This document shows, in pieces, positions 1 to 57,713 of a stretch of DNA of 57,713 bases (position 1 is its first letter; each line of letters begins with the position of its first letter). This DNA comes from Deltaproteobacteria bacterium (GTDB lineage Bacteria > Bacillota > Desulfotomaculia > Desulfotomaculales > JAGUVT01): assembly GCA_020062745.1 (NCBI GenBank), contig JAGUVT010000030.1, forward strand, positions 1 to 57,713, in the 5' to 3' direction. The notes beneath the pieces are model-generated. The model was not told the origin of the DNA and ran no database searches. It was given only the letters and a program-made list of their open reading frames with translations. Both the position numbers and the translations under genes were made by a program.

Positions 1-198
1 CAGCCCCTTTCTGGTTTGGTTTGTTTGGTTACTTACCATTTTACCAAAAAGGTTGTCTCTTGTTTTTATTTATCCTACAACAATTTTACACTATGAGAGG
101 AGCCGCCGCATCTACTTGCCGCAATCCCGCCTTCAAGTGCATCCAGGCGGCTAATCCCTGCCATTTTGATTGTCATCGCCTTATTACTGCCGCGCTCT
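1..198. other. Gene-free stretch with a GC-rich hairpin
   Basis: No convincing gene lies between the window edge and the zinc-ribbon gene that ends at 199. A branched inverted repeat is visible: 102-107 pairs with 146-151 (GCCGCC/GGCGGC), 108-110 with 138-140 and 115-118 with 134-137. There is no T-run, so it is not an ordinary terminator. A 33-codon minus-strand frame covers the same bases but has a weak start and matches nothing I know. RNase P RNA often follows this gene neighbourhood in clostridia, but its conserved core motif is not here. Confidence 0.35.
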
Positions 199-909
199 TC
201 ACTTTTCCCAATATAGTATTCGACCACAATGACTGCAATGTACCAGATCTTTTCCTTCTTTTAAGTAACGCAAGTCGTGAAAAGAAACCCCAACCCGGCA
301 TTTCTGGCAGGTTCCCTTCTCCACTTTGGCCAGAGGATCAGAAAATTTCTTCTTCATTTCCAGATACTTCTGCCATAATCCCGTTTCCACCATGTCTAAA
401 AGTTTCTGCCTCATCAGTGGGATTTGAGCAAGGGAAGACCGGTAGTTTTGTTGAATAGCCAGGTAGGATCCATGCAAACGGCGAAAAGACTCTGTTTTTT
501 CAGCCAGTTCGGCACCTAAAGCTTCCAGTTGCAAGCGCATGCTTTCTTGCTTTTCCATTAAAGCAAGAGCAACATCATCTTCTTGTTTCAACCTGGCCTT
601 TAGTTCTTCTAATTTCATACTGTTTTTCTCTATTTCTTTTGCGCTTGTAATAACCCCGCCATAAAGTTTTTGCTCGATGACTTTAATTTGTTCCCCAATA
701 GACTCCGAATCATGCTCCTTCAAATGCAACTCTTTTTTTAGTTTTAGATACTCCTCCTTCAGGTTTTTAAATTGTAACTTGCCCGCCTCAATGAGATTTT
801 TTAAGGATTTTAATTCTTCTAACAACTCTCCTTCTTTCAATTTCGATTCCAGTTCTTTTCGCTGTTCATCCAACATCTGGATATCCCACAACAATTTCAC
901 ATCAGGCAT
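199..909 (-). CDS. C4-type zinc-ribbon coiled-coil protein
   Basis: A 236-residue protein of the zf-RING_7 (formerly DUF164) family. About 180 residues are heptad-rich and strongly charged (K, E and L dominate), predicting a long antiparallel coiled-coil hairpin. The C-terminus carries two CxxC pairs (CQKC and CSHC), a likely structural zinc ribbon. The family is cytoplasmic and a nucleic-acid or nucleotide-binding role has been proposed, but the biochemistry is poorly defined. The ATG at 909 is preferred over an upstream TTG because GGGAG sits 8 bases before it. It is the last gene of a trmK-nif3-zinc ribbon operon, an order common in clostridia. Confidence 0.85.
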   Translation of the reverse strand: MPDVKLLWDIQMLDEQRKELESKLKEGELLEELKSLKNLIEAGKLQFKNLKEEYLKLKKELHLKEHDSESIGEQIKVIEQKLYGGVITSAKEIEKNSMKLEELKARLKQEDDVALALMEKQESMRLQLEALGAELAEKTESFRRLHGSYLAIQQNYRSSLAQIPLMRQKLLDMVETGLWQKYLEMKKKFSDPLAKVEKGTCQKCRVGVSFHDLRYLKEGKDLVHCSHCGRILYWEK

Positions 910-936
910 ATGCACATCTCCCAATAAATTGATAAA

Positions 937-957
937 GGATAGGAAAAGTTCCTATCC
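937..957 (-). other. Perfect 9-bp hairpin between nif3-like and zinc-ribbon genes
   Basis: GGATAGGAA (937-945) and TTCCTATCC (949-957) form a perfect stem with a 3-base loop, starting at the last base of the nif3-like stop codon. Only TTTATC follows on the minus strand, so it may be a weak terminator, an attenuator or an mRNA-stabilising hairpin rather than a strong stop. Confidence 0.4.
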
Positions 958-2075
958 TAAAAGTAAGTAAATGGGTTTGTATTAACCTGCGAAATCAAAA
1001 CCTGCGCCTCAAGACCGCCCGCCCGGCAACTTTCCTCAAGGTACCTGCTCAACACCGGCAGGATAACTCGTTCAGTAGCATGGTGGCCGGCATCAATAAA
1101 ATTTATCCCTTCCGCCAGCATCTCCTGTCCCGTATGGTAATTAATATCGCCGGTAACCAAAACATCCGCCCCGCTTTGCAGGGCTAAAGGCCACAACTCG
1201 GCCCCTGCCCCGCCGCACACGGCAACCTTCTTCACCACCCGTTCCGGCAAGCCTCCTGCCTTAACCTCCTCCAGTCCCAGCACTGCTTTAACATGTTCAA
1301 CAAGCTTACGGAAGGAAACCGGCTCCGGCAGCCGGCCCAGCCGGCCGAGACCAACAGCCGCTTCCGGGTTTGCTAAAGAATAAATGTCGTAAGCCACTTC
1401 TTCGTAAGGATGGGCTTCAAGCATCGCTTCCACCACCATCCCGGTTTTCTCAACAGGTATAATGGTCTCCAGACGGATTTCTTCCACCTGTTCCAGTTCC
1501 CCCTGGCGACCGATAAAAGGACTGGCGCAGGTTAGGGGACGAAAAGTACCTGTGCCTCTGGTCTGAAAAGTACAGTCGCGGTAATTCCCAATCCATCCGG
1601 CCCCGGCACCGGTCAGAGCATCCCGCACAGCATCTTCATGGCCTGAAGGCACAAAAACAACCAGCTTTACGTATCGACGAGAAGCAGCCGGGCTCAGTAC
1701 TGTAAGATTTTCTAAACCCAGCCGGCCGGCCAGTACGGCACTGACTCCTCCCGCCGCGCCGTCAAGGTTGGTATGGGCGGTATAAACCGTAATATAACTG
1801 CGGATAAGAAAAGCCACCAGTTCACCGGAAGGCAAATCAAAAGACAGCCTGCGCACCGGCTTGAAGAAAAGCGGGTGATGGCTTATAATCAACCCCGCTC
1901 CTTGATCCAATGCCTCCTCTGCCACAGTCTTGTTAACATCCAGGGTCAACAGGATCTTATTCGTTTCTGCCAGCGGGTCGCCCAGTTGCAGGCCGACGTT
2001 GTCCCATTTTTCAGCCAACGATAACGGGGCAAACTCCTCAATCAATCTAAATACAGCCTGGCATTTTACCGCCAT
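957..2075 (-). CDS. Nif3-like dinuclear metal-centre protein (YqfO type)
   Basis: A 372-residue member of the Nif3/YqfO family (DUF34), often annotated as GTP cyclohydrolase I type 2 homologue, whose cellular role is unsettled. The two halves of the metal site are visible: ISHHP and the YTAHTNLD segment in the N-terminal half, and DAGHHATE near the C-terminus. The length matches the long Bacillus YqfO form, which has an inserted CutA/PII-like domain in the middle (here roughly residues 130-240). A GAGGGGGAG ribosome binding site precedes the ATG. The gene is 32 bp after trmK, the same order as in Bacillus and many clostridia. Confidence 0.9.
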   Translation of the reverse strand: MAVKCQAVFRLIEEFAPLSLAEKWDNVGLQLGDPLAETNKILLTLDVNKTVAEEALDQGAGLIISHHPLFFKPVRRLSFDLPSGELVAFLIRSYITVYTAHTNLDGAAGGVSAVLAGRLGLENLTVLSPAASRRYVKLVVFVPSGHEDAVRDALTGAGAGWIGNYRDCTFQTRGTGTFRPLTCASPFIGRQGELEQVEEIRLETIIPVEKTGMVVEAMLEAHPYEEVAYDIYSLANPEAAVGLGRLGRLPEPVSFRKLVEHVKAVLGLEEVKAGGLPERVVKKVAVCGGAGAELWPLALQSGADVLVTGDINYHTGQEMLAEGINFIDAGHHATERVILPVLSRYLEESCRAGGLEAQVLISQVNTNPFTYF

Positions 2076-2107
2076 TCCGCTCCCCCTCTATAACAAAACC
2101 ATTCTTC

Positions 2108-2806
2108 CTACCGGCGTCCCTGATAATTATAAATATTTTCAGTTCTGGCCAACTTGACTTCTAATTCCCGGACTTTTCGCCGCGCTCCCGTACTGCTGCT
2201 CCGGGCCAGTTCAGACAACACATGCTGATGGCGTCTGATTATTTCTTCCAGGTAAACCAGCAGCAGCGGGTCCCTTTTTTCCAACAGCCGCGGACCCAGT
2301 TCCAGGAGCAACGGATCCCGCACCTGCTCAGTACCGGGCTCTGCCAGTATAACAACATAAATCCGCCCGTTTTCCTCTACCAGCATCTCGTCTGCCAGCA
2401 GCCAGCCGTTTTCCACCAGCCAAGCCCGCAAATCACCGGCGTCTACCATGGGCTGAAGAATCAACCTCCGGATCTGATTCAACATTGCCGGAACTACTGC
2501 CAGAATATCCCTGATTGTACCGCCGCCCATGCCAGCCACTATCAGCACCTGCGCCTCACCCGGCTGCAGCACCCGCAGCCCGTCTCCGCAGCGAAGATCG
2601 ATTTTGTCCTGCAAATGGTATGTCGTTACCACTTTTTCAGCAGCCGCAAAAGGCCCCGGGTTTACATCGGTAGCAATCACCCTCGGGCAAACACCGGACT
2701 TCACCAGATAAACAGGCAAAAAAGCATGGTCGGTGCCGATGTCCGCCACAATAGAACCGTGTGGCACATAACCGGCCAGAGCGGCCAGACGCCTGGGCAG
2801 GTTCAT
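2108..2806 (-). CDS. trmK: tRNA (adenine(22)-N1)-methyltransferase
   Basis: A 232-residue class I SAM-dependent methyltransferase of the TrmK/YqfN family, which makes m1A22 in bacterial tRNAs. Motif I reads VADIGTDHAFLPVYL (about residues 20-34), the family's typical DIGTDHA signature, and GMGGGTI follows in the middle. The C-terminal third is a charged helical region like the coiled-coil extension of known TrmK proteins. Start chosen at 2806, with GAAGGA upstream, rather than the TTG one codon earlier. In relatives rpoD (sigA) normally lies just upstream; here that place is taken by glycan-type genes on the opposite strand. Confidence 0.93.
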   Translation of the reverse strand: MNLPRRLAALAGYVPHGSIVADIGTDHAFLPVYLVKSGVCPRVIATDVNPGPFAAAEKVVTTYHLQDKIDLRCGDGLRVLQPGEAQVLIVAGMGGGTIRDILAVVPAMLNQIRRLILQPMVDAGDLRAWLVENGWLLADEMLVEENGRIYVVILAEPGTEQVRDPLLLELGPRLLEKRDPLLLVYLEEIIRRHQHVLSELARSSSTGARRKVRELEVKLARTENIYNYQGRR

Positions 2807-3020
2807 CAATTTTCCTTCTCTATACTATCTGTATTTGATACCTGAAAACAAATCTCTTCATCAGTATAAACCATCCCACCGCAAAAAACAAATAATTGGC
2901 TACAAAAGTCCTGCTTGTTAAATAAAAAGTATATGCACAAGAGCGCCTCCCGGAAGATATTCTATAAAACAGGATCTGTGTTCTGCGCCATATACAGCTA
3001 AATTGCGGGAGGTGTTCGCC

Positions 3021-3758
3021 TTGACCAAAAAACTATGGCAGGCCGTTTTGCTCCTTTTCAGCAACCCGGCAATATTATTCAGGCTCGCAATCAGGAAGCT
3101 GCGCCCGATGCGAAAAGAATACCGCCGCCTTAACCGGTTGACGCTGCGGCAGTGGTTATTCTATCACCACCGCCATATCGTGTTCAACAAGGTCTCCTGG
3201 ATGGGGGTACCGGCTCTTAAAAATCCCCTCGATGCCTGGGTGTACCAGGAGATTATCTACGAAGTGAAGCCTGATATTATTATTGAAATCGGCAGCAGGT
3301 ACGGCGGCAGCACCAGGTATTTCGCCGACCTGCTGGTATTGTTGGGCAAAGGGAAGGTTGTCTCGATCGACATTGACCGTTCCTGCTACATGGTAGAACA
3401 TGAACGGATCGTAACTATCACCGGGCCCAGTTCAGCACCTGAAACAATAGCCGAGATCATCGCACTGTGCAGGGATAAATCCGTCCTGCTAATACACGAC
3501 GGTGATCATCACAAGGAACAGGTTCTCACCGATTTAAGGACATATGCGAATTTTGTCAGCGTCAACAGTTATTTAATCGTTGAAGACGGAATCATGGACC
3601 TGTTCAGGCCGGGTGACGGAATCGGTAAGGATTATGACGGACCGCTGGCGGCAGTAGAAGAGTTTTTAAAAGAAAACACCAATTTCGTTGTGGACAGCAG
3701 CCGTGAACGGTACATCCTGACTTATAACCCCAAAGGTTTTTTAAAAAGAATTTCTTAA
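3021..3758 (+). CDS. CmcI-family (cephalosporin hydroxylase-like) SAM methyltransferase
   Basis: A 245-residue protein of the CmcI/rhamnosyl O-methyltransferase family (PF04989). The Rossmann motif IIEIGSRYGGST is followed by VSIDID, and the family's metal-site segments HDGDHH and IVEDG are present. Members methylate sugar or small-molecule hydroxyls, so O-methylation of a surface glycan sugar is the likely job; true cephalosporin hydroxylation is not implied. The N-terminal 40 residues are basic and hydrophobic and may sit at the membrane. TTG at 3021 is preferred over TTG at 3003 because GGGAGGTG lies 6 bases before it. It stands alone, divergent from trmK. Confidence 0.8.
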   Translation: MTKKLWQAVLLLFSNPAILFRLAIRKLRPMRKEYRRLNRLTLRQWLFYHHRHIVFNKVSWMGVPALKNPLDAWVYQEIIYEVKPDIIIEIGSRYGGSTRYFADLLVLLGKGKVVSIDIDRSCYMVEHERIVTITGPSSAPETIAEIIALCRDKSVLLIHDGDHHKEQVLTDLRTYANFVSVNSYLIVEDGIMDLFRPGDGIGKDYDGPLAAVEEFLKENTNFVVDSSRERYILTYNPKGFLKRIS

Positions 3759-3845
3759 AAGGATTGCCTGCAAATCTACCACATAATATAATCAGAACTA
3801 ATCATATTTCCGTTCGGCCGATAACACCCAAAAAAGGTGGGGTAA

Positions 3846-4058
3846 ATGACTACGAAATGGGCCCGGCTGTTTAACGTTCGAAATGAAATGGAAGCCGACA
3901 TGATCTGCGGACTGCTGGAAGGTGAAGGGATTCTTACCGCCAAAAAATATAAGGAGCCCAATATAATAATGGGCCCCGCAGTTGGTTTGGAAATATGGGT
4001 GCCGGAGAACAGGCTGGAAGAAGCCGCCGTTATTATAAAGGCTTTCTCCGGCTCTTAA
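3846..4058 (+). CDS. DUF2007 small protein
   Basis: A 70-residue protein of the DUF2007 (putative signal-transducing) family: a single small alpha/beta domain beginning WARLFNVRNEMEADMICGLL and ending with the typical VPENRLEEAAVII segment. The family is widespread and cytoplasmic; its ligand is unknown. AAGGTGGGG precedes the ATG. It lies 87 bp after the CmcI-like gene and converges on tusA, with only 4 bp between the stop codons. Confidence 0.8.
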   Translation: MTTKWARLFNVRNEMEADMICGLLEGEGILTAKKYKEPNIIMGPAVGLEIWVPENRLEEAAVIIKAFSGS

Positions 4059-4062
4059 GCGC

Positions 4063-4284
4063 TTACTTCACCAGGGTTATCAGGCAGTCCTCCCCCGCTG
4101 CCGCAATCGTTATCTGCCAGCCCTGATTGCGGGCAAGGCGGGAAATATTCTCCCTGGCCGGAGCAGTATTTACTAATACTTTGATCGTACCCTCGCTTCG
4201 TTTCTCCATTTTCCTTTTTACCATCAAGACCGGCTCAGGACAGAGTAGACCCCGCGCATCAATTACTTCCTCTATCTCCTTCAC
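4063..4284 (-). CDS. TusA/SirA-family sulfur (or selenium) carrier
   Basis: A 73-residue TusA-family protein. The family's active cysteine is in LLCPEPVLMVKRKM, the CPxP motif that carries a persulfide. The rest matches the two-layer TusA fold, with the usual hydrophobic end. GTG at 4284 is chosen because AGGAGG lies 8 bases upstream; a TTG two codons earlier is only 3 bases away. It overlaps the 3-prime end of yedE by 26 bp, so the two are co-transcribed. A TusA beside a selenium-type YedE suggests a carrier for reduced sulfur or selenium delivered by the transporter. Confidence 0.88.
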   Translation of the reverse strand: MKEIEEVIDARGLLCPEPVLMVKRKMEKRSEGTIKVLVNTAPARENISRLARNQGWQITIAAAGEDCLITLVK

Positions 4285-5353
4285 CAGCAATCACCTCCTG
4301 TTTGGAAACTCCCGTCCGGCAACTGAAAAAGGCAATCAGCGAAACCACTACCAGCCCCAGGACAACCGCTACCTGGCCGCCGGCAGGCACTCCCTTGGGG
4401 CTGGCCGCCAGACCGAAATTATGGGCAAACGCCGCTCCAAGTAAAAAGCCGAGCACCGTCACGGCCGAATCGGTATTCCCTTCGGAGGCGGAAACCAGCT
4501 GGCGCAAAGGACAGCCACCCAAAAGAACCGAGCCGAATCCCCCCATAGCCATCCCGAGAAAGTTCCAAAGACCGTCATTATGAGCGATCGGCTGGCCTGC
4601 AAAGCCGGCTTTAAAATTCCCCAAAATCAAATTACCGGCCAGCGCAACCGCCAGTATAGCCAGAAAACCGTAAAGCAGGTAAAAATCCCGGAAAAGAATA
4701 AAATCCCTTATCCCGCCAACCAGACACAACCTGGAACGTTGCGCTAAAAACCCGACGATAATACCGGCGCCAAGGGCAAAGGCCAGAGGGGCGCGCAGGG
4801 AGCCCGGTCCTTCTGCGCTGAAGAAAATAAACGAAGGTCTCACAAGTAAAAAAATCAAAAAAACCACCATTATGCCTAAAAAAATGTAGCCATTTGCCTT
4901 CGTCTGGACAAAAGCTCTACCCAGCGAAAAGCCTCTGCGTAAAAACACAATACCCAGAACCACCCCGGCCACCAGGCCGAGTAAGCCTACCAGCGCGTTT
5001 AGATCACCGCCGGCCATGCGCAAGATCATTCGCAAGGGGCAGCCCAGGAACACCAGTAACCCGAGCATTACAAAAAAGCCGAGTACAAACCTGGTAAGAG
5101 CAGCAGAACCGCCGAGGGCTTTAAACTCCCTGGTAAAAATAGAAGCAGCAAAAGCGCCCAGCACCAGACCCGGGATCTCCGGGCGCAGGTACTGAACTGC
5201 CGCCGCCCGGTGCAGGCCCAGGCTGCCGGCTATGTCCCGCAAGAAACAGGCAATGCAGTAACCCATATTGGGCGGGTTGCCGTATTTTACCAGTAATACA
5301 GCCAGGGCGCCGGTAATACCGCCCGCCAATAATATAGTTATTCTCGGACTCAT
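4259..5353 (-). CDS. yedE: YedE-family putative selenium transporter
   Basis: A 364-residue polytopic membrane protein of the YeeE/YedE family with about ten hydrophobic segments. Two GCPLR motifs (in the first half near residue 105 and in the second half near residue 280) mark the internal duplication of this transporter fold. The N-terminal MGYCIACFLRDIAGSLGLHR segment is typical of the subgroup linked to selenium metabolism, as opposed to the thiosulfate importers. The ATG at 5353 has GGGGAGGG at a good distance; the ATG two codons upstream touches it. Operon with tusA. Substrate is inferred from subgroup resemblance, not shown by the sequence. Confidence 0.85.
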   Translation of the reverse strand: MSPRITILLAGGITGALAVLLVKYGNPPNMGYCIACFLRDIAGSLGLHRAAAVQYLRPEIPGLVLGAFAASIFTREFKALGGSAALTRFVLGFFVMLGLLVFLGCPLRMILRMAGGDLNALVGLLGLVAGVVLGIVFLRRGFSLGRAFVQTKANGYIFLGIMVVFLIFLLVRPSFIFFSAEGPGSLRAPLAFALGAGIIVGFLAQRSRLCLVGGIRDFILFRDFYLLYGFLAILAVALAGNLILGNFKAGFAGQPIAHNDGLWNFLGMAMGGFGSVLLGGCPLRQLVSASEGNTDSAVTVLGFLLGAAFAHNFGLAASPKGVPAGGQVAVVLGLVVVSLIAFFSCRTGVSKQEVIAGEGDRGSN

Positions 5354-5595
5354 CAACATCCCTCCCCAAAATCATTTGTTCCTGACAATTCAATACATCA
5401 TCCCAATGCCCGGATTTTTTCACTATTCGTTAGCTGTCTTATAATATCCTTTTATATAAGAAATAAAATTTTTTTATAATACACGCCTTATATATTCAAA
5501 ATTCTTATACAACTTTAAAAGCAGCAATTTTTTTAGAAAGATTTTGAAAGGAAATTTGACCGTTCGTGGCGAATTGTATAACCCGGTTCTTTTTA

Positions 5596-5721
5596 CAGAT
5601 AATTGCACTTTCCTGGCTATGATCCAGGATATACCCCGTATTATCTGCTGGTAGGCACCTCTGTCCAACCAGAAAGGCCCTGTGCAGGAGCCCCCATCAA
5701 GATAAATCACGATTATCTTGA
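5596..5721. ncRNA. Candidate structured RNA or leader element (unassigned)
   Basis: Consecutive inverted repeats are seen directly: CAGATAAT (5596-5603) with ATTATCTG (5640-5647), enclosing CCTGG/CCAGG (5612-5616/5624-5628); CTGGT/ACCAG (5648-5652/5668-5672), immediately adjacent; a short CCTG/CAGG (5679-5682/5685-5688); and a 9-bp stem TCAAGATAA/TTATCTTGA (5697-5705/5713-5721) with a 7-base loop. The strand cannot be decided. On the minus strand it would lie some 240 bases before yedE, on the plus strand about 160 bases before the glycosyltransferase. It matches no riboswitch, T-box, 6S or SRP motif that I recognise. Confidence 0.4.
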
Positions 5722-5791
5722 AGCCCCAAAATAAACAGCCGCCTGCTCAGCGAAGTATAAAAAATCGGAGCCTGTCACGCTATGAGTCAAA

Positions 5792-5812
5792 ATAGCCCTT
5801 CCGGGCTTTCTT
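5792..5812. terminator. Weak hairpin with T-rich flank
   Basis: AGCCC (5794-5798) pairs with GGGCT (5803-5807) around a TTCC loop, followed by TTCTTATT on the plus strand and preceded by an A-rich run that would be TTTT on the minus strand. The stem is short, so this is a low-confidence terminator, possibly ending the transcript of the structured element just before it on the plus strand. Confidence 0.3.
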
Positions 5813-5883
5813 ATTGAACCGTTACTATTTACGGGATAAGGTTGTGCTTATAAAATTCATTTTCTTGCAGGCGGTGGTAAATT

Positions 5884-7167
5884 TTGTTCAATTTCAGGCG
5901 CCCTTCAAACAACCAGAAAAAAAATAAGTTTTTAAAAGATCAACCCCTAAACATCGCTTTCCTAACTTACCGGGGAAACATGACCTGCGGGGGACAGGGT
6001 ATTTATACCTGGTACCTCGTTCGTGAACTGAGCCGTTTAGGTCACCGGGTTATAGTTATAAACGGCCCGCCTTATCTCGCACCGTTGGACGGAATCCCGA
6101 TCAAGAAATTACCTTCCGTTTGGGATGCCTATGATCGTTTTCTTCCTCAACCCCCGCGGCGAATTCTAAACCCCATTTCTTTCGGTGAATGGCTGGCTAT
6201 CCGGACTGGAAATTTTCCCGAACCGCTAACCTTTACCCTGCGCGCTTATTACTTTCTCCGCCACCAACTGGAAGCGGGAAAATTCGACCTTGTCCACGAC
6301 AACCAATCTTTAGGCTATGGTCTCTTAGCCTTGCGCCGCTGGGTACCCGTGGTTACCACTCTCCATCATCCCCTGCCGATTGACCGCAAAGCTTATTTGC
6401 AGCAGGCGCGAAACATCCGGGAACGGCTCCGGGTCTGGAAATTCTTCAGCTTTACCCACATGCAAAACCAGGTTGTTCCCCGTTTAGACGGACTCATCAC
6501 GGTTTCCGAGGCTGCCCGGGAAGCCATTACAGAAGTGTATAATGTACCTCGGGAAGGCATCCGGGTCATTTACAATGGGGTAGACACAGAGCTGTTCCAG
6601 CCTTTAGGCCTGCCCCGCGACCCAAACCGGCTGCTTCTGGTAACCAACACCGAAGACCGTAAAAAAGGAGTGCTGTACTTATTCGAGGCGCTTAAAACGT
6701 TGCCCCCTGAAATAAAACTAACTATAGTAGATAAGATAAACAAAAACAAATACGCCTACCGGTTACAAAAAGAGCTGGGGCTGGAAAACCGCATAGAATT
6801 TACCGGGTACCTTCCTCCGGAAGAACTAACACGCCAGTATAACACTGCCGCCTTAGCTATTGTCCCCTCAGTATACGAAGGATTCGGTTTTCCCGCCGCC
6901 GAAGCCATGGCCTGCGGGACACCGGTAGTTTCCACCACCGGCGGGGCTTTGCCGGAAGTGATAGCTCACGGCAAAACAGGACTGCTGGTACCACCCATGG
7001 AACCCCAGGCGCTTGCTGAAGCAATACGTTTCCTATTGCAACATAAAGATACACGCGAAGAAATGGGCAAAGCGGGACGGGAACGGGTAGAAAAATATTT
7101 CACCTGGGAACATGCAGCCAGAGAAGTCACTAAATTTTATCAGGAGGTATTAAATGATCACCGTTAA
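5884..7167 (+). CDS. GT4-family glycosyltransferase
   Basis: A 427-residue retaining glycosyltransferase of the GT4/GT-B type. The acceptor-domain start is seen in LNIAFLTYRGNMTCGGQGIY, with the glycine-rich loop typical of this group, and the nucleotide-sugar site is in YEGFGFPAAEAMACGTPVV, which holds the ExxxxxxxE pair. VIYNGVDTELF is another family landmark. It is soluble and would act at the inner face of the membrane. The start is TTG with GGCGGTGG about 6 bases upstream. Its end overlaps the next methyltransferase by 14 bp, so the two are coupled. Donor and acceptor sugars are unknown. Confidence 0.88.
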   Translation: MFNFRRPSNNQKKNKFLKDQPLNIAFLTYRGNMTCGGQGIYTWYLVRELSRLGHRVIVINGPPYLAPLDGIPIKKLPSVWDAYDRFLPQPPRRILNPISFGEWLAIRTGNFPEPLTFTLRAYYFLRHQLEAGKFDLVHDNQSLGYGLLALRRWVPVVTTLHHPLPIDRKAYLQQARNIRERLRVWKFFSFTHMQNQVVPRLDGLITVSEAAREAITEVYNVPREGIRVIYNGVDTELFQPLGLPRDPNRLLLVTNTEDRKKGVLYLFEALKTLPPEIKLTIVDKINKNKYAYRLQKELGLENRIEFTGYLPPEELTRQYNTAALAIVPSVYEGFGFPAAEAMACGTPVVSTTGGALPEVIAHGKTGLLVPPMEPQALAEAIRFLLQHKDTREEMGKAGRERVEKYFTWEHAAREVTKFYQEVLNDHR

Positions 7168-7924
7168 CCCAAAATTTCTGGATGTAAGGCCGGGAGATGC
7201 AATTCTTGATGTAGGATGCGGGGAAGGAAGACACGCCTGGACCCTGACAGAATACCCCGGCTGCCAGGTTTTTGCCATGGATATGGATCGAGAAGTCTTG
7301 CTTAAAAACCTCTTTATGCTTAAAACAATGGACAACAGAGGGGAAACCAACAGTCCTTACCTGGTTCTGCAGGCCGACGCCCTCCACCTTCCGTTTCCAG
7401 ACGCCACTTTCGACCGGATAATCTGCTCCGAGGTTTTGGAACACGTCGATGACGAGATACAGGCTACGGCAGAATTGGCCAGAGTATTAAAACCGGGGGG
7501 CACACTGGGGCTCTCCGTCCCCACCTGGCTCACTGAAGTTGTTTACTGGAAATTAGACAAAAATTACAGCCACCCCGGCGGTCATATTCGCATCTTTACT
7601 GAAAAACAACTAAAAAAACTGCTGCAAAAATTCAACCTAAGGGTTTACAATTGTGACAGGCGCCATGCATTTCACTCTCCTTACTGGTTTCTACGCTGCC
7701 TTTTCCGTCTCCACCGGGAGAATTCCCTGATTCCCAGCCTTTACTTTCGCTGGCTAAACTGGGTGGAAAGCGCTCCCCGCCCCTTCCTTAAATACCTGGA
7801 GCGGCGGCTGGATCCGTTTCTGGGGAAAAGCCTGGTACTTTACGCCCAGAAGGCATCCGGGCAGGTAACGGCCGCCGGGGTCGCCCCCGCAGCACCAAAA
7901 CATCAGCAAAAAAAGGCATTATAG
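7154..7924 (+). CDS. Class I SAM-dependent methyltransferase
   Basis: A 256-residue methyltransferase (Methyltransf_11/25 type). Motif I is ILDVGCGEG near residue 20, the acidic ribose contact follows in FAMDMD, and SEVLEHVDD marks the end of the sheet. It is preceded by GAGG and overlaps the GT4 gene by 14 bp, so the pair probably adds and methylates one sugar. The end collides with a minus-strand methyltransferase: the last 45 or so codons are also coding on the other strand, and the final 25 residues (Ala/Gln/Lys-rich) look like run-on beyond the natural family end. Confidence 0.85.
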   Translation: MITVNPKFLDVRPGDAILDVGCGEGRHAWTLTEYPGCQVFAMDMDREVLLKNLFMLKTMDNRGETNSPYLVLQADALHLPFPDATFDRIICSEVLEHVDDEIQATAELARVLKPGGTLGLSVPTWLTEVVYWKLDKNYSHPGGHIRIFTEKQLKKLLQKFNLRVYNCDRRHAFHSPYWFLRCLFRLHRENSLIPSLYFRWLNWVESAPRPFLKYLERRLDPFLGKSLVLYAQKASGQVTAAGVAPAAPKHQQKKAL

Positions 7925-8651
7925 AGGCAAAACGATCTATAATGCGCAAAATCCCAAAAGCAAGAGGGCGGGGAAGACGCTTAAGAAAGATATTCCAGTA
8001 AGGAAAGCCAAAAAAAAGAGAAACACCCCAAACCCGCTCTATCTCGACATAAGGACTAACCAACTGACAAAGAAGAGGAAAGCTGGTACGGATGGTATGG
8101 TCATGAGGTAAATCCCACAACCGCGGAGCGGCATCACGTTTCGGCTGGAAACGAGCCAGAAAGCGGTCCAGAGCCCGGCCCAAACGAAAACCCATGCTCT
8201 CAAAATTAGCGATACTGATCACCACCCAACCGTCAGGACGGGCGACGCGTGCCATTTCTCTCACAGAATGAGCCGGATCAAAAAAATGATCCAGGGCTCC
8301 TTTACAGATCACCACATCAAAAGAATTATCGGAAAAGGGAAGAGTTTCTCCAAAGGCCCTTACCAAACACATTTGAAGCCCTGCATCGGCCAGATGGGCC
8401 TGCGCGCATTCGAGCATTCGATCCGAAAGTTCCACTCCTGCACCAGTCATCCCTTTCCGCAAAAGTGCGGAGGCATCTACCGCCCGGCCGCAACCTATGT
8501 CCAGAAACCGTGCCCCGGGCCGGTAAGCCACATCCAGAGTTTTTTCGGTCATTCGCTGGAATAAGAACTCGAGGTCGGGATAAATAACTGGCGGGAGGAC
8601 ATGGCTATCATCCCAGTGGAGGTCCACCTTGGGATCAACATGAATATTCAT
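7788..8651 (-). CDS. Class I SAM-dependent methyltransferase, partner of Trm112-like protein
   Basis: A 287-residue methyltransferase with motif I FLDIGCGRAVDASALL, then AGVELSDRM, and the post-sheet segment SFDVVICKGALDHFFD. The C-terminal 33 residues are Pro/Arg-rich and lie inside the 137-bp overlap with the convergent methyltransferase, so that tail is probably dispensable. Upstream, AGGAGGT lies about 14 bases before the ATG, rather far. The gene follows a Trm112-like zinc protein by 35 bp. Trm112 proteins in archaea and eukaryotes bind and activate SAM methyltransferases, so a two-subunit enzyme is a reasonable inference. Substrate is unknown; the neighbourhood points to a sugar or lipid-linked glycan. 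Confidence 0.85.
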   Translation of the reverse strand: MNIHVDPKVDLHWDDSHVLPPVIYPDLEFLFQRMTEKTLDVAYRPGARFLDIGCGRAVDASALLRKGMTGAGVELSDRMLECAQAHLADAGLQMCLVRAFGETLPFSDNSFDVVICKGALDHFFDPAHSVREMARVARPDGWVVISIANFESMGFRLGRALDRFLARFQPKRDAAPRLWDLPHDHTIRTSFPLLCQLVSPYVEIERVWGVSLFFGFPYWNIFLKRLPRPLAFGILRIIDRFASIMPFFADVLVLRGRPRRPLPARMPSGRKVPGFSPETDPAAAPGI

Positions 8652-8686
8652 TTACTTGATTTATACCTCCTGCAAAAATACTTTTA

Positions 8687-8854
8687 TTATGGCTTGAGAA
8701 TCTCCGCTTCTTCTACAAGCATTATCGGTATCCCATCCCTTACCGGGTATAACCGGTAACAAGCTGAGCAGAAAATACCGCCGTCCCTTTTTTCAAGAGA
8801 AACTTTACATACCGGACAAACAAGAATAGCAAACAATTCCTCATTTATGAGCAT
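8687..8854 (-). CDS. Trm112/YcaR-like zinc-binding protein
   Basis: A 55-residue protein (ATG at 8854, stop at 8687) that is easily missed because of its size. It has a CPVC pair at residues 13-16 and a CSAC pair at 29-32, then the family signature YPVRDGIPIML. This closely follows the plan of Escherichia coli YcaR, with its CPVC and PLRDGIPVLL segments. Trm112 proteins are zinc-ribbon activators that cover a hydrophobic face of a partner methyltransferase. The next gene, 35 bp downstream, is a methyltransferase. AAAGGTG lies about 12 bases before the start. Confidence in the family is high; the partnership is inferred. Confidence 0.88.
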   Translation of the reverse strand: MLINEELFAILVCPVCKVSLEKRDGGIFCSACYRLYPVRDGIPIMLVEEAEILKP

Positions 8855-8953
8855 AACTTACCAGCACCTTTCTCTCCCATATTTTCACCAAAACAAGTTT
8901 ACCATAAATCAGTCCGCCAATCACAGATTCCTGTTATCCCTGCCCGGGCAATG

Positions 8954-9787
8954 TTACCCTTTCTTCACCAGTTCTTCATAAAGTTCAGGTCTCCTGTTTT
9001 CCAGATAAAAACTGTAACGCATGGAACCGGATTCTTTTTGCCGGATTTTGTTGATCAGGGCCGGATCAAGGTCGACCACCAGCAGTTCTTCCCGGTTCCG
9101 GAAAGACTCCGCCACCACATTACCCTTCGGATCAACAACCAGCGCGCCTCCGCAAAAAACCTGGCCGTCCCCGTCATCGCCGACAAGGTTACAGGCCGCT
9201 ATATATACTGCGTTATCATAAGCCCGGGCCGGCAAGTATTTCAACCAGATGTCCCTCCTGTCCCCTGCTATTACCGGCGAAGCGTGAGGAGCAAAGATAA
9301 TTTCGGCATTTTTTAAAGAATAAATTGCCGTCACTTCAGGAAAGTGCAAGTCCCAGCAGATCTGGACGCCGAAACCGGCCCTGTCCACTGCAAAAACAGG
9401 AAAATCCTCACCAGCCGTAAAGTAAGACCGCTCGCTTTTGCCCAGGTGGGTTTTTCTGTATTTTTGCACCGCGCCGTCCGGAAAAGCGACCAGTTGGGTA
9501 ACAAAAGGTTTCCCGCTGCCGGACTTCTCCGCCATCCCGGCCAGTATTACCATGCCGGTTTCCCGGGCCAGTCCGGCGACAGCCTGCGAGCTTTCGCCGG
9601 GAACCGGCTCGGCGGTTAAATGTGCCTTCGTACAGCTATACCCCTGTATGCACATTTCAGGAAAACAAATAATGTCCACCTTTTGGGCGGCGGCCTGGCC
9701 GGCAAACAGGGCGATCTTTTCCATATTTTCTCTCACCCGGCCGGTTTCAGACCGGACCTGGGCAAGAGCTATACGTATCTTCTCCAC
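8954..9787 (-). CDS. Carbon-nitrogen hydrolase (nitrilase superfamily)
   Basis: A 277-residue nitrilase-superfamily amidase. All catalytic residues are visible: Glu in ICFPEMC, Lys in KTHLGKSE and the nucleophilic Cys in VQICWDLHFPE. Such enzymes hydrolyse or condense amide bonds, for example N-carbamoyl compounds, omega-amides or formamides; the specific substrate cannot be told. GTG at 9787 is preferred because GGAGTGG lies 9 bases before it, although an in-frame TTG exists at 9802. It stands between the Trm112/methyltransferase pair and the glycan island, with no evident functional link to either. Confidence 0.87.
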   Translation of the reverse strand: MEKIRIALAQVRSETGRVRENMEKIALFAGQAAAQKVDIICFPEMCIQGYSCTKAHLTAEPVPGESSQAVAGLARETGMVILAGMAEKSGSGKPFVTQLVAFPDGAVQKYRKTHLGKSERSYFTAGEDFPVFAVDRAGFGVQICWDLHFPEVTAIYSLKNAEIIFAPHASPVIAGDRRDIWLKYLPARAYDNAVYIAACNLVGDDGDGQVFCGGALVVDPKGNVVAESFRNREELLVVDLDPALINKIRQKESGSMRYSFYLENRRPELYEELVKKG

Positions 9788-9868
9788 TTTTCGCCACTCC
9801 AAAAGAATGTTTCACCTGTTCCCATTTTATCATGAGAAGCAAGATAATTCCACTTAAACGCCGAAAGA

Positions 9869-9888
9869 CGACGGGCGACAAACCGTCG
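9869..9888 (-). terminator. Possible terminator after the two-domain oxidoreductase
   Basis: CGACGG (9869-9874) pairs with CCGTCG (9883-9888) around an 8-base loop, about 30 bases beyond the stop codon of the oxidoreductase gene. The minus-strand sequence after it, TCTTTCGGCG, has only a weak T-run, so this is a tentative operon end. Confidence 0.35.
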
Positions 9889-9917
9889 GCCTCGGAAGCG
9901 TTGTGGGCCAAAGCCAC

Positions 9918-12113
9918 TTAATATGTTTCTCCGGGCACCGGAGGCAATTTACTGCCTAAAATCAGATCATTAACCGCCAGTGTTATCTCCATGGCCGCAA
10001 ATCCCTGGCGTATGACCTGTGTTCCGTCCCGCCTGCCACCGAGGTAACCGGCCAGGGCAACCAACTCCTCGCGCCACCCTTTCTCCTGTTTTTTAAGCCT
10101 GATTTTTTCTCTCCCCTCCCCATCCAGGCCATACACTTCCAGGGTACAGTAATCGTCCAGAACAAAACTTCTCCCTGCCGCAAATAATTCCAGCCTTTCC
10201 TTGGGCAACGCCCTGTGCCCTAGAGAGGTATAAAGCAAACCGGCCAGAGAACCGTCGGCAAACTGCACCTGCACCGCTATATTGTCCCTGGCCACAACTG
10301 CCCGCCCGTCAACCGGCACAGCGGCGGCCTGAATTTCTACCACCGGACGATCCACCAGGAAAAGAAACAGGTCAAAAAAATGGCAGGTTTCACCGATGAT
10401 CCGGCCGCCGCCGGCGGCCGGATCCTGGCTCCAGTGATCGGCCGGCACAAAGCCGGCGTTTACGCGGTGGTGGATGCAGTAAGGACGCGGCAGGGAGGCA
10501 AGCATGGCTTTCAATTTTACCATCAGGGGAGCGTAGCGGCGGTTAAAGCCGGCAAACACCGGCAGCCCGGTTTCCGCTGCTTTTTTTCGGATATCCGCCA
10601 GTTCCGCAGCAGTCAGGCAAAGGGGTTTCTCGCTGAAGACAGCCTTTCCCCGTTCTAAAGCCTGCATTATCATAGAGTGGTGCAGATTATGCCGGGTGCC
10701 GATCAAAACCAGGTCCACCGCCGGGTCGTCGAGCACCTCTTGATAATCGGCAGATGCGTAGCCGGCGCCGTACTTGCGGGCCAGTAAAGCAGCCTTCTCG
10801 CCACGGGCGGTAACCACCGCCCGGAGGTGAAAATGTTCCGGAAGCGAAGCCAGGTTGGGCAAGTGAGTCTGCCCCACAAAACTGCCGGCTCCCACTACGG
10901 CCACCCTGATTTTCCCCCCGACAGCCGTTAATCCGGAGGCCGGCTCTTCCGGGTCAGGTTTCACCGGCAAAACAGCAGGAATAAATTCGCTTTTATTAAA
11001 AGAGGGATACTCCAGGAGAATGCCCGGCGGCTTTTTTTCACCGGCCAGCAGTTGATAAGCGTCGCCGGCTCTTTCCAGGGAAAAAACCGCGCCGGCCAGC
11101 GGCCCGGTCCGCACTTTCCCCAGTTCCAAAAGCCGCAGAAACTCCTGAAAATTGCGGTTTTCCGTCCAGCGCACATAACCGACAGGGTAATCGATACTCT
11201 CTTCCTCGTAACAAGGGTCGTAGCGCCCCGGCCCATAAGAGGTGGACATCAGGAAATCCAGCTCTTTGCGGTACATTTTTTCCCGGTCGAAGTTCATGCC
11301 GAAAACTCCCACCCCCACCACCTTTCCCTTCTGGCGGCAAAGGTCGAAGGCCTGGTTGACCGGCTCCGGGCTTTCCGCAGCAGCGTAAATGATTACCGCA
11401 TCGGCCCCCAGACCCCCGGTAAAGGCATTTACCTCCCGGACCACGTCCGCCTCCCCGGCCGGCAGGCTCAAGTCCGCCCCCAGCCCGGCAGCCAGCGCCA
11501 CCCTTTCCCCGTCCACGTCCAGGGCCGCCACCCGGTAGCCTGCTGCTTTAGCCAACTGCACCGCCAGAAGCCCCAACAGGCCCAGCCCGGTAACAACCAC
11601 CGTCTCGCCGAACTGCAGACCGGCCCGCCTCAAGCCCTGCATGGCGACGGCTCCTACGGTGGTAAAAGCCGCTTCCTTTAAATCAACCCCGGCCGGTACC
11701 CTGGCTACCAGGTTGCGGGGCACTGTCACCAGTTCCGCATGGTGGGCGTATTGCGCCCCGCCGCAAGCCACTCTTCCCCCCGGACTTAAGTCATTCACCA
11801 GGCGGCCGACGGTCACCACCCGGCCCGCCAGGCTATAGCCGAGCGGAACAGGCCCGGCAGCCTGTTCCTGCACCGTCCGCCACAACCGCTTGATGCCTTG
11901 CTGGCGAAGCATCTGCCAGCCCATCCGGACCAGCCGGGGGTCACCCAGGGCTTTCTCCATCAGACCTGCAGCCCTGCTCCGCAGGGCTGCCCTCTCGGTG
12001 CCGCTGCTGAGCAGCGAATAAGCAGCAGCCACCAGCACCTCCTTCTCGCCCGGCACAGGAGCGGGAACATCTTCCACCACAACCTGTTTGCCTTTTAACA
12101 ATACTTTTTTCAT
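9918..12113 (-). CDS. Two-domain oxidoreductase: zinc-ADH-like plus Gfo/Idh/MocA
   Basis: A 731-residue fusion. Residues 1 to about 370 form a medium-chain dehydrogenase/reductase (the NAD fold is seen in VVVTGLGLLGLLAVQLAKAA); residues about 400-731 form a Gfo/Idh/MocA sugar dehydrogenase (RVAVVGAGSFVGQTH, then FSEKPLCL with its catalytic-type Lys). This fusion is a recurrent partner of heparinase II/III proteins and sugar-nucleotide dehydrogenases in exopolysaccharide clusters, as here. It probably oxidises, reduces or epimerises a nucleotide-sugar or oligosaccharide. The start at 12113 is where homology begins; 21 upstream in-frame codons fall inside a repeat and the end of wecC. Only AGGG precedes it at close range. 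Confidence 0.85.
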   Translation of the reverse strand: MKKVLLKGKQVVVEDVPAPVPGEKEVLVAAAYSLLSSGTERAALRSRAAGLMEKALGDPRLVRMGWQMLRQQGIKRLWRTVQEQAAGPVPLGYSLAGRVVTVGRLVNDLSPGGRVACGGAQYAHHAELVTVPRNLVARVPAGVDLKEAAFTTVGAVAMQGLRRAGLQFGETVVVTGLGLLGLLAVQLAKAAGYRVAALDVDGERVALAAGLGADLSLPAGEADVVREVNAFTGGLGADAVIIYAAAESPEPVNQAFDLCRQKGKVVGVGVFGMNFDREKMYRKELDFLMSTSYGPGRYDPCYEEESIDYPVGYVRWTENRNFQEFLRLLELGKVRTGPLAGAVFSLERAGDAYQLLAGEKKPPGILLEYPSFNKSEFIPAVLPVKPDPEEPASGLTAVGGKIRVAVVGAGSFVGQTHLPNLASLPEHFHLRAVVTARGEKAALLARKYGAGYASADYQEVLDDPAVDLVLIGTRHNLHHSMIMQALERGKAVFSEKPLCLTAAELADIRKKAAETGLPVFAGFNRRYAPLMVKLKAMLASLPRPYCIHHRVNAGFVPADHWSQDPAAGGGRIIGETCHFFDLFLFLVDRPVVEIQAAAVPVDGRAVVARDNIAVQVQFADGSLAGLLYTSLGHRALPKERLELFAAGRSFVLDDYCTLEVYGLDGEGREKIRLKKQEKGWREELVALAGYLGGRRDGTQVIRQGFAAMEITLAVNDLILGSKLPPVPGETY

Positions 12114-12162
12114 CCCTGAAAACAACCCCTTATCGTGTGACAGAGAACTGTCCGTTTGTTTC
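12114..12162. repeat. REP-like repeat with shared leader segment
   Basis: 12135-12162 carries GTGTGACAGAGAACTGTCCG, nearly identical to 23641-23660. The 25 bases at 12114-12138 match 23446-23470 at 23 of 25 positions. The repeat covers the last 11 codons of wecC and ends against the start codon of the oxidoreductase gene. Sequences of this kind (GACGGTTCTCTGTCAC on the other strand) are dispersed in several clostridial genomes and resemble REP elements mobilised by tyrosine (Y1) transposases; no transposase gene is in this window. Confidence 0.7.
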
Positions 12163-13419
12163 GCCGCCGCCCACACCTAAAACGTGCACGGTAAAGCCAT
12201 GCGCTTTCCATAGACCGTGATCCAGACAGCAACGGGTGTCGAACACCGTGCGGCGGCGCATCAATTTCCCCAGTTCCTGCGGGTGAAGATACTTGAATTC
12301 TTCGTGGTCGGCCACAATCAGGGCACAGTCGGAACTGCGGAAGGCCTCGGTAAGACTTACCAGTTCTCCCGGAAAGTCCTTCACGTGGGAATCATAAACG
12401 GCAAAATCAATATTTCTTTCCGCCAGTTGGCGGATAATGTTCAAAGCCGGGCTCTCCCTGGCATCGTCTACATTGGCCTTGTAGCTCACTCCCAAAACCG
12501 TTACCTTCGGTCTTTCAATCCCGTTTAAAATCCCGGCCAACTCCTTCATTACATGACCGGGCATGTTATCGTTGGTTTGCCGGCTCAAGGCAACCAGCCT
12601 GCTTTCGGCCGGAAACTTGTGCACGATAAACCAGGGGTCCACCGCCAGACAGTGCCCCCCAACGCCGGGACCAGGCAGGTGCAGTCTCACCCGGGGGTGG
12701 AAATTGGCCAGCCTGATTACCTCCCAGGCATTGATCCCCAGCCGGGTACAAATTAAAGCCAGTTCGTTGGACAGGGCAATATTTACATCCCGGTAGGTAT
12801 TCTCTATAAGTTTGACCATCTCAGCAGTAGTGGCATCGACCAGAAAGATTTCTCCTTCCACGAAACGGCTGTAAATTTCCCTCGCCAGCATAGCCGAAGG
12901 AGGGTCAATGCCGCCGATAACCCGGTTGTTCTCAATCAGTTCCTTCAAAATCCGCCCCGGCAGCACCCTTTCCGGGCAGTGGGCCACAAAAAAATCCTCC
13001 CCTGCCTTCAGGCCGGAACGCTCCAGCCAGGGTACCAGGAGGTCCCTCGTCGTCCCGGGCGGTACAGTGGATTCCAGGATCACCAGGTTCCCCCGGGCCA
13101 GGACAGGGACAACACTTTCCGCAGCCGCCTCAACAAACCGCAGGTCGGCTTCCTTTCCGGCCGTTACCGGCGTCGGCACCGCAATAATAAAAGCATCGGC
13201 CGGTTCCGTCCGGCAGGCCGCCCGCAATTGACCCGAACCAACGGCCGCCTTTACAATCGTCTTCAAACCGGGCTCTCCGACGGGCAGCCCGCCGCTGTTG
13301 ACAATACGTACCACCTGGGGGTCTATATCCACCCCCAGCACCTGGTAGCCATTCGTGGCCAGAATGCTGGCTGTAGGCAGGCCGATATAACCAAGACCTA
13401 AAACGCATATCCTTTTCAC
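12130..13419 (-). CDS. wecC: Nucleotide-sugar dehydrogenase, UDP-ManNAc/UDP-GlcNAc 6-dehydrogenase type
   Basis: A 429-residue UDP-sugar 6-dehydrogenase. NAD binds at VLGLGYIGLPTA; the catalytic Cys is in GVGGHCLAVDPWF, and FFVAHCPERVLPG is the WecC/WbpA-type signature. It would oxidise the C6 of a UDP-N-acetylhexosamine in two NAD-dependent steps to a uronate. The last nine residues (TNGQFSVTR) are encoded by a REP-like repeat, so the native C-terminus seems to have been replaced or extended. It starts 19 bp downstream of the GT39 gene and overlaps the ORF start region of the following oxidoreductase. Exact substrate among HexNAc sugars is uncertain. Confidence 0.87.
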   Translation of the reverse strand: MKRICVLGLGYIGLPTASILATNGYQVLGVDIDPQVVRIVNSGGLPVGEPGLKTIVKAAVGSGQLRAACRTEPADAFIIAVPTPVTAGKEADLRFVEAAAESVVPVLARGNLVILESTVPPGTTRDLLVPWLERSGLKAGEDFFVAHCPERVLPGRILKELIENNRVIGGIDPPSAMLAREIYSRFVEGEIFLVDATTAEMVKLIENTYRDVNIALSNELALICTRLGINAWEVIRLANFHPRVRLHLPGPGVGGHCLAVDPWFIVHKFPAESRLVALSRQTNDNMPGHVMKELAGILNGIERPKVTVLGVSYKANVDDARESPALNIIRQLAERNIDFAVYDSHVKDFPGELVSLTEAFRSSDCALIVADHEEFKYLHPQELGKLMRRRTVFDTRCCLDHGLWKAHGFTVHVLGVGGGETNGQFSVTR

Positions 13420-13437
13420 CGCAATACCCCCAAAATT

Positions 13438-14994
13438 TCATGGTGTCCGCTCGTAGAACGTGTAATAGGTGCCAGCAAAAACCTCAATATAATCCCGCGA
13501 AAGGTTCCGCTCGATGTGTTCCCATACCGCCGGTTCTTCCTTCTTAAACCGGGCAAACCACCGCCGGTAATCATCATCCACCACGAAATACCGCGGTTTG
13601 ACACCGGTATAAAAACCCAGCCGGGGATCGTCCTGCACAATGCCGTCGTCGAAATTAAAGAAAAAGGCCAGTTCCCCTCTTCCGTAAATCTTCCCGCCCT
13701 TGTAATGCTGCCCGGCAAAATGCTCCAGGTCGCTTAAGTACTCGTTGCAGTAGGTGTTCTGCGCCATGGCGTAAACCGTTCCTCCAACCGAAAACAAAAT
13801 AATATAGCTGAGAATCAGAACCAAAATCAGCTTAAAGAACCCTTTCCATCTGACCGCATGCACAACACCAGCCAGGTTTAGAAGAAAAAGGGGCACAATC
13901 CAGACCAGGTAGCAGGAGGTTTTGTTAGCAATGAAAAACATCAGCCCCAGAAAATACAAAACCAGCATATACCATAGCCTTTTATCCTTTAAAAAGAAGC
14001 CCCCGGCCAGGCCGGCAAACAAAAACACCCAGAAGGGCACCGCCGCGTAGGCCAGCATCCCCACCGTGCCTCCGCCACGGATCACCAGGCCGAAATAGCG
14101 GTGGGCCATTTCTGCATAAACCGCAGCCCACTTGAGACCGTTCACGCAAGTGGCGGTCTCCGGCCGGAAGGCGCTGCCGAAAAACTGAGATTTAAAAGCC
14201 GCCACATCCTGAAGGATATATGCGCCCCACCCCGCCGCTCCCAGGAGGTAAGGAACGAGGGCGGCCAGGACGATGCCCGGGCTGATCTTCCGGTGATCCA
14301 GACGAACAATAAGAAAGAACAGCACAAACAAGCCCAGTACGCCGTTAGGGTGGGTTAAACCTGAGAGGCAAACAAACAGGTTGCCCCAAAAAACAGCCCG
14401 GCCGAAGTTCTTTTCCCGTAAAACAAGATAAAAAGCAAGGCCGATCAGGGAAAGGGAAGCAGCCGTCAGATCCATGCGGCCGTCGGCAGCCCCCCTTAAG
14501 TAATAAAAATTGGTGCCCACCAGCAAAAGCGATAGAAAAATCAGCCGCCGGCTGCCGTTAAAAAGCTCCCTGGCCAGCCAGTAAACCGCCACCAGCCCTG
14601 CCAGTCCCCAGAAGATGCTGATCAGGCGCACCTGAAAGAGGCCGGTGCCAAACAGCTTAAAGATCAGCGCCTCCATGAGGAAATAAACGGGAGGTTGCCA
14701 GTAGGTATAGTGATCGAGGTTCTGCCAGATGCCCTGGGAAACAAGGCAGGTATTTCCCATAAACCCGTGTCTTACCAGGTTTACAGCCGAACTGGCAAAC
14801 CAGGCCTCATCGCACCATGGTCTCCTGGTGCAAGCCAGTCCTGCCACCAGCACCAGATAAAGCCCAAAGGGCAGCAGCATCACCAGCGAGTGCCGTCCGG
14901 TGCGTCCCCAGCCGGGTAGCAAAGCGGTTGCGAAGCGGCAGAAGCCACTCCGCCTTTCTTCCCCACCGGGTTGCCCGCCCACCACGTCAGTCAC
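13438..14994 (-). CDS. GT39-like integral membrane glycosyltransferase
   Basis: A 518-residue GT-C-type membrane enzyme (PMT_2/ArnT family) with about a dozen hydrophobic segments. The first outward loop holds the acidic catalytic motif in RRPWCDEAWFASSAVNL, and YWQPPVYFLMEALIFKLFG is the next family landmark. It probably uses a polyprenyl-phosphate sugar, made by a DPM1-like GT2, to glycosylate a surface acceptor; such a GT2 lies two genes upstream. GTG at 14994 is chosen because it overlaps the stop of the upstream methyltransferase and has GAGG nearby; a TTG at 15027 is the alternative. The C-terminal 130 residues form a soluble outer domain. Confidence 0.83.
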   Translation of the reverse strand: MTDVVGGQPGGEERRSGFCRFATALLPGWGRTGRHSLVMLLPFGLYLVLVAGLACTRRPWCDEAWFASSAVNLVRHGFMGNTCLVSQGIWQNLDHYTYWQPPVYFLMEALIFKLFGTGLFQVRLISIFWGLAGLVAVYWLARELFNGSRRLIFLSLLLVGTNFYYLRGAADGRMDLTAASLSLIGLAFYLVLREKNFGRAVFWGNLFVCLSGLTHPNGVLGLFVLFFLIVRLDHRKISPGIVLAALVPYLLGAAGWGAYILQDVAAFKSQFFGSAFRPETATCVNGLKWAAVYAEMAHRYFGLVIRGGGTVGMLAYAAVPFWVFLFAGLAGGFFLKDKRLWYMLVLYFLGLMFFIANKTSCYLVWIVPLFLLNLAGVVHAVRWKGFFKLILVLILSYIILFSVGGTVYAMAQNTYCNEYLSDLEHFAGQHYKGGKIYGRGELAFFFNFDDGIVQDDPRLGFYTGVKPRYFVVDDDYRRWFARFKKEEPAVWEHIERNLSRDYIEVFAGTYYTFYERTP

Positions 14995-15643
14995 GTTTCC
15001 TCGCCTCAATAAACATCTGCTTTCCAAACACCTTCCAGAGCAGCGGCATCCTCAGGTAGAGCCGCACCAGAAAACCGGCCTGCGGCAACCTGCTTTTGGT
15101 GGTCAAGGGCAGGAACCGGGGCAGCGTTTTAACCACCGCGAAGCCGGCCATTTCCAGGACCTCCACCATGCTTCTGTCGCTCAGCGGAATACGGTGGTCG
15201 AAAAAATCCCAGTATTCCCTCCAACTGTACCTTACGTTCGGCTGCAGGAGCAGCATCCTGCCCCCCGCCCGGCAGATGCGGCGCGCTTCCAAAAGAACCT
15301 CCCACACGGCCTCTTTATCAGGCAAATGCTCCAGAAGATTGCTCATGAACACCACATCTACAGAACCGTCCGGGATAAATTCAAGCCTCGCGGCAGAAGA
15401 TTTAAATACCTCTATGCCGGGACGGGCAAAGTCTTTCGTATCTTCGTTTATGTCCACCGCATACTTAAAACGGGCCTTTATATTGTTGACAAACTCGCAG
15501 TACCCGGCCCCCAGGTCAACAACAACCGCATCCTCCGGTACGAAGCGCTGAAAAAAATGGCGGCACAAAATCTGCCACAGCTTATCCTTCCGGGCCAGTT
15601 CATCCCGGTTAAACCTGTTCCGGTACAGTTCTTTAACCTCCAT
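14987..15643 (-). CDS. Class I SAM-dependent methyltransferase
   Basis: A 218-residue methyltransferase with motif I VVVDLGAGYCEFV, the acidic contact in YAVDINED, and MSNLLEHLPDKE. ATG at 15643 has AAGGTGGGG upstream and overlaps the end of the GT2 gene by 11 bp; the longer in-frame reading into that gene has no family support. It overlaps the next gene (GT39) by 8 bp. Its place between a DPM1-like GT2 and a GT39 enzyme suggests methylation of a lipid-linked sugar or the growing glycan. Substrate unknown. Confidence 0.85.
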   Translation of the reverse strand: MEVKELYRNRFNRDELARKDKLWQILCRHFFQRFVPEDAVVVDLGAGYCEFVNNIKARFKYAVDINEDTKDFARPGIEVFKSSAARLEFIPDGSVDVVFMSNLLEHLPDKEAVWEVLLEARRICRAGGRMLLLQPNVRYSWREYWDFFDHRIPLSDRSMVEVLEMAGFAVVKTLPRFLPLTTKSRLPQAGFLVRLYLRMPLLWKVFGKQMFIEARKRD

Positions 15644-16361
15644 GCCGCCCCACCTTCCACACCCACCCCATAACAGCGTAAAGATACCAGTAGACGTACT
15701 TCGGCAGCCATTTAAAAAGCTTGAACCTGGACCTCCCGGCTTCCCGGTCCCGCCAGACGGATGGGATCTCGGCAACCCTATAGCCTTTCAGAAAAGCCTT
15801 GACCACAATCTCCATCCCCACTTCAAATCCTCCGTTGCTCCGGATCTCAATCGCGTCCAGGACACTTTTGCGGTACATCTTAAAGCTGTTGGTGATGTCC
15901 CGGGTCGGTATGCCCGTCAGGTAATGCAACGAAACACCGGCCAGCCTGGAAAGAAACCTTTTTAAAAGCGGCCCCCCCATCTGCCGTCCTCCCGGCATAT
16001 AACGTGAGCCGCAGACTATGTCACAACCCTGGCTTATTTTTTGAAACATACCGTCCACAATCGACAGATCGTCCGAGAAGTCAGCCATAACAACCAGCAG
16101 GACCCCTTCTTCAACAGCGTCAAAACCGGTCTTAAGCGCATTCAGCACCCCCCGGCCGTAGCGGTTCTTCACCAGCTCCAGATTCCTTTTGCCGCTCCAA
16201 TACCTGGCGATAACCGGCAGGGTATTGTCCTCATCAAAGTCATAGATAATTAAAATCCGGTGCGGGGTGAGCACGTTTTCGGCAATCCCGGCCAGGGTTC
16301 GCAAAATGTTCTCCCCCTCGTTGTAAACCGGGATGATAATATTGAGACTGGAGAACATCAT
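15633..16361 (-). CDS. GT2 glycosyltransferase, polyprenyl-phosphate sugar synthase type
   Basis: A 242-residue GT2 enzyme of the dolichyl-phosphate mannose synthase (DPM1-like) group. It begins NIIIPVYNEGENI, and the metal-binding acidic motif is ADFSDD near residue 95. RYMPGG and the FEVGMEIVVKAFLKGYRVAE region match the DPM1 plan. It lacks transmembrane anchors apart from a hydrophobic C-terminal WLPKYVYWYLYAVMGW stretch. It would load a sugar from a nucleotide donor onto polyprenyl phosphate for GT-C enzymes such as the GT39 protein two genes on. The start ATG overlaps the epimerase stop as ATGA. Confidence 0.88.
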   Translation of the reverse strand: MMFSSLNIIIPVYNEGENILRTLAGIAENVLTPHRILIIYDFDEDNTLPVIARYWSGKRNLELVKNRYGRGVLNALKTGFDAVEEGVLLVVMADFSDDLSIVDGMFQKISQGCDIVCGSRYMPGGRQMGGPLLKRFLSRLAGVSLHYLTGIPTRDITNSFKMYRKSVLDAIEIRSNGGFEVGMEIVVKAFLKGYRVAEIPSVWRDREAGRSRFKLFKWLPKYVYWYLYAVMGWVWKVGRHGG

Positions 16362-17377
16362 ATGCCACCTGCCGCTATCTGCTTTTCAATCCAGGGGATA
16401 ATTTCATCCAGCGCTTCTTCCAGGGTGGTGGAGGCTTCAAAGCCGAGCAGTTCCCTCGCCTTTCTGACATCGGGAATCCGTTTTTTAACGTCGTAGGCGT
16501 AAGGCGGGTCGGAAACATACCGGAACGGCTTGCCGGGATTGATCTTCCGCCAGATGAGCCGGGCCAGTTCCAGAACAGTGGTAGGTACCGGGGTGGAAAG
16601 GTTAAAATCATTGTTCACGGCCTCATCTTTTTCCAGGCCCAGCCTGATTCCGCGGGCCAGATCGCCGCCATAAGTAAAGCACCTGACCTGGCTGCCGTCT
16701 CCCAGGATATGCAGCGGATCCTGCCCTTTAAGGACTTTCTGTACCAGATCGGGGACTACGTGGCTCATGGCCAGCTTCACATTGCCGGACAGCACTTCCC
16801 GGTCCAGCCGGGCCCTCTTTTCCCCAATGCCGATACAGTTAAAAGGCCGGATTATGGTATAGGGCAACCCGTACTGCTCCCGGGCGCCCTGGGCAAAGTA
16901 TTCACAGGCCAGCTTCTGCAGACCGTAGGTGGACTGCGGCGGGGGGCAGCGCAACTGCTCCCCTTCTGGTGTGGGAAAAACCGCTGCGTTTTCATAAACC
17001 ATGGAAGAAGAAACAACGTTTATTTTCTTCAGCCGCCTGTGTTTAAAGGCCCATATGGCGGCATCGAAGGTGGAAGCAATAATTCGCTCATTCTCCGCCA
17101 GCAGATCGTAAGCGTAAGTATGAAAGAGGCTGATCCCGCCGATCATGGCCGCCATCGCCACCATCTGGTCACAGTCGGCCGCCAGTTCCTTCAGCAACAG
17201 GACATCTTTCGCATCCCCTTCCACCAACTGATAACAGGGATGACGGTCGCAGTTCCGCTCCAACCTCCCATATTTTGCATAGTTGTCAACACCCACCACT
17301 TCGTAACTGTGCTCGAGCAGTTCTTCCACCAGATAGCCGCCCAGAAAGCCGGCCGCCCCGGTAACCAGAACTTTCAC
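16358..17377 (-). CDS. NAD-dependent nucleotide-sugar epimerase/dehydratase
   Basis: A 339-residue extended SDR enzyme. NAD binds at VTGAAGFLGGYL; the catalytic triad is visible as Ser in VVSSSMVYENA and the YxxxK pair in STYGLQKLACE. RPFNCIGIGE is the substrate-loop landmark. It would epimerise or dehydrate a nucleotide-sugar, perhaps the uronate made by the dehydrogenase encoded immediately upstream. GTG at 17377 shares its first base with the TAG stop of that gene, and GGAGG lies 9 bases before it, which settles the start. Confidence 0.87.
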   Translation of the reverse strand: MKVLVTGAAGFLGGYLVEELLEHSYEVVGVDNYAKYGRLERNCDRHPCYQLVEGDAKDVLLLKELAADCDQMVAMAAMIGGISLFHTYAYDLLAENERIIASTFDAAIWAFKHRRLKKINVVSSSMVYENAAVFPTPEGEQLRCPPPQSTYGLQKLACEYFAQGAREQYGLPYTIIRPFNCIGIGEKRARLDREVLSGNVKLAMSHVVPDLVQKVLKGQDPLHILGDGSQVRCFTYGGDLARGIRLGLEKDEAVNNDFNLSTPVPTTVLELARLIWRKINPGKPFRYVSDPPYAYDVKKRIPDVRKARELLGFEASTTLEEALDEIIPWIEKQIAAGGI

Positions 17378-18570
17378 TAGATCCTTCCTCCCTGGCCGTA
17401 GAAATTCCACACGTCAACGAGCAGCTTATCTTTTGCCAGCTTTAAATCTTTGTACTCTTTGTGGGGAGCCGCCACAATGACCACGTCGCACTGCGCCAAC
17501 AACTCCTCCGGGCTGATAAAGGAACTATCCGGCACGTAAACATCACTGCAGTAAACCTCTTTTGCTTCCAGTTCTAAAATCTTTCTCAACTTGTAGGCAA
17601 GAGAATCCCGCCTGTCATCACAGTCAGCCTTGTAGGCCATGCCCAGGATACCGGCCTTTTTACTGCGCAGGTCAACTTTTTCTTTTAACTTCTGCACGAT
17701 ATAATTGGGCAGGCCCTCATTAATCAACATGGCCGCATGGCCGAGGAAAAAGTTGTTGTTATTGAAAGCGGCCAGTTGCATCGTGTCCTTAAACAGGCAG
17801 GGGCCGGCGGTAAAACCCGGCTTAGGCAATCCCCGGGCCCGCTGGTAGTTATGGGTCATGGCCTCATAAATGCGGTAGAAATCCAACCCGTACTGGTTGG
17901 CAATCATGTAAAACTGGTTGGCTATGGCAAAGTGAATGTACCGCCAGACGTTGGTAAATAACTTGGCCAGTTCCCCCTCGATGGGATCCAGGATCACTAT
18001 CTCTTCAGTCAATAAATTAAACAGCTTGCTCACTTCCCAAATGGTTTCCTGATCAAAAGCGCAAACCACCTGGGGCAGGCTTTCCAGTTCGCATAACGCC
18101 CTGCCTTCGGCGATCCGCTCGGGGCAAAAAGCCAGGTTCACAAGCACCCCGTTCTCCTTTAAAAGATTATGGATCTTTTCCGTAGTGCCGGGGTAAACCG
18201 TGCTGCGCAGAATTACATACTGTCCTTTTGTAAAATGGGGCATAAGATCGATAAAAAACCTCTTCATGGCAGAATACTGGGGATTTAAGTGCTCTTCGAC
18301 AGGGGTGCCGATAGTAATAATCACAAATTTTGACCGGGAAAGAAGCGAGAGATCGCCGGAGGCGACTAGGTTTTTATTGATTAAAAGCTTTAACCGCTCG
18401 TCGCACCCTTCTTCCAAAAAGGGCATAATCCCTTTTTGCACGCTGCTTATTTTTTCCCTGTCAATGTCATATGCCACAACTTTTAAACCTTTTCCGGCAA
18501 AGGCGATGGAAAGAGGCAGACCCACCCGGCCGCAGCCGCCAACGGTGAAAACATCAAAGTCAAACACCAT
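17377..18570 (-). CDS. UDP-glucose/GDP-mannose dehydrogenase family protein
   Basis: A 397-residue nucleotide-sugar dehydrogenase with NAD motif FTVGGCGRVGLPLS and the catalytic Cys in FTAGPCLFKDTMQL. FCPERIAEG replaces the more usual AHCPERV of the WecC group, and the protein is only distantly like the other dehydrogenase in this window, so the two should act on different sugars. It makes a nucleotide-activated uronate. It heads the block dehydrogenase-epimerase-GT2-methyltransferase-GT39-wecC, in which consecutive genes overlap or nearly touch. GGAGATTA lies before the ATG. Confidence 0.86.
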   Translation of the reverse strand: MVFDFDVFTVGGCGRVGLPLSIAFAGKGLKVVAYDIDREKISSVQKGIMPFLEEGCDERLKLLINKNLVASGDLSLLSRSKFVIITIGTPVEEHLNPQYSAMKRFFIDLMPHFTKGQYVILRSTVYPGTTEKIHNLLKENGVLVNLAFCPERIAEGRALCELESLPQVVCAFDQETIWEVSKLFNLLTEEIVILDPIEGELAKLFTNVWRYIHFAIANQFYMIANQYGLDFYRIYEAMTHNYQRARGLPKPGFTAGPCLFKDTMQLAAFNNNNFFLGHAAMLINEGLPNYIVQKLKEKVDLRSKKAGILGMAYKADCDDRRDSLAYKLRKILELEAKEVYCSDVYVPDSSFISPEELLAQCDVVIVAAPHKEYKDLKLAKDKLLVDVWNFYGQGGRI

Positions 18571-18600
18571 TAATCTCCTCTGTTGTTAACTATTACCTTA

Positions 18601-20562
18601 TCATATGCCGGAAAGTTGAAAATGGCTCCTGCTGCCATCCACCACAACATCAGCCGGAATTCCAAAGAAGTTTACTCTTACATCCCTCCTGTAGCACTTC
18701 CGGTCATCAACATCGATAATCAGCTCTTCAATATCCTTTTTGACCCCGCCTGAAAATATGGAAGCCAGATCCTCCACACCGCCGATATACTGAGAAACAA
18801 AAAGCCCGTTCTTAGAAACACCCGGAATAAATCTAAAGTTATTAGAATAAGAGTCGTCGGAAAATTTGAACCTGACATGGGCAAAAGCCGGTTTATAAAA
18901 GAGCCTCATAAAGTTTCCCCAAAAGCTGTATCCCAGGTCAACCTGAGCAAACACACGGCCCGAACCGTATTTCGGAACCTTCACCGGCTCACCTGCGCCG
19001 GCCTCCACTTCGCCCAGCGGCACCACCTGGTTCTGCGCTGCTTTTTCTTTGCGCGAAAGCAGTAAAAATTCGCCCGAACGGCGCACAAAAACGTAGCCTC
19101 TTAATATTTCAGCAAATGTCTCCGGCTCGTCAAAAAGCGGGTATCTTCCATCGATGGACTTACAGGCATAAAGGATTACCTGCGGCGCCGACGATTTCCG
19201 GAAATGCTCCACATTCAGCCTGTCGAGACGCTCCGTGTAGGCGGAATAAGATTGAATTACTGGCCTCGGAGACCAGTTGAAATCATACCCGTAAGCCAGC
19301 GATAAATCCCAGGGAAATACGTCTACTGTTTTACCATTTACATAACAGACGGTCCGTTCGTCTAAAGAATAATGCTCCCTTATAGCAGCCCTGGCCTCTT
19401 CCGCTGCCCGGACGCGGTACGGCTCATTAAAAACAAGCAGCATAGATGATTTTGCAGCAGAAAATTTACCGGCAATATCTGCTTTCAGAAGCCGCTGGTT
19501 CCCATGCCAGATAATAAAAAACAAGGCGGCAATCGACACGGCCAAAGAAAGTTTCAGCATATTAACTGTCAGCTTATTCCTGCTTTTATGGCCGTAAAAA
19601 ATCAGGAAATAAACCGTAAATAAAAACGAACAGACGGCAAAAAAAGTATACGCATTTCCTCCGGCATGACGCACAAATCCATGCTTGAACGCTATAAAAA
19701 AGAGCCCGCTGCTCAAAAAAATAAAATCAAATAATTTATGATCTTTAAGCCGCAAGGAAACTAACAGGGAAAAAAGCTCTATAAAAATACAGGCAACGCC
19801 GGTGTAAAGCTGGTAGCTCCGGCCGTATTTAGCCATCGCACCGCTGTAACCCGACAGGATTTGACCACTGTTAAACAAATATGCAGGCAGGTTAAAAAGG
19901 CTTTGACCCGCTGCCGACCATAATACCAATACAAAAATAACATAACCCGCCAGGCCGCAAAGAACCGTCCTGATACGTGTCCCTTGCCTATCCGGTAAAG
20001 AAATAAACAAAAGAAATAATAAGACAGTCATGCTTACCGATGCCGCACTAAACTTGATTAAAGAAACCGCGGCCAATATCAGGGAACAGAAAAGAACGAC
20101 CGGATAATTTAACCCCCGGTCGATTTTGCCTGCAGTAAAAAGGTATAGAATCATTACGGCCGTTAAGAGCAACCTGTAATCCAGTGGAACAAGCGGCATC
20201 GCCACAAGCAAAACTGGTAAAACAAATATATAACACAACCGGCTACTGCTTGTTTTGAACATCAGCAGGGCAAATGTCAGAGTTAAAAGAAAATGAACAA
20301 ATAAGGTAAAGACAAGGGCAAAAAGCCACTGGAAATGGGCAAAGCAGACCGGCTCCCGCAGAAAACCAAGGGGACCATAAGTAAAAACTATATCTCTGCC
20401 GAACTGCCATTTGTTTAAAACAGCAATATTTAAAGCAATACGCCAGGAAGGGTCCAGCCCTGCGCCGGGAGAAGCCGACGGCCACGGCAAAGTCCAGAAA
20501 CCTGCCAGAAAGAAGGGAAGGAAGGGGATAAAGGAAATCTTTTTCAATCCCGTATTATTCAT
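18601..20562 (-). CDS. Large polytopic membrane protein, possible GT-C glycosyltransferase
   Basis: A 653-residue protein: about eleven hydrophobic segments in the first 370 residues and a 280-residue soluble C-terminal domain. I recognise no named family. After the first membrane segment comes the loop motif LDPSWRIALNIAV followed by GRDIVFTYGPLGFL. This is where GT-C enzymes carry their catalytic Asp and sugar-phosphate contacts, so a GT-C role is an inference from topology. The C-terminal part is beta-rich in appearance. It lies 30 bp upstream of the dehydrogenase gene and 168 bp downstream of gtrA. A Wzy-type polymerase is an alternative. Confidence 0.7.
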   Translation of the reverse strand: MNNTGLKKISFIPFLPFFLAGFWTLPWPSASPGAGLDPSWRIALNIAVLNKWQFGRDIVFTYGPLGFLREPVCFAHFQWLFALVFTLFVHFLLTLTFALLMFKTSSSRLCYIFVLPVLLVAMPLVPLDYRLLLTAVMILYLFTAGKIDRGLNYPVVLFCSLILAAVSLIKFSAASVSMTVLLFLLFISLPDRQGTRIRTVLCGLAGYVIFVLVLWSAAGQSLFNLPAYLFNSGQILSGYSGAMAKYGRSYQLYTGVACIFIELFSLLVSLRLKDHKLFDFIFLSSGLFFIAFKHGFVRHAGGNAYTFFAVCSFLFTVYFLIFYGHKSRNKLTVNMLKLSLAVSIAALFFIIWHGNQRLLKADIAGKFSAAKSSMLLVFNEPYRVRAAEEARAAIREHYSLDERTVCYVNGKTVDVFPWDLSLAYGYDFNWSPRPVIQSYSAYTERLDRLNVEHFRKSSAPQVILYACKSIDGRYPLFDEPETFAEILRGYVFVRRSGEFLLLSRKEKAAQNQVVPLGEVEAGAGEPVKVPKYGSGRVFAQVDLGYSFWGNFMRLFYKPAFAHVRFKFSDDSYSNNFRFIPGVSKNGLFVSQYIGGVEDLASIFSGGVKKDIEELIIDVDDRKCYRRDVRVNFFGIPADVVVDGSRSHFQLSGI

Positions 20563-20730
20563 ACCAGCTTTTACTCGTCAACAGCCTTTGCTTTTTAAAC
20601 ATCACCTTATTTTATGCCGGGAATTCAGAATGGGCCGCAAAAAAATCCGCTTTTTAAAGACACCGCCAGCAACAGCCGGATATTCTTTCAAAAAAATTTT
20701 TAAATATAATTTTAAATATAATGGGGTATT
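20563..20730. other. AT-rich spacer before the large membrane protein gene
   Basis: The spacer is clearly richer in A and T than its neighbours, with poly-A/T stretches around 20690-20735. It could hold a promoter for the large membrane protein gene and the genes after it, but no spaced pair of promoter boxes stands out. No terminator is apparent after gtrA. Confidence 0.4.
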
Positions 20731-21201
20731 TTATTTTCCAGTCTTAAACACAACCCTGTCGTAGGCCAGAAAGTTCAGCGCTGCTCCTGCGCCGATCCCG
20801 ACTGCCGCATTGAGCAGGTAAAATACGCCCAGCATTTGCAGCAGGGGGAACAGGGCCAGGCGGAGAAGAATGCTGGCTCCGACGGCGGCGTGGAAGGATA
20901 GGGCCTGCACGAAAAGACTCAGACCCTTTTTCCTGCGGGCGTCGCTCCAGGTTATTTCCCGGCTGGCCGCAAAGTTGTAAATAACGCTCAGCTCCATGCT
21001 CAGGGCGTTGGCAATGTTCTGTTCAAACGGGGCGTCAAGTCCCATGTGCTTCACCAGCAGAAACAGAAGGCCCAAGTTTAAAGCGGCGGCCGAAGCGCCG
21101 ACGGCCAGAAATTTAAACAACCTCACTCTCCTGGAACGGATGTAGCCCGTAACCAGGGACAAAAAAGAAAAGGGCGAACAACCTTTTTTCAACCTCCACA
21201 T
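20731..21201 (-). CDS. GtrA-family membrane protein
   Basis: A 156-residue GtrA-like protein with four hydrophobic segments. FLAVGASAAALNLGLLFLLV and ALSMELSVIYNFAASREITW are the characteristic first and second helix regions, and FLAYDRVVF closes the family domain. GtrA proteins are thought to move polyprenyl-phosphate-linked sugars across the membrane. Here it fits with the DPM1-like GT2 and GT-C enzymes downstream. It follows a small membrane protein gene by 3 bp. Confidence 0.9.
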   Translation of the reverse strand: MWRLKKGCSPFSFLSLVTGYIRSRRVRLFKFLAVGASAAALNLGLLFLLVKHMGLDAPFEQNIANALSMELSVIYNFAASREITWSDARRKKGLSLFVQALSFHAAVGASILLRLALFPLLQMLGVFYLLNAAVGIGAGAALNFLAYDRVVFKTGK

Positions 21202-21204
21202 CCC

Positions 21205-21387
21205 CTAAGCACCGCTATCTTTGCCGCCGCCTTTAATGCTTTCCTTTAATTCGGCCAACATGTCTTCGACCTTTTTAACCCTTCTGCCCAGCCTGAACAG
21301 CTTTACCGGAATAAGCATGAATAAAAAAATTAAAACCGCCATAAAAATTAAATAATGAACAATCTGAGCGATTAAGGTGGTATTCAT
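21205..21387 (-). CDS. Small single-span membrane protein, unknown
   Basis: A 60-residue protein with one hydrophobic segment (about residues 5-28, ending FMLIPVKLF) followed by a basic and then acidic amphipathic tail (KKVEDMLAELKESIKGGG). The tail could be a short coiled coil. ATG at 21387 has GGGGG 9 bases before it; two earlier starts are too close. It lies between the heparinase and GtrA genes, both on the same strand, and is probably co-transcribed. No family is recognised; a small regulatory or adaptor subunit is possible but unproven. Confidence 0.65.
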   Translation of the reverse strand: MNTTLIAQIVHYLIFMAVLIFLFMLIPVKLFRLGRRVKKVEDMLAELKESIKGGGKDSGA

Positions 21388-21435
21388 AGCCATCAACCCC
21401 CGGCAGAAAATATTTACTGTTACTATTCTACCATT

Positions 21436-23442
21436 TTATTTCTGAAAAGGGTACAAAAGCGTAAGAAAGCTTGCCGGCACCGGCCCTTCCCTGCCGTAGC
21501 GCAAAATGGGCGCTTCTTTTTTCACGCCGTAGCGGCAGGAAACCCAGCCTGGCGTGATTCCGGCAGACAGGCCTTCTTTGAGCAAAGGGATCACCGAAAG
21601 GCCGGCCTTCTCTCCTTCAACCACCACGGCGCCGGGATAATCCGGGCAAAATCTCACTGCAAGGGGGCTGAAGTGGAAGAAGAGTTCGTACCGGTGCTCT
21701 CCCTCCCCGGTCAGTTCATCCTTAATCAGCCAGAACCGCTCTTTTTTATCAAACCATACCTGCCGCCGGTGCGCCACCGGCCGGACAAGCCTGATGTAGC
21801 CCGTATGCTCCCCGTCCCAAAAAACGTACCTGTCATTTTCCTCCCAGGCATTTACCCGCACCGCGGCCTCCCCGCCGAGCCAGAACAGCCGGTCCGGTTC
21901 CAGCCGGCTTTGTTCCATTCCGTCCACCACCACCGTATTATGGCAGGCCGTACTCCGGAAAAAGTTGCGCCCATCCTTATCCGCCGTGTAGACATAAGTG
22001 CCGGGATCGATGATGAAAGGCTCCCCGAAAGCGCAGAGTTCGAAACTCAACCGGCTGTTGTGCCGGTGCCCCGGCGGGGCGCCGGGGTCCGCCGGGAGGG
22101 CGTCAATGATCAGGTAGAAATCTTCTTTGCGCTGAATATAAAAGCCGCCGCGCGGGAAAGCCCGCGATTTGAGAGACGCCGGCGGCACCGGGAGGGATTC
22201 CCACTGCCGCAGTCCTTCCTCCCCCGTCAGCCAGAGCGTCTCCTCATACAGTTCACCGGCCGCCTGCCTGAAGTCCGGCCGCTTAAACAATACCGCCCCC
22301 GTTGAAAGCAGATGCCGGTGGTCCCGGCGGTCCCAGTCACCGTACCCGGCCAGGACGTGGAGCCTCCCGTCGTCGCTGTCGTTGAGCTGGGGAGCGGTTC
22401 CGCCGGGTCTGGTGTAATGGAGCGTGAACTCCAGCATTTTTTCCAGCCGTTTCATATACCGGGCCGGAAAATCAATCCCGTTTTTCCGGCCGAGCAGCGT
22501 CGCCGATAAAAAAAACTCTGCCGCCAGGCGGTGGTAGCCGGTCGAGCCCTCATGATTCACCCCGTCGGAGTAGACCTGCTCCTCCATCTCCCGGATCAGC
22601 CCCCGCACCCCGCGTTCCCGCCAGCGGCCGGCGCCTTTAAATTCAGGCAGCAGCACCCCCAGGTAAACCAGGCCGGCCAGGTCGGCCAGGTAGTGGTTGC
22701 CGCTTCGCCCCCTCATGCTCCGCTCCAGGTTGACCATGATATACTCGCTGTGGACAACGAGGCTTTTTAAGAAGGCGGAAAGGAATTCATCCGCAAGAAC
22801 CGGCGAATCCTTGAAGAAATAATAGCCCCAGAGCCAGTTGACCGCCCGGATGGACGCATCCATGGGACAGGCCCAGTTCACTCCGTAAAGCGGCGGGTTG
22901 GCGGCCAGCCAGCCGGCGACCTGGGCTGCAAATTCCCGGGCGTACCGCTCGTCGCCTGTAAGCCAGTAGGCCTTGCCCAGGGTGGGGAGATGCTGGAAGC
23001 GGGAAAGCTCCCAGGGTACTTTTATGTCCGAGCCATCGCCCCTGTTAACCGGTACATCCAGGTAAAATAGGGACGGGTCCCAGCCGATGCCGGTTTTAAA
23101 ATCAACATGCCAGTCAATTTCACCACTAGAGTCGCTGACGATTTTCCGGCCGGAGCCGAGCAGGTCGAATTCATGTTTGCAAATTGCTTCCGCAGCAGAA
23201 ATGATGCTTTCCGGCAAAAGAAGGTTTTTAAATGATTCAAAGCCTTTTTTATCTATAAAAAACACAGGCTTTGTCCTTTTCCGGAAATCAGCCGGGAAGT
23301 CCGCACTTCCGCAAGTCCTTTCCACCAACTGCCGCAGTTCTTTGCCCCAAATACCTCCCACCGCCGTTTTCGACTTTATCTTACGCCAGTAATAAAAACC
23401 CCTGCCGGCAACACTCCGCAGTGATCCCGTCACGTTATTCAC
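21436..23442 (-). CDS. Heparinase II/III-family polysaccharide lyase
   Basis: A 668-residue protein with the alpha/alpha-toroid (about residues 60-400) and the C-terminal beta-sandwich (Hepar_II_III, about 430-640) of PL12/15/17/21-type lyases. Conserved segments include GRSGNHYLADLAG, NHEGSTGYHRLAAEF and GHRHNSRLSFEL, with the Asn, His and Tyr expected for uronate binding and proton abstraction. There is no signal peptide, so it may act inside or be exported by another route. In polysaccharide operons such lyases trim uronic-acid-containing polymers during synthesis. GTG at 23442 is given; GTG at 23433, with AGGTGA before it, is an alternative. A repeat starts 4 bp upstream. Confidence 0.87.
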   Translation of the reverse strand: MNNVTGSLRSVAGRGFYYWRKIKSKTAVGGIWGKELRQLVERTCGSADFPADFRKRTKPVFFIDKKGFESFKNLLLPESIISAAEAICKHEFDLLGSGRKIVSDSSGEIDWHVDFKTGIGWDPSLFYLDVPVNRGDGSDIKVPWELSRFQHLPTLGKAYWLTGDERYAREFAAQVAGWLAANPPLYGVNWACPMDASIRAVNWLWGYYFFKDSPVLADEFLSAFLKSLVVHSEYIMVNLERSMRGRSGNHYLADLAGLVYLGVLLPEFKGAGRWRERGVRGLIREMEEQVYSDGVNHEGSTGYHRLAAEFFLSATLLGRKNGIDFPARYMKRLEKMLEFTLHYTRPGGTAPQLNDSDDGRLHVLAGYGDWDRRDHRHLLSTGAVLFKRPDFRQAAGELYEETLWLTGEEGLRQWESLPVPPASLKSRAFPRGGFYIQRKEDFYLIIDALPADPGAPPGHRHNSRLSFELCAFGEPFIIDPGTYVYTADKDGRNFFRSTACHNTVVVDGMEQSRLEPDRLFWLGGEAAVRVNAWEENDRYVFWDGEHTGYIRLVRPVAHRRQVWFDKKERFWLIKDELTGEGEHRYELFFHFSPLAVRFCPDYPGAVVVEGEKAGLSVIPLLKEGLSAGITPGWVSCRYGVKKEAPILRYGREGPVPASFLTLLYPFQK

Positions 23443-23445
23443 CTG

Positions 23446-23544
23446 CCCTGAAAATAACCCCTTACCGTGTCATTGCGAGCCTTAAGGCGAAGCAATCTCA
23501 TTCCGCCGCTGGGGATTGCCACGGGCTAAAGCCCTCGCAATGAC
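23446..23544. repeat. Dispersed palindromic repeat (TCATTGCGAG type) with shared leader
   Basis: GTCATTGCGAG (23469-23479) and CTCGCAATGAC (23534-23544) are perfect inverted ends around a GC-rich core with GCGAAGCAATCTC. The flank at 23446-23470 matches 12114-12138 at 23 of 25 bases. Similar units occur at 38213-38353. This is a known kind of MITE-like dispersed repeat in many bacteria; it has no coding capacity. It lies directly before the heparinase start. Confidence 0.8.
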
Positions 23545-23607
23545 AATAAGAAGACATTTTCGTTCCTCTGATGGTGCCGCTTGCGGCGTGGGAGTCTGCC
23601 CTGAAAA

Positions 23608-25284
23608 TTAATCGCCTCTGTCTGTTGGCAGTAACCAGTAGTGTGACAGAGAACCGTCCCCTTGTCTCACCTTTTCCAGCGCCGCCAGAATTCTGCCGGT
23701 ATGCTTCTCCCAGGTGTATTTCGCCAGCACCTCGCGCCGGGCGTTCTCCCCCAGTGCCAGCCGCAGGCACTTGTCCGCCGCCAGGTGCAAAATGCCTTCC
23801 GCCAGCGCCGCTGCGTCGCCGGGCTCCACCAGCAGGGCCGTCTTACGCTCCGCCAGAATCTCCCCCATCTGCCCCAGCCTGCTGGCCACTATTCCTTTGC
23901 CCATGGCCATGTATTCAAACAGCTTTGTCGGCGAGCCGAAAAAAGGGGTGCCGTCCGGGTTGGGCAGGTGCGGCGCCACCAGAATGTCGCACGCCGCCAG
24001 GTGCCGCGGCCCTCCCTCCTGCGGCACCATGCCGGTAAAAATACAGTTCTCTTCAAAAGGGGCCGTTGCTGCTTTCACCTCCGGCAGCAGAGGCCCGTCA
24101 CCGATAAAAAGAAACCTTAAGTTTTCCCGCCCTTCCGGCCGGCTCAAAATCAACGCCGCCGCTTCGGCCAGCTTATCCGCCCCGTGCCACCGGCCGAAGG
24201 TGCCGGTAAAGCCGACGACAGTCTTCCCGGTCAGGCCGTACCTCCTCCTTATCCCGCTCCCGTCAACCAGCGGCGAATACCTTACGGGATCGACCCCGTT
24301 GGGGTTGACCAGAACCTTATCCTCCTTCACCCCGCGCCGCGCCAGTTCTTCCTTCATCGGCGCGGACACCGCCACCACCAGGTCGGACAGGCGGCACACC
24401 TGCAACTCCACCGCCGCGGCAGTTCTTTCAAACCACAGGTGCCTTCCCCAGTGGCGCGCCATCCAGGGGAAAGAACCATTGTACTCCAGGACAAAAGGAA
24501 GGTTGCATTCCTTTGCCAGGTACAGGCCGGCGTAATTGTTGAGGCTGTACCGCTGGTAGATCAGGCCGGGCCTCTCTTGCGCCAAAATCTCCCGGCCCGC
24601 TTTAATGAGCTGCCGGTTGTACGCCAGTTCCGGCAGTTCCGGCAGGCTGCGGACAACCCCGTCCGGCTTGACCAGGTAAACAGGCGCGCCGGTTTCCGCC
24701 AGCCACGGCAGCCGGTCGGTGGAAAGAAAAAAGAGACGGCAGCCAAGTTCCAGGAATCCTCCGGCCACCCCGGCAGTATGGGCCACCGAGCCGCCGGCGG
24801 AAATCCCGAACCAGTGGTCGGTGCGAAGGTAAGCTATCTTGCGGGCGGCAGGCGAAAATCCGGCTTTGCTTTCCACTGCAGGCCCATAATCCTCATCCAG
24901 GCTTGCCAGATCTTTTTTTGCCCGCCGGATCAGAAACGGCACAAAAACCAGTTCCCTCAAAAAGGCCGGCAGGTATTTGAAAAGCAGGGAGCAAAAACTC
25001 ACCCGCTCCCACCGTCCCTGCAAATCCGCCAGGTAAGCCCTGCCCCTAGTCAGCCACAGGACAAGGCAGACTAAAAAAAACAACATCCGCTGGGTGGTAA
25101 GGTCGAAACTGACCAGCACCACCTCGTCGAAACGGCGGAAACAACTGAAAATAAATCTTTTTACATGTAAAAGCAGGTCGTTAAGCTCAATCAGTGTAGT
25201 TTCGGCGCCGGGCGGCTCCGGCCCGATAATATTTGTCACTTCTGCAGAATGCCGGGAATCAAAGATGTAAGCAACTTTTTTCAT
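23608..25284 (-). CDS. GT4-family glycosyltransferase with extra N-terminal region
   Basis: A 558-residue GT-B glycosyltransferase. The catalytic GT4 domain starts near residue 150 (KIAYLRTDHWFGISAGGSVAH); the donor site is in SPTKLFEYMAMGKGIVAS, and NPNGVDPVRYSP is a family landmark. The first 150 residues are an unusual extension with a hydrophobic hairpin (MLFFLVCLVLWLT) that could anchor the enzyme to the membrane. ATG at 25284 overlaps the upstream stop as ATGA. The last 19 codons run through a REP-like repeat, so the C-terminus is probably not original. It is the last gene of block B. Confidence 0.85.
   Translation of the reverse strand: MKKVAYIFDSRHSAEVTNIIGPEPPGAETTLIELNDLLLHVKRFIFSCFRRFDEVVLVSFDLTTQRMLFFLVCLVLWLTRGRAYLADLQGRWERVSFCSLLFKYLPAFLRELVFVPFLIRRAKKDLASLDEDYGPAVESKAGFSPAARKIAYLRTDHWFGISAGGSVAHTAGVAGGFLELGCRLFFLSTDRLPWLAETGAPVYLVKPDGVVRSLPELPELAYNRQLIKAGREILAQERPGLIYQRYSLNNYAGLYLAKECNLPFVLEYNGSFPWMARHWGRHLWFERTAAAVELQVCRLSDLVVAVSAPMKEELARRGVKEDKVLVNPNGVDPVRYSPLVDGSGIRRRYGLTGKTVVGFTGTFGRWHGADKLAEAAALILSRPEGRENLRFLFIGDGPLLPEVKAATAPFEENCIFTGMVPQEGGPRHLAACDILVAPHLPNPDGTPFFGSPTKLFEYMAMGKGIVASRLGQMGEILAERKTALLVEPGDAAALAEGILHLAADKCLRLALGENARREVLAKYTWEKHTGRILAALEKVRQGDGSLSHYWLLPTDRGD
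23641..23670. repeat. REP-like repeat (GTGTGACAGAGAACCGTCCC type)
   Basis: A 30-base element whose ends, GTGTGACA and TGTCTCAC, form an imperfect inverted repeat. It is the second copy of the motif at 12135-12162. It lies in frame at the end of the GT4 gene and encodes residues R-Q-G-D-G-S-L-S-H near its C-terminus. It is typical of REP sequences spread by Y1 transposases, though none is present here. Confidence 0.7.
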
Positions 25285-26036
25285 CCGCTCTGCACCTTCC
25301 GGGCGGTAAAATACCAACTGCTGACCAGCCAGGAAGGCAATTTATCCGCCATTCCTGCGTTCCAGCGGATAAACCGCTCCGGCTTAAACAAAAGTTCCGA
25401 GTAGGGCGCACCGATAAACGCCCCGTTGGAAACATCATCCAACACATAGCCGGCCTGAAGCATCAACTTTTTAAAAGATCGCAAGGTAAAAAAATGCCGG
25501 TGCCCTGACTCATGGTTGTAAGGCGCCCGCACGTGCGCTTTTTCAATTGCTTTCATCCTGGAAACCAGGCCCAGGAATCCCTCCAGCCCCGACCAGCGGC
25601 CGATAAATTTCTCGATTTCAAAAGGACCGTACCCGTTCGGCAGCGAACCGGTGATCACACCCCCGGCGCGGTGAACCCCGCTTAATCTGGCCAGGGTAAA
25701 AACCGGGTCGTCCAGGTGCTCGAGAATATCGGCGCAGATAATGAGATCAAAAGTCCGGCCCAACTCTTCTACCACGTCTTCGCTTCCGCAGATGAAGTCA
25801 GCCGACGGGTAGATGTTGTTGGCCGCGGCGTATTCTATAGAAGGCCGGTGCAGGTCCACCCCCACCAATCGCACCCCCAGGGCCGCCACCGGGTAGGAAA
25901 CGGCCATGCCGTTGCCGCAGCCGAAGTCCAACACCGTCACCTGATCGAGTTTCTTGCCAGCGCTTTTTGCATATTCCGCGACAGCCCGCAGAATATACCA
26001 CAGCTTTTTCTTATGACCGTAAATGTTTTCCTTCAA
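25281..26036 (-). CDS. Class I SAM-dependent methyltransferase
   Basis: A 251-residue methyltransferase with motif I VTVLDFGCGNGMAVSY, the acidic contact in VGVDLHRPS and CADILEHLDDP. TTG at 26036 overlaps the stop of the preceding gene as TTGA; a GTG at 26051 is the alternative. It overlaps the following GT4 gene as ATGA, so it is locked into the operon. Its role is likely O-methylation in glycan synthesis; the position of methylation is unknown. Confidence 0.84.
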   Translation of the reverse strand: MKENIYGHKKKLWYILRAVAEYAKSAGKKLDQVTVLDFGCGNGMAVSYPVAALGVRLVGVDLHRPSIEYAAANNIYPSADFICGSEDVVEELGRTFDLIICADILEHLDDPVFTLARLSGVHRAGGVITGSLPNGYGPFEIEKFIGRWSGLEGFLGLVSRMKAIEKAHVRAPYNHESGHRHFFTLRSFKKLMLQAGYVLDDVSNGAFIGAPYSELLFKPERFIRWNAGMADKLPSWLVSSWYFTARKVQSG

Positions 26037-26764
26037 CGCTGCGCCAGCCACCCCATCCGTTCGCCAAAGTAAACAAAAAACCTTTCCAGCACTCTGTCTA
26101 TTGGAACAAATGGTACCAGACCATACGTTCTCCGGTAGTCGGATGAAAACTTAATTACTTTTAATCCTGCTTCAACCATTTCCCGCCGCAACTCCAGAGG
26201 AGAATAGTTGTAGCAATAGCCAAAATCCGTCCGGCCTTCCCGCATAGCCCTGAGCGACCACAGATGCCAGGCCGGGTTCCACCTGTTAGGCACGGTTACG
26301 ATTACATAGCCGCCTTTTTTGACCACTCTCGCCATTTCTCTGATGGATTTTTTCCTTTTTTGTTGATCAGGAATGTGTTCTATGGCAGAAAATGAAACAA
26401 CAATGTCAAACATTCCATCCGCAAACGGCAACCCGGTCGCGTCGCCGGGAATAAACTTTAACTTCGCAAAAAGATCGGGGTGGAGCCTCCTTCCGGCGAC
26501 AGCTTCAGCAGCTCTTAAAATTTTCTCGTTATTATCAAGGGCAAACCAGCAGCCGGACTTCTCAATAAACTGCAGTTCATCAATAGGCTCGGCACAGCCG
26601 ATATTCAAAATGCTTTTCGATTCCAGGTCCACCCCTGCCAGCAGAAACCAGTCGGACAGCGCTTTGGATGCCAGATAGACAGGATCAAAACGGTAGCCAT
26701 CCGTAAAAATCCGGTCCGCGTGTTTATCCCAAACCCGGTGGATTGCAGACAAATTCAACCTCAT
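26033..26764 (-). CDS. Class I SAM-dependent methyltransferase
   Basis: A 243-residue methyltransferase. Motif I is unusual, SILNIGCAEPIDE, with Asn and Ala-Glu in place of the more common Asp and Gly-x-Gly, but FALDNN and VVSFSAIEHIPDQQ are normal, so it should still bind SAM. The C-terminus ends in an amphipathic helix. It overlaps the end of the flippase gene by 41 bp. It is one of three methyltransferase genes in a row around the flippase, which suggests successive methylations of one repeat unit. Confidence 0.82.
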   Translation of the reverse strand: MRLNLSAIHRVWDKHADRIFTDGYRFDPVYLASKALSDWFLLAGVDLESKSILNIGCAEPIDELQFIEKSGCWFALDNNEKILRAAEAVAGRRLHPDLFAKLKFIPGDATGLPFADGMFDIVVSFSAIEHIPDQQKRKKSIREMARVVKKGGYVIVTVPNRWNPAWHLWSLRAMREGRTDFGYCYNYSPLELRREMVEAGLKVIKFSSDYRRTYGLVPFVPIDRVLERFFVYFGERMGWLAQR

Positions 26765-28031
26765 TTATTTTTCTCCTCAAGTAAACTCTTAAATAAACCA
26801 GCGACATAATTAAGACCACAAAGTAGGCAACAGAAGAAGTAAAGGCAGCCCCTTTAATTCCGTAAACCGGTATGAAATAGAGGTTTAAGGATATATTTAA
26901 AATCAACGCCAGCAGGGGAGATATCACCATAACCGGCGGCATTCCCCTGCCGGCAAAGTAATTCATGAAAATCGTATTCACACTCAACCCGAAAACACCC
27001 GGCAGAAGCCACCACAAAGCAGCCACCGCTTCTTCAAAGGCACCGCCATAAAAAAAGGTAACAAACGGTCCGGCCAGCAAGGCCGCCGCCAGGCAGGCAA
27101 CCAGCATGACGCCGGCAGTCACCCGCGCCACGCCGGCAGTAAACTCCCAGCTTCTTCCTCCTCTCATTCCCGAAACCCTCGGAAAAAGAATCATTCCGGC
27201 CACACCGGGCAACATGCAAAGAACATCGCCAATCAAGGCAGTTATCGAATAAACCCCCGCTTCCCCGGCACCCAGGAAGCAATTCACCATCAACAGGTCG
27301 AACCGGAGCAAAAGAAAGGCAAAAATGCAGGCCAGGTAGATTTTTAATCCGTAAACGAGCATCTTTTTAAACAACACCGCATCAAAAACCGGCCTTCCGC
27401 CGGGATGCAATTTTTTCATAACAGCCAGGCTAAAAACCATACTGGACAATACTGTCGCAATTATTACCGAACCGATCCCCTGCTTGCAAAACACCAGCAG
27501 CAACGTTATCGCCATAAACGGCGCCAGCCTGCCCAGCAACTCAAAAAAATTGTAAGCCTTTATCTCCTGCATGCCGAGCAGGACATTCTGCCCAAGCATG
27601 AAAAGGAGGTTGAAAGGGACAGACAAAAGAGAAAGCAGCAGCAGGCCGGTAGAGATACCGGCCGCCAGGTTTGGGTGAAAGTGTAAAACAACCATCAGAA
27701 TGAGACCGGCCAGCAGGCCGCCCGCAAGACTGAACCAGATGGTGTTTCCCATTATGCCCGGCAGCAGGCCCCTTTCCCTGGCAATAAAGTAAGTGTTCGC
27801 CGTATGCAAGCCGAAACTGCCGAATTGCCCCCCCATGGCCGCTATGGTTATCAGCACCGTATAAGTACCCAGTCCGTCCGCACCCAGATACCGGGCCATA
27901 ATTATGCTCAAGGCAAAACCGGCAATGAGAATAACTGTTCTGGTTGCAAATGTCATGGAAACCTGGAAGGCAAAACCGTTATTCTCAACAAACCACTTTC
28001 TAAACAACGGCTTAGTTGTTATTGCACTCAC
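26724..28031 (-). CDS. Wzx-type polysaccharide flippase
   Basis: A 435-residue MATE/MOP-superfamily membrane protein with about twelve to fourteen hydrophobic segments (Polysacc_synt family). RTVILIAGFALSIIMARYLG at the first helix and the LGADGLGTYTVLITI segment are typical. It would flip the lipid-linked oligosaccharide from the inner to the outer face of the membrane. GTG at 28031 with GGAG 7 bases upstream is preferred to TTG at 28046. It overlaps methyltransferase genes at both ends, showing it is an integral part of block B. Confidence 0.87.
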   Translation of the reverse strand: MSAITTKPLFRKWFVENNGFAFQVSMTFATRTVILIAGFALSIIMARYLGADGLGTYTVLITIAAMGGQFGSFGLHTANTYFIARERGLLPGIMGNTIWFSLAGGLLAGLILMVVLHFHPNLAAGISTGLLLLSLLSVPFNLLFMLGQNVLLGMQEIKAYNFFELLGRLAPFMAITLLLVFCKQGIGSVIIATVLSSMVFSLAVMKKLHPGGRPVFDAVLFKKMLVYGLKIYLACIFAFLLLRFDLLMVNCFLGAGEAGVYSITALIGDVLCMLPGVAGMILFPRVSGMRGGRSWEFTAGVARVTAGVMLVACLAAALLAGPFVTFFYGGAFEEAVAALWWLLPGVFGLSVNTIFMNYFAGRGMPPVMVISPLLALILNISLNLYFIPVYGIKGAAFTSSVAYFVVLIMSLVYLRVYLRRKINEVEFVCNPPGLG

Positions 28032-28821
28032 CTTTTTTCTCCGCAAAACAAAATATATACCACCCCAGGAAACCAGGGAGAAAAAAGGGGGGAAGCCTCC
28101 CCAGGAAAGGAAGCTGGGTATTTTGCCAGTGATACCTGCGGGTGCGCAGGCGGGAAAAACCTCTTAAAAGATGCCTGCATTCGGCCGCTGAGTACACCCG
28201 TACCAGCGGTTTTGCGCCGCTCCTGGAAAATTCCACGCCGGTGGAAAGAAGCTCGCCCACATTCATCCGGAACAGCTTTCCCTTTATCAGACCCTCGTAA
28301 AAAAGCAAGTTCACCCGGAAGTGCCAGGAATTTTTATGATAGAGCCCGATCACCGCCGTACCTCCCGGTTTTAGCACACTGTAAATCTCTGCCACGGCCT
28401 TTTCAATATGCGGAGTGTGATGCAGGACCCCAAAGCTGTAAACCAGGTCATATGACTCTGGCGGAAAACTCAGCAGTTCTGCATCCATTTCCATAATTCT
28501 GGCGGAATAGCCGTAGATGTCAAACAGGCACCGGGCCAGCGTAATGTGCTTCGGCACAAGGTCAATGCCGGTCACTTCAGCGCCGTTTAGCGCCAGGGTG
28601 AGGAGATCGTTCCCCATCCCGCACCCAATTTCCAACACCTTTTTCCCCCTGACATCCAGGTCCTCAAGCAATTTCTTCAGCCAGGGCGCATAAACTTCAT
28701 AACGGTACCGGCGCGCGGCGGCAAAAAACTCCGCCGAACCTTCCGGGTAATTGCCGGCGTGAACAGCTCCGCACGGATCGTGGCTCCATTGCTTTACGGC
28801 TTCCAGTTTTTCCTTCTCCAT
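28012..28821 (-). CDS. Class I SAM-dependent methyltransferase
   Basis: A 269-residue methyltransferase with motif I KVLEIGCGMGNDLL, VTGIDLVPKH and VYSFGVLHHTPH. ATG at 28821 shares its A with the TGA stop of the asparagine-synthase-like gene, so the pair is coupled. The C-terminus is hydrophobic (FFLPGFLGWYIFCF) and may contact the membrane. The small-molecule-type motif I and location point to sugar methylation. Substrate unknown. Confidence 0.85.
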   Translation of the reverse strand: MEKEKLEAVKQWSHDPCGAVHAGNYPEGSAEFFAAARRYRYEVYAPWLKKLLEDLDVRGKKVLEIGCGMGNDLLTLALNGAEVTGIDLVPKHITLARCLFDIYGYSARIMEMDAELLSFPPESYDLVYSFGVLHHTPHIEKAVAEIYSVLKPGGTAVIGLYHKNSWHFRVNLLFYEGLIKGKLFRMNVGELLSTGVEFSRSGAKPLVRVYSAAECRHLLRGFSRLRTRRYHWQNTQLPFLGRLPPFFLPGFLGWYIFCFAEKKGECNNN

Positions 28822-30722
28822 CAATTCTTCCCTTCTATCCACATCTCGTGCCAGAGCACAAAGTTTAAAATGTACCACAGATTCTTCCGCCGCCCGCTTC
28901 CCAGGAGAACGGCCAGAGCCCCCGGGTCAAAGTAATCCGCCCTGTTTCCGAAATCGATAATCTTCTGCCCGGCATAAGCCCCCAGCCGGTCGTAAAACCA
29001 CTCGTAAACCGGCACCCCGAAGCCCTGCTTCTTCCGGTTCAGGATTTCAGGGGGCAGCAACCCCCGCGCCGCTTTTTTCAAAATGTACTTCAGTTTACCG
29101 TCCGCCAGCTTGACAGCAGACGGTATGGACATGGCCAGTTCCACAAACTTATGGTCTAAAAAAGGCACCCGGGCTTCCAGGGAAGCCGCCATGCTCATCT
29201 TATCCACCCGCATCAGTAAAAGTTCGGGCAGGCGCAGATTCAGGTCGAGGTAGCTCATCCAGTGCAGGGGCGACTTCTCCCATGCTTTAGCCTGAAAGCG
29301 CTCCTCTATTTCTTTTAAAGCTTCATAAGAACTGTAACCTTTAAACCTGGCCCGCAGGCGGGACGATAAAAGCCGTTTCTTTCCGGCTTCCGTGAATGCT
29401 TCCGCCCCGCCCCAAAAAAGCGGCTCGCCGCATACTCCCCGCCGCAACAGCTCATAGTAACCGCTTTGCCGCAGGCCGGCCGTCCCGAGCAAAAAGAGAG
29501 CCGACTTTTTAAGCACGGCCGGGAAGGGTAAAATATTCAGCCGGTATAGCTTATGCAAATATTCCCAGTACGGATACCCGCAAAATAATTCGTCGCTGCC
29601 TTCCCCCACCTGGCAGACAATCACCCCGTTATCCCGGGCCAGTCTGGAAACGTAATAAACCGGTACGCACACCGGATCAGCGATGGGTTCGTCCTGGTGG
29701 TAAACCAGTTGCGGCAAAAATTCGATCAGGTCGTCAACGGTCAGGCGCCTTTCGTGATGCCGGCTGCCGGCCAGCGCCGCCGCTGTCCTGGCATACTCAA
29801 ATTCATTGCTGTAACTTTTATAATCAGTGTCATAGCCGATGGAAAAAGTCCGCACGTCCGCCTTTTCACCTTCGGCAAACAGCACCGTGTTCAGGCTGGA
29901 ATCAATGCCGCCGGAAAGGAAAATTCCCACCGGCACGTCGCTTACCTTGCGGTAGCGGACGGCCGTCCTCAGTTCCGCCAGAATCCGCCGGCAAATTTCC
30001 TCCTCCGGAATACCGGCGAGGGGCCGGGTGTGCTCCCAGACATCCCAGTAGCGCCTTACCTCCAGACGTCCCTCTGCATCCATCCTGGCCCAGCAGCCGC
30101 CCGGCAGCTTTTCAATGCCGGCAAAAAGGGTGGCCGGGGCCGGCGTGGTCAGAAAAGACAGGTAGTGATAAAGAGACTCTTCGTTTACCGCTCTCTTCAT
30201 ACCAGGGAAAGCCAGGATGGCTTTGATTTCCGAGGCAAAAACAAGCCGCCCGTTATGCCTGGCATAGTAAAGCGGCTTGACGCCGATGCGGTCCCGGATC
30301 AGCCACAATTCCTTCCTGCGACCGTCCCATATGCCGATGGCGAACATCCCCCGGAATTTTTCCAGGCAGTCGATACCCCATTCTTCAAAAGCGTGAATAA
30401 TTACTTCGGTATCGCTGTGGTGGGTTTTAAAGCGGTGACCTCTTTTTTCCAGTTCCGGCCTGAGTTCCATGTGGTTATAGATCTCCCCGTTAAAAACCAC
30501 CCGCACCGTCCCGTCTTCATTGGCCATGGGCTGGCCGGCGGACTCCGAAAGGTCGATAATGGACAGCCGCCGGTGGGCCAGCGCCGCCATACCGTCTTCC
30601 GACACCCACAAACCGGCCCCGTCCGGGCCGCGGTGCGTCATGGTATCCCGCATCCGGACGATAACTTTTTCCGCAATAAACTCCCGGCCGGCATAATTAT
30701 ACACACCCGCTATCCCGCACAC
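28821..30722 (-). CDS. asnB: Asparagine synthase-like glutamine-dependent amidotransferase
   Basis: A 633-residue AsnB-type enzyme. The N-terminal glutaminase begins with GTG and then the catalytic Cys (MCGIAGVYN), with RGPDG and FNGEIYN segments; the synthase half holds the ATP-pyrophosphatase loop FLSGGIDSS. Both halves look intact, so it can use glutamine as nitrogen donor. In glycan clusters AsnB homologues such as WbpS form uronamides by amidating the carboxyl of a uronic acid; two sugar-uronate dehydrogenases in this window make that attractive. Plain asparagine synthesis cannot be excluded. It overlaps the upstream GT4 gene by 13 bp. Confidence 0.85.
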   Translation of the reverse strand: MCGIAGVYNYAGREFIAEKVIVRMRDTMTHRGPDGAGLWVSEDGMAALAHRRLSIIDLSESAGQPMANEDGTVRVVFNGEIYNHMELRPELEKRGHRFKTHHSDTEVIIHAFEEWGIDCLEKFRGMFAIGIWDGRRKELWLIRDRIGVKPLYYARHNGRLVFASEIKAILAFPGMKRAVNEESLYHYLSFLTTPAPATLFAGIEKLPGGCWARMDAEGRLEVRRYWDVWEHTRPLAGIPEEEICRRILAELRTAVRYRKVSDVPVGIFLSGGIDSSLNTVLFAEGEKADVRTFSIGYDTDYKSYSNEFEYARTAAALAGSRHHERRLTVDDLIEFLPQLVYHQDEPIADPVCVPVYYVSRLARDNGVIVCQVGEGSDELFCGYPYWEYLHKLYRLNILPFPAVLKKSALFLLGTAGLRQSGYYELLRRGVCGEPLFWGGAEAFTEAGKKRLLSSRLRARFKGYSSYEALKEIEERFQAKAWEKSPLHWMSYLDLNLRLPELLLMRVDKMSMAASLEARVPFLDHKFVELAMSIPSAVKLADGKLKYILKKAARGLLPPEILNRKKQGFGVPVYEWFYDRLGAYAGQKIIDFGNRADYFDPGALAVLLGSGRRKNLWYILNFVLWHEMWIEGKN

Positions 30723-32026
30723 GGCTTAGAACCCCCATTGCACACCATGTTCAGCACTTCCGCCATTTGCCGGGCGGTCCGCCTGCGGCTGTAGAGCAGG
30801 CCGGCTTGCAAAAAATCACTGTGGGCGGGAGTAAAAGTCCCGGCCATAATGATTCGCAAAGCCCGCTTGACGGCCTCCTTGTCACCGGGAGGCGCCACTA
30901 TGCCCAGGCGGTGTTCCTCCACCAGCCGGCTGACCGCCCCCGCCGCCGGCACAAGGGCCAGCACCGGTTTTTGGGCGCCGACGTATTCATAGACCTTGCC
31001 CGGAACGTGATTCTCATCCGCGCGCCTGGCCTCGGCAGACAACGTGGCCAGGCCCCAATCCGACCGGCATATGTACTGCACGGCCTGCGCATGGGGCAAG
31101 AAACCGGTGTACTGGAAAACGTGTTCCAGCCTTTTTTGCCTGATCATTTGCCGGTAGCCGGGATCCATCACGCCCACCACGACAATCTTGAGGCCACGCA
31201 GATTCCCTTCTTCCCGCAGTTCGGCCAGGGCTTCCAGCAAAGCCGCGCTGCACCTGGTTTTATTCATGCTGCCGGCATAAGTGATCACCTTCTCCCCCTC
31301 CCGCCGCCAACCATCCTCCCGGCAGACGAAGTCCGCCGGATCAAAGCCGTTGGGCACAACACTGACCCTGTGCGCCGGAAGATTTAACTTTTGCCGGATG
31401 CTGTCTTTCATCTGCCCGGTAACCACAACGATATGGTCGACTTTATGCGCCAGCCGCCTTTCCAGCATCCGGTGCAAGGGAAGGTATGGTCCGAATATGT
31501 CGTGGCCGCGCCCCCACATGTCCCGGAATTCCATCACCCACTTAACTTCCGGAAAGGCGCATTTCACGGCCAGGCCGGCAAGGTGCACGGATTCCGGCGG
31601 CGAAGAGGTGAAGACAACGGCGGGAAGTTTTTCTGTTGAAATTTTACGGAAATGATTAAAAGCGACGGGCATCCATAAAACATGCTCATCCGGAAACATG
31701 AACAGGCCTTTCAAAAAAGATTTCAGCTTTACGAGAATGTTCAAAAGGTTCATGTTTTTTTGAGCCGGCCCGAAATAACCAAGTGAGCCGGCCGTCCGGT
31801 GCCACAGGAACTCAAGAAATGAGGAGCCTACCCGGTGCACGGCCACTTCCGGCGGAATGCCGGACAAGAGGGAGGAATCCAACGAACCGGCAGGGGATAT
31901 GCGGGGGGTACAGACCACCGGCTGCCAGCCTGCTTCCGGCAGGTATTTTACCAGCTTGGCGGCGCGGATCACTCCCCCTCCGCCGGCCGGAGGAAAGGCA
32001 TGAAGAAACATCAGGACCCTACTCAT
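30710..32026 (-). CDS. GT4-family glycosyltransferase
   Basis: A 438-residue GT-B glycosyltransferase beginning VLMFLHAFPPAGGGGVIRAA, with the glycine-rich loop of the group that includes WbuB-like and TuaC-like enzymes. The donor domain shows VVPNGFDPADF, ITYAGSMNKTRCSAALLEAL and the HVPGKVYEYVGAQKPVLAL segment, where a Lys-x-x-Glu replaces the classical two-Glu motif. ATG at 32026 overlaps the stop of the upstream membrane protein gene by 8 bp, which fixes the start. It is a candidate to use an activated sugar made in this cluster, but no donor can be assigned. Confidence 0.86.
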   Translation of the reverse strand: MSRVLMFLHAFPPAGGGGVIRAAKLVKYLPEAGWQPVVCTPRISPAGSLDSSLLSGIPPEVAVHRVGSSFLEFLWHRTAGSLGYFGPAQKNMNLLNILVKLKSFLKGLFMFPDEHVLWMPVAFNHFRKISTEKLPAVVFTSSPPESVHLAGLAVKCAFPEVKWVMEFRDMWGRGHDIFGPYLPLHRMLERRLAHKVDHIVVVTGQMKDSIRQKLNLPAHRVSVVPNGFDPADFVCREDGWRREGEKVITYAGSMNKTRCSAALLEALAELREEGNLRGLKIVVVGVMDPGYRQMIRQKRLEHVFQYTGFLPHAQAVQYICRSDWGLATLSAEARRADENHVPGKVYEYVGAQKPVLALVPAAGAVSRLVEEHRLGIVAPPGDKEAVKRALRIIMAGTFTPAHSDFLQAGLLYSRRRTARQMAEVLNMVCNGGSKPCAG

Positions 32027-33659
32027 ACTGCAAAGCCACCCCCGGGTTCGGCCAGAATCGATGCAACTGATAATCCCCGTTGGAATAGACAACACTGCTC
32101 TTTTGACGGCCGATGGTTTCTTTAAACGAATGCAGGCTGTCTTCGCCGTAGTAAAACAAGATCAGGTTGCGGTTGCGGCTGGAGTCGGCCGCGAAGTCAA
32201 ACTTCCGACCGGGTTTTAAAAAGGACGACCCGTCCAGAATAACCGGCTGGTATAGCGTGCCGGCCAGGGAGCTGGGACTGGGCGCGCTGGTTCTGCCAAT
32301 TAAAACCGTCCGGTCCGGCGGTATCTCCCGACATACAAAACCGGCGGCGGAAAACTCCCCGGCAGGCACGTTGTAGATGTACTCGGCAGAGTAGCGTTCA
32401 ATGTAGTTAAACGGCAGGAGCAAAACCAGGAAAATAAAGGCCAGCCTGTTCACCCGCCGCTTGATAAAGCTCTCCCGGGTCAAAAACCAGGCCAGAAAAG
32501 GAACGGCAAACAGGTAGGCCCGGCCGATGTTCCAGAGGCCGCTCAATACGGGGTAAACACTCACACTCATGCACAAGAGCGGGAACAGCCTTTCCAGCTT
32601 TACCGGAAACCAGAATTCCCAGCGCAGAAGCAAGACGCCCAGCCAGACCAGAACCAGGCTATAGAAAACGTAGATCAGGCGCACCACGTGATGGTGGTAA
32701 GCGGAATAGGATTTGAGCACAGTAAACCCGATGGCCGGCTCCCGCATGAAGAACTGCAGGCTCTTCACGGCATCGACAAAAACCCAGTCGGAAGAATAAA
32801 GCAGCCAGCCGGTGAAAAATACGCCGAACACCAGAACCAGGGCGTACCGGCCCGCAATTTCGCCGCCGGCCACCGGTCCTTTAACAAAACGGTTTAACAG
32901 ATATAAAAAGACCGCAATGAAAAGCGCCAGGAAAGAAGACAGGGGATGCACGACAACCATACCCGCATAAAGGACAAACAAGAGAAGGCGCCTGGTTACG
33001 GGATGTATTTCCGGTTTTAGATAAACACCGAAAAAGAAAAGGAATAAAACGATCCCCATATGCTGCGGGCAGGGGTCGAGCTGCTCCTGGACCCAAAACA
33101 GGGCGGTGGCCAGCAGGACGGCAAAAAGGGCCTGTTTCCTGCTTTTTAACAGGCAGAGAAACATAAATCCCAGCCCGGCGCTTCTGCCCAGGTGCAAAAG
33201 CGGAGAGGCCAGCCTCTCCAGTTCGGGCAGGGTAATACCGCCGGCGATCTCTTTAATAAAAGCCAGGAAAAAAGTGAAACCGGGAAACGAACTGTAACAA
33301 AACCCGGCAAAGTTCCCCTCAGTCAGGTAAAGCATGCCGGTTACCACGTGATCGATGGCGTCCTTTCCCCTGGCGTTGACCTGAACCAGTTCGGGCGCCA
33401 CAAACAGGTATAATGTCCACTGAAAGAGCAGCAGGAAGTGGACGGCTTTCGTCTGCGGGGAGAAATACCAGGCCGCTGTGGCCGGGATCAGGAGGGCAAA
33501 GCCGGCCCAGAAGGCAGGCGGCATCTCCTTTATCATCGGCATGTAGCTTAAATCCACCCGGTCCACGGCCGTAGTCACCAGCACATAAAACCAGATTACT
33601 CCCGCAGTAACTGACAAAAATAAAAAATAAGATCGACGGTCTTTGCTAAAATCGCTCAT
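32019..33659 (-). CDS. Polytopic membrane protein, Wzy or GT-C candidate
   Basis: A 546-residue protein with about twelve hydrophobic segments and a roughly 115-residue outer C-terminal domain. I do not recognise a named family. Short outer loops include GKDAIDHVVTGMLYL and YSSFPGFTFFLAF, which resemble the first loops of archaeal and bacterial GT-C-like proteins. It lies inside block B between a methyltransferase and a GT4 gene. As no canonical Wzy polymerase is visible elsewhere, it is one of two candidates for that role (the other is at 18601-20562). The ATG is preceded by only 3 bp from the upstream stop codon. Confidence 0.7.
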   Translation of the reverse strand: MSDFSKDRRSYFLFLSVTAGVIWFYVLVTTAVDRVDLSYMPMIKEMPPAFWAGFALLIPATAAWYFSPQTKAVHFLLLFQWTLYLFVAPELVQVNARGKDAIDHVVTGMLYLTEGNFAGFCYSSFPGFTFFLAFIKEIAGGITLPELERLASPLLHLGRSAGLGFMFLCLLKSRKQALFAVLLATALFWVQEQLDPCPQHMGIVLFLFFFGVYLKPEIHPVTRRLLLFVLYAGMVVVHPLSSFLALFIAVFLYLLNRFVKGPVAGGEIAGRYALVLVFGVFFTGWLLYSSDWVFVDAVKSLQFFMREPAIGFTVLKSYSAYHHHVVRLIYVFYSLVLVWLGVLLLRWEFWFPVKLERLFPLLCMSVSVYPVLSGLWNIGRAYLFAVPFLAWFLTRESFIKRRVNRLAFIFLVLLLPFNYIERYSAEYIYNVPAGEFSAAGFVCREIPPDRTVLIGRTSAPSPSSLAGTLYQPVILDGSSFLKPGRKFDFAADSSRNRNLILFYYGEDSLHSFKETIGRQKSSVVYSNGDYQLHRFWPNPGVALQYE

Positions 33660-33662
33660 GGG

Positions 33663-36417
<2,755 letters not shown>

Positions 36418-36421
<4 letters not shown>

Positions 36422-37422
36422 GGCGTACCCCCTGTAAACTTCTTCTTTGCCGGGTACAAAAGACAGGCGCAGTAACCGAGGCCGGTAAAAAAAGTGGCGG
36501 TCAGGGCAACCAGGAATTTGCGCCCGGCATCCGCCGGCTTTCCCGGAAACTCTTTAAGAAGCGCCAGGGGCATCCGGCAAAAAATATGTTTCAAGTGATC
36601 GTACTCCAGGTCTAAAACCGGCCCGCCGGGAAAATCTTTCTTGTAGGCGCCGGCCAGAAACCGCTTCGTATAGCCGAAATTGAGCGCCCTTTTGACAATG
36701 TTGGAAAACTTGAACTGGCCGGCATAAACTTTGTGGTACACCGGCACCCGGGGATTATAGATGATCCGCCCGGCGACAGCCCGCCGCAGCCGCAGGCAGA
36801 ACTCCACTTCCTCCCCGCTGATAAAAAACCAGCGCCCGGCTTTAAAACATCCCTTCCCCACCGGTCCGATATCGGGCCGGTACAGGCCGGCTTTGAACAA
36901 CGCCTCCCGCCGGTACGAGCAGTTCATCCCGCCCACGTTGCGGATCTCTCTGAGATCATCCCAGTCCCAAACCGTGCAGCCCCACATCCAGTAAAACTCC
37001 CGGGGGAACCAGGACATGGAAGACATCTCCCACAGGGGAACGGCCGGTCCGGTTACGGCCATAACCGAATCATCGGCGTAACTTTTGACCATCTCCTCCG
37101 CCCAGTGCCCGGTTAGCACAACGTCATCGTCGACCAGCGCCACAATCTGCCCGGCGGATCGTTCGATCCCGAGATTGCGCCGTACATTCACCCCGGGCCG
37201 GCCCCTGTTGAGGACGGTGACCAGGTTCATGTTCCGGTTGCGGCCGTACTCCTCCACTTTTCCCATCAATTGCTCCTGGCCCCTGTTGGCCACAAAAACC
37301 ACTTCGATGCGGGGAAATGTCTGCTCCTTTATGCTGTCAAGCAGGTCACGGATATCTTTCCACCGCTCCATGGTGTAGGAAGTAAAAACAATAGAAAGAA
37401 GCGCCTCCGCTAAATCCATCAC
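36418..37422 (-). CDS. GT2 glycosyltransferase (tandem paralogue 2)
   Basis: A 334-residue GT2 enzyme beginning LSIVFTSYTMERWKDIRDLL, with DxD in VALVDDDVVLTGHW, and the segments REIRNVGGMNCSYRRE and GEEVEFCLRLRR. Conservation with the next gene covers the whole length. GTG at 37422 overlaps the stop of the TylF-like gene as GTGA. Donor and acceptor are unknown; being directly upstream of sqdB this pair are the nearest GT2 candidates to use UDP-sulfoquinovose. Confidence 0.88.
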
Positions 37423-38150
37423 CTGTTACCCCCGTCCCGGGGAAACTGCAGCACCGCCGTGCTTCTTTCAATCCGCTTTATTTTCAGCCGGTTCCCGGTC
37501 GACCGGCAGAATTCGGTCAGCGCCTTTCTTACACCCGGCGAGTGCAAATCGTGGACAACTACAATTTCCCCGCCGGACGCCGCCTGCCGGAGCTGTTCCA
37601 ACAAAGGCCGCATCACGGCGTAAACATCCACATCCAGAAAGGCCACTGAAAACCCTTCCGCGCCGAGGGCGGTCAGCATGGTTTCCCTGGCGTCCCCAAT
37701 CACCAGGTCCACGCAATCACGACAGCCGTAGGCGCTTACATTGGCTTCATATTCCTCCACCGCCGCCGCAAACTGGCCCGGCCGGAAACCGGGGTCAAGG
37801 ACGGGATCGCTGGCCGGCAAACCAGAAAACAGCTCAAAAGACTTTACCCGCCTGCCAGTTTGTTTTGCCGCCAGGGAAAGGTACACCGTCGACAGGCCTT
37901 TGTAGGCCCCGACCTCAACCACATGCGGCGAACCGTGCCGGGTGCGCAAAACGGTATCGTAAAGGAAGGCGCCCAGGTAAAGGCTGATCAAGCCGTCGAC
38001 GGACTTGATTATCCGGTACATTTCCGGACGGGTCAAAGCGATCCGGCAGTACTGCCACACCTCTTTATCCAGGCACAGCCACACCAGCGCCGGGTCCCGC
38101 AGCGCCTCCAGCCAGAAACGGGGTTTGTAAAAGATATCCTTAAGCGGCAT
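37419..38150 (-). CDS. TylF/macrocin O-methyltransferase-like protein
   Basis: A 243-residue protein of the TylF/MycF-like class I methyltransferase group. Motif I is VVEVGAYKGLSTVYL, then VKSFELFSGLP, and the metal-site aspartates are in AFLDVDVYA followed by VVHDLHSPGV. Related enzymes O-methylate deoxysugars with a bound Mg ion. ATG at 38150, with GGAGGGG upstream, is preferred to an ATG six codons earlier. It heads block B; dispersed repeats lie just upstream and probably separate it from the heptose block. Confidence 0.82.
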   Translation of the reverse strand: MPLKDIFYKPRFWLEALRDPALVWLCLDKEVWQYCRIALTRPEMYRIIKSVDGLISLYLGAFLYDTVLRTRHGSPHVVEVGAYKGLSTVYLSLAAKQTGRRVKSFELFSGLPASDPVLDPGFRPGQFAAAVEEYEANVSAYGCRDCVDLVIGDARETMLTALGAEGFSVAFLDVDVYAVMRPLLEQLRQAASGGEIVVVHDLHSPGVRKALTEFCRSTGNRLKIKRIERSTAVLQFPRDGGNR

Positions 38151-38204
38151 ATCGCCCGGCCCCTCCATATTCCCAAAATATCTCCAAACGGCACGTATAG
38201 CCCT

Positions 38205-38368
38205 CTTACCGTGTCATTGCGAGCCGCAGCCGGGGGTCCCTTCGCTTGCTCGGGATAAACTCCGCGTGGCGGGCAGCGAAGCAATCTCGTTCCACCGAAT
38301 GTCATTGCGAGCCGCAGGCGAAGCAATCCGGGCTTAAAGCCCTCGCAATGACAGCGAGAAGGCATTTT
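38205..38368. repeat. Two dispersed TCATTGCGAG-type repeat units
   Basis: Unit 1 starts at 38213 with GTCATTGCGAG and includes GCGAAGCAATCTCGTTCC near 38276-38293. Unit 2 is the short palindrome 38301-38352, with GTCATTGCGAG and CTCGCAATGAC ends. The flanks CTTACCGTGTCATTGCGAGC at 38206 and the GAAGGCATTTTCATCC-like segment after 38357 match those around the copy at 23461-23575, so the mobile unit is larger than the palindrome. The whole 38169-38394 spacer consists mostly of these repeats; it separates the heptose and sulfoquinovose blocks. Confidence 0.82.
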
Positions 38369-38394
38369 CATCCACCTGCTGTTACCGCTGCACA

Positions 38395-39078
38395 TTATGA
38401 TCGCTTTTCCGCCAACTTCTCCAGAGCTTTTGCCGCATCACTGACGAATCCCCGCACCGTGTCCCTGGTATACCTGTGATCCGCCATTTTTTGCAGCATC
38501 GGCGGCGGAATGGTGACGACATGGGCTCCGGCCGCCGCCGCCTCCTGAATATCAATCACACCCCGGATGCTGCCCACAATCACCTTCGTGGCATAACCCC
38601 AACGGGTAAGCCAGGCCACAGCCTTACGAATAAGGCCGGGCGCATCATGCCCCTCATCAGCCACCCTGCCGGCAAAAATGCTGGCGTAAGCAGCCCCGGC
38701 CTTGGCCGCCAGAACCACCTGGCCGAAGGAAAGCAGGGCGGTGGCGTTTACTTTTATCCCGTCTTCCGCCAGCACCCGGATCACTTCCAGGCAGGGAACA
38801 CCGTCCTGGTTTAAGACGGGAATTTTAACCACCATGTTCGGCGCCCAGGAAGCAAATTCTCTTGCCTGGGCAAGCATTCCGGAGAGGTCGTTGGTGGTCA
38901 CCTCAACGCTCAACGGCCGGGGGTTAATCAGGGCGGCAATCTCCCTGGCGCCGGCTTCCATATCGTAAACCCCGTCTTTGAGCATAATGCTGGGGTTGGT
39001 GGTTACCCCGTCGGCAATGCCGCAGTCCAGCCACTTTTTAATTTCCTTATGATCGGCGGAATCAATGAAGATTTGCAC
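38395..39078 (-). CDS. Transaldolase / fructose-6-phosphate aldolase-family enzyme
   Basis: A 227-residue short-form transaldolase. The Schiff-base lysine is Lys85 in NMVVKIPV, at the same number as in E. coli FSA. Where FSA has Tyr131, this protein has Phe (Phe135, in SIFAGRV). Classical transaldolases also have Phe there, and that residue is known to favour transaldolase over aldolase activity. It closes the heptose operon, one base after gmhB, so its likely job is making sedoheptulose 7-phosphate for GmhA. A general pentose-phosphate role is the alternative. Confidence 0.86.
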   Translation of the reverse strand: MQIFIDSADHKEIKKWLDCGIADGVTTNPSIMLKDGVYDMEAGAREIAALINPRPLSVEVTTNDLSGMLAQAREFASWAPNMVVKIPVLNQDGVPCLEVIRVLAEDGIKVNATALLSFGQVVLAAKAGAAYASIFAGRVADEGHDAPGLIRKAVAWLTRWGYATKVIVGSIRGVIDIQEAAAAGAHVVTIPPPMLQKMADHRYTRDTVRGFVSDAAKALEKLAEKRS

Positions 39079-39717
39079 TTAAGACTTCCCCCCTCTACAA
39101 ACCAACTCCGCAGCGGCAAGCAGGTCCGCCGCCATATAATCCGGCCGGGCATCTTCTTCCTCCATATACCGGCACAGGTCGCACTTAAACCGTCCCACCA
39201 GGATGGTTTTGCACCCGGCGCCTTTGCCCGCCTTTACATCGGTCAGGCCGTCCCCGATCATCCAGGAGCGGGCCGGATCTACACCAAATTTCCGCGCCGC
39301 CTCTAAAATAAGACCGGGCGCGGGCTTGCGGCAGGAACATTTCCTTCTGTACTTTTTCAGTGCCGCCTCCGGGTGGTGCAGGCAGTAAAAGACGCCGTCC
39401 AGCCGGGCGCCGCGGGCGGCCAGCCCCCGCTCCATCTTTTCCGTCACGGCCCTTAAAAGCGCCGGGGTTGCTTTTCCCTTGGCCATCCCCGGCTGGTTGG
39501 AAACCACCACCACCAGGAAACCGGACAGATTGAGCAGTTCTACACCGGCGGCAGCCGCCGGCAGAAGATTAAACTGTTCAGGACAATGGGGAGAATCCAC
39601 CGTCCCGTGTTCGGGGTCATAAACCAGGGCATTGATTACCCCGTCGCGGTCCAGGAACACCGCCCGGCGCCCGGTCTTTTCAACGTTATAGAAAAATCTT
39701 TCGCGCCTGAGTTCCAT
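39079..39717 (-). CDS. gmhB: D-glycero-D-manno-heptose 1,7-bisphosphate 7-phosphatase
   Basis: A 212-residue HAD phosphatase of the GmhB/histidinol-phosphatase type. The nucleophile motif is AVFLDRDGVIN, followed by VVSNQPGMAKG, and the zinc-binding loop is complete: C and H in FYCLHHPEA, two Cys in RKCSCRKPAPG. The motif IGDGLTDV closes the active site. It removes the 7-phosphate from heptose 1,7-bisphosphate. ATG at 39717 has GAGGGGTGG about 11 bases before it. It follows gmhA by 51 bp. Confidence 0.9.
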   Translation of the reverse strand: MELRRERFFYNVEKTGRRAVFLDRDGVINALVYDPEHGTVDSPHCPEQFNLLPAAAAGVELLNLSGFLVVVVSNQPGMAKGKATPALLRAVTEKMERGLAARGARLDGVFYCLHHPEAALKKYRRKCSCRKPAPGLILEAARKFGVDPARSWMIGDGLTDVKAGKGAGCKTILVGRFKCDLCRYMEEEDARPDYMAADLLAAAELVCRGGKS

Positions 39718-39768
39718 GACTGCAGAACCACCCCTCACCTCAGACAAAATCGAACAACTCATACCCTT

Positions 39769-40377
39769 TTATGCTCCACCGGCAATCCTTTGCCTCAAGG
39801 CCAGGCAGATCAGGTGGTGGACGGCCACGTGCAGGGACTCCACCAGCGGCGTGCCGAGGGGTTCGGCACTGACGGGCACGACCACGCAAGCGTCGGCTTC
39901 TTCTTTCAACAATCCCCCGTCAAATCCGCTTAAACCAACAATTTTTGCGCCCCGCTGCCGGGCCAGGCGGACGGCCCGCACCAGGTTCTGGGACCAGGGT
40001 CCGGCTTCGCCGCTGCCGGAACCGCCGTGTACGGAAATACCGATGAGCACGTCGCCGGCCTCCAGCCACGGTTCCAACTGCCCGGCAAAAATACTGCCAA
40101 AGCCGTGATCGTTGGTCCAGGCGCTGACCAGCGGCACGTTGTCTACCAGGCTCTGCACTTTAAAACGTTTCTTGCCTTTCGCAATGGTGGCTTTGGCCAG
40201 ATCGCAGGCGAAATGGGCGGCAGTGGAAGCAGAGCCGCCGTTGCCCATGATGAAAACACGGGCATCGTTTTCCCAGGCTTCAAAGAGAACCTGGACCGCC
40301 GCCTCGATATCCTGCGAGGGAATTCTGCACATTGTCTCCGTCAGCGCATTAAAATAAGCGTCAATCACTACCAGCAC
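39769..40377 (-). CDS. gmhA: Phosphoheptose isomerase
   Basis: A 202-residue SIS-domain protein of the GmhA family. The ligand loop FIMGNGGSASTAAHFACDL and the Ser/Thr loop GISVHGGSGS are visible; the C-terminal PLVESLHVAVHHLIC carries the family's metal- and substrate-binding Glu and His. GmhA turns sedoheptulose 7-phosphate into D-glycero-D-manno-heptose 7-phosphate, the first committed step of heptose synthesis. Length is normal. It follows hddA by 12 bp in an operon containing the other three pathway enzymes. In the family table it resembles the versions used with HddA/HddC. Confidence 0.9.
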   Translation of the reverse strand: MLVVIDAYFNALTETMCRIPSQDIEAAVQVLFEAWENDARVFIMGNGGSASTAAHFACDLAKATIAKGKKRFKVQSLVDNVPLVSAWTNDHGFGSIFAGQLEPWLEAGDVLIGISVHGGSGSGEAGPWSQNLVRAVRLARQRGAKIVGLSGFDGGLLKEEADACVVVPVSAEPLGTPLVESLHVAVHHLICLALRQRIAGGA

Positions 40378-40389
40378 CCCATTCCCATC

Positions 40390-41370
40390 CTAAAAGTCGG
40401 CGATTACTTTCGAGCCGCCGGGCTCAAAGCAAAGCCCTATTTCCCGCAGCCCTTCTTTTTCCAGGGCCTGCCGCAGACTGTTTTTCTCATGCGCATAAAA
40501 CATGAAGAATCCGCCGCCGCCGGCGCCCATGATCTTTCCGCCGATGGCCCCGTTAGCCCTGGCTGTTTCGTACCACCGGTCTATGGCAGAATTGCTGACT
40601 TTGCCGGAAAGAGTTCTTTTCACCCGCCAGTGCTCATCGAGCAGCGCGCCGAACCGCCGGACATCCCCGGACTGCAGGGCCTCCCTGGTCTGATAGCCGA
40701 TTTCTTTAATCAGGTGAAGGCTTTCGGTCACCTGACGGTCGTTGCGCTCGCAGGCCTCTTTCTGCTCCGGCAGGATTTCGGCGGCGCGCCTGGTAATGCC
40801 GGTATAAAAGAAGAGCAGGTTTTTTTCCAGTTCATCCAGGGTGCCGGCTGGCAGCGCCAGGGGCTCAACATTTACCGTACCGTCTTTTTCAAAAGTAAGG
40901 CATTTGATCCCGCCAAAGGCCGCCATGTACTGATCCTGTTTGCCGACAGGCTCTTTTAAAAGATCTATTTCCAGGCGGCAGGCTTCTTCGGCCAGTTCCT
41001 GCAAGCCGACGGCCTCTCTTTTGTAAGCGTGCAGGGCATGCAGAAGACCCACGCTGAAGCTGCCGGAATTGCCCAGACCGGAGTTTGCCGGCACGTCGGC
41101 CACGGTGGTGATCTCCAGTCCGCCTTTCAAATCGAGCATCTTCAGACCTTCCCGGACAATCGGGTGCTTTATGTCCGCCACGTCGTCCACTGTTTCAGTT
41201 CTGGCGTAACTCACCCGGATGCTGTCCGTAAACCTTTTATTCACCATCACGTAAACATGCTTGTTCACGGCCGCGGCCATCAGAAACCCGCCGTAGCGGG
41301 AGTAATAAGAAGCAAGATCCGTCCCGCCCCCTCCCAGGGACACTCTGACCGGTGTGCGTGTAACGATCAT
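40390..41370 (-). CDS. hddA: D-glycero-alpha-D-manno-heptose 7-phosphate kinase
   Basis: A 326-residue GHMP-family kinase. Motif 1 begins RTPVRVSLGGGGTDLASYY; the ATP loop is VPANSGLGNSGSFSVG and motif 3 is GKIMGAGGGGFFMFYA. These features and the length match HddA of the GDP-heptose pathway rather than galactokinase or the ADP-heptose enzyme HldE. It makes heptose 1,7-bisphosphate with the alpha anomeric phosphate. It lies directly before the guanylyltransferase gene, with no spacer (hddC stop then hddA ATG). Confidence 0.9.
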   Translation of the reverse strand: MIVTRTPVRVSLGGGGTDLASYYSRYGGFLMAAAVNKHVYVMVNKRFTDSIRVSYARTETVDDVADIKHPIVREGLKMLDLKGGLEITTVADVPANSGLGNSGSFSVGLLHALHAYKREAVGLQELAEEACRLEIDLLKEPVGKQDQYMAAFGGIKCLTFEKDGTVNVEPLALPAGTLDELEKNLLFFYTGITRRAAEILPEQKEACERNDRQVTESLHLIKEIGYQTREALQSGDVRRFGALLDEHWRVKRTLSGKVSNSAIDRWYETARANGAIGGKIMGAGGGGFFMFYAHEKNSLRQALEKEGLREIGLCFEPGGSKVIADF

Positions 41371-42081
41371 CTATTTCAAACCCTTCTTTCCCGCCATAAA
41401 TCGTCTGAATTCCGCCAGCCCTCTCCAGGAGCCGACTTCATAGAACCGCTCCGGAACCTCATAGGCCAGCATTTCTTTTCTTTCCGCCAGCTTTGCCAGC
41501 ACTTTTTCCAGGGGGTGGAATTCTCCCGCCGGAATCAGGTCCAGGACGGATTTCCGGAAGAGCAGCGCGCCGTAATCAATGTAAATCATGCTTTTTGCCG
41601 GCTCGTTTTTGCTGTATCCGGCCACCAGGTTTCCTGCCAGCGCCACATTGCTTTGCCCATACCGACCGCAGTTTCTGTAAACGGTCATCAAAGCCGTCTT
41701 GTCAAAGCTCTTGAAGTAACGGTAAACAGCGGCAAAATCGATTGATAAGTACGAATCCCCATACATCACGAAAAACTCGTCTGCCAGCAGCGGACCGGCA
41801 TTTTTCAGGGCGCCGGCGGTGCCTAAAAGAACGCTCCCCTCCCTGCTGTACTGAAGCCGCACGCCAAGGGAAGCGCCGTCCCGGAAATACGCCTCGATCC
41901 GCTCTCCCAGGTAGCCGGTGCAGAGCACAATATTCTTGATTCCCTGTGCGGCCAGGAACTCAAGCTGGTAAGCCAGAAACGGCCGGCCGCAGATCATCAG
42001 CAGGGATTTAGGTGTTTTTAGGGACAGGGGCCGCAGCCTGGTGGCCAGGCCGCCGGCCAGGATCACCACCTGCACGTTCAA
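41371..42081 (-). CDS. hddC: D-glycero-alpha-D-manno-heptose 1-phosphate guanylyltransferase
   Basis: A 236-residue nucleotidyltransferase with the signature ILAGGLATRLRPLSLKTPKSLL at its N-terminus, the metal Asp in VMYGDSYLSID, and the FEVGSWRGL-type end (here FYEVGSWRGLAEF). It would join heptose 1-phosphate to GMP, giving GDP-D-glycero-alpha-D-manno-heptose, the donor used for S-layer glycans in Aneurinibacillus. The order with hddA, gmhA and gmhB makes the assignment strong, although sugar-1-phosphate nucleotidyltransferases are hard to tell apart alone. ATG overlaps the upstream stop as ATGA. Confidence 0.88.
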   Translation of the reverse strand: MNVQVVILAGGLATRLRPLSLKTPKSLLMICGRPFLAYQLEFLAAQGIKNIVLCTGYLGERIEAYFRDGASLGVRLQYSREGSVLLGTAGALKNAGPLLADEFFVMYGDSYLSIDFAAVYRYFKSFDKTALMTVYRNCGRYGQSNVALAGNLVAGYSKNEPAKSMIYIDYGALLFRKSVLDLIPAGEFHPLEKVLAKLAERKEMLAYEVPERFYEVGSWRGLAEFRRFMAGKKGLK

Positions 42082-43064
42082 TCCCCCCGCCCGGCGGATG
42101 CATAAAGCATGGCAGCCAGTTTCAGGGCTTCCAGGCCGTCCCGCCCGCTGCCCGAAGGCTCCCTGCCCTCTTCAACGGCAGCGCAAAACTCCTGCCACTC
42201 ATCCCGCCACGAGCGGTCTGCGCCCCGAAACTCAATCACCGTTTCGGTAAAGGGGCGGCTGAAATCCCTCCGGCCCAGCACGGCGCGCTCGCCGCCGTAA
42301 CTCCCGCCCAGTCCTTCCACCGTCACGTATCCTTCCTTCCCGTAAACCTCCAGAGAAAAGAGGTTTTTCCATTGGGTCCAGGAGACATGCAGGGAGGCCA
42401 CCTGGCCTTTTTCCGTTTTGAGCAGTCCGAAAGCGTTATCTTCGATGGGTGAGACAGGCCAGAAACCAGTTGCGGTTACCCCCTTCACCGTAGTAAACTC
42501 CCCCAGGAAATAGCGGCAGAGGTCTAAAGCGTGCATCCCCTGGTCCATCAACTGCCCGCCACCGGCAATTTCGGCCCTGGTTCGCCACTCCCGCTCATAG
42601 CCGGACCGCCCCCCGATGCCGTAACGCAGGCGCAAAAATACGACTTCCCCGGTTTCTCCTCCGTCAACCCAGGCGCGGGCCTGCCTTATGCCGGGGTGAT
42701 GGCGCAGGTTGAAGCCGCATTTCAGCACTATTCCGCCGGCCTGTGCCGCTTCCACCATTCTCCGCCCTTCGGCATAGCTTGTGGCCAGAGGCTTTTCACA
42801 TAGGACGTGCTTGCCGGCTCCGGCCGCGGCAACTGTAACCGGCGCGTGCAGGTGGGGCGGGGTGCAGACCAGAACAGCGTCTACATCCGCCGCTATAACC
42901 TCTTCCCAGGCCGTTGTAAAAACCGCCCCTGTCGCGGCTGCCAGATCCAACGCCGCCTGCCGGTTGCTATCCGCCACCATGGTTATTTTCGCTCCGCCCG
43001 CATCAATAACGGCTCTTGCCCGCCGCCTCCCCTGGAGGCCGGCGCCGATTATGCCTACCCGCAA
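42078..43064 (-). CDS. Gfo/Idh/MocA-family oxidoreductase
   Basis: A 328-residue NAD(P)-dependent sugar dehydrogenase. The Rossmann loop VGIIGAGLQGRRRARAVI is at the N-terminus, and the catalytic Lys is in HVLCEKPLATS. The C-terminal alpha/beta domain, with GGQLMDQGMHALDL, is complete. Such enzymes reduce keto-sugars or oxidise nucleotide-sugars at C3. TTG at 43064 is chosen for GGGGGAGAGG just before it; upstream in-frame codons lie in the SDR gene. Placed immediately before hddC, it may modify GDP-heptose or a 4-keto-6-deoxy form. Confidence 0.84.
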   Translation of the reverse strand: MRVGIIGAGLQGRRRARAVIDAGGAKITMVADSNRQAALDLAAATGAVFTTAWEEVIAADVDAVLVCTPPHLHAPVTVAAAGAGKHVLCEKPLATSYAEGRRMVEAAQAGGIVLKCGFNLRHHPGIRQARAWVDGGETGEVVFLRLRYGIGGRSGYEREWRTRAEIAGGGQLMDQGMHALDLCRYFLGEFTTVKGVTATGFWPVSPIEDNAFGLLKTEKGQVASLHVSWTQWKNLFSLEVYGKEGYVTVEGLGGSYGGERAVLGRRDFSRPFTETVIEFRGADRSWRDEWQEFCAAVEEGREPSGSGRDGLEALKLAAMLYASAGRGD

Positions 43065-43080
43065 TTCCTCTCCCCCCGCC

Positions 43081-43902
43081 TCAAGGTTTTTCTGCAACAC
43101 GGCGCAGTGCATACAGGTCGCTTTTCATAATCCGGTCGATCCGCTCCGGAATGGAACGCCAGTCGTCCCAGACTGCGCTGATCAGCCGCCCGGTCAGCCG
43201 GCCGGATTCTTCCGAAGCCAGAAAAACAGCCAGTTCGGCCGGTACCCATGAAGGGGTGCCGCCTGTTTCCAGTTGCTTTTCAGCCCCGCGCAAAGCTTCT
43301 TCTCCCGCTGCCGCCCCGGCCGTCAGGACCTCTTCGAGCATCCTGGTATTAACCGCACCGGGCGCGATGGCGTTAACCTGAATGTTACAGTCCCTTAACT
43401 CCGCCGCCAGCGTTTCCGTCAAACGGACCACCGCCGCTTTCGACGCCGCATAGGCGCTGAAGCGGGGGCGGGGCGAGGCGGCCCCCCCGCCGGAGAGGTT
43501 GATGATCTTGCCCCTCCCCCGGCGGATCATATGCGGCAGCACCGAACGGCAGCAAAGAAAGACACCGCCGAGGTTGATCCGGACCGCCTCCAGCCATTCG
43601 TCAGGGTCATTTTCCCACAAGGGGCCGACCGGGGGCTGGACGCCGGCGTTGTTTACCAGGATATCCACCTGTCCGGCCGCGGCCATTACGGCATCAACCA
43701 CCCTTGCCACATCCGCCCGCCTGGAAACATCACCGGTTAAAGCAAGCGCACGGCCGATTTCCGCCGCAGCGGCCTCCACTTCGGCCGCCGTGCGGGCAAC
43801 CAGGCAGGGGTAAGCCCCCTCCCGGGCAAAAGCCCGGGCAATGGCCCGGCCGATACCCCGCCCGCCGCCGGTTATAATTGCCACCTTGCCTTCAAGCTTC
43901 AC
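43081..43902 (-). CDS. Short-chain dehydrogenase/reductase
   Basis: A 273-residue classical SDR. NAD(P) binds at IITGGGRGIGRAIA; NNAG is present; the catalytic Ser is in IINLSGGGA and Tyr/Lys in SAYAASKAAV. The specificity loop PGAVNTRMLEE is normal. The C-terminus extends about 20 residues beyond the minimum. GTG at 43902 overlaps the end of the epimerase gene by 11 bp. Its neighbours suggest reduction of a keto-sugar nucleotide, but classical SDRs have many substrates. Confidence 0.84.
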   Translation of the reverse strand: MKLEGKVAIITGGGRGIGRAIARAFAREGAYPCLVARTAAEVEAAAAEIGRALALTGDVSRRADVARVVDAVMAAAGQVDILVNNAGVQPPVGPLWENDPDEWLEAVRINLGGVFLCCRSVLPHMIRRGRGKIINLSGGGAASPRPRFSAYAASKAAVVRLTETLAAELRDCNIQVNAIAPGAVNTRMLEEVLTAGAAAGEEALRGAEKQLETGGTPSWVPAELAVFLASEESGRLTGRLISAVWDDWRSIPERIDRIMKSDLYALRRVAEKP

Positions 43903-44860
43903 TTAAGTGCGCCCTCCAGTAGGCCAGCAGGTCGGACAATGTCTGCTCCATCGGTATTTCGAGCCGCCAGCCGAGGCGGTACAAATCCGTACAGTCCCCG
44001 ATATAAACGGGATCGTCATACGGCCTCATCTTTTCAGGCACTACCTCGTATTTAACCGGAAAACCGGCCAGGGAAACCATCTTCTCCAGCACTTCCCTCA
44101 TCTGATAGGCCCGGCCCGAACAGAGATTGTAAACTTTGCCGTATTCCCCCCGCCGGGCCAGCAGCCAGAGCGCCTTCACCGCATCCCGGCCGTCGGTAAA
44201 ATCCCGTACCGTCTCCAGGTTGCCCACTTTTAACACCTTTTCCAGGCCTTTCTCTATTGCCACGATTCCCCTGGCAAAATCAGAGCAGGCGTCGGCAACC
44301 TTGCGCGGGCCGGTCATATTGAAGGGACGGACCCGGATGATCTTCATACCGTAAACCTGCCGGTAAAAGAAACCCAGCAGATCCTCGGCGGCTTTGCTCA
44401 CGGAATACATGCTGGTAGGCCGGAAGGCACGGTTAACCTGCAGCGGCATTTCTTCCATAACACAGGGACCATAGACCGAACTGGACCCCATTATTTCGAT
44501 AACCGGGTCAAGCCCCTCTTTCCTGATGCTTTCCAGCAGGTAAAAGGTGCCCAGCACATTTGTTTTAAGCGTTTCTTCCGGTTCCTCCCAGGACACGGTA
44601 ACAAAGCTCTGCGCCGCCAGGTGGAAAACAATTTCCGGCCTTACCCGCCTGACGATTCCGGATACTTCGGCATTTTCTTTTAGATCACACGGCAAAAAAG
44701 TCATGCGTCCCCGCAAGTGCTCAATATTTTTTGGATTGCCGTAAACCAGAGCATAAACCTTAAGACCTTCTTTTACCAGCAAATCAGCCAGGTGTGAGCC
44801 GATAAACCCCTCGCCGCCTGTTATGAGGCATGTTTTCAAGCTCTTTCTCTCCATTCTCAT
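43892..44860 (-). CDS. GDP-6-deoxy-lyxo-4-hexulose reductase-like (Rmd/GMD) extended SDR
   Basis: A 322-residue extended SDR. NAD binds at ITGGEGFIGSHLADLL; the catalytic residues are in EIMGSSSVYGP and SMYSVSKAAEDLL. RPFNMTGPRK, VGNLETVRDFTDGRDAV and YNLCSGRAYQM are the hallmarks of the Rmd/GMD group that acts on GDP sugars. With GDP-heptose made by the next genes, it may take part in forming a 6-deoxy-heptose, as DmhA/DmhB do in Yersinia. Start given at 44860, where ATG overlaps the upstream stop as ATGA; TTG at 44839 with GGAG before it is an alternative. Confidence 0.82.
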   Translation of the reverse strand: MRMERKSLKTCLITGGEGFIGSHLADLLVKEGLKVYALVYGNPKNIEHLRGRMTFLPCDLKENAEVSGIVRRVRPEIVFHLAAQSFVTVSWEEPEETLKTNVLGTFYLLESIRKEGLDPVIEIMGSSSVYGPCVMEEMPLQVNRAFRPTSMYSVSKAAEDLLGFFYRQVYGMKIIRVRPFNMTGPRKVADACSDFARGIVAIEKGLEKVLKVGNLETVRDFTDGRDAVKALWLLARRGEYGKVYNLCSGRAYQMREVLEKMVSLAGFPVKYEVVPEKMRPYDDPVYIGDCTDLYRLGWRLEIPMEQTLSDLLAYWRAHLSEA

Positions 44861-45555
44861 AAACTGCAAAACCGTTCCCTGATCACCGTCTTGATTGCTT
44901 TCCACCCCTGCCTGAAACTGGGGGCGTTTGTTTCACCATTGATCCTCCCCCGGTCCCGGTGCGGCACTTCCCGGATCTTCAACCCGGCCTTAATGGCCCG
45001 CACGTTAATCAGCGGCTCGTCTTCAAACCCGTCGGCGGTAAAATTGATTCTCCGGAAAGCCTCTTTCCAAAAGGCGTTATAGCCTGAACAAAGGTCGGTA
45101 TAGTTTCTGCGGTAAAGAATATTGGCCGTGGTAACAATGAGCCAGTTGCCGAATATGCGGTGAGCGGGCTTCTTTTCCGGCCGGCCCAGGGCAAAACGGG
45201 AGCCTTTCGCAAACTCATACCCGTTCAGCAAAGGCTCAATAAAACCGGGCATTTCTTCCGGGTCGGTGGTGCCGTCCGCATCAAGGGTGACGATAATATC
45301 TCCCGTCGCCTGTTCGATACCGCACTGCAGGGCGTCGCCCTTGCCGCGGCCGGGCTGGTATATGATCCGGGCGTCCGGCCGCAGTTGCCGGGCGATGGAA
45401 ACCGTGTTATCAGTGGAGCGACCGTCCACAATTAAAACTTCGTGTACGGTCGCCGGTATTTTGGGTAACACATACGGGAGATTGGCTTCTTCGTTAAGCG
45501 TGCAGATCAGCACCGTGATCTTCGGCCGGCAAAAAAAGCCGCTTTGTTCCGGCAT
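44857..45555 (-). CDS. GT2 glycosyltransferase (DPM1-like)
   Basis: A 232-residue GT2 enzyme of the polyprenol-phosphate sugar transferase type. It begins ITVLICTLNEEANLPYVL; the metal motif is VTLDADGTTDPEE. A glycine-rich loop GRGKGDALQCGIEQATGD and the LCSGYNAFWKEAFRRI segment fit the DPM1-like group. There are no membrane anchors. ATG at 45555, with GGGTGGG upstream, is preferred to GTG at 45564. It leads the heptose block, so it may transfer heptose or a hexose to polyprenyl phosphate. Confidence 0.87.
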   Translation of the reverse strand: MPEQSGFFCRPKITVLICTLNEEANLPYVLPKIPATVHEVLIVDGRSTDNTVSIARQLRPDARIIYQPGRGKGDALQCGIEQATGDIIVTLDADGTTDPEEMPGFIEPLLNGYEFAKGSRFALGRPEKKPAHRIFGNWLIVTTANILYRRNYTDLCSGYNAFWKEAFRRINFTADGFEDEPLINVRAIKAGLKIREVPHRDRGRINGETNAPSFRQGWKAIKTVIRERFCSL

Positions 45556-45565
45556 GGCGCCCACC

Positions 45566-45823
45566 CTATTGAAAAACCGCCAGAACCCTTGTCAGTACCA
45601 CCGATCCGAAGGCAAACAAAAGCGGGATGATCCCGACATTCGCGTACCTTTCCAGCACTCCCGGCGCCGTCGCCTCCGAACCGGCGGAAACCTGGCCGCC
45701 GGCCAGTTCCTTGCCGAGCAGCAGGGCGATCAACGAAAGGGTCGCTGATAAATCCAACCCTGCCGCCAGGGACGAAACCATGGTAGCCGTAGTGGTGGTG
45801 GTTGTTGTTACCGTAGAAATCAT
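45566..45823 (-). CDS. Small membrane protein with threonine-repeat N-terminus
   Basis: An 85-residue protein that begins MISTVTTTTTTTATM, then has a hydrophobic segment (LSATLSLIALLLGKEL), a Gly/Ser/Ala-rich linker and a second hydrophobic segment (NVGIIPLLFAFGSVVLTRVL). The DNA shows matching GTG/GTT-type triplet repeats around 45783-45810. No named family is recalled, but small proteins with runs of Thr-Val before a hydrophobic segment and KEL occur in clostridia and archaea near glycan genes. GGAGG precedes the ATG. It sits between the CPBP protease gene and the heptose block, 13 bp from the former. Confidence 0.65.
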   Translation of the reverse strand: MISTVTTTTTTTATMVSSLAAGLDLSATLSLIALLLGKELAGGQVSAGSEATAPGVLERYANVGIIPLLFAFGSVVLTRVLAVFQ

Positions 45824-45836
45824 TTTTCATGCCTCC

Positions 45837-46676
45837 TTAAAAACTACCGCTGTGCAGAAGGCCGAAGCCTTCGTAAATCTCCGCCCGGAAAAACGGCCAC
45901 ACCAGGTACAATCCGATATTGGTGATACCGTGGGCCAGCGAGACACCCGTTATAGAACGGTAACGCCCGACTATCCAGGCAAAAGTTACCGCCACACCAA
46001 GTACAAACAAAACATCAAGCCACGAAAGGTGGGTTATGTGCAACGAAGCAAAAACAAAGCTGCTGTAGAACAAACCAAATCTTTTCCCCACCGCTTCGCT
46101 CGCCACCCGGTACAAAACGCCGCGAAAGATCAATTCCTCTAAAAATCCCGTACAGACCAGCAGCACCACCGCCGGAACAAGTATTTCCGGCCAGCCCGGC
46201 GCCTCGATTAAAGGCCGGGGATTCAAAATAAAGTATTCAATCAGCCCCAGGGGCGCCCCCAGCAGCCCTACTGCTACCTGTACGGACCAGTTCCCCGGAA
46301 TTATCCCTACTTCCCACAGTCTCAGCCCAAGCAACCTGATCAAAATAAGGGTACCCATAAAAAGCGGGACGCTGATAATTGCATACCAGTAAACTACCGT
46401 AACCCCGGCCAGCGGCAGCGCCAGGCTCAAGATCCTGATTAAAGGGGCCATACAAAGCGCCAGGTACAGCCTGCCGGCACTGTGGCGGTAAGTCAGCGCC
46501 GCCTGCAACAGCAAGCAAGATAAGAGCAAGATATGCAGCCACATGCCGGCCCTGACACTGGCCAGACCGGTACACAATTCCGCCCCGGTAATCCCCAGCC
46601 AGTAAAACCATAACCAGGCAATATTTCTGTTACGCAGGCAGACCTGCCGCTTTGCCGCAACCCTTCCCGCCGGCAT
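45837..46676 (-). CDS. CPBP-family intramembrane metalloprotease
   Basis: A 279-residue protein with seven or eight hydrophobic segments and the CPBP (Abi/Rce1) motifs: EELIFRGVLYR, FASLHITHLSW and SLAHGITN, which supply the Glu and His residues of the metal site. Bacterial members process or help mature membrane peptides and confer immunity to some bacteriocins; targets are rarely known. ATG at 46676 follows the DUF1616 stop immediately. It lies directly before the gene for the Thr-rich small membrane protein, a possible substrate by position only. Confidence 0.85.
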   Translation of the reverse strand: MPAGRVAAKRQVCLRNRNIAWLWFYWLGITGAELCTGLASVRAGMWLHILLLSCLLLQAALTYRHSAGRLYLALCMAPLIRILSLALPLAGVTVVYWYAIISVPLFMGTLILIRLLGLRLWEVGIIPGNWSVQVAVGLLGAPLGLIEYFILNPRPLIEAPGWPEILVPAVVLLVCTGFLEELIFRGVLYRVASEAVGKRFGLFYSSFVFASLHITHLSWLDVLFVLGVAVTFAWIVGRYRSITGVSLAHGITNIGLYLVWPFFRAEIYEGFGLLHSGSF

Positions 46677-46678
46677 AT

Positions 46679-47497
46679 TCAGCGCCCATCCATCCACAAA
46701 TGAAGAGAGCGGTAAGGGCTTTTCTCGCCGTCCCTGGTCAGGACAAATTCAACTTTAATATTTCCCCGGGTTTTTTGACCGCTAAAAACCACTTCCCCTT
46801 CCCACTTCCCGCCGTGCGCCAGTTGCACAGGCCCCTTTTGTCCTTTTAAGCTGCCGTTCATTAAAATCTTGACGTTATAAGCGACAGGCCGCTGCTCGTG
46901 GTTGACAATACCCAAAATTACCCTCCCCTTCTCCCCCGGCTTCAACTGATGAGGATAACCCTCCGCCGCACCACCCGGCCCCAGGATATAAAACTCGGTA
47001 AACTTCTCCCCGTCTTTATGCGCCACAGCCAGGCAGTATAAACTCCCGCAGACGCCGATTACGATACCCAGGAGCGCTACCGTCAGCAACCGGTTAAACC
47101 TCGTTCCGCCCGGACCAAACTGCCATCTTATCCTGAACCGTTCCCGCTCCGGCAGCTTATTGCGCCGGTAACAGGCAACCGCTGAGAACAGCAGGATAAA
47201 AGCCGACAAAGATACTAAAACGGAATAAAAATTTATTCCCCAGGGCAGATAGTTAAGGAGCAATCCCAGCAGCGGCACGACAGTAATACTCAGGCCAAAG
47301 CTTAAAAAAAACCTCTCCAGCCACCCCAAGCTACACCTGGCGGGGAAAAGCGCGGCTGCCAAAACATAGCCGGGCAGAAAAAGCATAAGCAGCAAACCGC
47401 CGAGAGCCCGCATTAAACTACTGTCTCCCAGAAGCATCAAGCCTGATAAAACAATTGTTGAAACGCCGATCAGAACAAACCTGTCAACTATCCTCAA
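46679..47497 (-). CDS. DUF1616 membrane protein
   Basis: A 272-residue protein of the DUF1616 family: four hydrophobic segments in the first 160 residues (LMLFLPGYVLAAALFP is the conserved second one) and an outer C-terminal domain with an immunoglobulin-like look (GYPHQLKPGEKGRVILGIVN). The family is common in archaea and clostridia near glycan and surface-layer genes, with no defined activity. The TTG start at 47497 has AGGATGATGCGGG upstream. It is the first gene of a likely transcript DUF1616-CPBP-Thr-rich protein-heptose block. Confidence 0.82.
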   Translation of the reverse strand: MRIVDRFVLIGVSTIVLSGLMLLGDSSLMRALGGLLLMLFLPGYVLAAALFPARCSLGWLERFFLSFGLSITVVPLLGLLLNYLPWGINFYSVLVSLSAFILLFSAVACYRRNKLPERERFRIRWQFGPGGTRFNRLLTVALLGIVIGVCGSLYCLAVAHKDGEKFTEFYILGPGGAAEGYPHQLKPGEKGRVILGIVNHEQRPVAYNVKILMNGSLKGQKGPVQLAHGGKWEGEVVFSGQKTRGNIKVEFVLTRDGEKSPYRSLHLWMDGR

Positions 47498-47596
47498 TCC
47501 CGCATCATCCTGCTCCCGGCTTTACGTCTTTTACAGCCGCCTTGCCTTATAGTATGCAAATAGTTCCAATAATGCTATTAACAACCATTGCATATT

Positions 47597-47623
47597 AAAA
47601 GCCTTGCCGAGCAAGGCTTTTTT
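47597..47623 (-). terminator. Bidirectional rho-independent terminator
   Basis: AAAAGCCTTGC and GCAAGGCTTTT form an 11-bp stem with a CGA loop and T-runs on both strands. It lies 10 bp after the stop of the small membrane protein gene ending at 47633, so it most likely ends that minus-strand transcript and insulates the DUF1616 operon. Confidence 0.85.
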
Positions 47624-47632
47624 CTCCGGGCA

Positions 47633-47884
47633 TCATTCGTCCCTTTGCATCCCGGCATTACAGCTGAACAATGCCAGCGCCAGCCACGCCGCACCGTTTA
47701 TCAAGCCCAACAGGAAAAGGAACTTTACTCCCACCCAGAGCACAAACCCGACATTAATGACGCCGGTCTGCCTGAAGATAATGATGATCTCCTGAATAAA
47801 CTGGTTAAACGGCACGAAGATAAGAGCCATGGCAACCAAAGCGGCAATAATGATCACGGACCGGATCAACGCCAAGCTAACCAT
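47633..47884 (-). CDS. Small two- or three-span membrane protein, unknown
   Basis: An 83-residue hydrophobic protein with segments at about residues 5-27 (SVIIIAALVAMALIF), 30-40 and 45-75 (VLWVGVKFLFLLGLINGAAW). No family is recognised. A GGAGAG ribosome binding site lies before the ATG and a strong terminator follows, so it is probably a genuine one-gene transcript. It lies divergently from the geranylgeranyl-reductase-type gene. Confidence 0.6.
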   Translation of the reverse strand: MVSLALIRSVIIIAALVAMALIFVPFNQFIQEIIIIFRQTGVINVGFVLWVGVKFLFLLGLINGAAWLALALFSCNAGMQRDE

Positions 47885-48056
47885 ACTTCATCTCTCCTTG
47901 GATATTTAAGTGTGCCGGAAAAGGCACTGGTTCTTTTTACCATATCATATTCATGTTGCCATATTTTGGTTACAAAAAAACTGAGCAATTTATCGTTATT
48001 GCCATATTATGTTAAAGCAGCTAAATAATGATAACAAGGGGCAGTGATTATAAGCA

Positions 48057-49199
48057 GTGACTACTTATGACGTGGCAGTTATCGGCGGCGGGCCCGCGGG
48101 CTACGCGGTAGCCAGGGATATAGCGGCGGAAAAGAGGCGGGTTCTGGTTTTAGAAGAACACGAACAGGCCGGTGAACCGCTCCAGTGCTCCGGTCTGGTC
48201 AGCCCTCACACGCTGGAACTGGCCGGAGTATCCAGCCGTGTTGTCCTCAACCACTTAAAAGGGGCAACAGTTTATGCCCCTTCGGGCAACACTCTTGAAT
48301 TCAAAGGAAACAGAACTCTGGCGATGGCCATCGACCGTCCCGCCTTCGAGCAAGAGCTTTACCGTCAGGCTATAGAAGCAGGGGCAGAAGTAAGCTTTGC
48401 CACCAGAATAACCGGTTTGGAAGATATTCCGGGCGCCCTTAAAATAATCAGCGACAGCCATAAAAATACCATCAGCGCACGCCTGGTAATCGGGGCCGAC
48501 GGGGCCAACTCGGTGGTAGCCAGGTGCAGGGGTCTTGTTTTACCCGGTGAGATAATTACAATGTATGCTGCGGAAGTTTGCCTGCCCAGCCGGGAGACGG
48601 AACTGGCCGAAATTTATCTCGGCAACCGGCTGGCGCCGGGCTGGTTCGGCTGGGTTATCCCCCTGGACCGAAATCATGCCAGAATCGGCATTGGAACAGC
48701 CCGAAAATCAACGAGCGCGTTAAGCTGCTTCCAGTTGCTGCTGAAAACCTATCCGGAACGATTTAAAGAAATAAAAATAATCAAACCTACCGGCGGCATC
48801 GTTGTCCTTGGATTCCATTCCCAGGCATACGGCCCGCACGTCATGCTCGTCGGCGACGCCGCAAGGCAGAATAAACCGCTTTCCGGCGGCGGCCTCCATC
48901 CCGGTTTGAAAGCGGCCCGGTGCTGCGCCCGGGTGGCCCTGCAGGCGCTGGCAGAAGGCGACTTTTCAGAAACAATGCTTTCCCGGTACCAGGCCATGTG
49001 GGAAAAAGAAATAGGCCACGAAATAAAACATGGCCTTAAGAACAGAAATTTTTTTGCCGGATTAAGCGACTCCCGGATGGAACTGATTATCCGCTTTCTA
49101 AACCGGCCGTTCTGGAAGTCTTTAATCTTAAATCAGGCCAACCTGGACTACCCGGCCAGACTGGCCGGTAAACTGGCCACCCTGGTCTCCCGTTTATAA
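48057..49199 (+). CDS. Geranylgeranyl reductase-family FAD-dependent oxidoreductase
   Basis: A 380-residue flavoprotein. The FAD loop is VIGGGPAGYAVARDIA; the second FAD motif is VMLVGDAARQNKPLSGGGL, and LQCSGLVSPHT holds the Cys conserved in archaeal-type geranylgeranyl reductases. The family saturates isoprenoid chains of lipids or quinones. In bacteria, members of this group are also often annotated simply as NAD(P)/FAD oxidoreductases. GTG at 48057 has only AAGGGG about 14 bases upstream. It is alone on its strand in this half of the window. Substrate unproven. Confidence 0.82.
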   Translation: MTTYDVAVIGGGPAGYAVARDIAAEKRRVLVLEEHEQAGEPLQCSGLVSPHTLELAGVSSRVVLNHLKGATVYAPSGNTLEFKGNRTLAMAIDRPAFEQELYRQAIEAGAEVSFATRITGLEDIPGALKIISDSHKNTISARLVIGADGANSVVARCRGLVLPGEIITMYAAEVCLPSRETELAEIYLGNRLAPGWFGWVIPLDRNHARIGIGTARKSTSALSCFQLLLKTYPERFKEIKIIKPTGGIVVLGFHSQAYGPHVMLVGDAARQNKPLSGGGLHPGLKAARCCARVALQALAEGDFSETMLSRYQAMWEKEIGHEIKHGLKNRNFFAGLSDSRMELIIRFLNRPFWKSLILNQANLDYPARLAGKLATLVSRL

Positions 49200-49277
49200 G
49201 TCGAAGGAACAAGTCTTAAACCCAAACCGCTCCTTTATTATTGCTGACAGCCGCCCATGCTGCAAGCGGCTTTTAAT

Positions 49278-49838
49278 TCAACTTTCACGCGCCTGCCGCC
49301 ATTCTCCGGCCAGTGCGGCGCCCCGTTCCAGGGCCAGGCGGTTCACCGGAATAAGTTTATGGTGATGTTCCGGCAAAACCTTTTTTAACGCTTCCGCCAC
49401 CGTTTCGATGGCAACCACTCCCGTCAGTTCCACCAGGGCGCCCAGAATGACATTGTTGGCCACCTGAGAGTTGCCCAGTGCTTCCGCCTGCTCATTGGCG
49501 GGGATGTCCATTACTTTAAGATCCATGCGTCCCACCTTGCCTTCCACCAAAGAGCTGTTGATCAGGATCAAGCCCCCCGGTATTACCGCATGTTCGAACT
49601 TTTCCAGAGAGGGGTTGTTCATCACCACTAAAACGGTAGGCTCGGTAACAATCGGCGAACTGACCGGCCGGTCGGATACCACCACGCCGCAGTTGGCCAC
49701 CCCGCCGCGTTTTTCCACACCGTAAAAAGGAACATAAGACACGTATTTACCTTCCATCAGGCCGGCGTAGGCCAGCAACTGGCCGGTAGAAAGGGCGCCC
49801 TGGCCGCCGAAGCCGGCAATATAAATTTCTTCCAACAT
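49278..49838 (-). CDS. korC: 2-oxoacid:ferredoxin oxidoreductase gamma subunit
   Basis: A 186-residue pyruvate/ketoisovalerate oxidoreductase gamma domain, starting YIAGFGGQGALSTGQLLAYAG, with the SPIVTEPTVLVVMNN segment typical of the family. It forms the fourth subunit of an enzyme that oxidises 2-oxoacids with CoA to acyl-CoA, reducing ferredoxin. Its ATG follows the beta-subunit stop with no gap. The specific substrate, 2-oxoglutarate or branched-chain oxoacids, cannot be told, so the kor name is provisional. Confidence 0.88.
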   Translation of the reverse strand: MLEEIYIAGFGGQGALSTGQLLAYAGLMEGKYVSYVPFYGVEKRGGVANCGVVVSDRPVSSPIVTEPTVLVVMNNPSLEKFEHAVIPGGLILINSSLVEGKVGRMDLKVMDIPANEQAEALGNSQVANNVILGALVELTGVVAIETVAEALKKVLPEHHHKLIPVNRLALERGAALAGEWRQARES

Positions 49839-50585
49839 TTATAACGTCCTCCCCGGTGTCTTGTATTCTCCCAACGGGTAATACGGGATCATGTTCTCCG
49901 CCAGCCAGCGCATGGCTGAAGCCGGGTCCAGACCCCAGTTGGTCGGGCAGGCGGAAAGAACTTCCACCAGGGCGAAACCGAGGCCGTCTAATTGTACCTG
50001 GAAAGCCTTCTTGATGGCTTTTTTAGCGTTGATGATGTTTTTCGGATTATGCACCGCAACCCTGGCCAGATAAGCCGAACCGTCCAGCGGCGCCAGCATC
50101 TCGCAAATTTTGACGGGAAAACCGTTGATCTCCTTGTCCCGCCCGTAAGGAGTGGTTTTGGTCACCTGCCCGAGCAGGGTGGTGGGCGCCATCTGTCCGC
50201 CGGTCATGGCGTATATGGCGTTATTAACAAATATTACTGTAAATTTCTCGCCCCTGGCCGCCGCGTGCACTATTTCACCCGTGCCGATGGCTGCCAGGTC
50301 TCCATCGCCCTGATAGGTAAAAACCACCCGGTCGGGCAGCACCCGCTTGATCCCGGTGGCTACAGCCGGAGCCCGCCCGTGCGAGCCCTGAAACATATCG
50401 CAGTCAAAGTATTCGTAGGTAAAAACCGAGCAACCTACCGGCCCCACACCGACGGCAATATCCCGGACGCCCAGTTCATCAATAACCTCGGCGACCAGCC
50501 GGTGGATAACGCCATGAGTACAGCCGGGGCAGTAATGAAAGGGCACATCCCGCAACGATTCGGGTCTGGAAAACACTTTTCTCAT
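49839..50585 (-). CDS. korB: 2-oxoacid:ferredoxin oxidoreductase beta (thiamine) subunit
   Basis: A 248-residue thiamine-pyrophosphate-binding subunit. The TPP/Mg motif is [19 protein letters not shown], continuing to [18 protein letters not shown], as in KorB and VorB proteins. HYCPGCTHG near the N-terminus is typical. It overlaps the alpha-subunit gene as ATGA. In anaerobic clostridia the complex works in 2-oxoglutarate formation or amino acid breakdown. Confidence 0.9.
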
Positions 50586-51655
50586 TTCTGCTCACCCCCG
50601 CCGCGCCATATTGTTTCAACTTCTTTCAGCACATCACCGGCAGCCGGCACCATGCCGCCGCAGCGTCCGTAGAAATGAACCGGTACCAGGCCTTTAACCG
50701 CCATCTGTACGTCTTCCACCATCTGCCCCATGTTCATTTCCACCACTAAAAAACACTTTACTCCGGCCGCAACCGCAGCTATAAAATCATAAGGAAAAGG
50801 CCACAGCGCAATTGGCCGGATCAGGCCGGCCGGGATACCGCGGCTGCGGGCCCTCTCCACCACCGCCCGGCAGACCCGTGAAGTCGTTCCAAACGCAACC
50901 AGGGCCACCTCTGCCCCATCCAGCCTGTATTCTTCCAGCATTACTTCACGGGCCTCTATTTCAGCGTATTTCCGGCCAAGCTCCCGGTTGTGCCGCTCCA
51001 ACTCTTCAGGCACCACATATAAAGAATTGATAATGTTTTTATGGCCGCGGCCCTTCATCCCATCAGCCGCCCAGGTTTTGGACACAACTTCCGGCGCCGG
51101 CGCTTCGTCATCCAGGTCCACCGGCTCCATCATTTGCCCCATCACCCCGTCCGCCATCAGGATAACCGGGTTGCGATACTTATCGGCCAGATCAAAAGCT
51201 TTTTTCATCATATCGATGATTTCCTGCACCGAATTGGGCGCCAGCGTGATTGTCCGGTAATCGCCGTGCCCGCCGCCCCTGGTAGCCTGAAAGTAGTCCG
51301 ACTGGGACGGGGCGATGTTGCCCAATCCCGGCCCGCCCCGCATCATGTTTACAATAACACAGGGCAATTCAGCCCCGGCCAGGTAAGAAATGCCTTCCTG
51401 CATCAGGCTGATCCCCGGGCCGGAAGAAGAAGTCATCACCCTGGCGCCGGCGCCGGCGGCGCCGTACACCATATTGATCGAGGCCACCTCGCTCTCCGCC
51501 TGCATGTATAGCCCCCCCACCTCCGGCAACCGTTTGGCCAGGTAATGGGTCAGCTCGCTCTGGGGCGTAATCGGGTAACCGAAGAAATAACGGCAGCCGG
51601 CCTGCACCGCCCCCTCGCCGATAGCTTCATTGCCTTTCATCAAAACCCTGCTCAA
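50582..51655 (-). CDS. korA: 2-oxoacid:ferredoxin oxidoreductase alpha subunit
   Basis: A 357-residue alpha subunit with [19 protein letters not shown] at its start, followed by GYPITPQSE and [17 protein letters not shown], the pyrimidine-binding and domain II landmarks. [14 protein letters not shown] closes the C-terminal domain. TTG at 51655 overlaps the ferredoxin stop as TTGA, with GGAG 8 bases upstream; ATG at 51640 is the alternative. A longer in-frame extension into the ferredoxin gene lacks support. Confidence 0.9.
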
Positions 51656-51870
51656 CCGGCCTTCTCCTCCTTTTCCACCTCGATTACCAGATCCGGACAA
51701 ATCAAAGCGCACATGGCGCAGCCGGTACACTTTTCCTGCTCTTTTACCGTTGCCGGATGGTAGCCCATCTCGTTGATATGACCGGCCATGGTAATAATCT
51801 TCTTTGGGCAAACTGAGGCGCAAAGTTCACATGCCTTGCAACGTTCCTCCCTGAATGTTACCTTCGGCAA
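51652..51870 (-). CDS. korD: Ferredoxin-like delta subunit (2[4Fe-4S])
   Basis: A 72-residue ferredoxin with two CxxCxxCxxxCP clusters: CKACELCASVCP at residues 12-23 and CTGCAMCALICP at 48-59. It is the delta subunit that carries electrons out of the KorABC complex. Overlap with korA indicates coupled translation. The ATG is preceded by GGAAGTG. It is the first gene of the four-gene operon. Confidence 0.92.
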   Translation of the reverse strand: MPKVTFREERCKACELCASVCPKKIITMAGHINEMGYHPATVKEQEKCTGCAMCALICPDLVIEVEKEEKAG

Positions 51871-51897
51871 GATTTAAACACTTCCTCTCCCGCTCTA

Positions 51898-52626
51898 TTA
51901 ATGTAAACCCTCCGTCTTTTCATTGTGGTTATCATGCCAGGGCATGCGCATGAAAAGTTTCAACGGCAATACCGGCACATCAACAATCCCAACGTCACCT
52001 GCCAGTTCTTCCCGCACTCCTAAAAATACCACCGGCAACCCGAGACGGGCCGCCGTCTCAACAATAACCCGGTGACCGTTTCTAATGGTCTCGACAGTGG
52101 TTTCCAATCCAAGGTTCGGATTACTTACCAGTCCCGTGACCTTAACCCCGGCAGCTTTTTCAATGCTTTGCAGCATACTGATAATACCTGCCGGATCACG
52201 GGTATAGGGACGGCAGGTATTTACCACCAAAAAAAGATTATAACCCCCCGGCAGCAGGTACTTCTTAAAACGGCCCAAAATAATCGAGCCGATATCACCG
52301 CCGCCGGCATCGAAAACCCCATATTCCGCACTGTGTTCTTGCAAAACACTCCAAACAGCCGGGTTCAACGCCGGAACATCGGCCCCCGCCAGCTTCCCTT
52401 CAGGCGATATTACCTCAACACCCCGGTTTAACAATCTTTCCCGTACCGCCCTGGTACGGAAATAAGGGTTGATAATATCCAGGTCAACTACTCTTACTTT
52501 TTTTCCCTGTTCGTGTAAAGCTAAAGCAAAATTAATAGTGAGCTCCGTTTTTCCACTGCCGAAACCGCCGCTAAAAATAGTAATACGAGATAAATTTTTA
52601 AACATAACTTCAATTACTTTCGACAA
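51898..52626 (-). CDS. ParA/MinD/CobQ-like P-loop ATPase
   Basis: A 242-residue P-loop NTPase. Walker A is FSGGFGSGKTELTINFALAL; VRVVDLDIINPYFRT is the deviant switch I region and FDAGGGDIGSIILGRF the Walker B. It belongs to the broad SIMIBI class (MinD/CobQ/CooC relatives), but the exact function is unknown. It lies between spo0A and korDABC, an arrangement I would expect in this lineage. The TTG at 52626 lacks a close ribosome binding site; ATG at 52605 is an alternative. A Spo0A-box-like sequence overlaps the TTG. Confidence 0.78.
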   Translation of the reverse strand: MSKVIEVMFKNLSRITIFSGGFGSGKTELTINFALALHEQGKKVRVVDLDIINPYFRTRAVRERLLNRGVEVISPEGKLAGADVPALNPAVWSVLQEHSAEYGVFDAGGGDIGSIILGRFKKYLLPGGYNLFLVVNTCRPYTRDPAGIISMLQSIEKAAGVKVTGLVSNPNLGLETTVETIRNGHRVIVETAARLGLPVVFLGVREELAGDVGIVDVPVLPLKLFMRMPWHDNHNEKTEGLH

Positions 52627-52627
52627 A
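52618..52627 (-). promoter_or_regulatory. Possible Spo0A box
   Basis: TTTGTCGAAA on the minus strand contains TGTCGAA, an exact match to the core Spo0A-box consensus TGNCGAA. It overlaps the TTG start of the ATPase gene and lies between that gene and spo0A. If the true start is ATG at 52605 it would be a normal upstream operator. Chance occurrence is possible. Confidence 0.3.
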
Positions 52628-52663
52628 ATTATTTAAATCCCTCTCAGAAGGTATGAAAACAAA

Positions 52664-52690
52664 TAAAAAACCCCGGTGATGACCGGGGCC
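52664..52690 (-). terminator. Rho-independent terminator of spo0A
   Basis: CCCCGGT (52671-52677) pairs with ACCGGGG (52682-52688) around a GATG loop. Read on the minus strand the stem is followed by TTTTTTATTT. It lies about 130 bp after the spo0A stop codon and ends that transcript before the ATPase gene. Confidence 0.88.
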
Positions 52691-52821
52691 GTCTGATAAA
52701 TATAAAAAAAGAAATCTTTAAAAAACACCTATAGAAAACTAAGCCGATTAACCACCAGCAAAAGGAAGCTATTTCATTGTCTCGCTGAAGGTTGATAACT
52801 TAAGAGATGAATGGCTATAAT

Positions 52822-53592
52822 TTAGCTTACCTTCGCTTCTATCCTCAACTTATCCGCTACCATGGCAATAAACTCGGAGTTGGTTGGTTTACCTCGTTCC
52901 AAATCTATGGTATAGCCAAAAAACTTGGTCATCATTTCTACATTACCCCGGTCCCACGCCAGTTCAATAGCATGCCTGATGGCCCGTTCAACCCGGCTGG
53001 GAGTGGTATTGAATTTCTCGGCAATCAGGGGGTAAAGTTCTTTTGTTACCGCTCCTAGAAGGTTTACTTCGTTTATAACCAGCAAAATCGCATCCCGCAA
53101 ATAATGATATCCTTTAATATGGGCCGGCACACCCATTTCATGAATAATATTAGTAACTGCTATATCCATATTCTTCGGCTTAGACGGGGCAATATACTGA
53201 GAAACAACAAGTCCCTCGGACAGTTGGCGGATACGCGCTGCCAACACATTAAAATCAAACGGTTTCAAAATATAATAATCAGCTCCCAGTTCTACCGCCT
53301 GTTGGGTAATATTCTCCTGACCAAAAGCAGTAAGTACAATTATCTTCGGCCTGTTAACAGCCACCCCGTAGGCCAGCTTCTCCAACACGCCGATACCGTC
53401 CAAATGCGGCATAATAATATCCAGTACCACCACATCAGGGTTATGTTCCAGGATCATTTCCAGTGTTTCCAAGCCGTTATAAGCAACACCGACAAGGTCA
53501 AGACCATCTTGTTGGGTGATAAATTCCTTTAAAAGTTCACAAAATTCCTTATTGTCATCCGCAATTAAAAGCCTGATTGCTTTTTTGGCCAA
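52822..53592 (-). CDS. spo0A: Sporulation transcription factor Spo0A
   Basis: A 256-residue master regulator of sporulation. The receiver domain has its acidic pocket Asp12/Asp13 in [10 protein letters not shown], the phosphorylated Asp58 in [13 protein letters not shown] and Lys in YILKPFDF. The C-terminal DNA-binding domain begins near residue 140 ([20 protein letters not shown]) and has the recognition helix [14 protein letters not shown]. The start is TTG with AGGAGG 8 bases upstream. It follows spoIVB by 191 bp, the normal clostridial order. It shows that the host is a spore former or descends from one. Confidence 0.97.
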
Positions 53593-53783
53593 TGCCCCCG
53601 CCTCCTAAATATTATTAAATTTTTATAAATATTTACCATCTAACAAATTCGACGGACTGGAAAAAATTCCTTCATGGAAAATGTGTTTTTTAAAGCAGCA
53701 ACGCAACTTTTAAAAAACATTATTCTACTTCTTTATTCAATTTAAGTCATGTTTTATTAAAACCTCTTTAAATTATTTAAAAA
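53593..53783. other. spo0A upstream region
   Basis: The 191-bp region between spoIVB and spo0A is strongly AT-rich. On the minus strand CGTCGAA (53648-53654), one mismatch from a Spo0A-box core, lies about 55 bases before the spo0A start; autoregulation by Spo0A is known in other spore formers. No clear sigma-A or sigma-H promoter pair was identified by eye. Confidence 0.35.
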
Positions 53784-54923
53784 CTATCCGGCTTTTTGTT
53801 TAAATTCTTCTTTAAAATCCAACTCTTCAATCATCCACTCGGCCAGCACCCCGTAACCCCTGGTAGGATCATTAACAAATACATGGGTCACAGCTCCTAC
53901 CAGCCTGTTATCCTGGATAATCGGGCTGCCGCTCATGCCCTGGACAATACCGCCGCTCTGAGCCAGCAGATCCTGGTCGCAAACTTTAACTACCAGTCCC
54001 TTGCCATCTCTCCTGGTTCCAGGAGAGACCTTTAAAATTTCAATATTAAATCTTTCCACCCGATTCCCTTTTAACACTGTCAGCATTTCTGCCGGTCCTT
54101 CATGAACCTGGTTGACTTTCGCTACCAGCAGCGGTTCGCTATATAAAGGATTTTTGGGCAGTTTAAAAAGAAAACCAAAGATACCAACCGCTGTATTCTT
54201 CTCAACCATTCCGGTTATCTGACTGCCATCCTGAAAAAATCCGATTTTTTCTCCCGGTTGACCCCTTTTACCGAAACGTATACCCTGAATACTGGCATCA
54301 ACAATTCTACCATCAGCCAGTTCAATTGGACGTGACGAACCAAAATCGGTAATAACGTGACCTAATGCCCCAAATGTTTTAGTAGCGGGATCATAAAAAG
54401 TCAAAGTGCCGACACCGGCCGCATTGTCTTTAACCAGGAGACCAATCCGGTATCGCTTTGTCTCCCGGCAAAGAACAGGCTCAACCTTAAAAATAAGCAG
54501 TCCCCGATCACGCTTTACTTCCAGAACAACAGCCTGTCCGCCTGCACCTGCCCCCGCTATTGCCTCCCTTAACTGATCGATGTTTTTAACCGGCTTCCCA
54601 TTTGCCTTTTCAATAACATCTCCCAGCCTCACCCCGGCATCCATAGCCGGGTTGCACTTTTTGCCTTCCGCACTCCAAACAGCAGACTGCCCCACCACTA
54701 TAGCCCCCTGGGCATGTAAAAGCACCCCGATAGACTGACCACCCGGAAATACTTTTATTTCTTTACTATTCTTTACCTCATAGCCGACATCATAACTGGA
54801 AAAAGATAACTTGAGTGGTCTTTCGACAGCGGGGAAATAACGGCCGGACAAAAACATAAAACCTTGAAATAATAAAGCTATCAGTGAAGCCCATAAAATG
54901 GCGGTTAATCTTCTCCTGAACAA
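53784..54923 (-). CDS. spoIVB: SpoIVB peptidase
   Basis: A 379-residue SpoIVB (S55 family) serine peptidase. An N-terminal membrane segment (AILWASLIALLFQGFMFLSG) is followed by a PDZ domain (GVRLGDVIEKANGKPV) and the peptidase domain, with His in FGALGHVITDF and the nucleophilic Ser in GIVQGMSGSPIIQ. It is secreted from the forespore and activates SpoIVFB-dependent processing of pro-sigma-K. TTG at 54923 has GGAGG 8 bases before it. Normal place upstream of spo0A. Confidence 0.95.
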   Translation of the reverse strand: MFRRRLTAILWASLIALLFQGFMFLSGRYFPAVERPLKLSFSSYDVGYEVKNSKEIKVFPGGQSIGVLLHAQGAIVVGQSAVWSAEGKKCNPAMDAGVRLGDVIEKANGKPVKNIDQLREAIAGAGAGGQAVVLEVKRDRGLLIFKVEPVLCRETKRYRIGLLVKDNAAGVGTLTFYDPATKTFGALGHVITDFGSSRPIELADGRIVDASIQGIRFGKRGQPGEKIGFFQDGSQITGMVEKNTAVGIFGFLFKLPKNPLYSEPLLVAKVNQVHEGPAEMLTVLKGNRVERFNIEILKVSPGTRRDGKGLVVKVCDQDLLAQSGGIVQGMSGSPIIQDNRLVGAVTHVFVNDPTRGYGVLAEWMIEELDFKEEFKQKAG

Positions 54924-55179
54924 TCATCACCCCTCCATTTTAAAGTCAACCCACCCCCCAAAAAAAGAAAACAAGAGAAAATAAGACATATTTAAATGTA
55001 CACGACGTAGTATTAAGATAACCAATAATAATCATGATTATTCTTGATTTATGTGCCGAAATTACCCAATATAACTATCTATGGAGTTTTAAAAAATTAA
55101 TTTCAAAATAAAATAAAAAAGGAACGCTAAATACGTCCCAATGTTAAATAAGTTTTAATTGACAGCTGACGGCTGATAG
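54924..55179. other. Gene-free stretch before spoIVB
   Basis: An AT-rich 256-bp spacer. It lies where recN (and argR) usually stand in relatives. The segment at 55159-55187 (GACAGCTGACGGCTGATAGC and on) is an irregular AGCTGA-type repeat. The rest would contain the spoIVB promoter, but no forespore sigma-G or sigma-F box was confidently placed. Confidence 0.45.
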
Positions 55180-55788
55180 CTAAAAGCTATTCAACCCTGA
55201 ATTCTGGACACTTTTAACTTTCTCAATAACAACCACCGGCGCATGGTCAGACCGGTTTAATAAATTTAACTTCACCGCTCTGAAATTATTATAATCCAGT
55301 TCCATAGCAAATCTTTCTATCGCTTCGTACTCCTCCCTGCTGCCAGGGTGCCCCCTGTAAACAACCAGGCTTACCCGTCCACCCGGACAAAGCAAATGCA
55401 GGGCGGAATGCAAAGCCTTCAAAGTAGCCGCCGGACAGGTGATAACGCCATGATCGCCGCCAGGAAGGTAGCCCAGGTTAAACATCACCGCATCAACCGG
55501 GCCAGGCACCAACCGCTCCATCTCTTCGTGTCCCGCCTGCAGCAAAGTAACCTGACCGGCCTGACCGGACTGCTTCAGCAAAAGAGCGGTATTGGTCAAA
55601 GCACCGGCCTGGATGTCAAAAGCATAAACACGTCCCGCCGGCCCCACCTCCCGGGCCAGAAATAAAGTATCATTTCCGTTACCGGCTGTGGCATCCACTG
55701 CTATTCCACCGGGGAAAAGGCACTCAGCAATCAATATTCGGGCCAGGTAAACTGCGCTGCCGAGGTCCTTATCCATTAGAACGGTCAT
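55180..55788 (-). CDS. mnmM: MnmM/YtqB-like class I SAM methyltransferase
   Basis: A 202-residue methyltransferase of the rRNA_methylase/YtqB family (PF06962). Motif I is [20 protein letters not shown] with the acidic contact in [21 protein letters not shown] is the family's NLGYLPG signature. MnmM methylates 5-aminomethyl-2-thiouridine in tRNA in Bacillus and Staphylococcus. It overlaps nadK by 20 bp. The extreme C-terminal residues after VIEKVKS reach into the repeat region and may be extra. Confidence 0.9.
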
Positions 55789-56635
55789 CTTCCCTCAGCT
55801 TTTCTCTGAGAACTTCAAAAAAACTCCTGCCTTTTAACCTTAAAAGCCTGGTATTATGAAGCGCGCGTTTGATCACTACCTGGTCGCCTTGCTCCAGCCA
55901 AAACCCATGCTGGCCATCCATGGTCAGCATTACCCCTCCTAATCGGGAAACGATATTTACTTTTACGTTACTATCTGATGCGACAACCATTGGTCTGGAC
56001 CAGAGAGTATGAGGACAAATAGGAGTAAGCAGTATCAGCTCAAGGTTTGGAGCAACCAGCGGGCCGCCGGCGGATAAAGAGTAAGCCGTGGAACCGGTCG
56101 GACTGGCTACGATTAAACCATCGGCCGGATAGGTATTAAGATACTGCTCGTTAATAAAGACTTCCAACAAAATCAAACGAGCAAAAGCACCTTTAGTAAT
56201 AACCGCATCATTCAAACCTACAGACTGCTCAACTACCTTCCCTTGCCTGAATACTTCAGCTTCCAGCATCATCCGTTCTTCAATGTAATAATGGCCGGTT
56301 AATATTCTTTTCAGATCCAGTTTCATATCGGGAACATCAATTTCAGTAAGAAAACCAAGCCGGCCCACGTTTATTCCAATAATCGGGGTACCGGTAGCGG
56401 CAAATTGTCTGGCACAACTTAAAAGGGTACCATCCCCTCCTAATACTATCACCCAATCAACCAGCCTGATCAATTGCCCTTGAGAAACACCAAGCTCGGC
56501 TATGCCGACGGCGCCGGCAGTTTCTTCTTCAATCAACACGGTGCAGCCTTCTTCTTCTAACAAAGAAACGGTCTGGCCGACCAGCTCAAGGATACCTTCC
56601 TTTTCCAAGTTGATCATCAGGCCGACTGTACGCAA
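55769..56635 (-). CDS. nadK: NAD kinase
   Basis: A 288-residue ATP-NAD kinase. The GGDGT motif is in [16 protein letters not shown], and [17 protein letters not shown] and [18 protein letters not shown] are all present. It makes NADP. TTG at 56635 follows GGAGG at 7 bases. It stands 13 bp after tlyA, in the usual dxs-tlyA-nadK order of clostridia. Normal length. Confidence 0.95.
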
Positions 56636-56648
56636 ACCAAAACCTCCA

Positions 56649-57452
56649 TCAACCTTTTAATTCTTTATGCGCTTTTTCTACCAGAGCCGGGATACAATAA
56701 GTACTCACGGCGCTTTGTTCTTTTGTAAAGCAAATCAAATATTCAATATTTCCCTGCGGACCTTTCAGAGGCGAATAATCAATTCCCTTAACCGCCCACC
56801 CGAGATCATCAATTACAGCAGCAACCTTCTTGATCACCTCAACATGGACAGCAGGATCTCTGACTACCCCTTTTTTCCCCACTTTTTCCCGGCCAGCTTC
56901 AAACTGAGGCTTAATCAAGGCCACCCCAAAAGCATGTGACGCAGTAAGTTCACCCACCTTGGCCAGAACCTTACTCAACGAAATAAAAGACACATCAACT
57001 GCTGCAAAATCAGGTGTCTCAGCTAAAACGCCGGGGGAAAGGGAACGAATATTAGTACGATCCAGGACTACCACCCGCGGATCGTTGCGCAAGCGCCAGG
57101 CCAACTGGCCGTAACCGACATCCACCGCATAAACCAGCCTGGCCCCGTGCTTAAGGGCACAATCGGTAAACCCTCCGGTTGATGCCCCAACATCTATAAC
57201 TACCCTGCCTTTTAATTCAATGCTAAAACTTTTTATTGCCCGCTCAAGCTTAAGGCCTCCCCGGCTGGCGTAAGGTATCGGATCGCCGCGCACTTCTAAC
57301 GAAACGTGAGAACTGACCATAATGCCGGGCTTGTCTGCCCGCTCGTTATTTATAAAAACCAACCCGGCCAACACCGCTGCCTGGGCCTTTTCGCGACTGG
57401 GGAAAAAGCCTCTGGCTGTCAACAATACATCCAGCCTCTGCTTGCAAGACAA
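56649..57452 (-). CDS. tlyA: TlyA-family 16S/23S rRNA 2-prime-O-methyltransferase
   Basis: A 267-residue protein with an N-terminal S4 RNA-binding domain ([20 protein letters not shown] and following) and an FtsJ/RrmJ-type methyltransferase domain with motif [18 protein letters not shown]. The catalytic K-D-K-E type residues fall in [18 protein letters not shown] and [10 protein letters not shown]. It methylates ribose in rRNA. TTG at 57452 is preceded by AGGTGAT, and lies 6 bp after the dxs stop codon. Confidence 0.93.
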
Positions 57453-57458
57453 AACCTA

Positions 57459-57713
57459 TCACCTGGTTCCTGCTTTGCGTTTAAGTTTTTTAATTGCATC
57501 TTGACCGGATAACTCTTCATATACCGTCCTGGCAAGATTTTCTGCCGTCAAGCCGTATTTGGACAGAAGAATTTGTTGAGCGCCGTGCTCGACAAATGTA
57601 TCTGGAATACCAAGCCGTTTCACCTGAATCCCTGTTAAACCCTTATCAGCCAGCAGTTCCAGGACGGCGCTGCCGAATCCGCCCTGCAGCGCATGTTCTT
57701 CTATAGTAAAAAG
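57459..57713 (-). CDS. dxs: 1-deoxy-D-xylulose-5-phosphate synthase, 3-prime end
   Basis: The last 84 codons of dxs; the gene continues past the window edge. The C-terminal transketolase domain is recognisable from LFTIEEHALQGGFGSAVLEL and GIPDTFVEHG, with the conserved Glu-His. Dxs makes 1-deoxyxylulose 5-phosphate for isoprenoid and thiamine synthesis. The charged tail KKLKRKAGTR is normal. It is the upstream member of the dxs-tlyA-nadK operon. Confidence 0.93.
   Translation of the reverse strand, partial: LFTIEEHALQGGFGSAVLELLADKGLTGIQVKRLGIPDTFVEHGAQQILLSKYGLTAENLARTVYEELSGQDAIKKLKRKAGTR

Follow-up and report, generated by a model that had tools for sequence, protein, structure and literature searches.

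A transaldolase-linked sugar-nucleotide operon that may lead to an activated octose

Why a short transaldolase gene closes an operon that otherwise resembles a GDP-heptose gene set, and which sugar that operon makes, is the question raised by a 57,713-nucleotide stretch of contig JAGUVT010000030.1, called the window here. On its minus strand, five ORFs run head to tail from 42081 to 38395, and their Pfam families, NTP_transferase, GHMP kinase N and C, SIS_2, HAD hydrolase, and TAL_FSA, all exceeded the gathering scores. ORFs and families confirmed the contiguity of gmhA, hddA, gmhB, and hddC described in the first-pass annotation, the order being hddC-hddA-gmhA-gmhB-tal. The transaldolase gene does lie directly behind gmhB, with a gap of zero (TAA abutting GTG) instead of the one base given before, and a 226-bp gap follows it downstream. 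The five genes form the 3' end of a nine-gene coupled operon starting at 45564, in which the upstream GT2, RMD-like, SDR, and Gfo/Idh genes overlap at each gene pair down to hddC. The features are as follows.

44857..45564, minus strand: GT2 glycosyltransferase, with which the coupled operon opens (ORF, Pfam)
43892..44905, minus strand: extended SDR, RMD-like, closest to GDP-6-deoxy-4-keto-hexose reductase (RMD, 2pk3)
43081..43902, minus strand: FabG-like short-chain dehydrogenase, cassette-linked in the same loci as Gfo/Idh (Pfam/NCBIfam)
42078..43112, minus strand: Gfo/Idh/MocA oxidoreductase, cassette-linked in several loci (Pfam)
41371..42081, minus strand: RmlA/HddC-type sugar-1-phosphate nucleotidylyltransferase, family level (Pfam, NCBIfam)
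40390..41370, minus strand: GHMP sugar-phosphate kinase, HddA-like (Pfam, NCBIfam, PDB matches)
39769..40377, minus strand: GmhA-like SIS isomerase of ketose/aldose phosphates, placed by the tree apart from canonical GmhA (Pfam, tree, AF2 model)
39994..40032, minus strand: rebuilt isomerase phosphate loop, residues ~116-128, within SVHGGSGSGEAGPWS (alignment)
39079..39762, minus strand: HAD-IIIA phosphatase, GmhB-like, with E. coli-type long Zn-loop CLHHPEAALKKYRRKCSCRKP (Pfam, NCBIfam)
38395..39078, minus strand: short transaldolase (TAL_FSA), 227 aa (Pfam, alignment, AF2 model)

The RMD-like SDR lacks the dehydratase Glu (GSSSVYG) and is therefore taken to be a reductase or epimerase.

The window transaldolase carries E59, K85, F135, R138, S170, and R172, which includes the transaldolase-branch set (Lys85, Glu59, Phe131, Arg134, and Ser166 in FSA numbering), with Glu in place of FSA Gln59 as in true transaldolases. 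The Phe reported earlier at the position of FSA Tyr131 is thus present as F135 and, together with Glu59 and Lys85, supports the transaldolase-type chemistry that had been proposed. The AF2 model (pLDDT 91.8) matched the T. maritima transaldolase 1vpx best. The exchange of Tyr for Phe tells transaldolase from aldolase chemistry and is silent on a C4 versus a C5 acceptor. G169 stands where FSA/TalC carries Ala165, a natural Ala165Gly found in window-type transaldolases; the same change was introduced into E. coli FSA to widen its acceptor space (PMC3962088). The cassette transaldolases of Rhizobium and Lawsonia and most of the viral ones keep Ala165, preceded by Trp164. The window enzyme fell below the cut-offs of the TalC equivalog TIGR00875 (152 versus 246 bits) and of TIGR02134 (136 versus 282 bits), and the Rhizobium cassette enzyme exceeded the latter (334 versus 282 bits). 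A pocket signature (Ala110, Ile/Val130) was rejected as proof of a C5 acceptor, being shared by free-standing TIGR02134 enzymes; these fall into one clade with the cassette enzymes, and the clade is therefore not specific for a C5 acceptor. An SQD1-like gene near the window cassette had suggested a sulfofructose transaldolase; this identity was rejected, as the structure search gave no more than 28% identity and the matches around the cassette in the other loci included no SQD1-like gene.

The comparative search for the transaldolase linkage that had been suggested earlier found it in five or more bacterial phyla, with differing gene orders, and again in contigs of uncultured viruses; such recurrence is not due to chance. 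The catalytic set was kept in all cassette transaldolases, including 66 of 66 viral copies. The cassette isomerases formed one clade of 14 rows (support 99/100) that included all 12 transaldolase-linked rows. Among hand-classified loci recovered through the isomerase or the kinase, tal was linked in 12 of 15 interpretable loci of the clade and in none of 15 loci beyond the clade (Fisher P ~1e-5). Three clade members, L144, L145, and L148, have no tal nearby. Transaldolases are common, and the window-type cassette was found in only 1 of 398 genomes of the window's own phylum at 1e-30, as would suit a housekeeping enzyme that came to lie behind a heptose operon by chance and has no role in the pathway. 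We consider this highly unlikely: the linkage across phyla, seen too in 74 of the 80 viral loci, and a separate canonical TalC in the genome speak against it, and it appears already contradicted by the comparative data. As judged from sequence, recurrent linkage and the conserved catalytic set support a transaldolase dedicated to the cassette pathway.

That pathway could still be one for a heptose, GDP-D-glycero-D-manno- or other, with the transaldolase making sedoheptulose 7-phosphate locally, an alternative that we regard as real though doubtful. The closest PDB entries of the kinase were the heptose kinases 3k85 and 4n3o, the phosphatase was nearest to GmhB, and the isomerase fold is that of GmhA. 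Canonical GmhA was found in four of nine cassette genomes; in the five others the cassette could therefore be the heptose route itself. Ordinary transaldolases belong to the same clade as the cassette enzymes, and a bona fide Gmd gene adjoins the cassette in L010, which would fit a manno-configured GDP sugar and count against an octose.

Several results stand against the heptose alternative. A second, canonical TalC lies in the window genome at G000:C52:21575-22210, beside a fructose-bisphosphate aldolase-like gene and 38% identical to the cassette transaldolase, and split transketolase pairs were found on C146 and C42; another transaldolase was present in all nine other cassette genomes checked. 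Supply of sedoheptulose 7-phosphate, given in the first-pass annotation as the reason for the gene, is therefore not supported. That annotation had counted a second transaldolase/transketolase set, one making the enzyme dispensable, against its own proposal, and as far as presence goes such a set exists. All five window proteins fell below the NCBIfam heptose/TalC equivalog cut-offs (TIGR00441, 92 versus 209 bits; NF049969, 173 versus 600; PRK08942, 141 versus 178; NF050049, 70 versus 250; NF049965, 90 versus 300), although the heptose cut-offs are a weak test, the HddA and GmhA ones being missed also by the more canonical copies in L008 and L009. The names gmhA, hddA, hddC, and gmhB therefore hold at the family level only. 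For the nucleotidyltransferase, MurU and mannose-1-phosphate guanylyltransferase models scored better than HddC. In L008 and L009, a more canonical gmhB-gmhA-hddA set lies directly beside the cassette. The GmhB Zn-loop was tried as a cassette marker, but is long in the window type and short in others and is therefore not diagnostic. We know of no characterized cluster for heptose synthesis with a transaldolase among its genes, and the open literature searched yielded nothing relevant on a transaldolase-heptose combination or a GDP-octose surface pathway.

The isomerase departs further from the heptose enzyme. In the alignment, its phosphate loop reads S-V-H-G-G with a 9-residue insertion relative to STSGNS, and H, D, E, and H stand at the metal-ligand positions versus H61, E65, Q172, and H180 of GmhA, so that both the GmhA loop S-T-S-G-x-S and its ligand set are missing. 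The AF2 model (pLDDT 86.5) matched GmhA best among PDB entries, and the phosphate loop was its least confident stretch. Throughout the clade the loop is S-V-[HG]-G-G plus 6 to 9 residues, which was missing from the canonical and non-linked isomerases examined. If the product is a heptose, the change in the loop would point to another epimer or another assembly, not to a longer chain. The complete GDP-D-glycero-D-manno-heptose pathway that had been proposed for the window is thus not upheld, given the sub-cut-off proteins, the rebuilt loop, and the canonical set beside the cassette in two relatives.

The loop varies by subclade, with a 9-residue SVHGG type and a 6-residue SVGGG type. The Rhizobium isomerase as a query gave 139 matches in the viral contigs, whereas the window isomerase gave none there; the cassette isomerase was likewise absent from the matches when 50,697 phage records were searched. 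The SVGGG loop was present in 80 of 80 viral cassette loci, and four of the six without tal beside the isomerase lie near contig ends. In many viral cassettes, the partner gene is cytidylyltransferase-like and not of the RmlA type. This pairing and the variation in loop length and sequence would agree with a transaldolase and isomerase acting on another ketose phosphate, of other acceptor aldehyde or stereochemistry, and leading to an unfamiliar NDP-sugar. We find that improbable: the sole precedent for such a five-step sequence works with ribose 5-phosphate, and this sugar and erythrose 4-phosphate are the usual acceptors in the cell.

We therefore read the operon, with a probability of roughly 0.5, as a pathway that begins with the transaldolase and yields a higher aldose in nucleotide-activated form, an octose being the likeliest, and rank this, with the same reserve, above a GDP-heptose route with its own sedoheptulose 7-phosphate supply. 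The octose reading is favored because the same five activities occur as in LmbR, LmbN, LmbP, LmbK, and LmbO, because the tal-linked isomerases share a clade and a loop, because redundant transaldolases and canonical heptose genes coexist with the cassette, and because window-type transaldolases carry Ala165Gly. Against it would count the TIGR02134 enzymes in the transaldolase clade and the Ala165 kept in Rhizobium, Lawsonia, and most viral copies; the five genomes without canonical GmhA and the three clade members without tal also count against it. To our knowledge, linear octoses are very rare in bacterial surface glycans.

In the octose route, the transaldolase would extend ribose 5-phosphate by a C3 unit taken from fructose 6-phosphate (or sedoheptulose 7-phosphate), and the SIS isomerase would convert the resulting octulose 8-phosphate to octose 8-phosphate. 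The GHMP kinase would add the 1-phosphate, the HAD phosphatase would remove the 8-phosphate, and the nucleotidyltransferase would form NDP-octose, with GDP as the assumed nucleotide part. Modification by the SDR, Gfo/Idh, and RMD-like enzymes would probably follow, and the glycosyltransferases of the surrounding cluster would probably place the product in a surface glycan. Substrates, chain length, nucleotide, and destination are inferred throughout.

Tentatively, NDP-octose cassettes may be widely distributed among the surface-glycan clusters of five or more bacterial phyla and may also be carried, together with a glycosyltransferase, by uncultured, T4-like-looking phages. If true, eight-carbon sugars would be a common, overlooked part of bacterial, and possibly phage, glycoconjugates; to date, only the lincosamide antibiotics are known to involve an NDP-octose cassette, and gene sets of the kind described here tend to receive a heptose-pathway annotation. 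If the transaldolase marks another chain length, surface sugars would be misnamed in anaerobes, plant symbionts, and phages, tal with the isomerase loop would be a simple sequence test for that sugar class, and the source of the lincosamide octose route would be hinted at.

Among known systems, the cyanophage talC is likewise a phage-borne short transaldolase, but shares only ~32% identity with the transaldolase of the viral cassettes. The staphylococcal TIGR02134 type (S. aureus, lactobacilli) groups with the cassette transaldolases at 100/100 support and has their S-[IV]-F-A-G-R motif, and the copies seen are free-standing, with no sugar-nucleotide genes alongside. Fold and catalytic residues are common to TalC/FSA (B. 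subtilis TalC, T. maritima 1vpx, and E. coli FSA), whereas the window enzyme falls into a separate clade (100/100) and its type is set apart from TalC by Ala110, Ile130, and Gly165. The S-layer GDP-heptose pathway of Aneurinibacillus (GmhA, HddA, GmhB, and HddC) has four enzyme families and the isomerase-kinase-phosphatase-nucleotidyltransferase logic in common with the cassette, which in contrast has the extra transaldolase, the isomerase loop insertion, and sub-cut-off proteins, and can coexist with a more canonical GDP-heptose set at one locus.

The lincomycin cluster encodes the LmbR transaldolase, the LmbN octulose 8-phosphate isomerase, the LmbP C8 kinase, the LmbK C8 phosphatase, and the LmbO C8 guanylyltransferase, and other genes for oxidoreductases/epimerases also belong to it (PMC4351081); LmbR combines ribose 5-phosphate with either fructose 6-phosphate or sedoheptulose 7-phosphate (PMC5854111). 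Celesticetin is the other lincosamide to which this octose pathway leads. Streptomyces plasmid matches considered as candidate Lmb/Ccb loci turned out to be other clusters. The carrier-protein domain fused to LmbN is not in this cassette, and no aminotransferase (LmbS), required for the lincosamide and not for the octose itself, is among the nine operon genes. Likened by described activities and not by sequences, the two systems share five clustered activities together with oxidoreductase/epimerase genes, the lincosamide pathway belonging to an antibiotic cluster and the cassette described here to surface-glycan clusters and uncultured phages.

The five open reading frames of the first-pass annotation were confirmed at their stated position; they lie on the minus strand in the order hddC, hddA, gmhA, gmhB and tal, a short transaldolase gene. 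The gap between gmhB and tal, given as one base, is in fact zero, with the gmhB stop codon TAA abutting the tal start codon GTG. Upstream of hddC, the Gfo/Idh, SDR, RMD-like reductase and GT2 genes overlap one another and hddC (-4 to -49 bases), whereas tal is followed by a gap of 226 bp. Nine genes thus make up the natural unit, an operon located within a large surface-glycan region.

Features of the operon and its surroundings in the window
45564 to 38395, minus strand: nine-gene operon
42081 to 38395, minus strand: cassette hddC-hddA-gmhA-gmhB-tal
38212-38320: 21-nt repeat (TGTCATTGCGAGCCGCAG..), two copies 88 bases apart in the gap after tal, the only copies within the window
35432-37422, minus strand: two neighbouring GT2 genes of 329 and 334 aa, similar to each other, which look like a tandem duplication
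34225-35421, minus strand: gene for an SQD1-like UDP-sulfoquinovose synthase in the glycan cluster (NF041015, 488 bits versus a cut-off of 575)

All five cassette proteins missed the NCBIfam equivalog cut-offs, two of which are strict and were also missed by the more canonical copies in loci L008 and L009; the gene names hold at the family level. The SQD1-like gene suggests a sulfonated sugar in a surface glycan of the organism. Elsewhere in the genome, contig C103 (10561-12444; L149 and L150) carries a bona fide GDP-mannose 4,6-dehydratase gene (424 bits), adjoined by a second related SDR gene, and this dehydratase could supply the RMD-like reductase.

In a 55-row tree of GmhA-like isomerases, a branch (99/100) set off 14 rows including all transaldolase-linked isomerases, and canonical GmhA formed a separate clade. 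The two remaining rows were a contig-edge locus and genome G1010, which is without a cassette-type transaldolase. Clade members have a rebuilt phosphate loop, S-V-[HG]-G-G, with an insertion of 6-9 residues, and Glu-[Ser/Ala] in place of the Gln-Glu of canonical GmhA; isomerases outside the clade retained S-x-S-G-x-S in the same alignment. The AF2 model of the isomerase matched GmhA structures best and was least certain at the loop insertion. Linkage to tal was found at 12 of 15 interpretable clade loci and at none of the 15 outside the clade (p about 1e-5), counts that depend on contig ends and hand classification. They cover only loci recovered by isomerase or kinase searches, three of which also turned up in the transaldolase search; another part of the sample, L006-L011, initially came from the search with the transaldolase. 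The GmhA phosphate loop binds the terminal phosphate, so two enzymes proposed to act on one ketose phosphate are altered together. At L145 (8674-12145), an SVGGG-type isomerase gene without tal is adjoined by radical-SAM-like and HldE-like kinase/nucleotidyltransferase genes, by eye an alternative context of the same clade.

The window transaldolase has Lys85, Glu59 (Gln in E. coli fructose-6-phosphate aldolase, FSA), Phe at the Tyr131 position, Arg134, Ser166 and Arg168, and its AF2 model (pLDDT 91.8) best matched Thermotoga maritima transaldolase. According to work cited in PMC13259622, an aldolase can be turned into a transaldolase, and the reverse, by exchanging the residues that surround the catalytic water, so the earlier preference for transaldolase chemistry, based on the Phe, is sound. 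In favour of an octose product (see below), window-type enzymes naturally carry Ala165Gly, a change introduced into FSA to enlarge the acceptor space (PMC3962088). Against it, the copies of Lawsonia, Rhizobium and most viruses retain Ala165, and staphylococcal-type transaldolases that stand alone fall in the same clade, so chain length is not decided by the transaldolase alone.

Chloroflexota and Candidatus Aminicenantes carry transaldolase loci (63-69% identity) with the same neighbours as the window, and isomerase-driven searches added loci in Chloroflexota and Pseudomonadota. Plasmid records of Lawsonia intracellularis and Rhizobium jaguaris hold the cassette. In the window, Rhizobium, Lawsonia and three other genomes (G531, G718 and G748), the cassette occurs together with SDR and Gfo/Idh genes; in L010 these are divergent from it. 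Two Streptomyces plasmids (L013 and L014) have other clusters, with GmhA-like SIS, HAD hydrolase, glycogen-synthase-like and galT-like genes. Horizontal acquisition by the window lineage is likely, because the window-type isomerase occurred in 1 of 398 genomes of its own phylum. Judged by its gene content, the organism is probably an anaerobe of the Bacillota.

Searches with the Rhizobium-type isomerase gave 139 matching IMG/VR contigs and no cultured phage record. Among the 80 contigs analyzed (L157-L236), all had the SVGGG loop and 74 a transaldolase gene, usually about 0.5 kb downstream of the isomerase gene; in four of the other six the isomerase gene lay close to a contig end. The catalytic set was intact in all 66 viral transaldolases examined. 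A frequent block comprises genes for a cytidylyltransferase-like protein, isomerase, HAD protein, transaldolase, glycosyltransferase, GHMP kinase and exonuclease, and surrounding genes match phage families, e.g., head maturation protease and exonuclease. The carriers are uncultured, apparently T4-like phages; binning error is possible for single contigs, hardly for a syntenic block across dozens.

The first-pass annotation had proposed GDP-D-glycero-D-manno-heptose as the product, with tal supplying sedoheptulose 7-phosphate. The gene families fit a heptose. The window genome encodes a second transaldolase, a canonical TalC (38% identity between the two) adjoining a fructose-bisphosphate aldolase-like gene, as well as transketolase in the form of split N/C pairs (contigs C146 and C42); another transaldolase was present in all nine other cassette genomes checked. 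The second transaldolase/transketolase set that the first-pass annotation named as counter-evidence is thus present, and tal may be dispensable for sedoheptulose 7-phosphate supply. Canonical GmhA occurs elsewhere in four of nine cassette genomes, and L008 and L009 carry more canonical gmhB-gmhA-hddA genes alongside the cassette. Together with the altered isomerase, these points lead away from plain D,D-heptose, which we regard as a possible but weaker candidate; another sugar is improbable. By analogy, the product would be an octose, with a probability of about one half, the activating nucleotide being assumed to be GDP. The likeness is one of enzyme activities: the cassette would perform the same five steps as those by which LmbR, LmbN, LmbP (a predicted step), LmbK and LmbO lead to GDP-octose in lincomycin biosynthesis (PMC4351081, PMC5854111).
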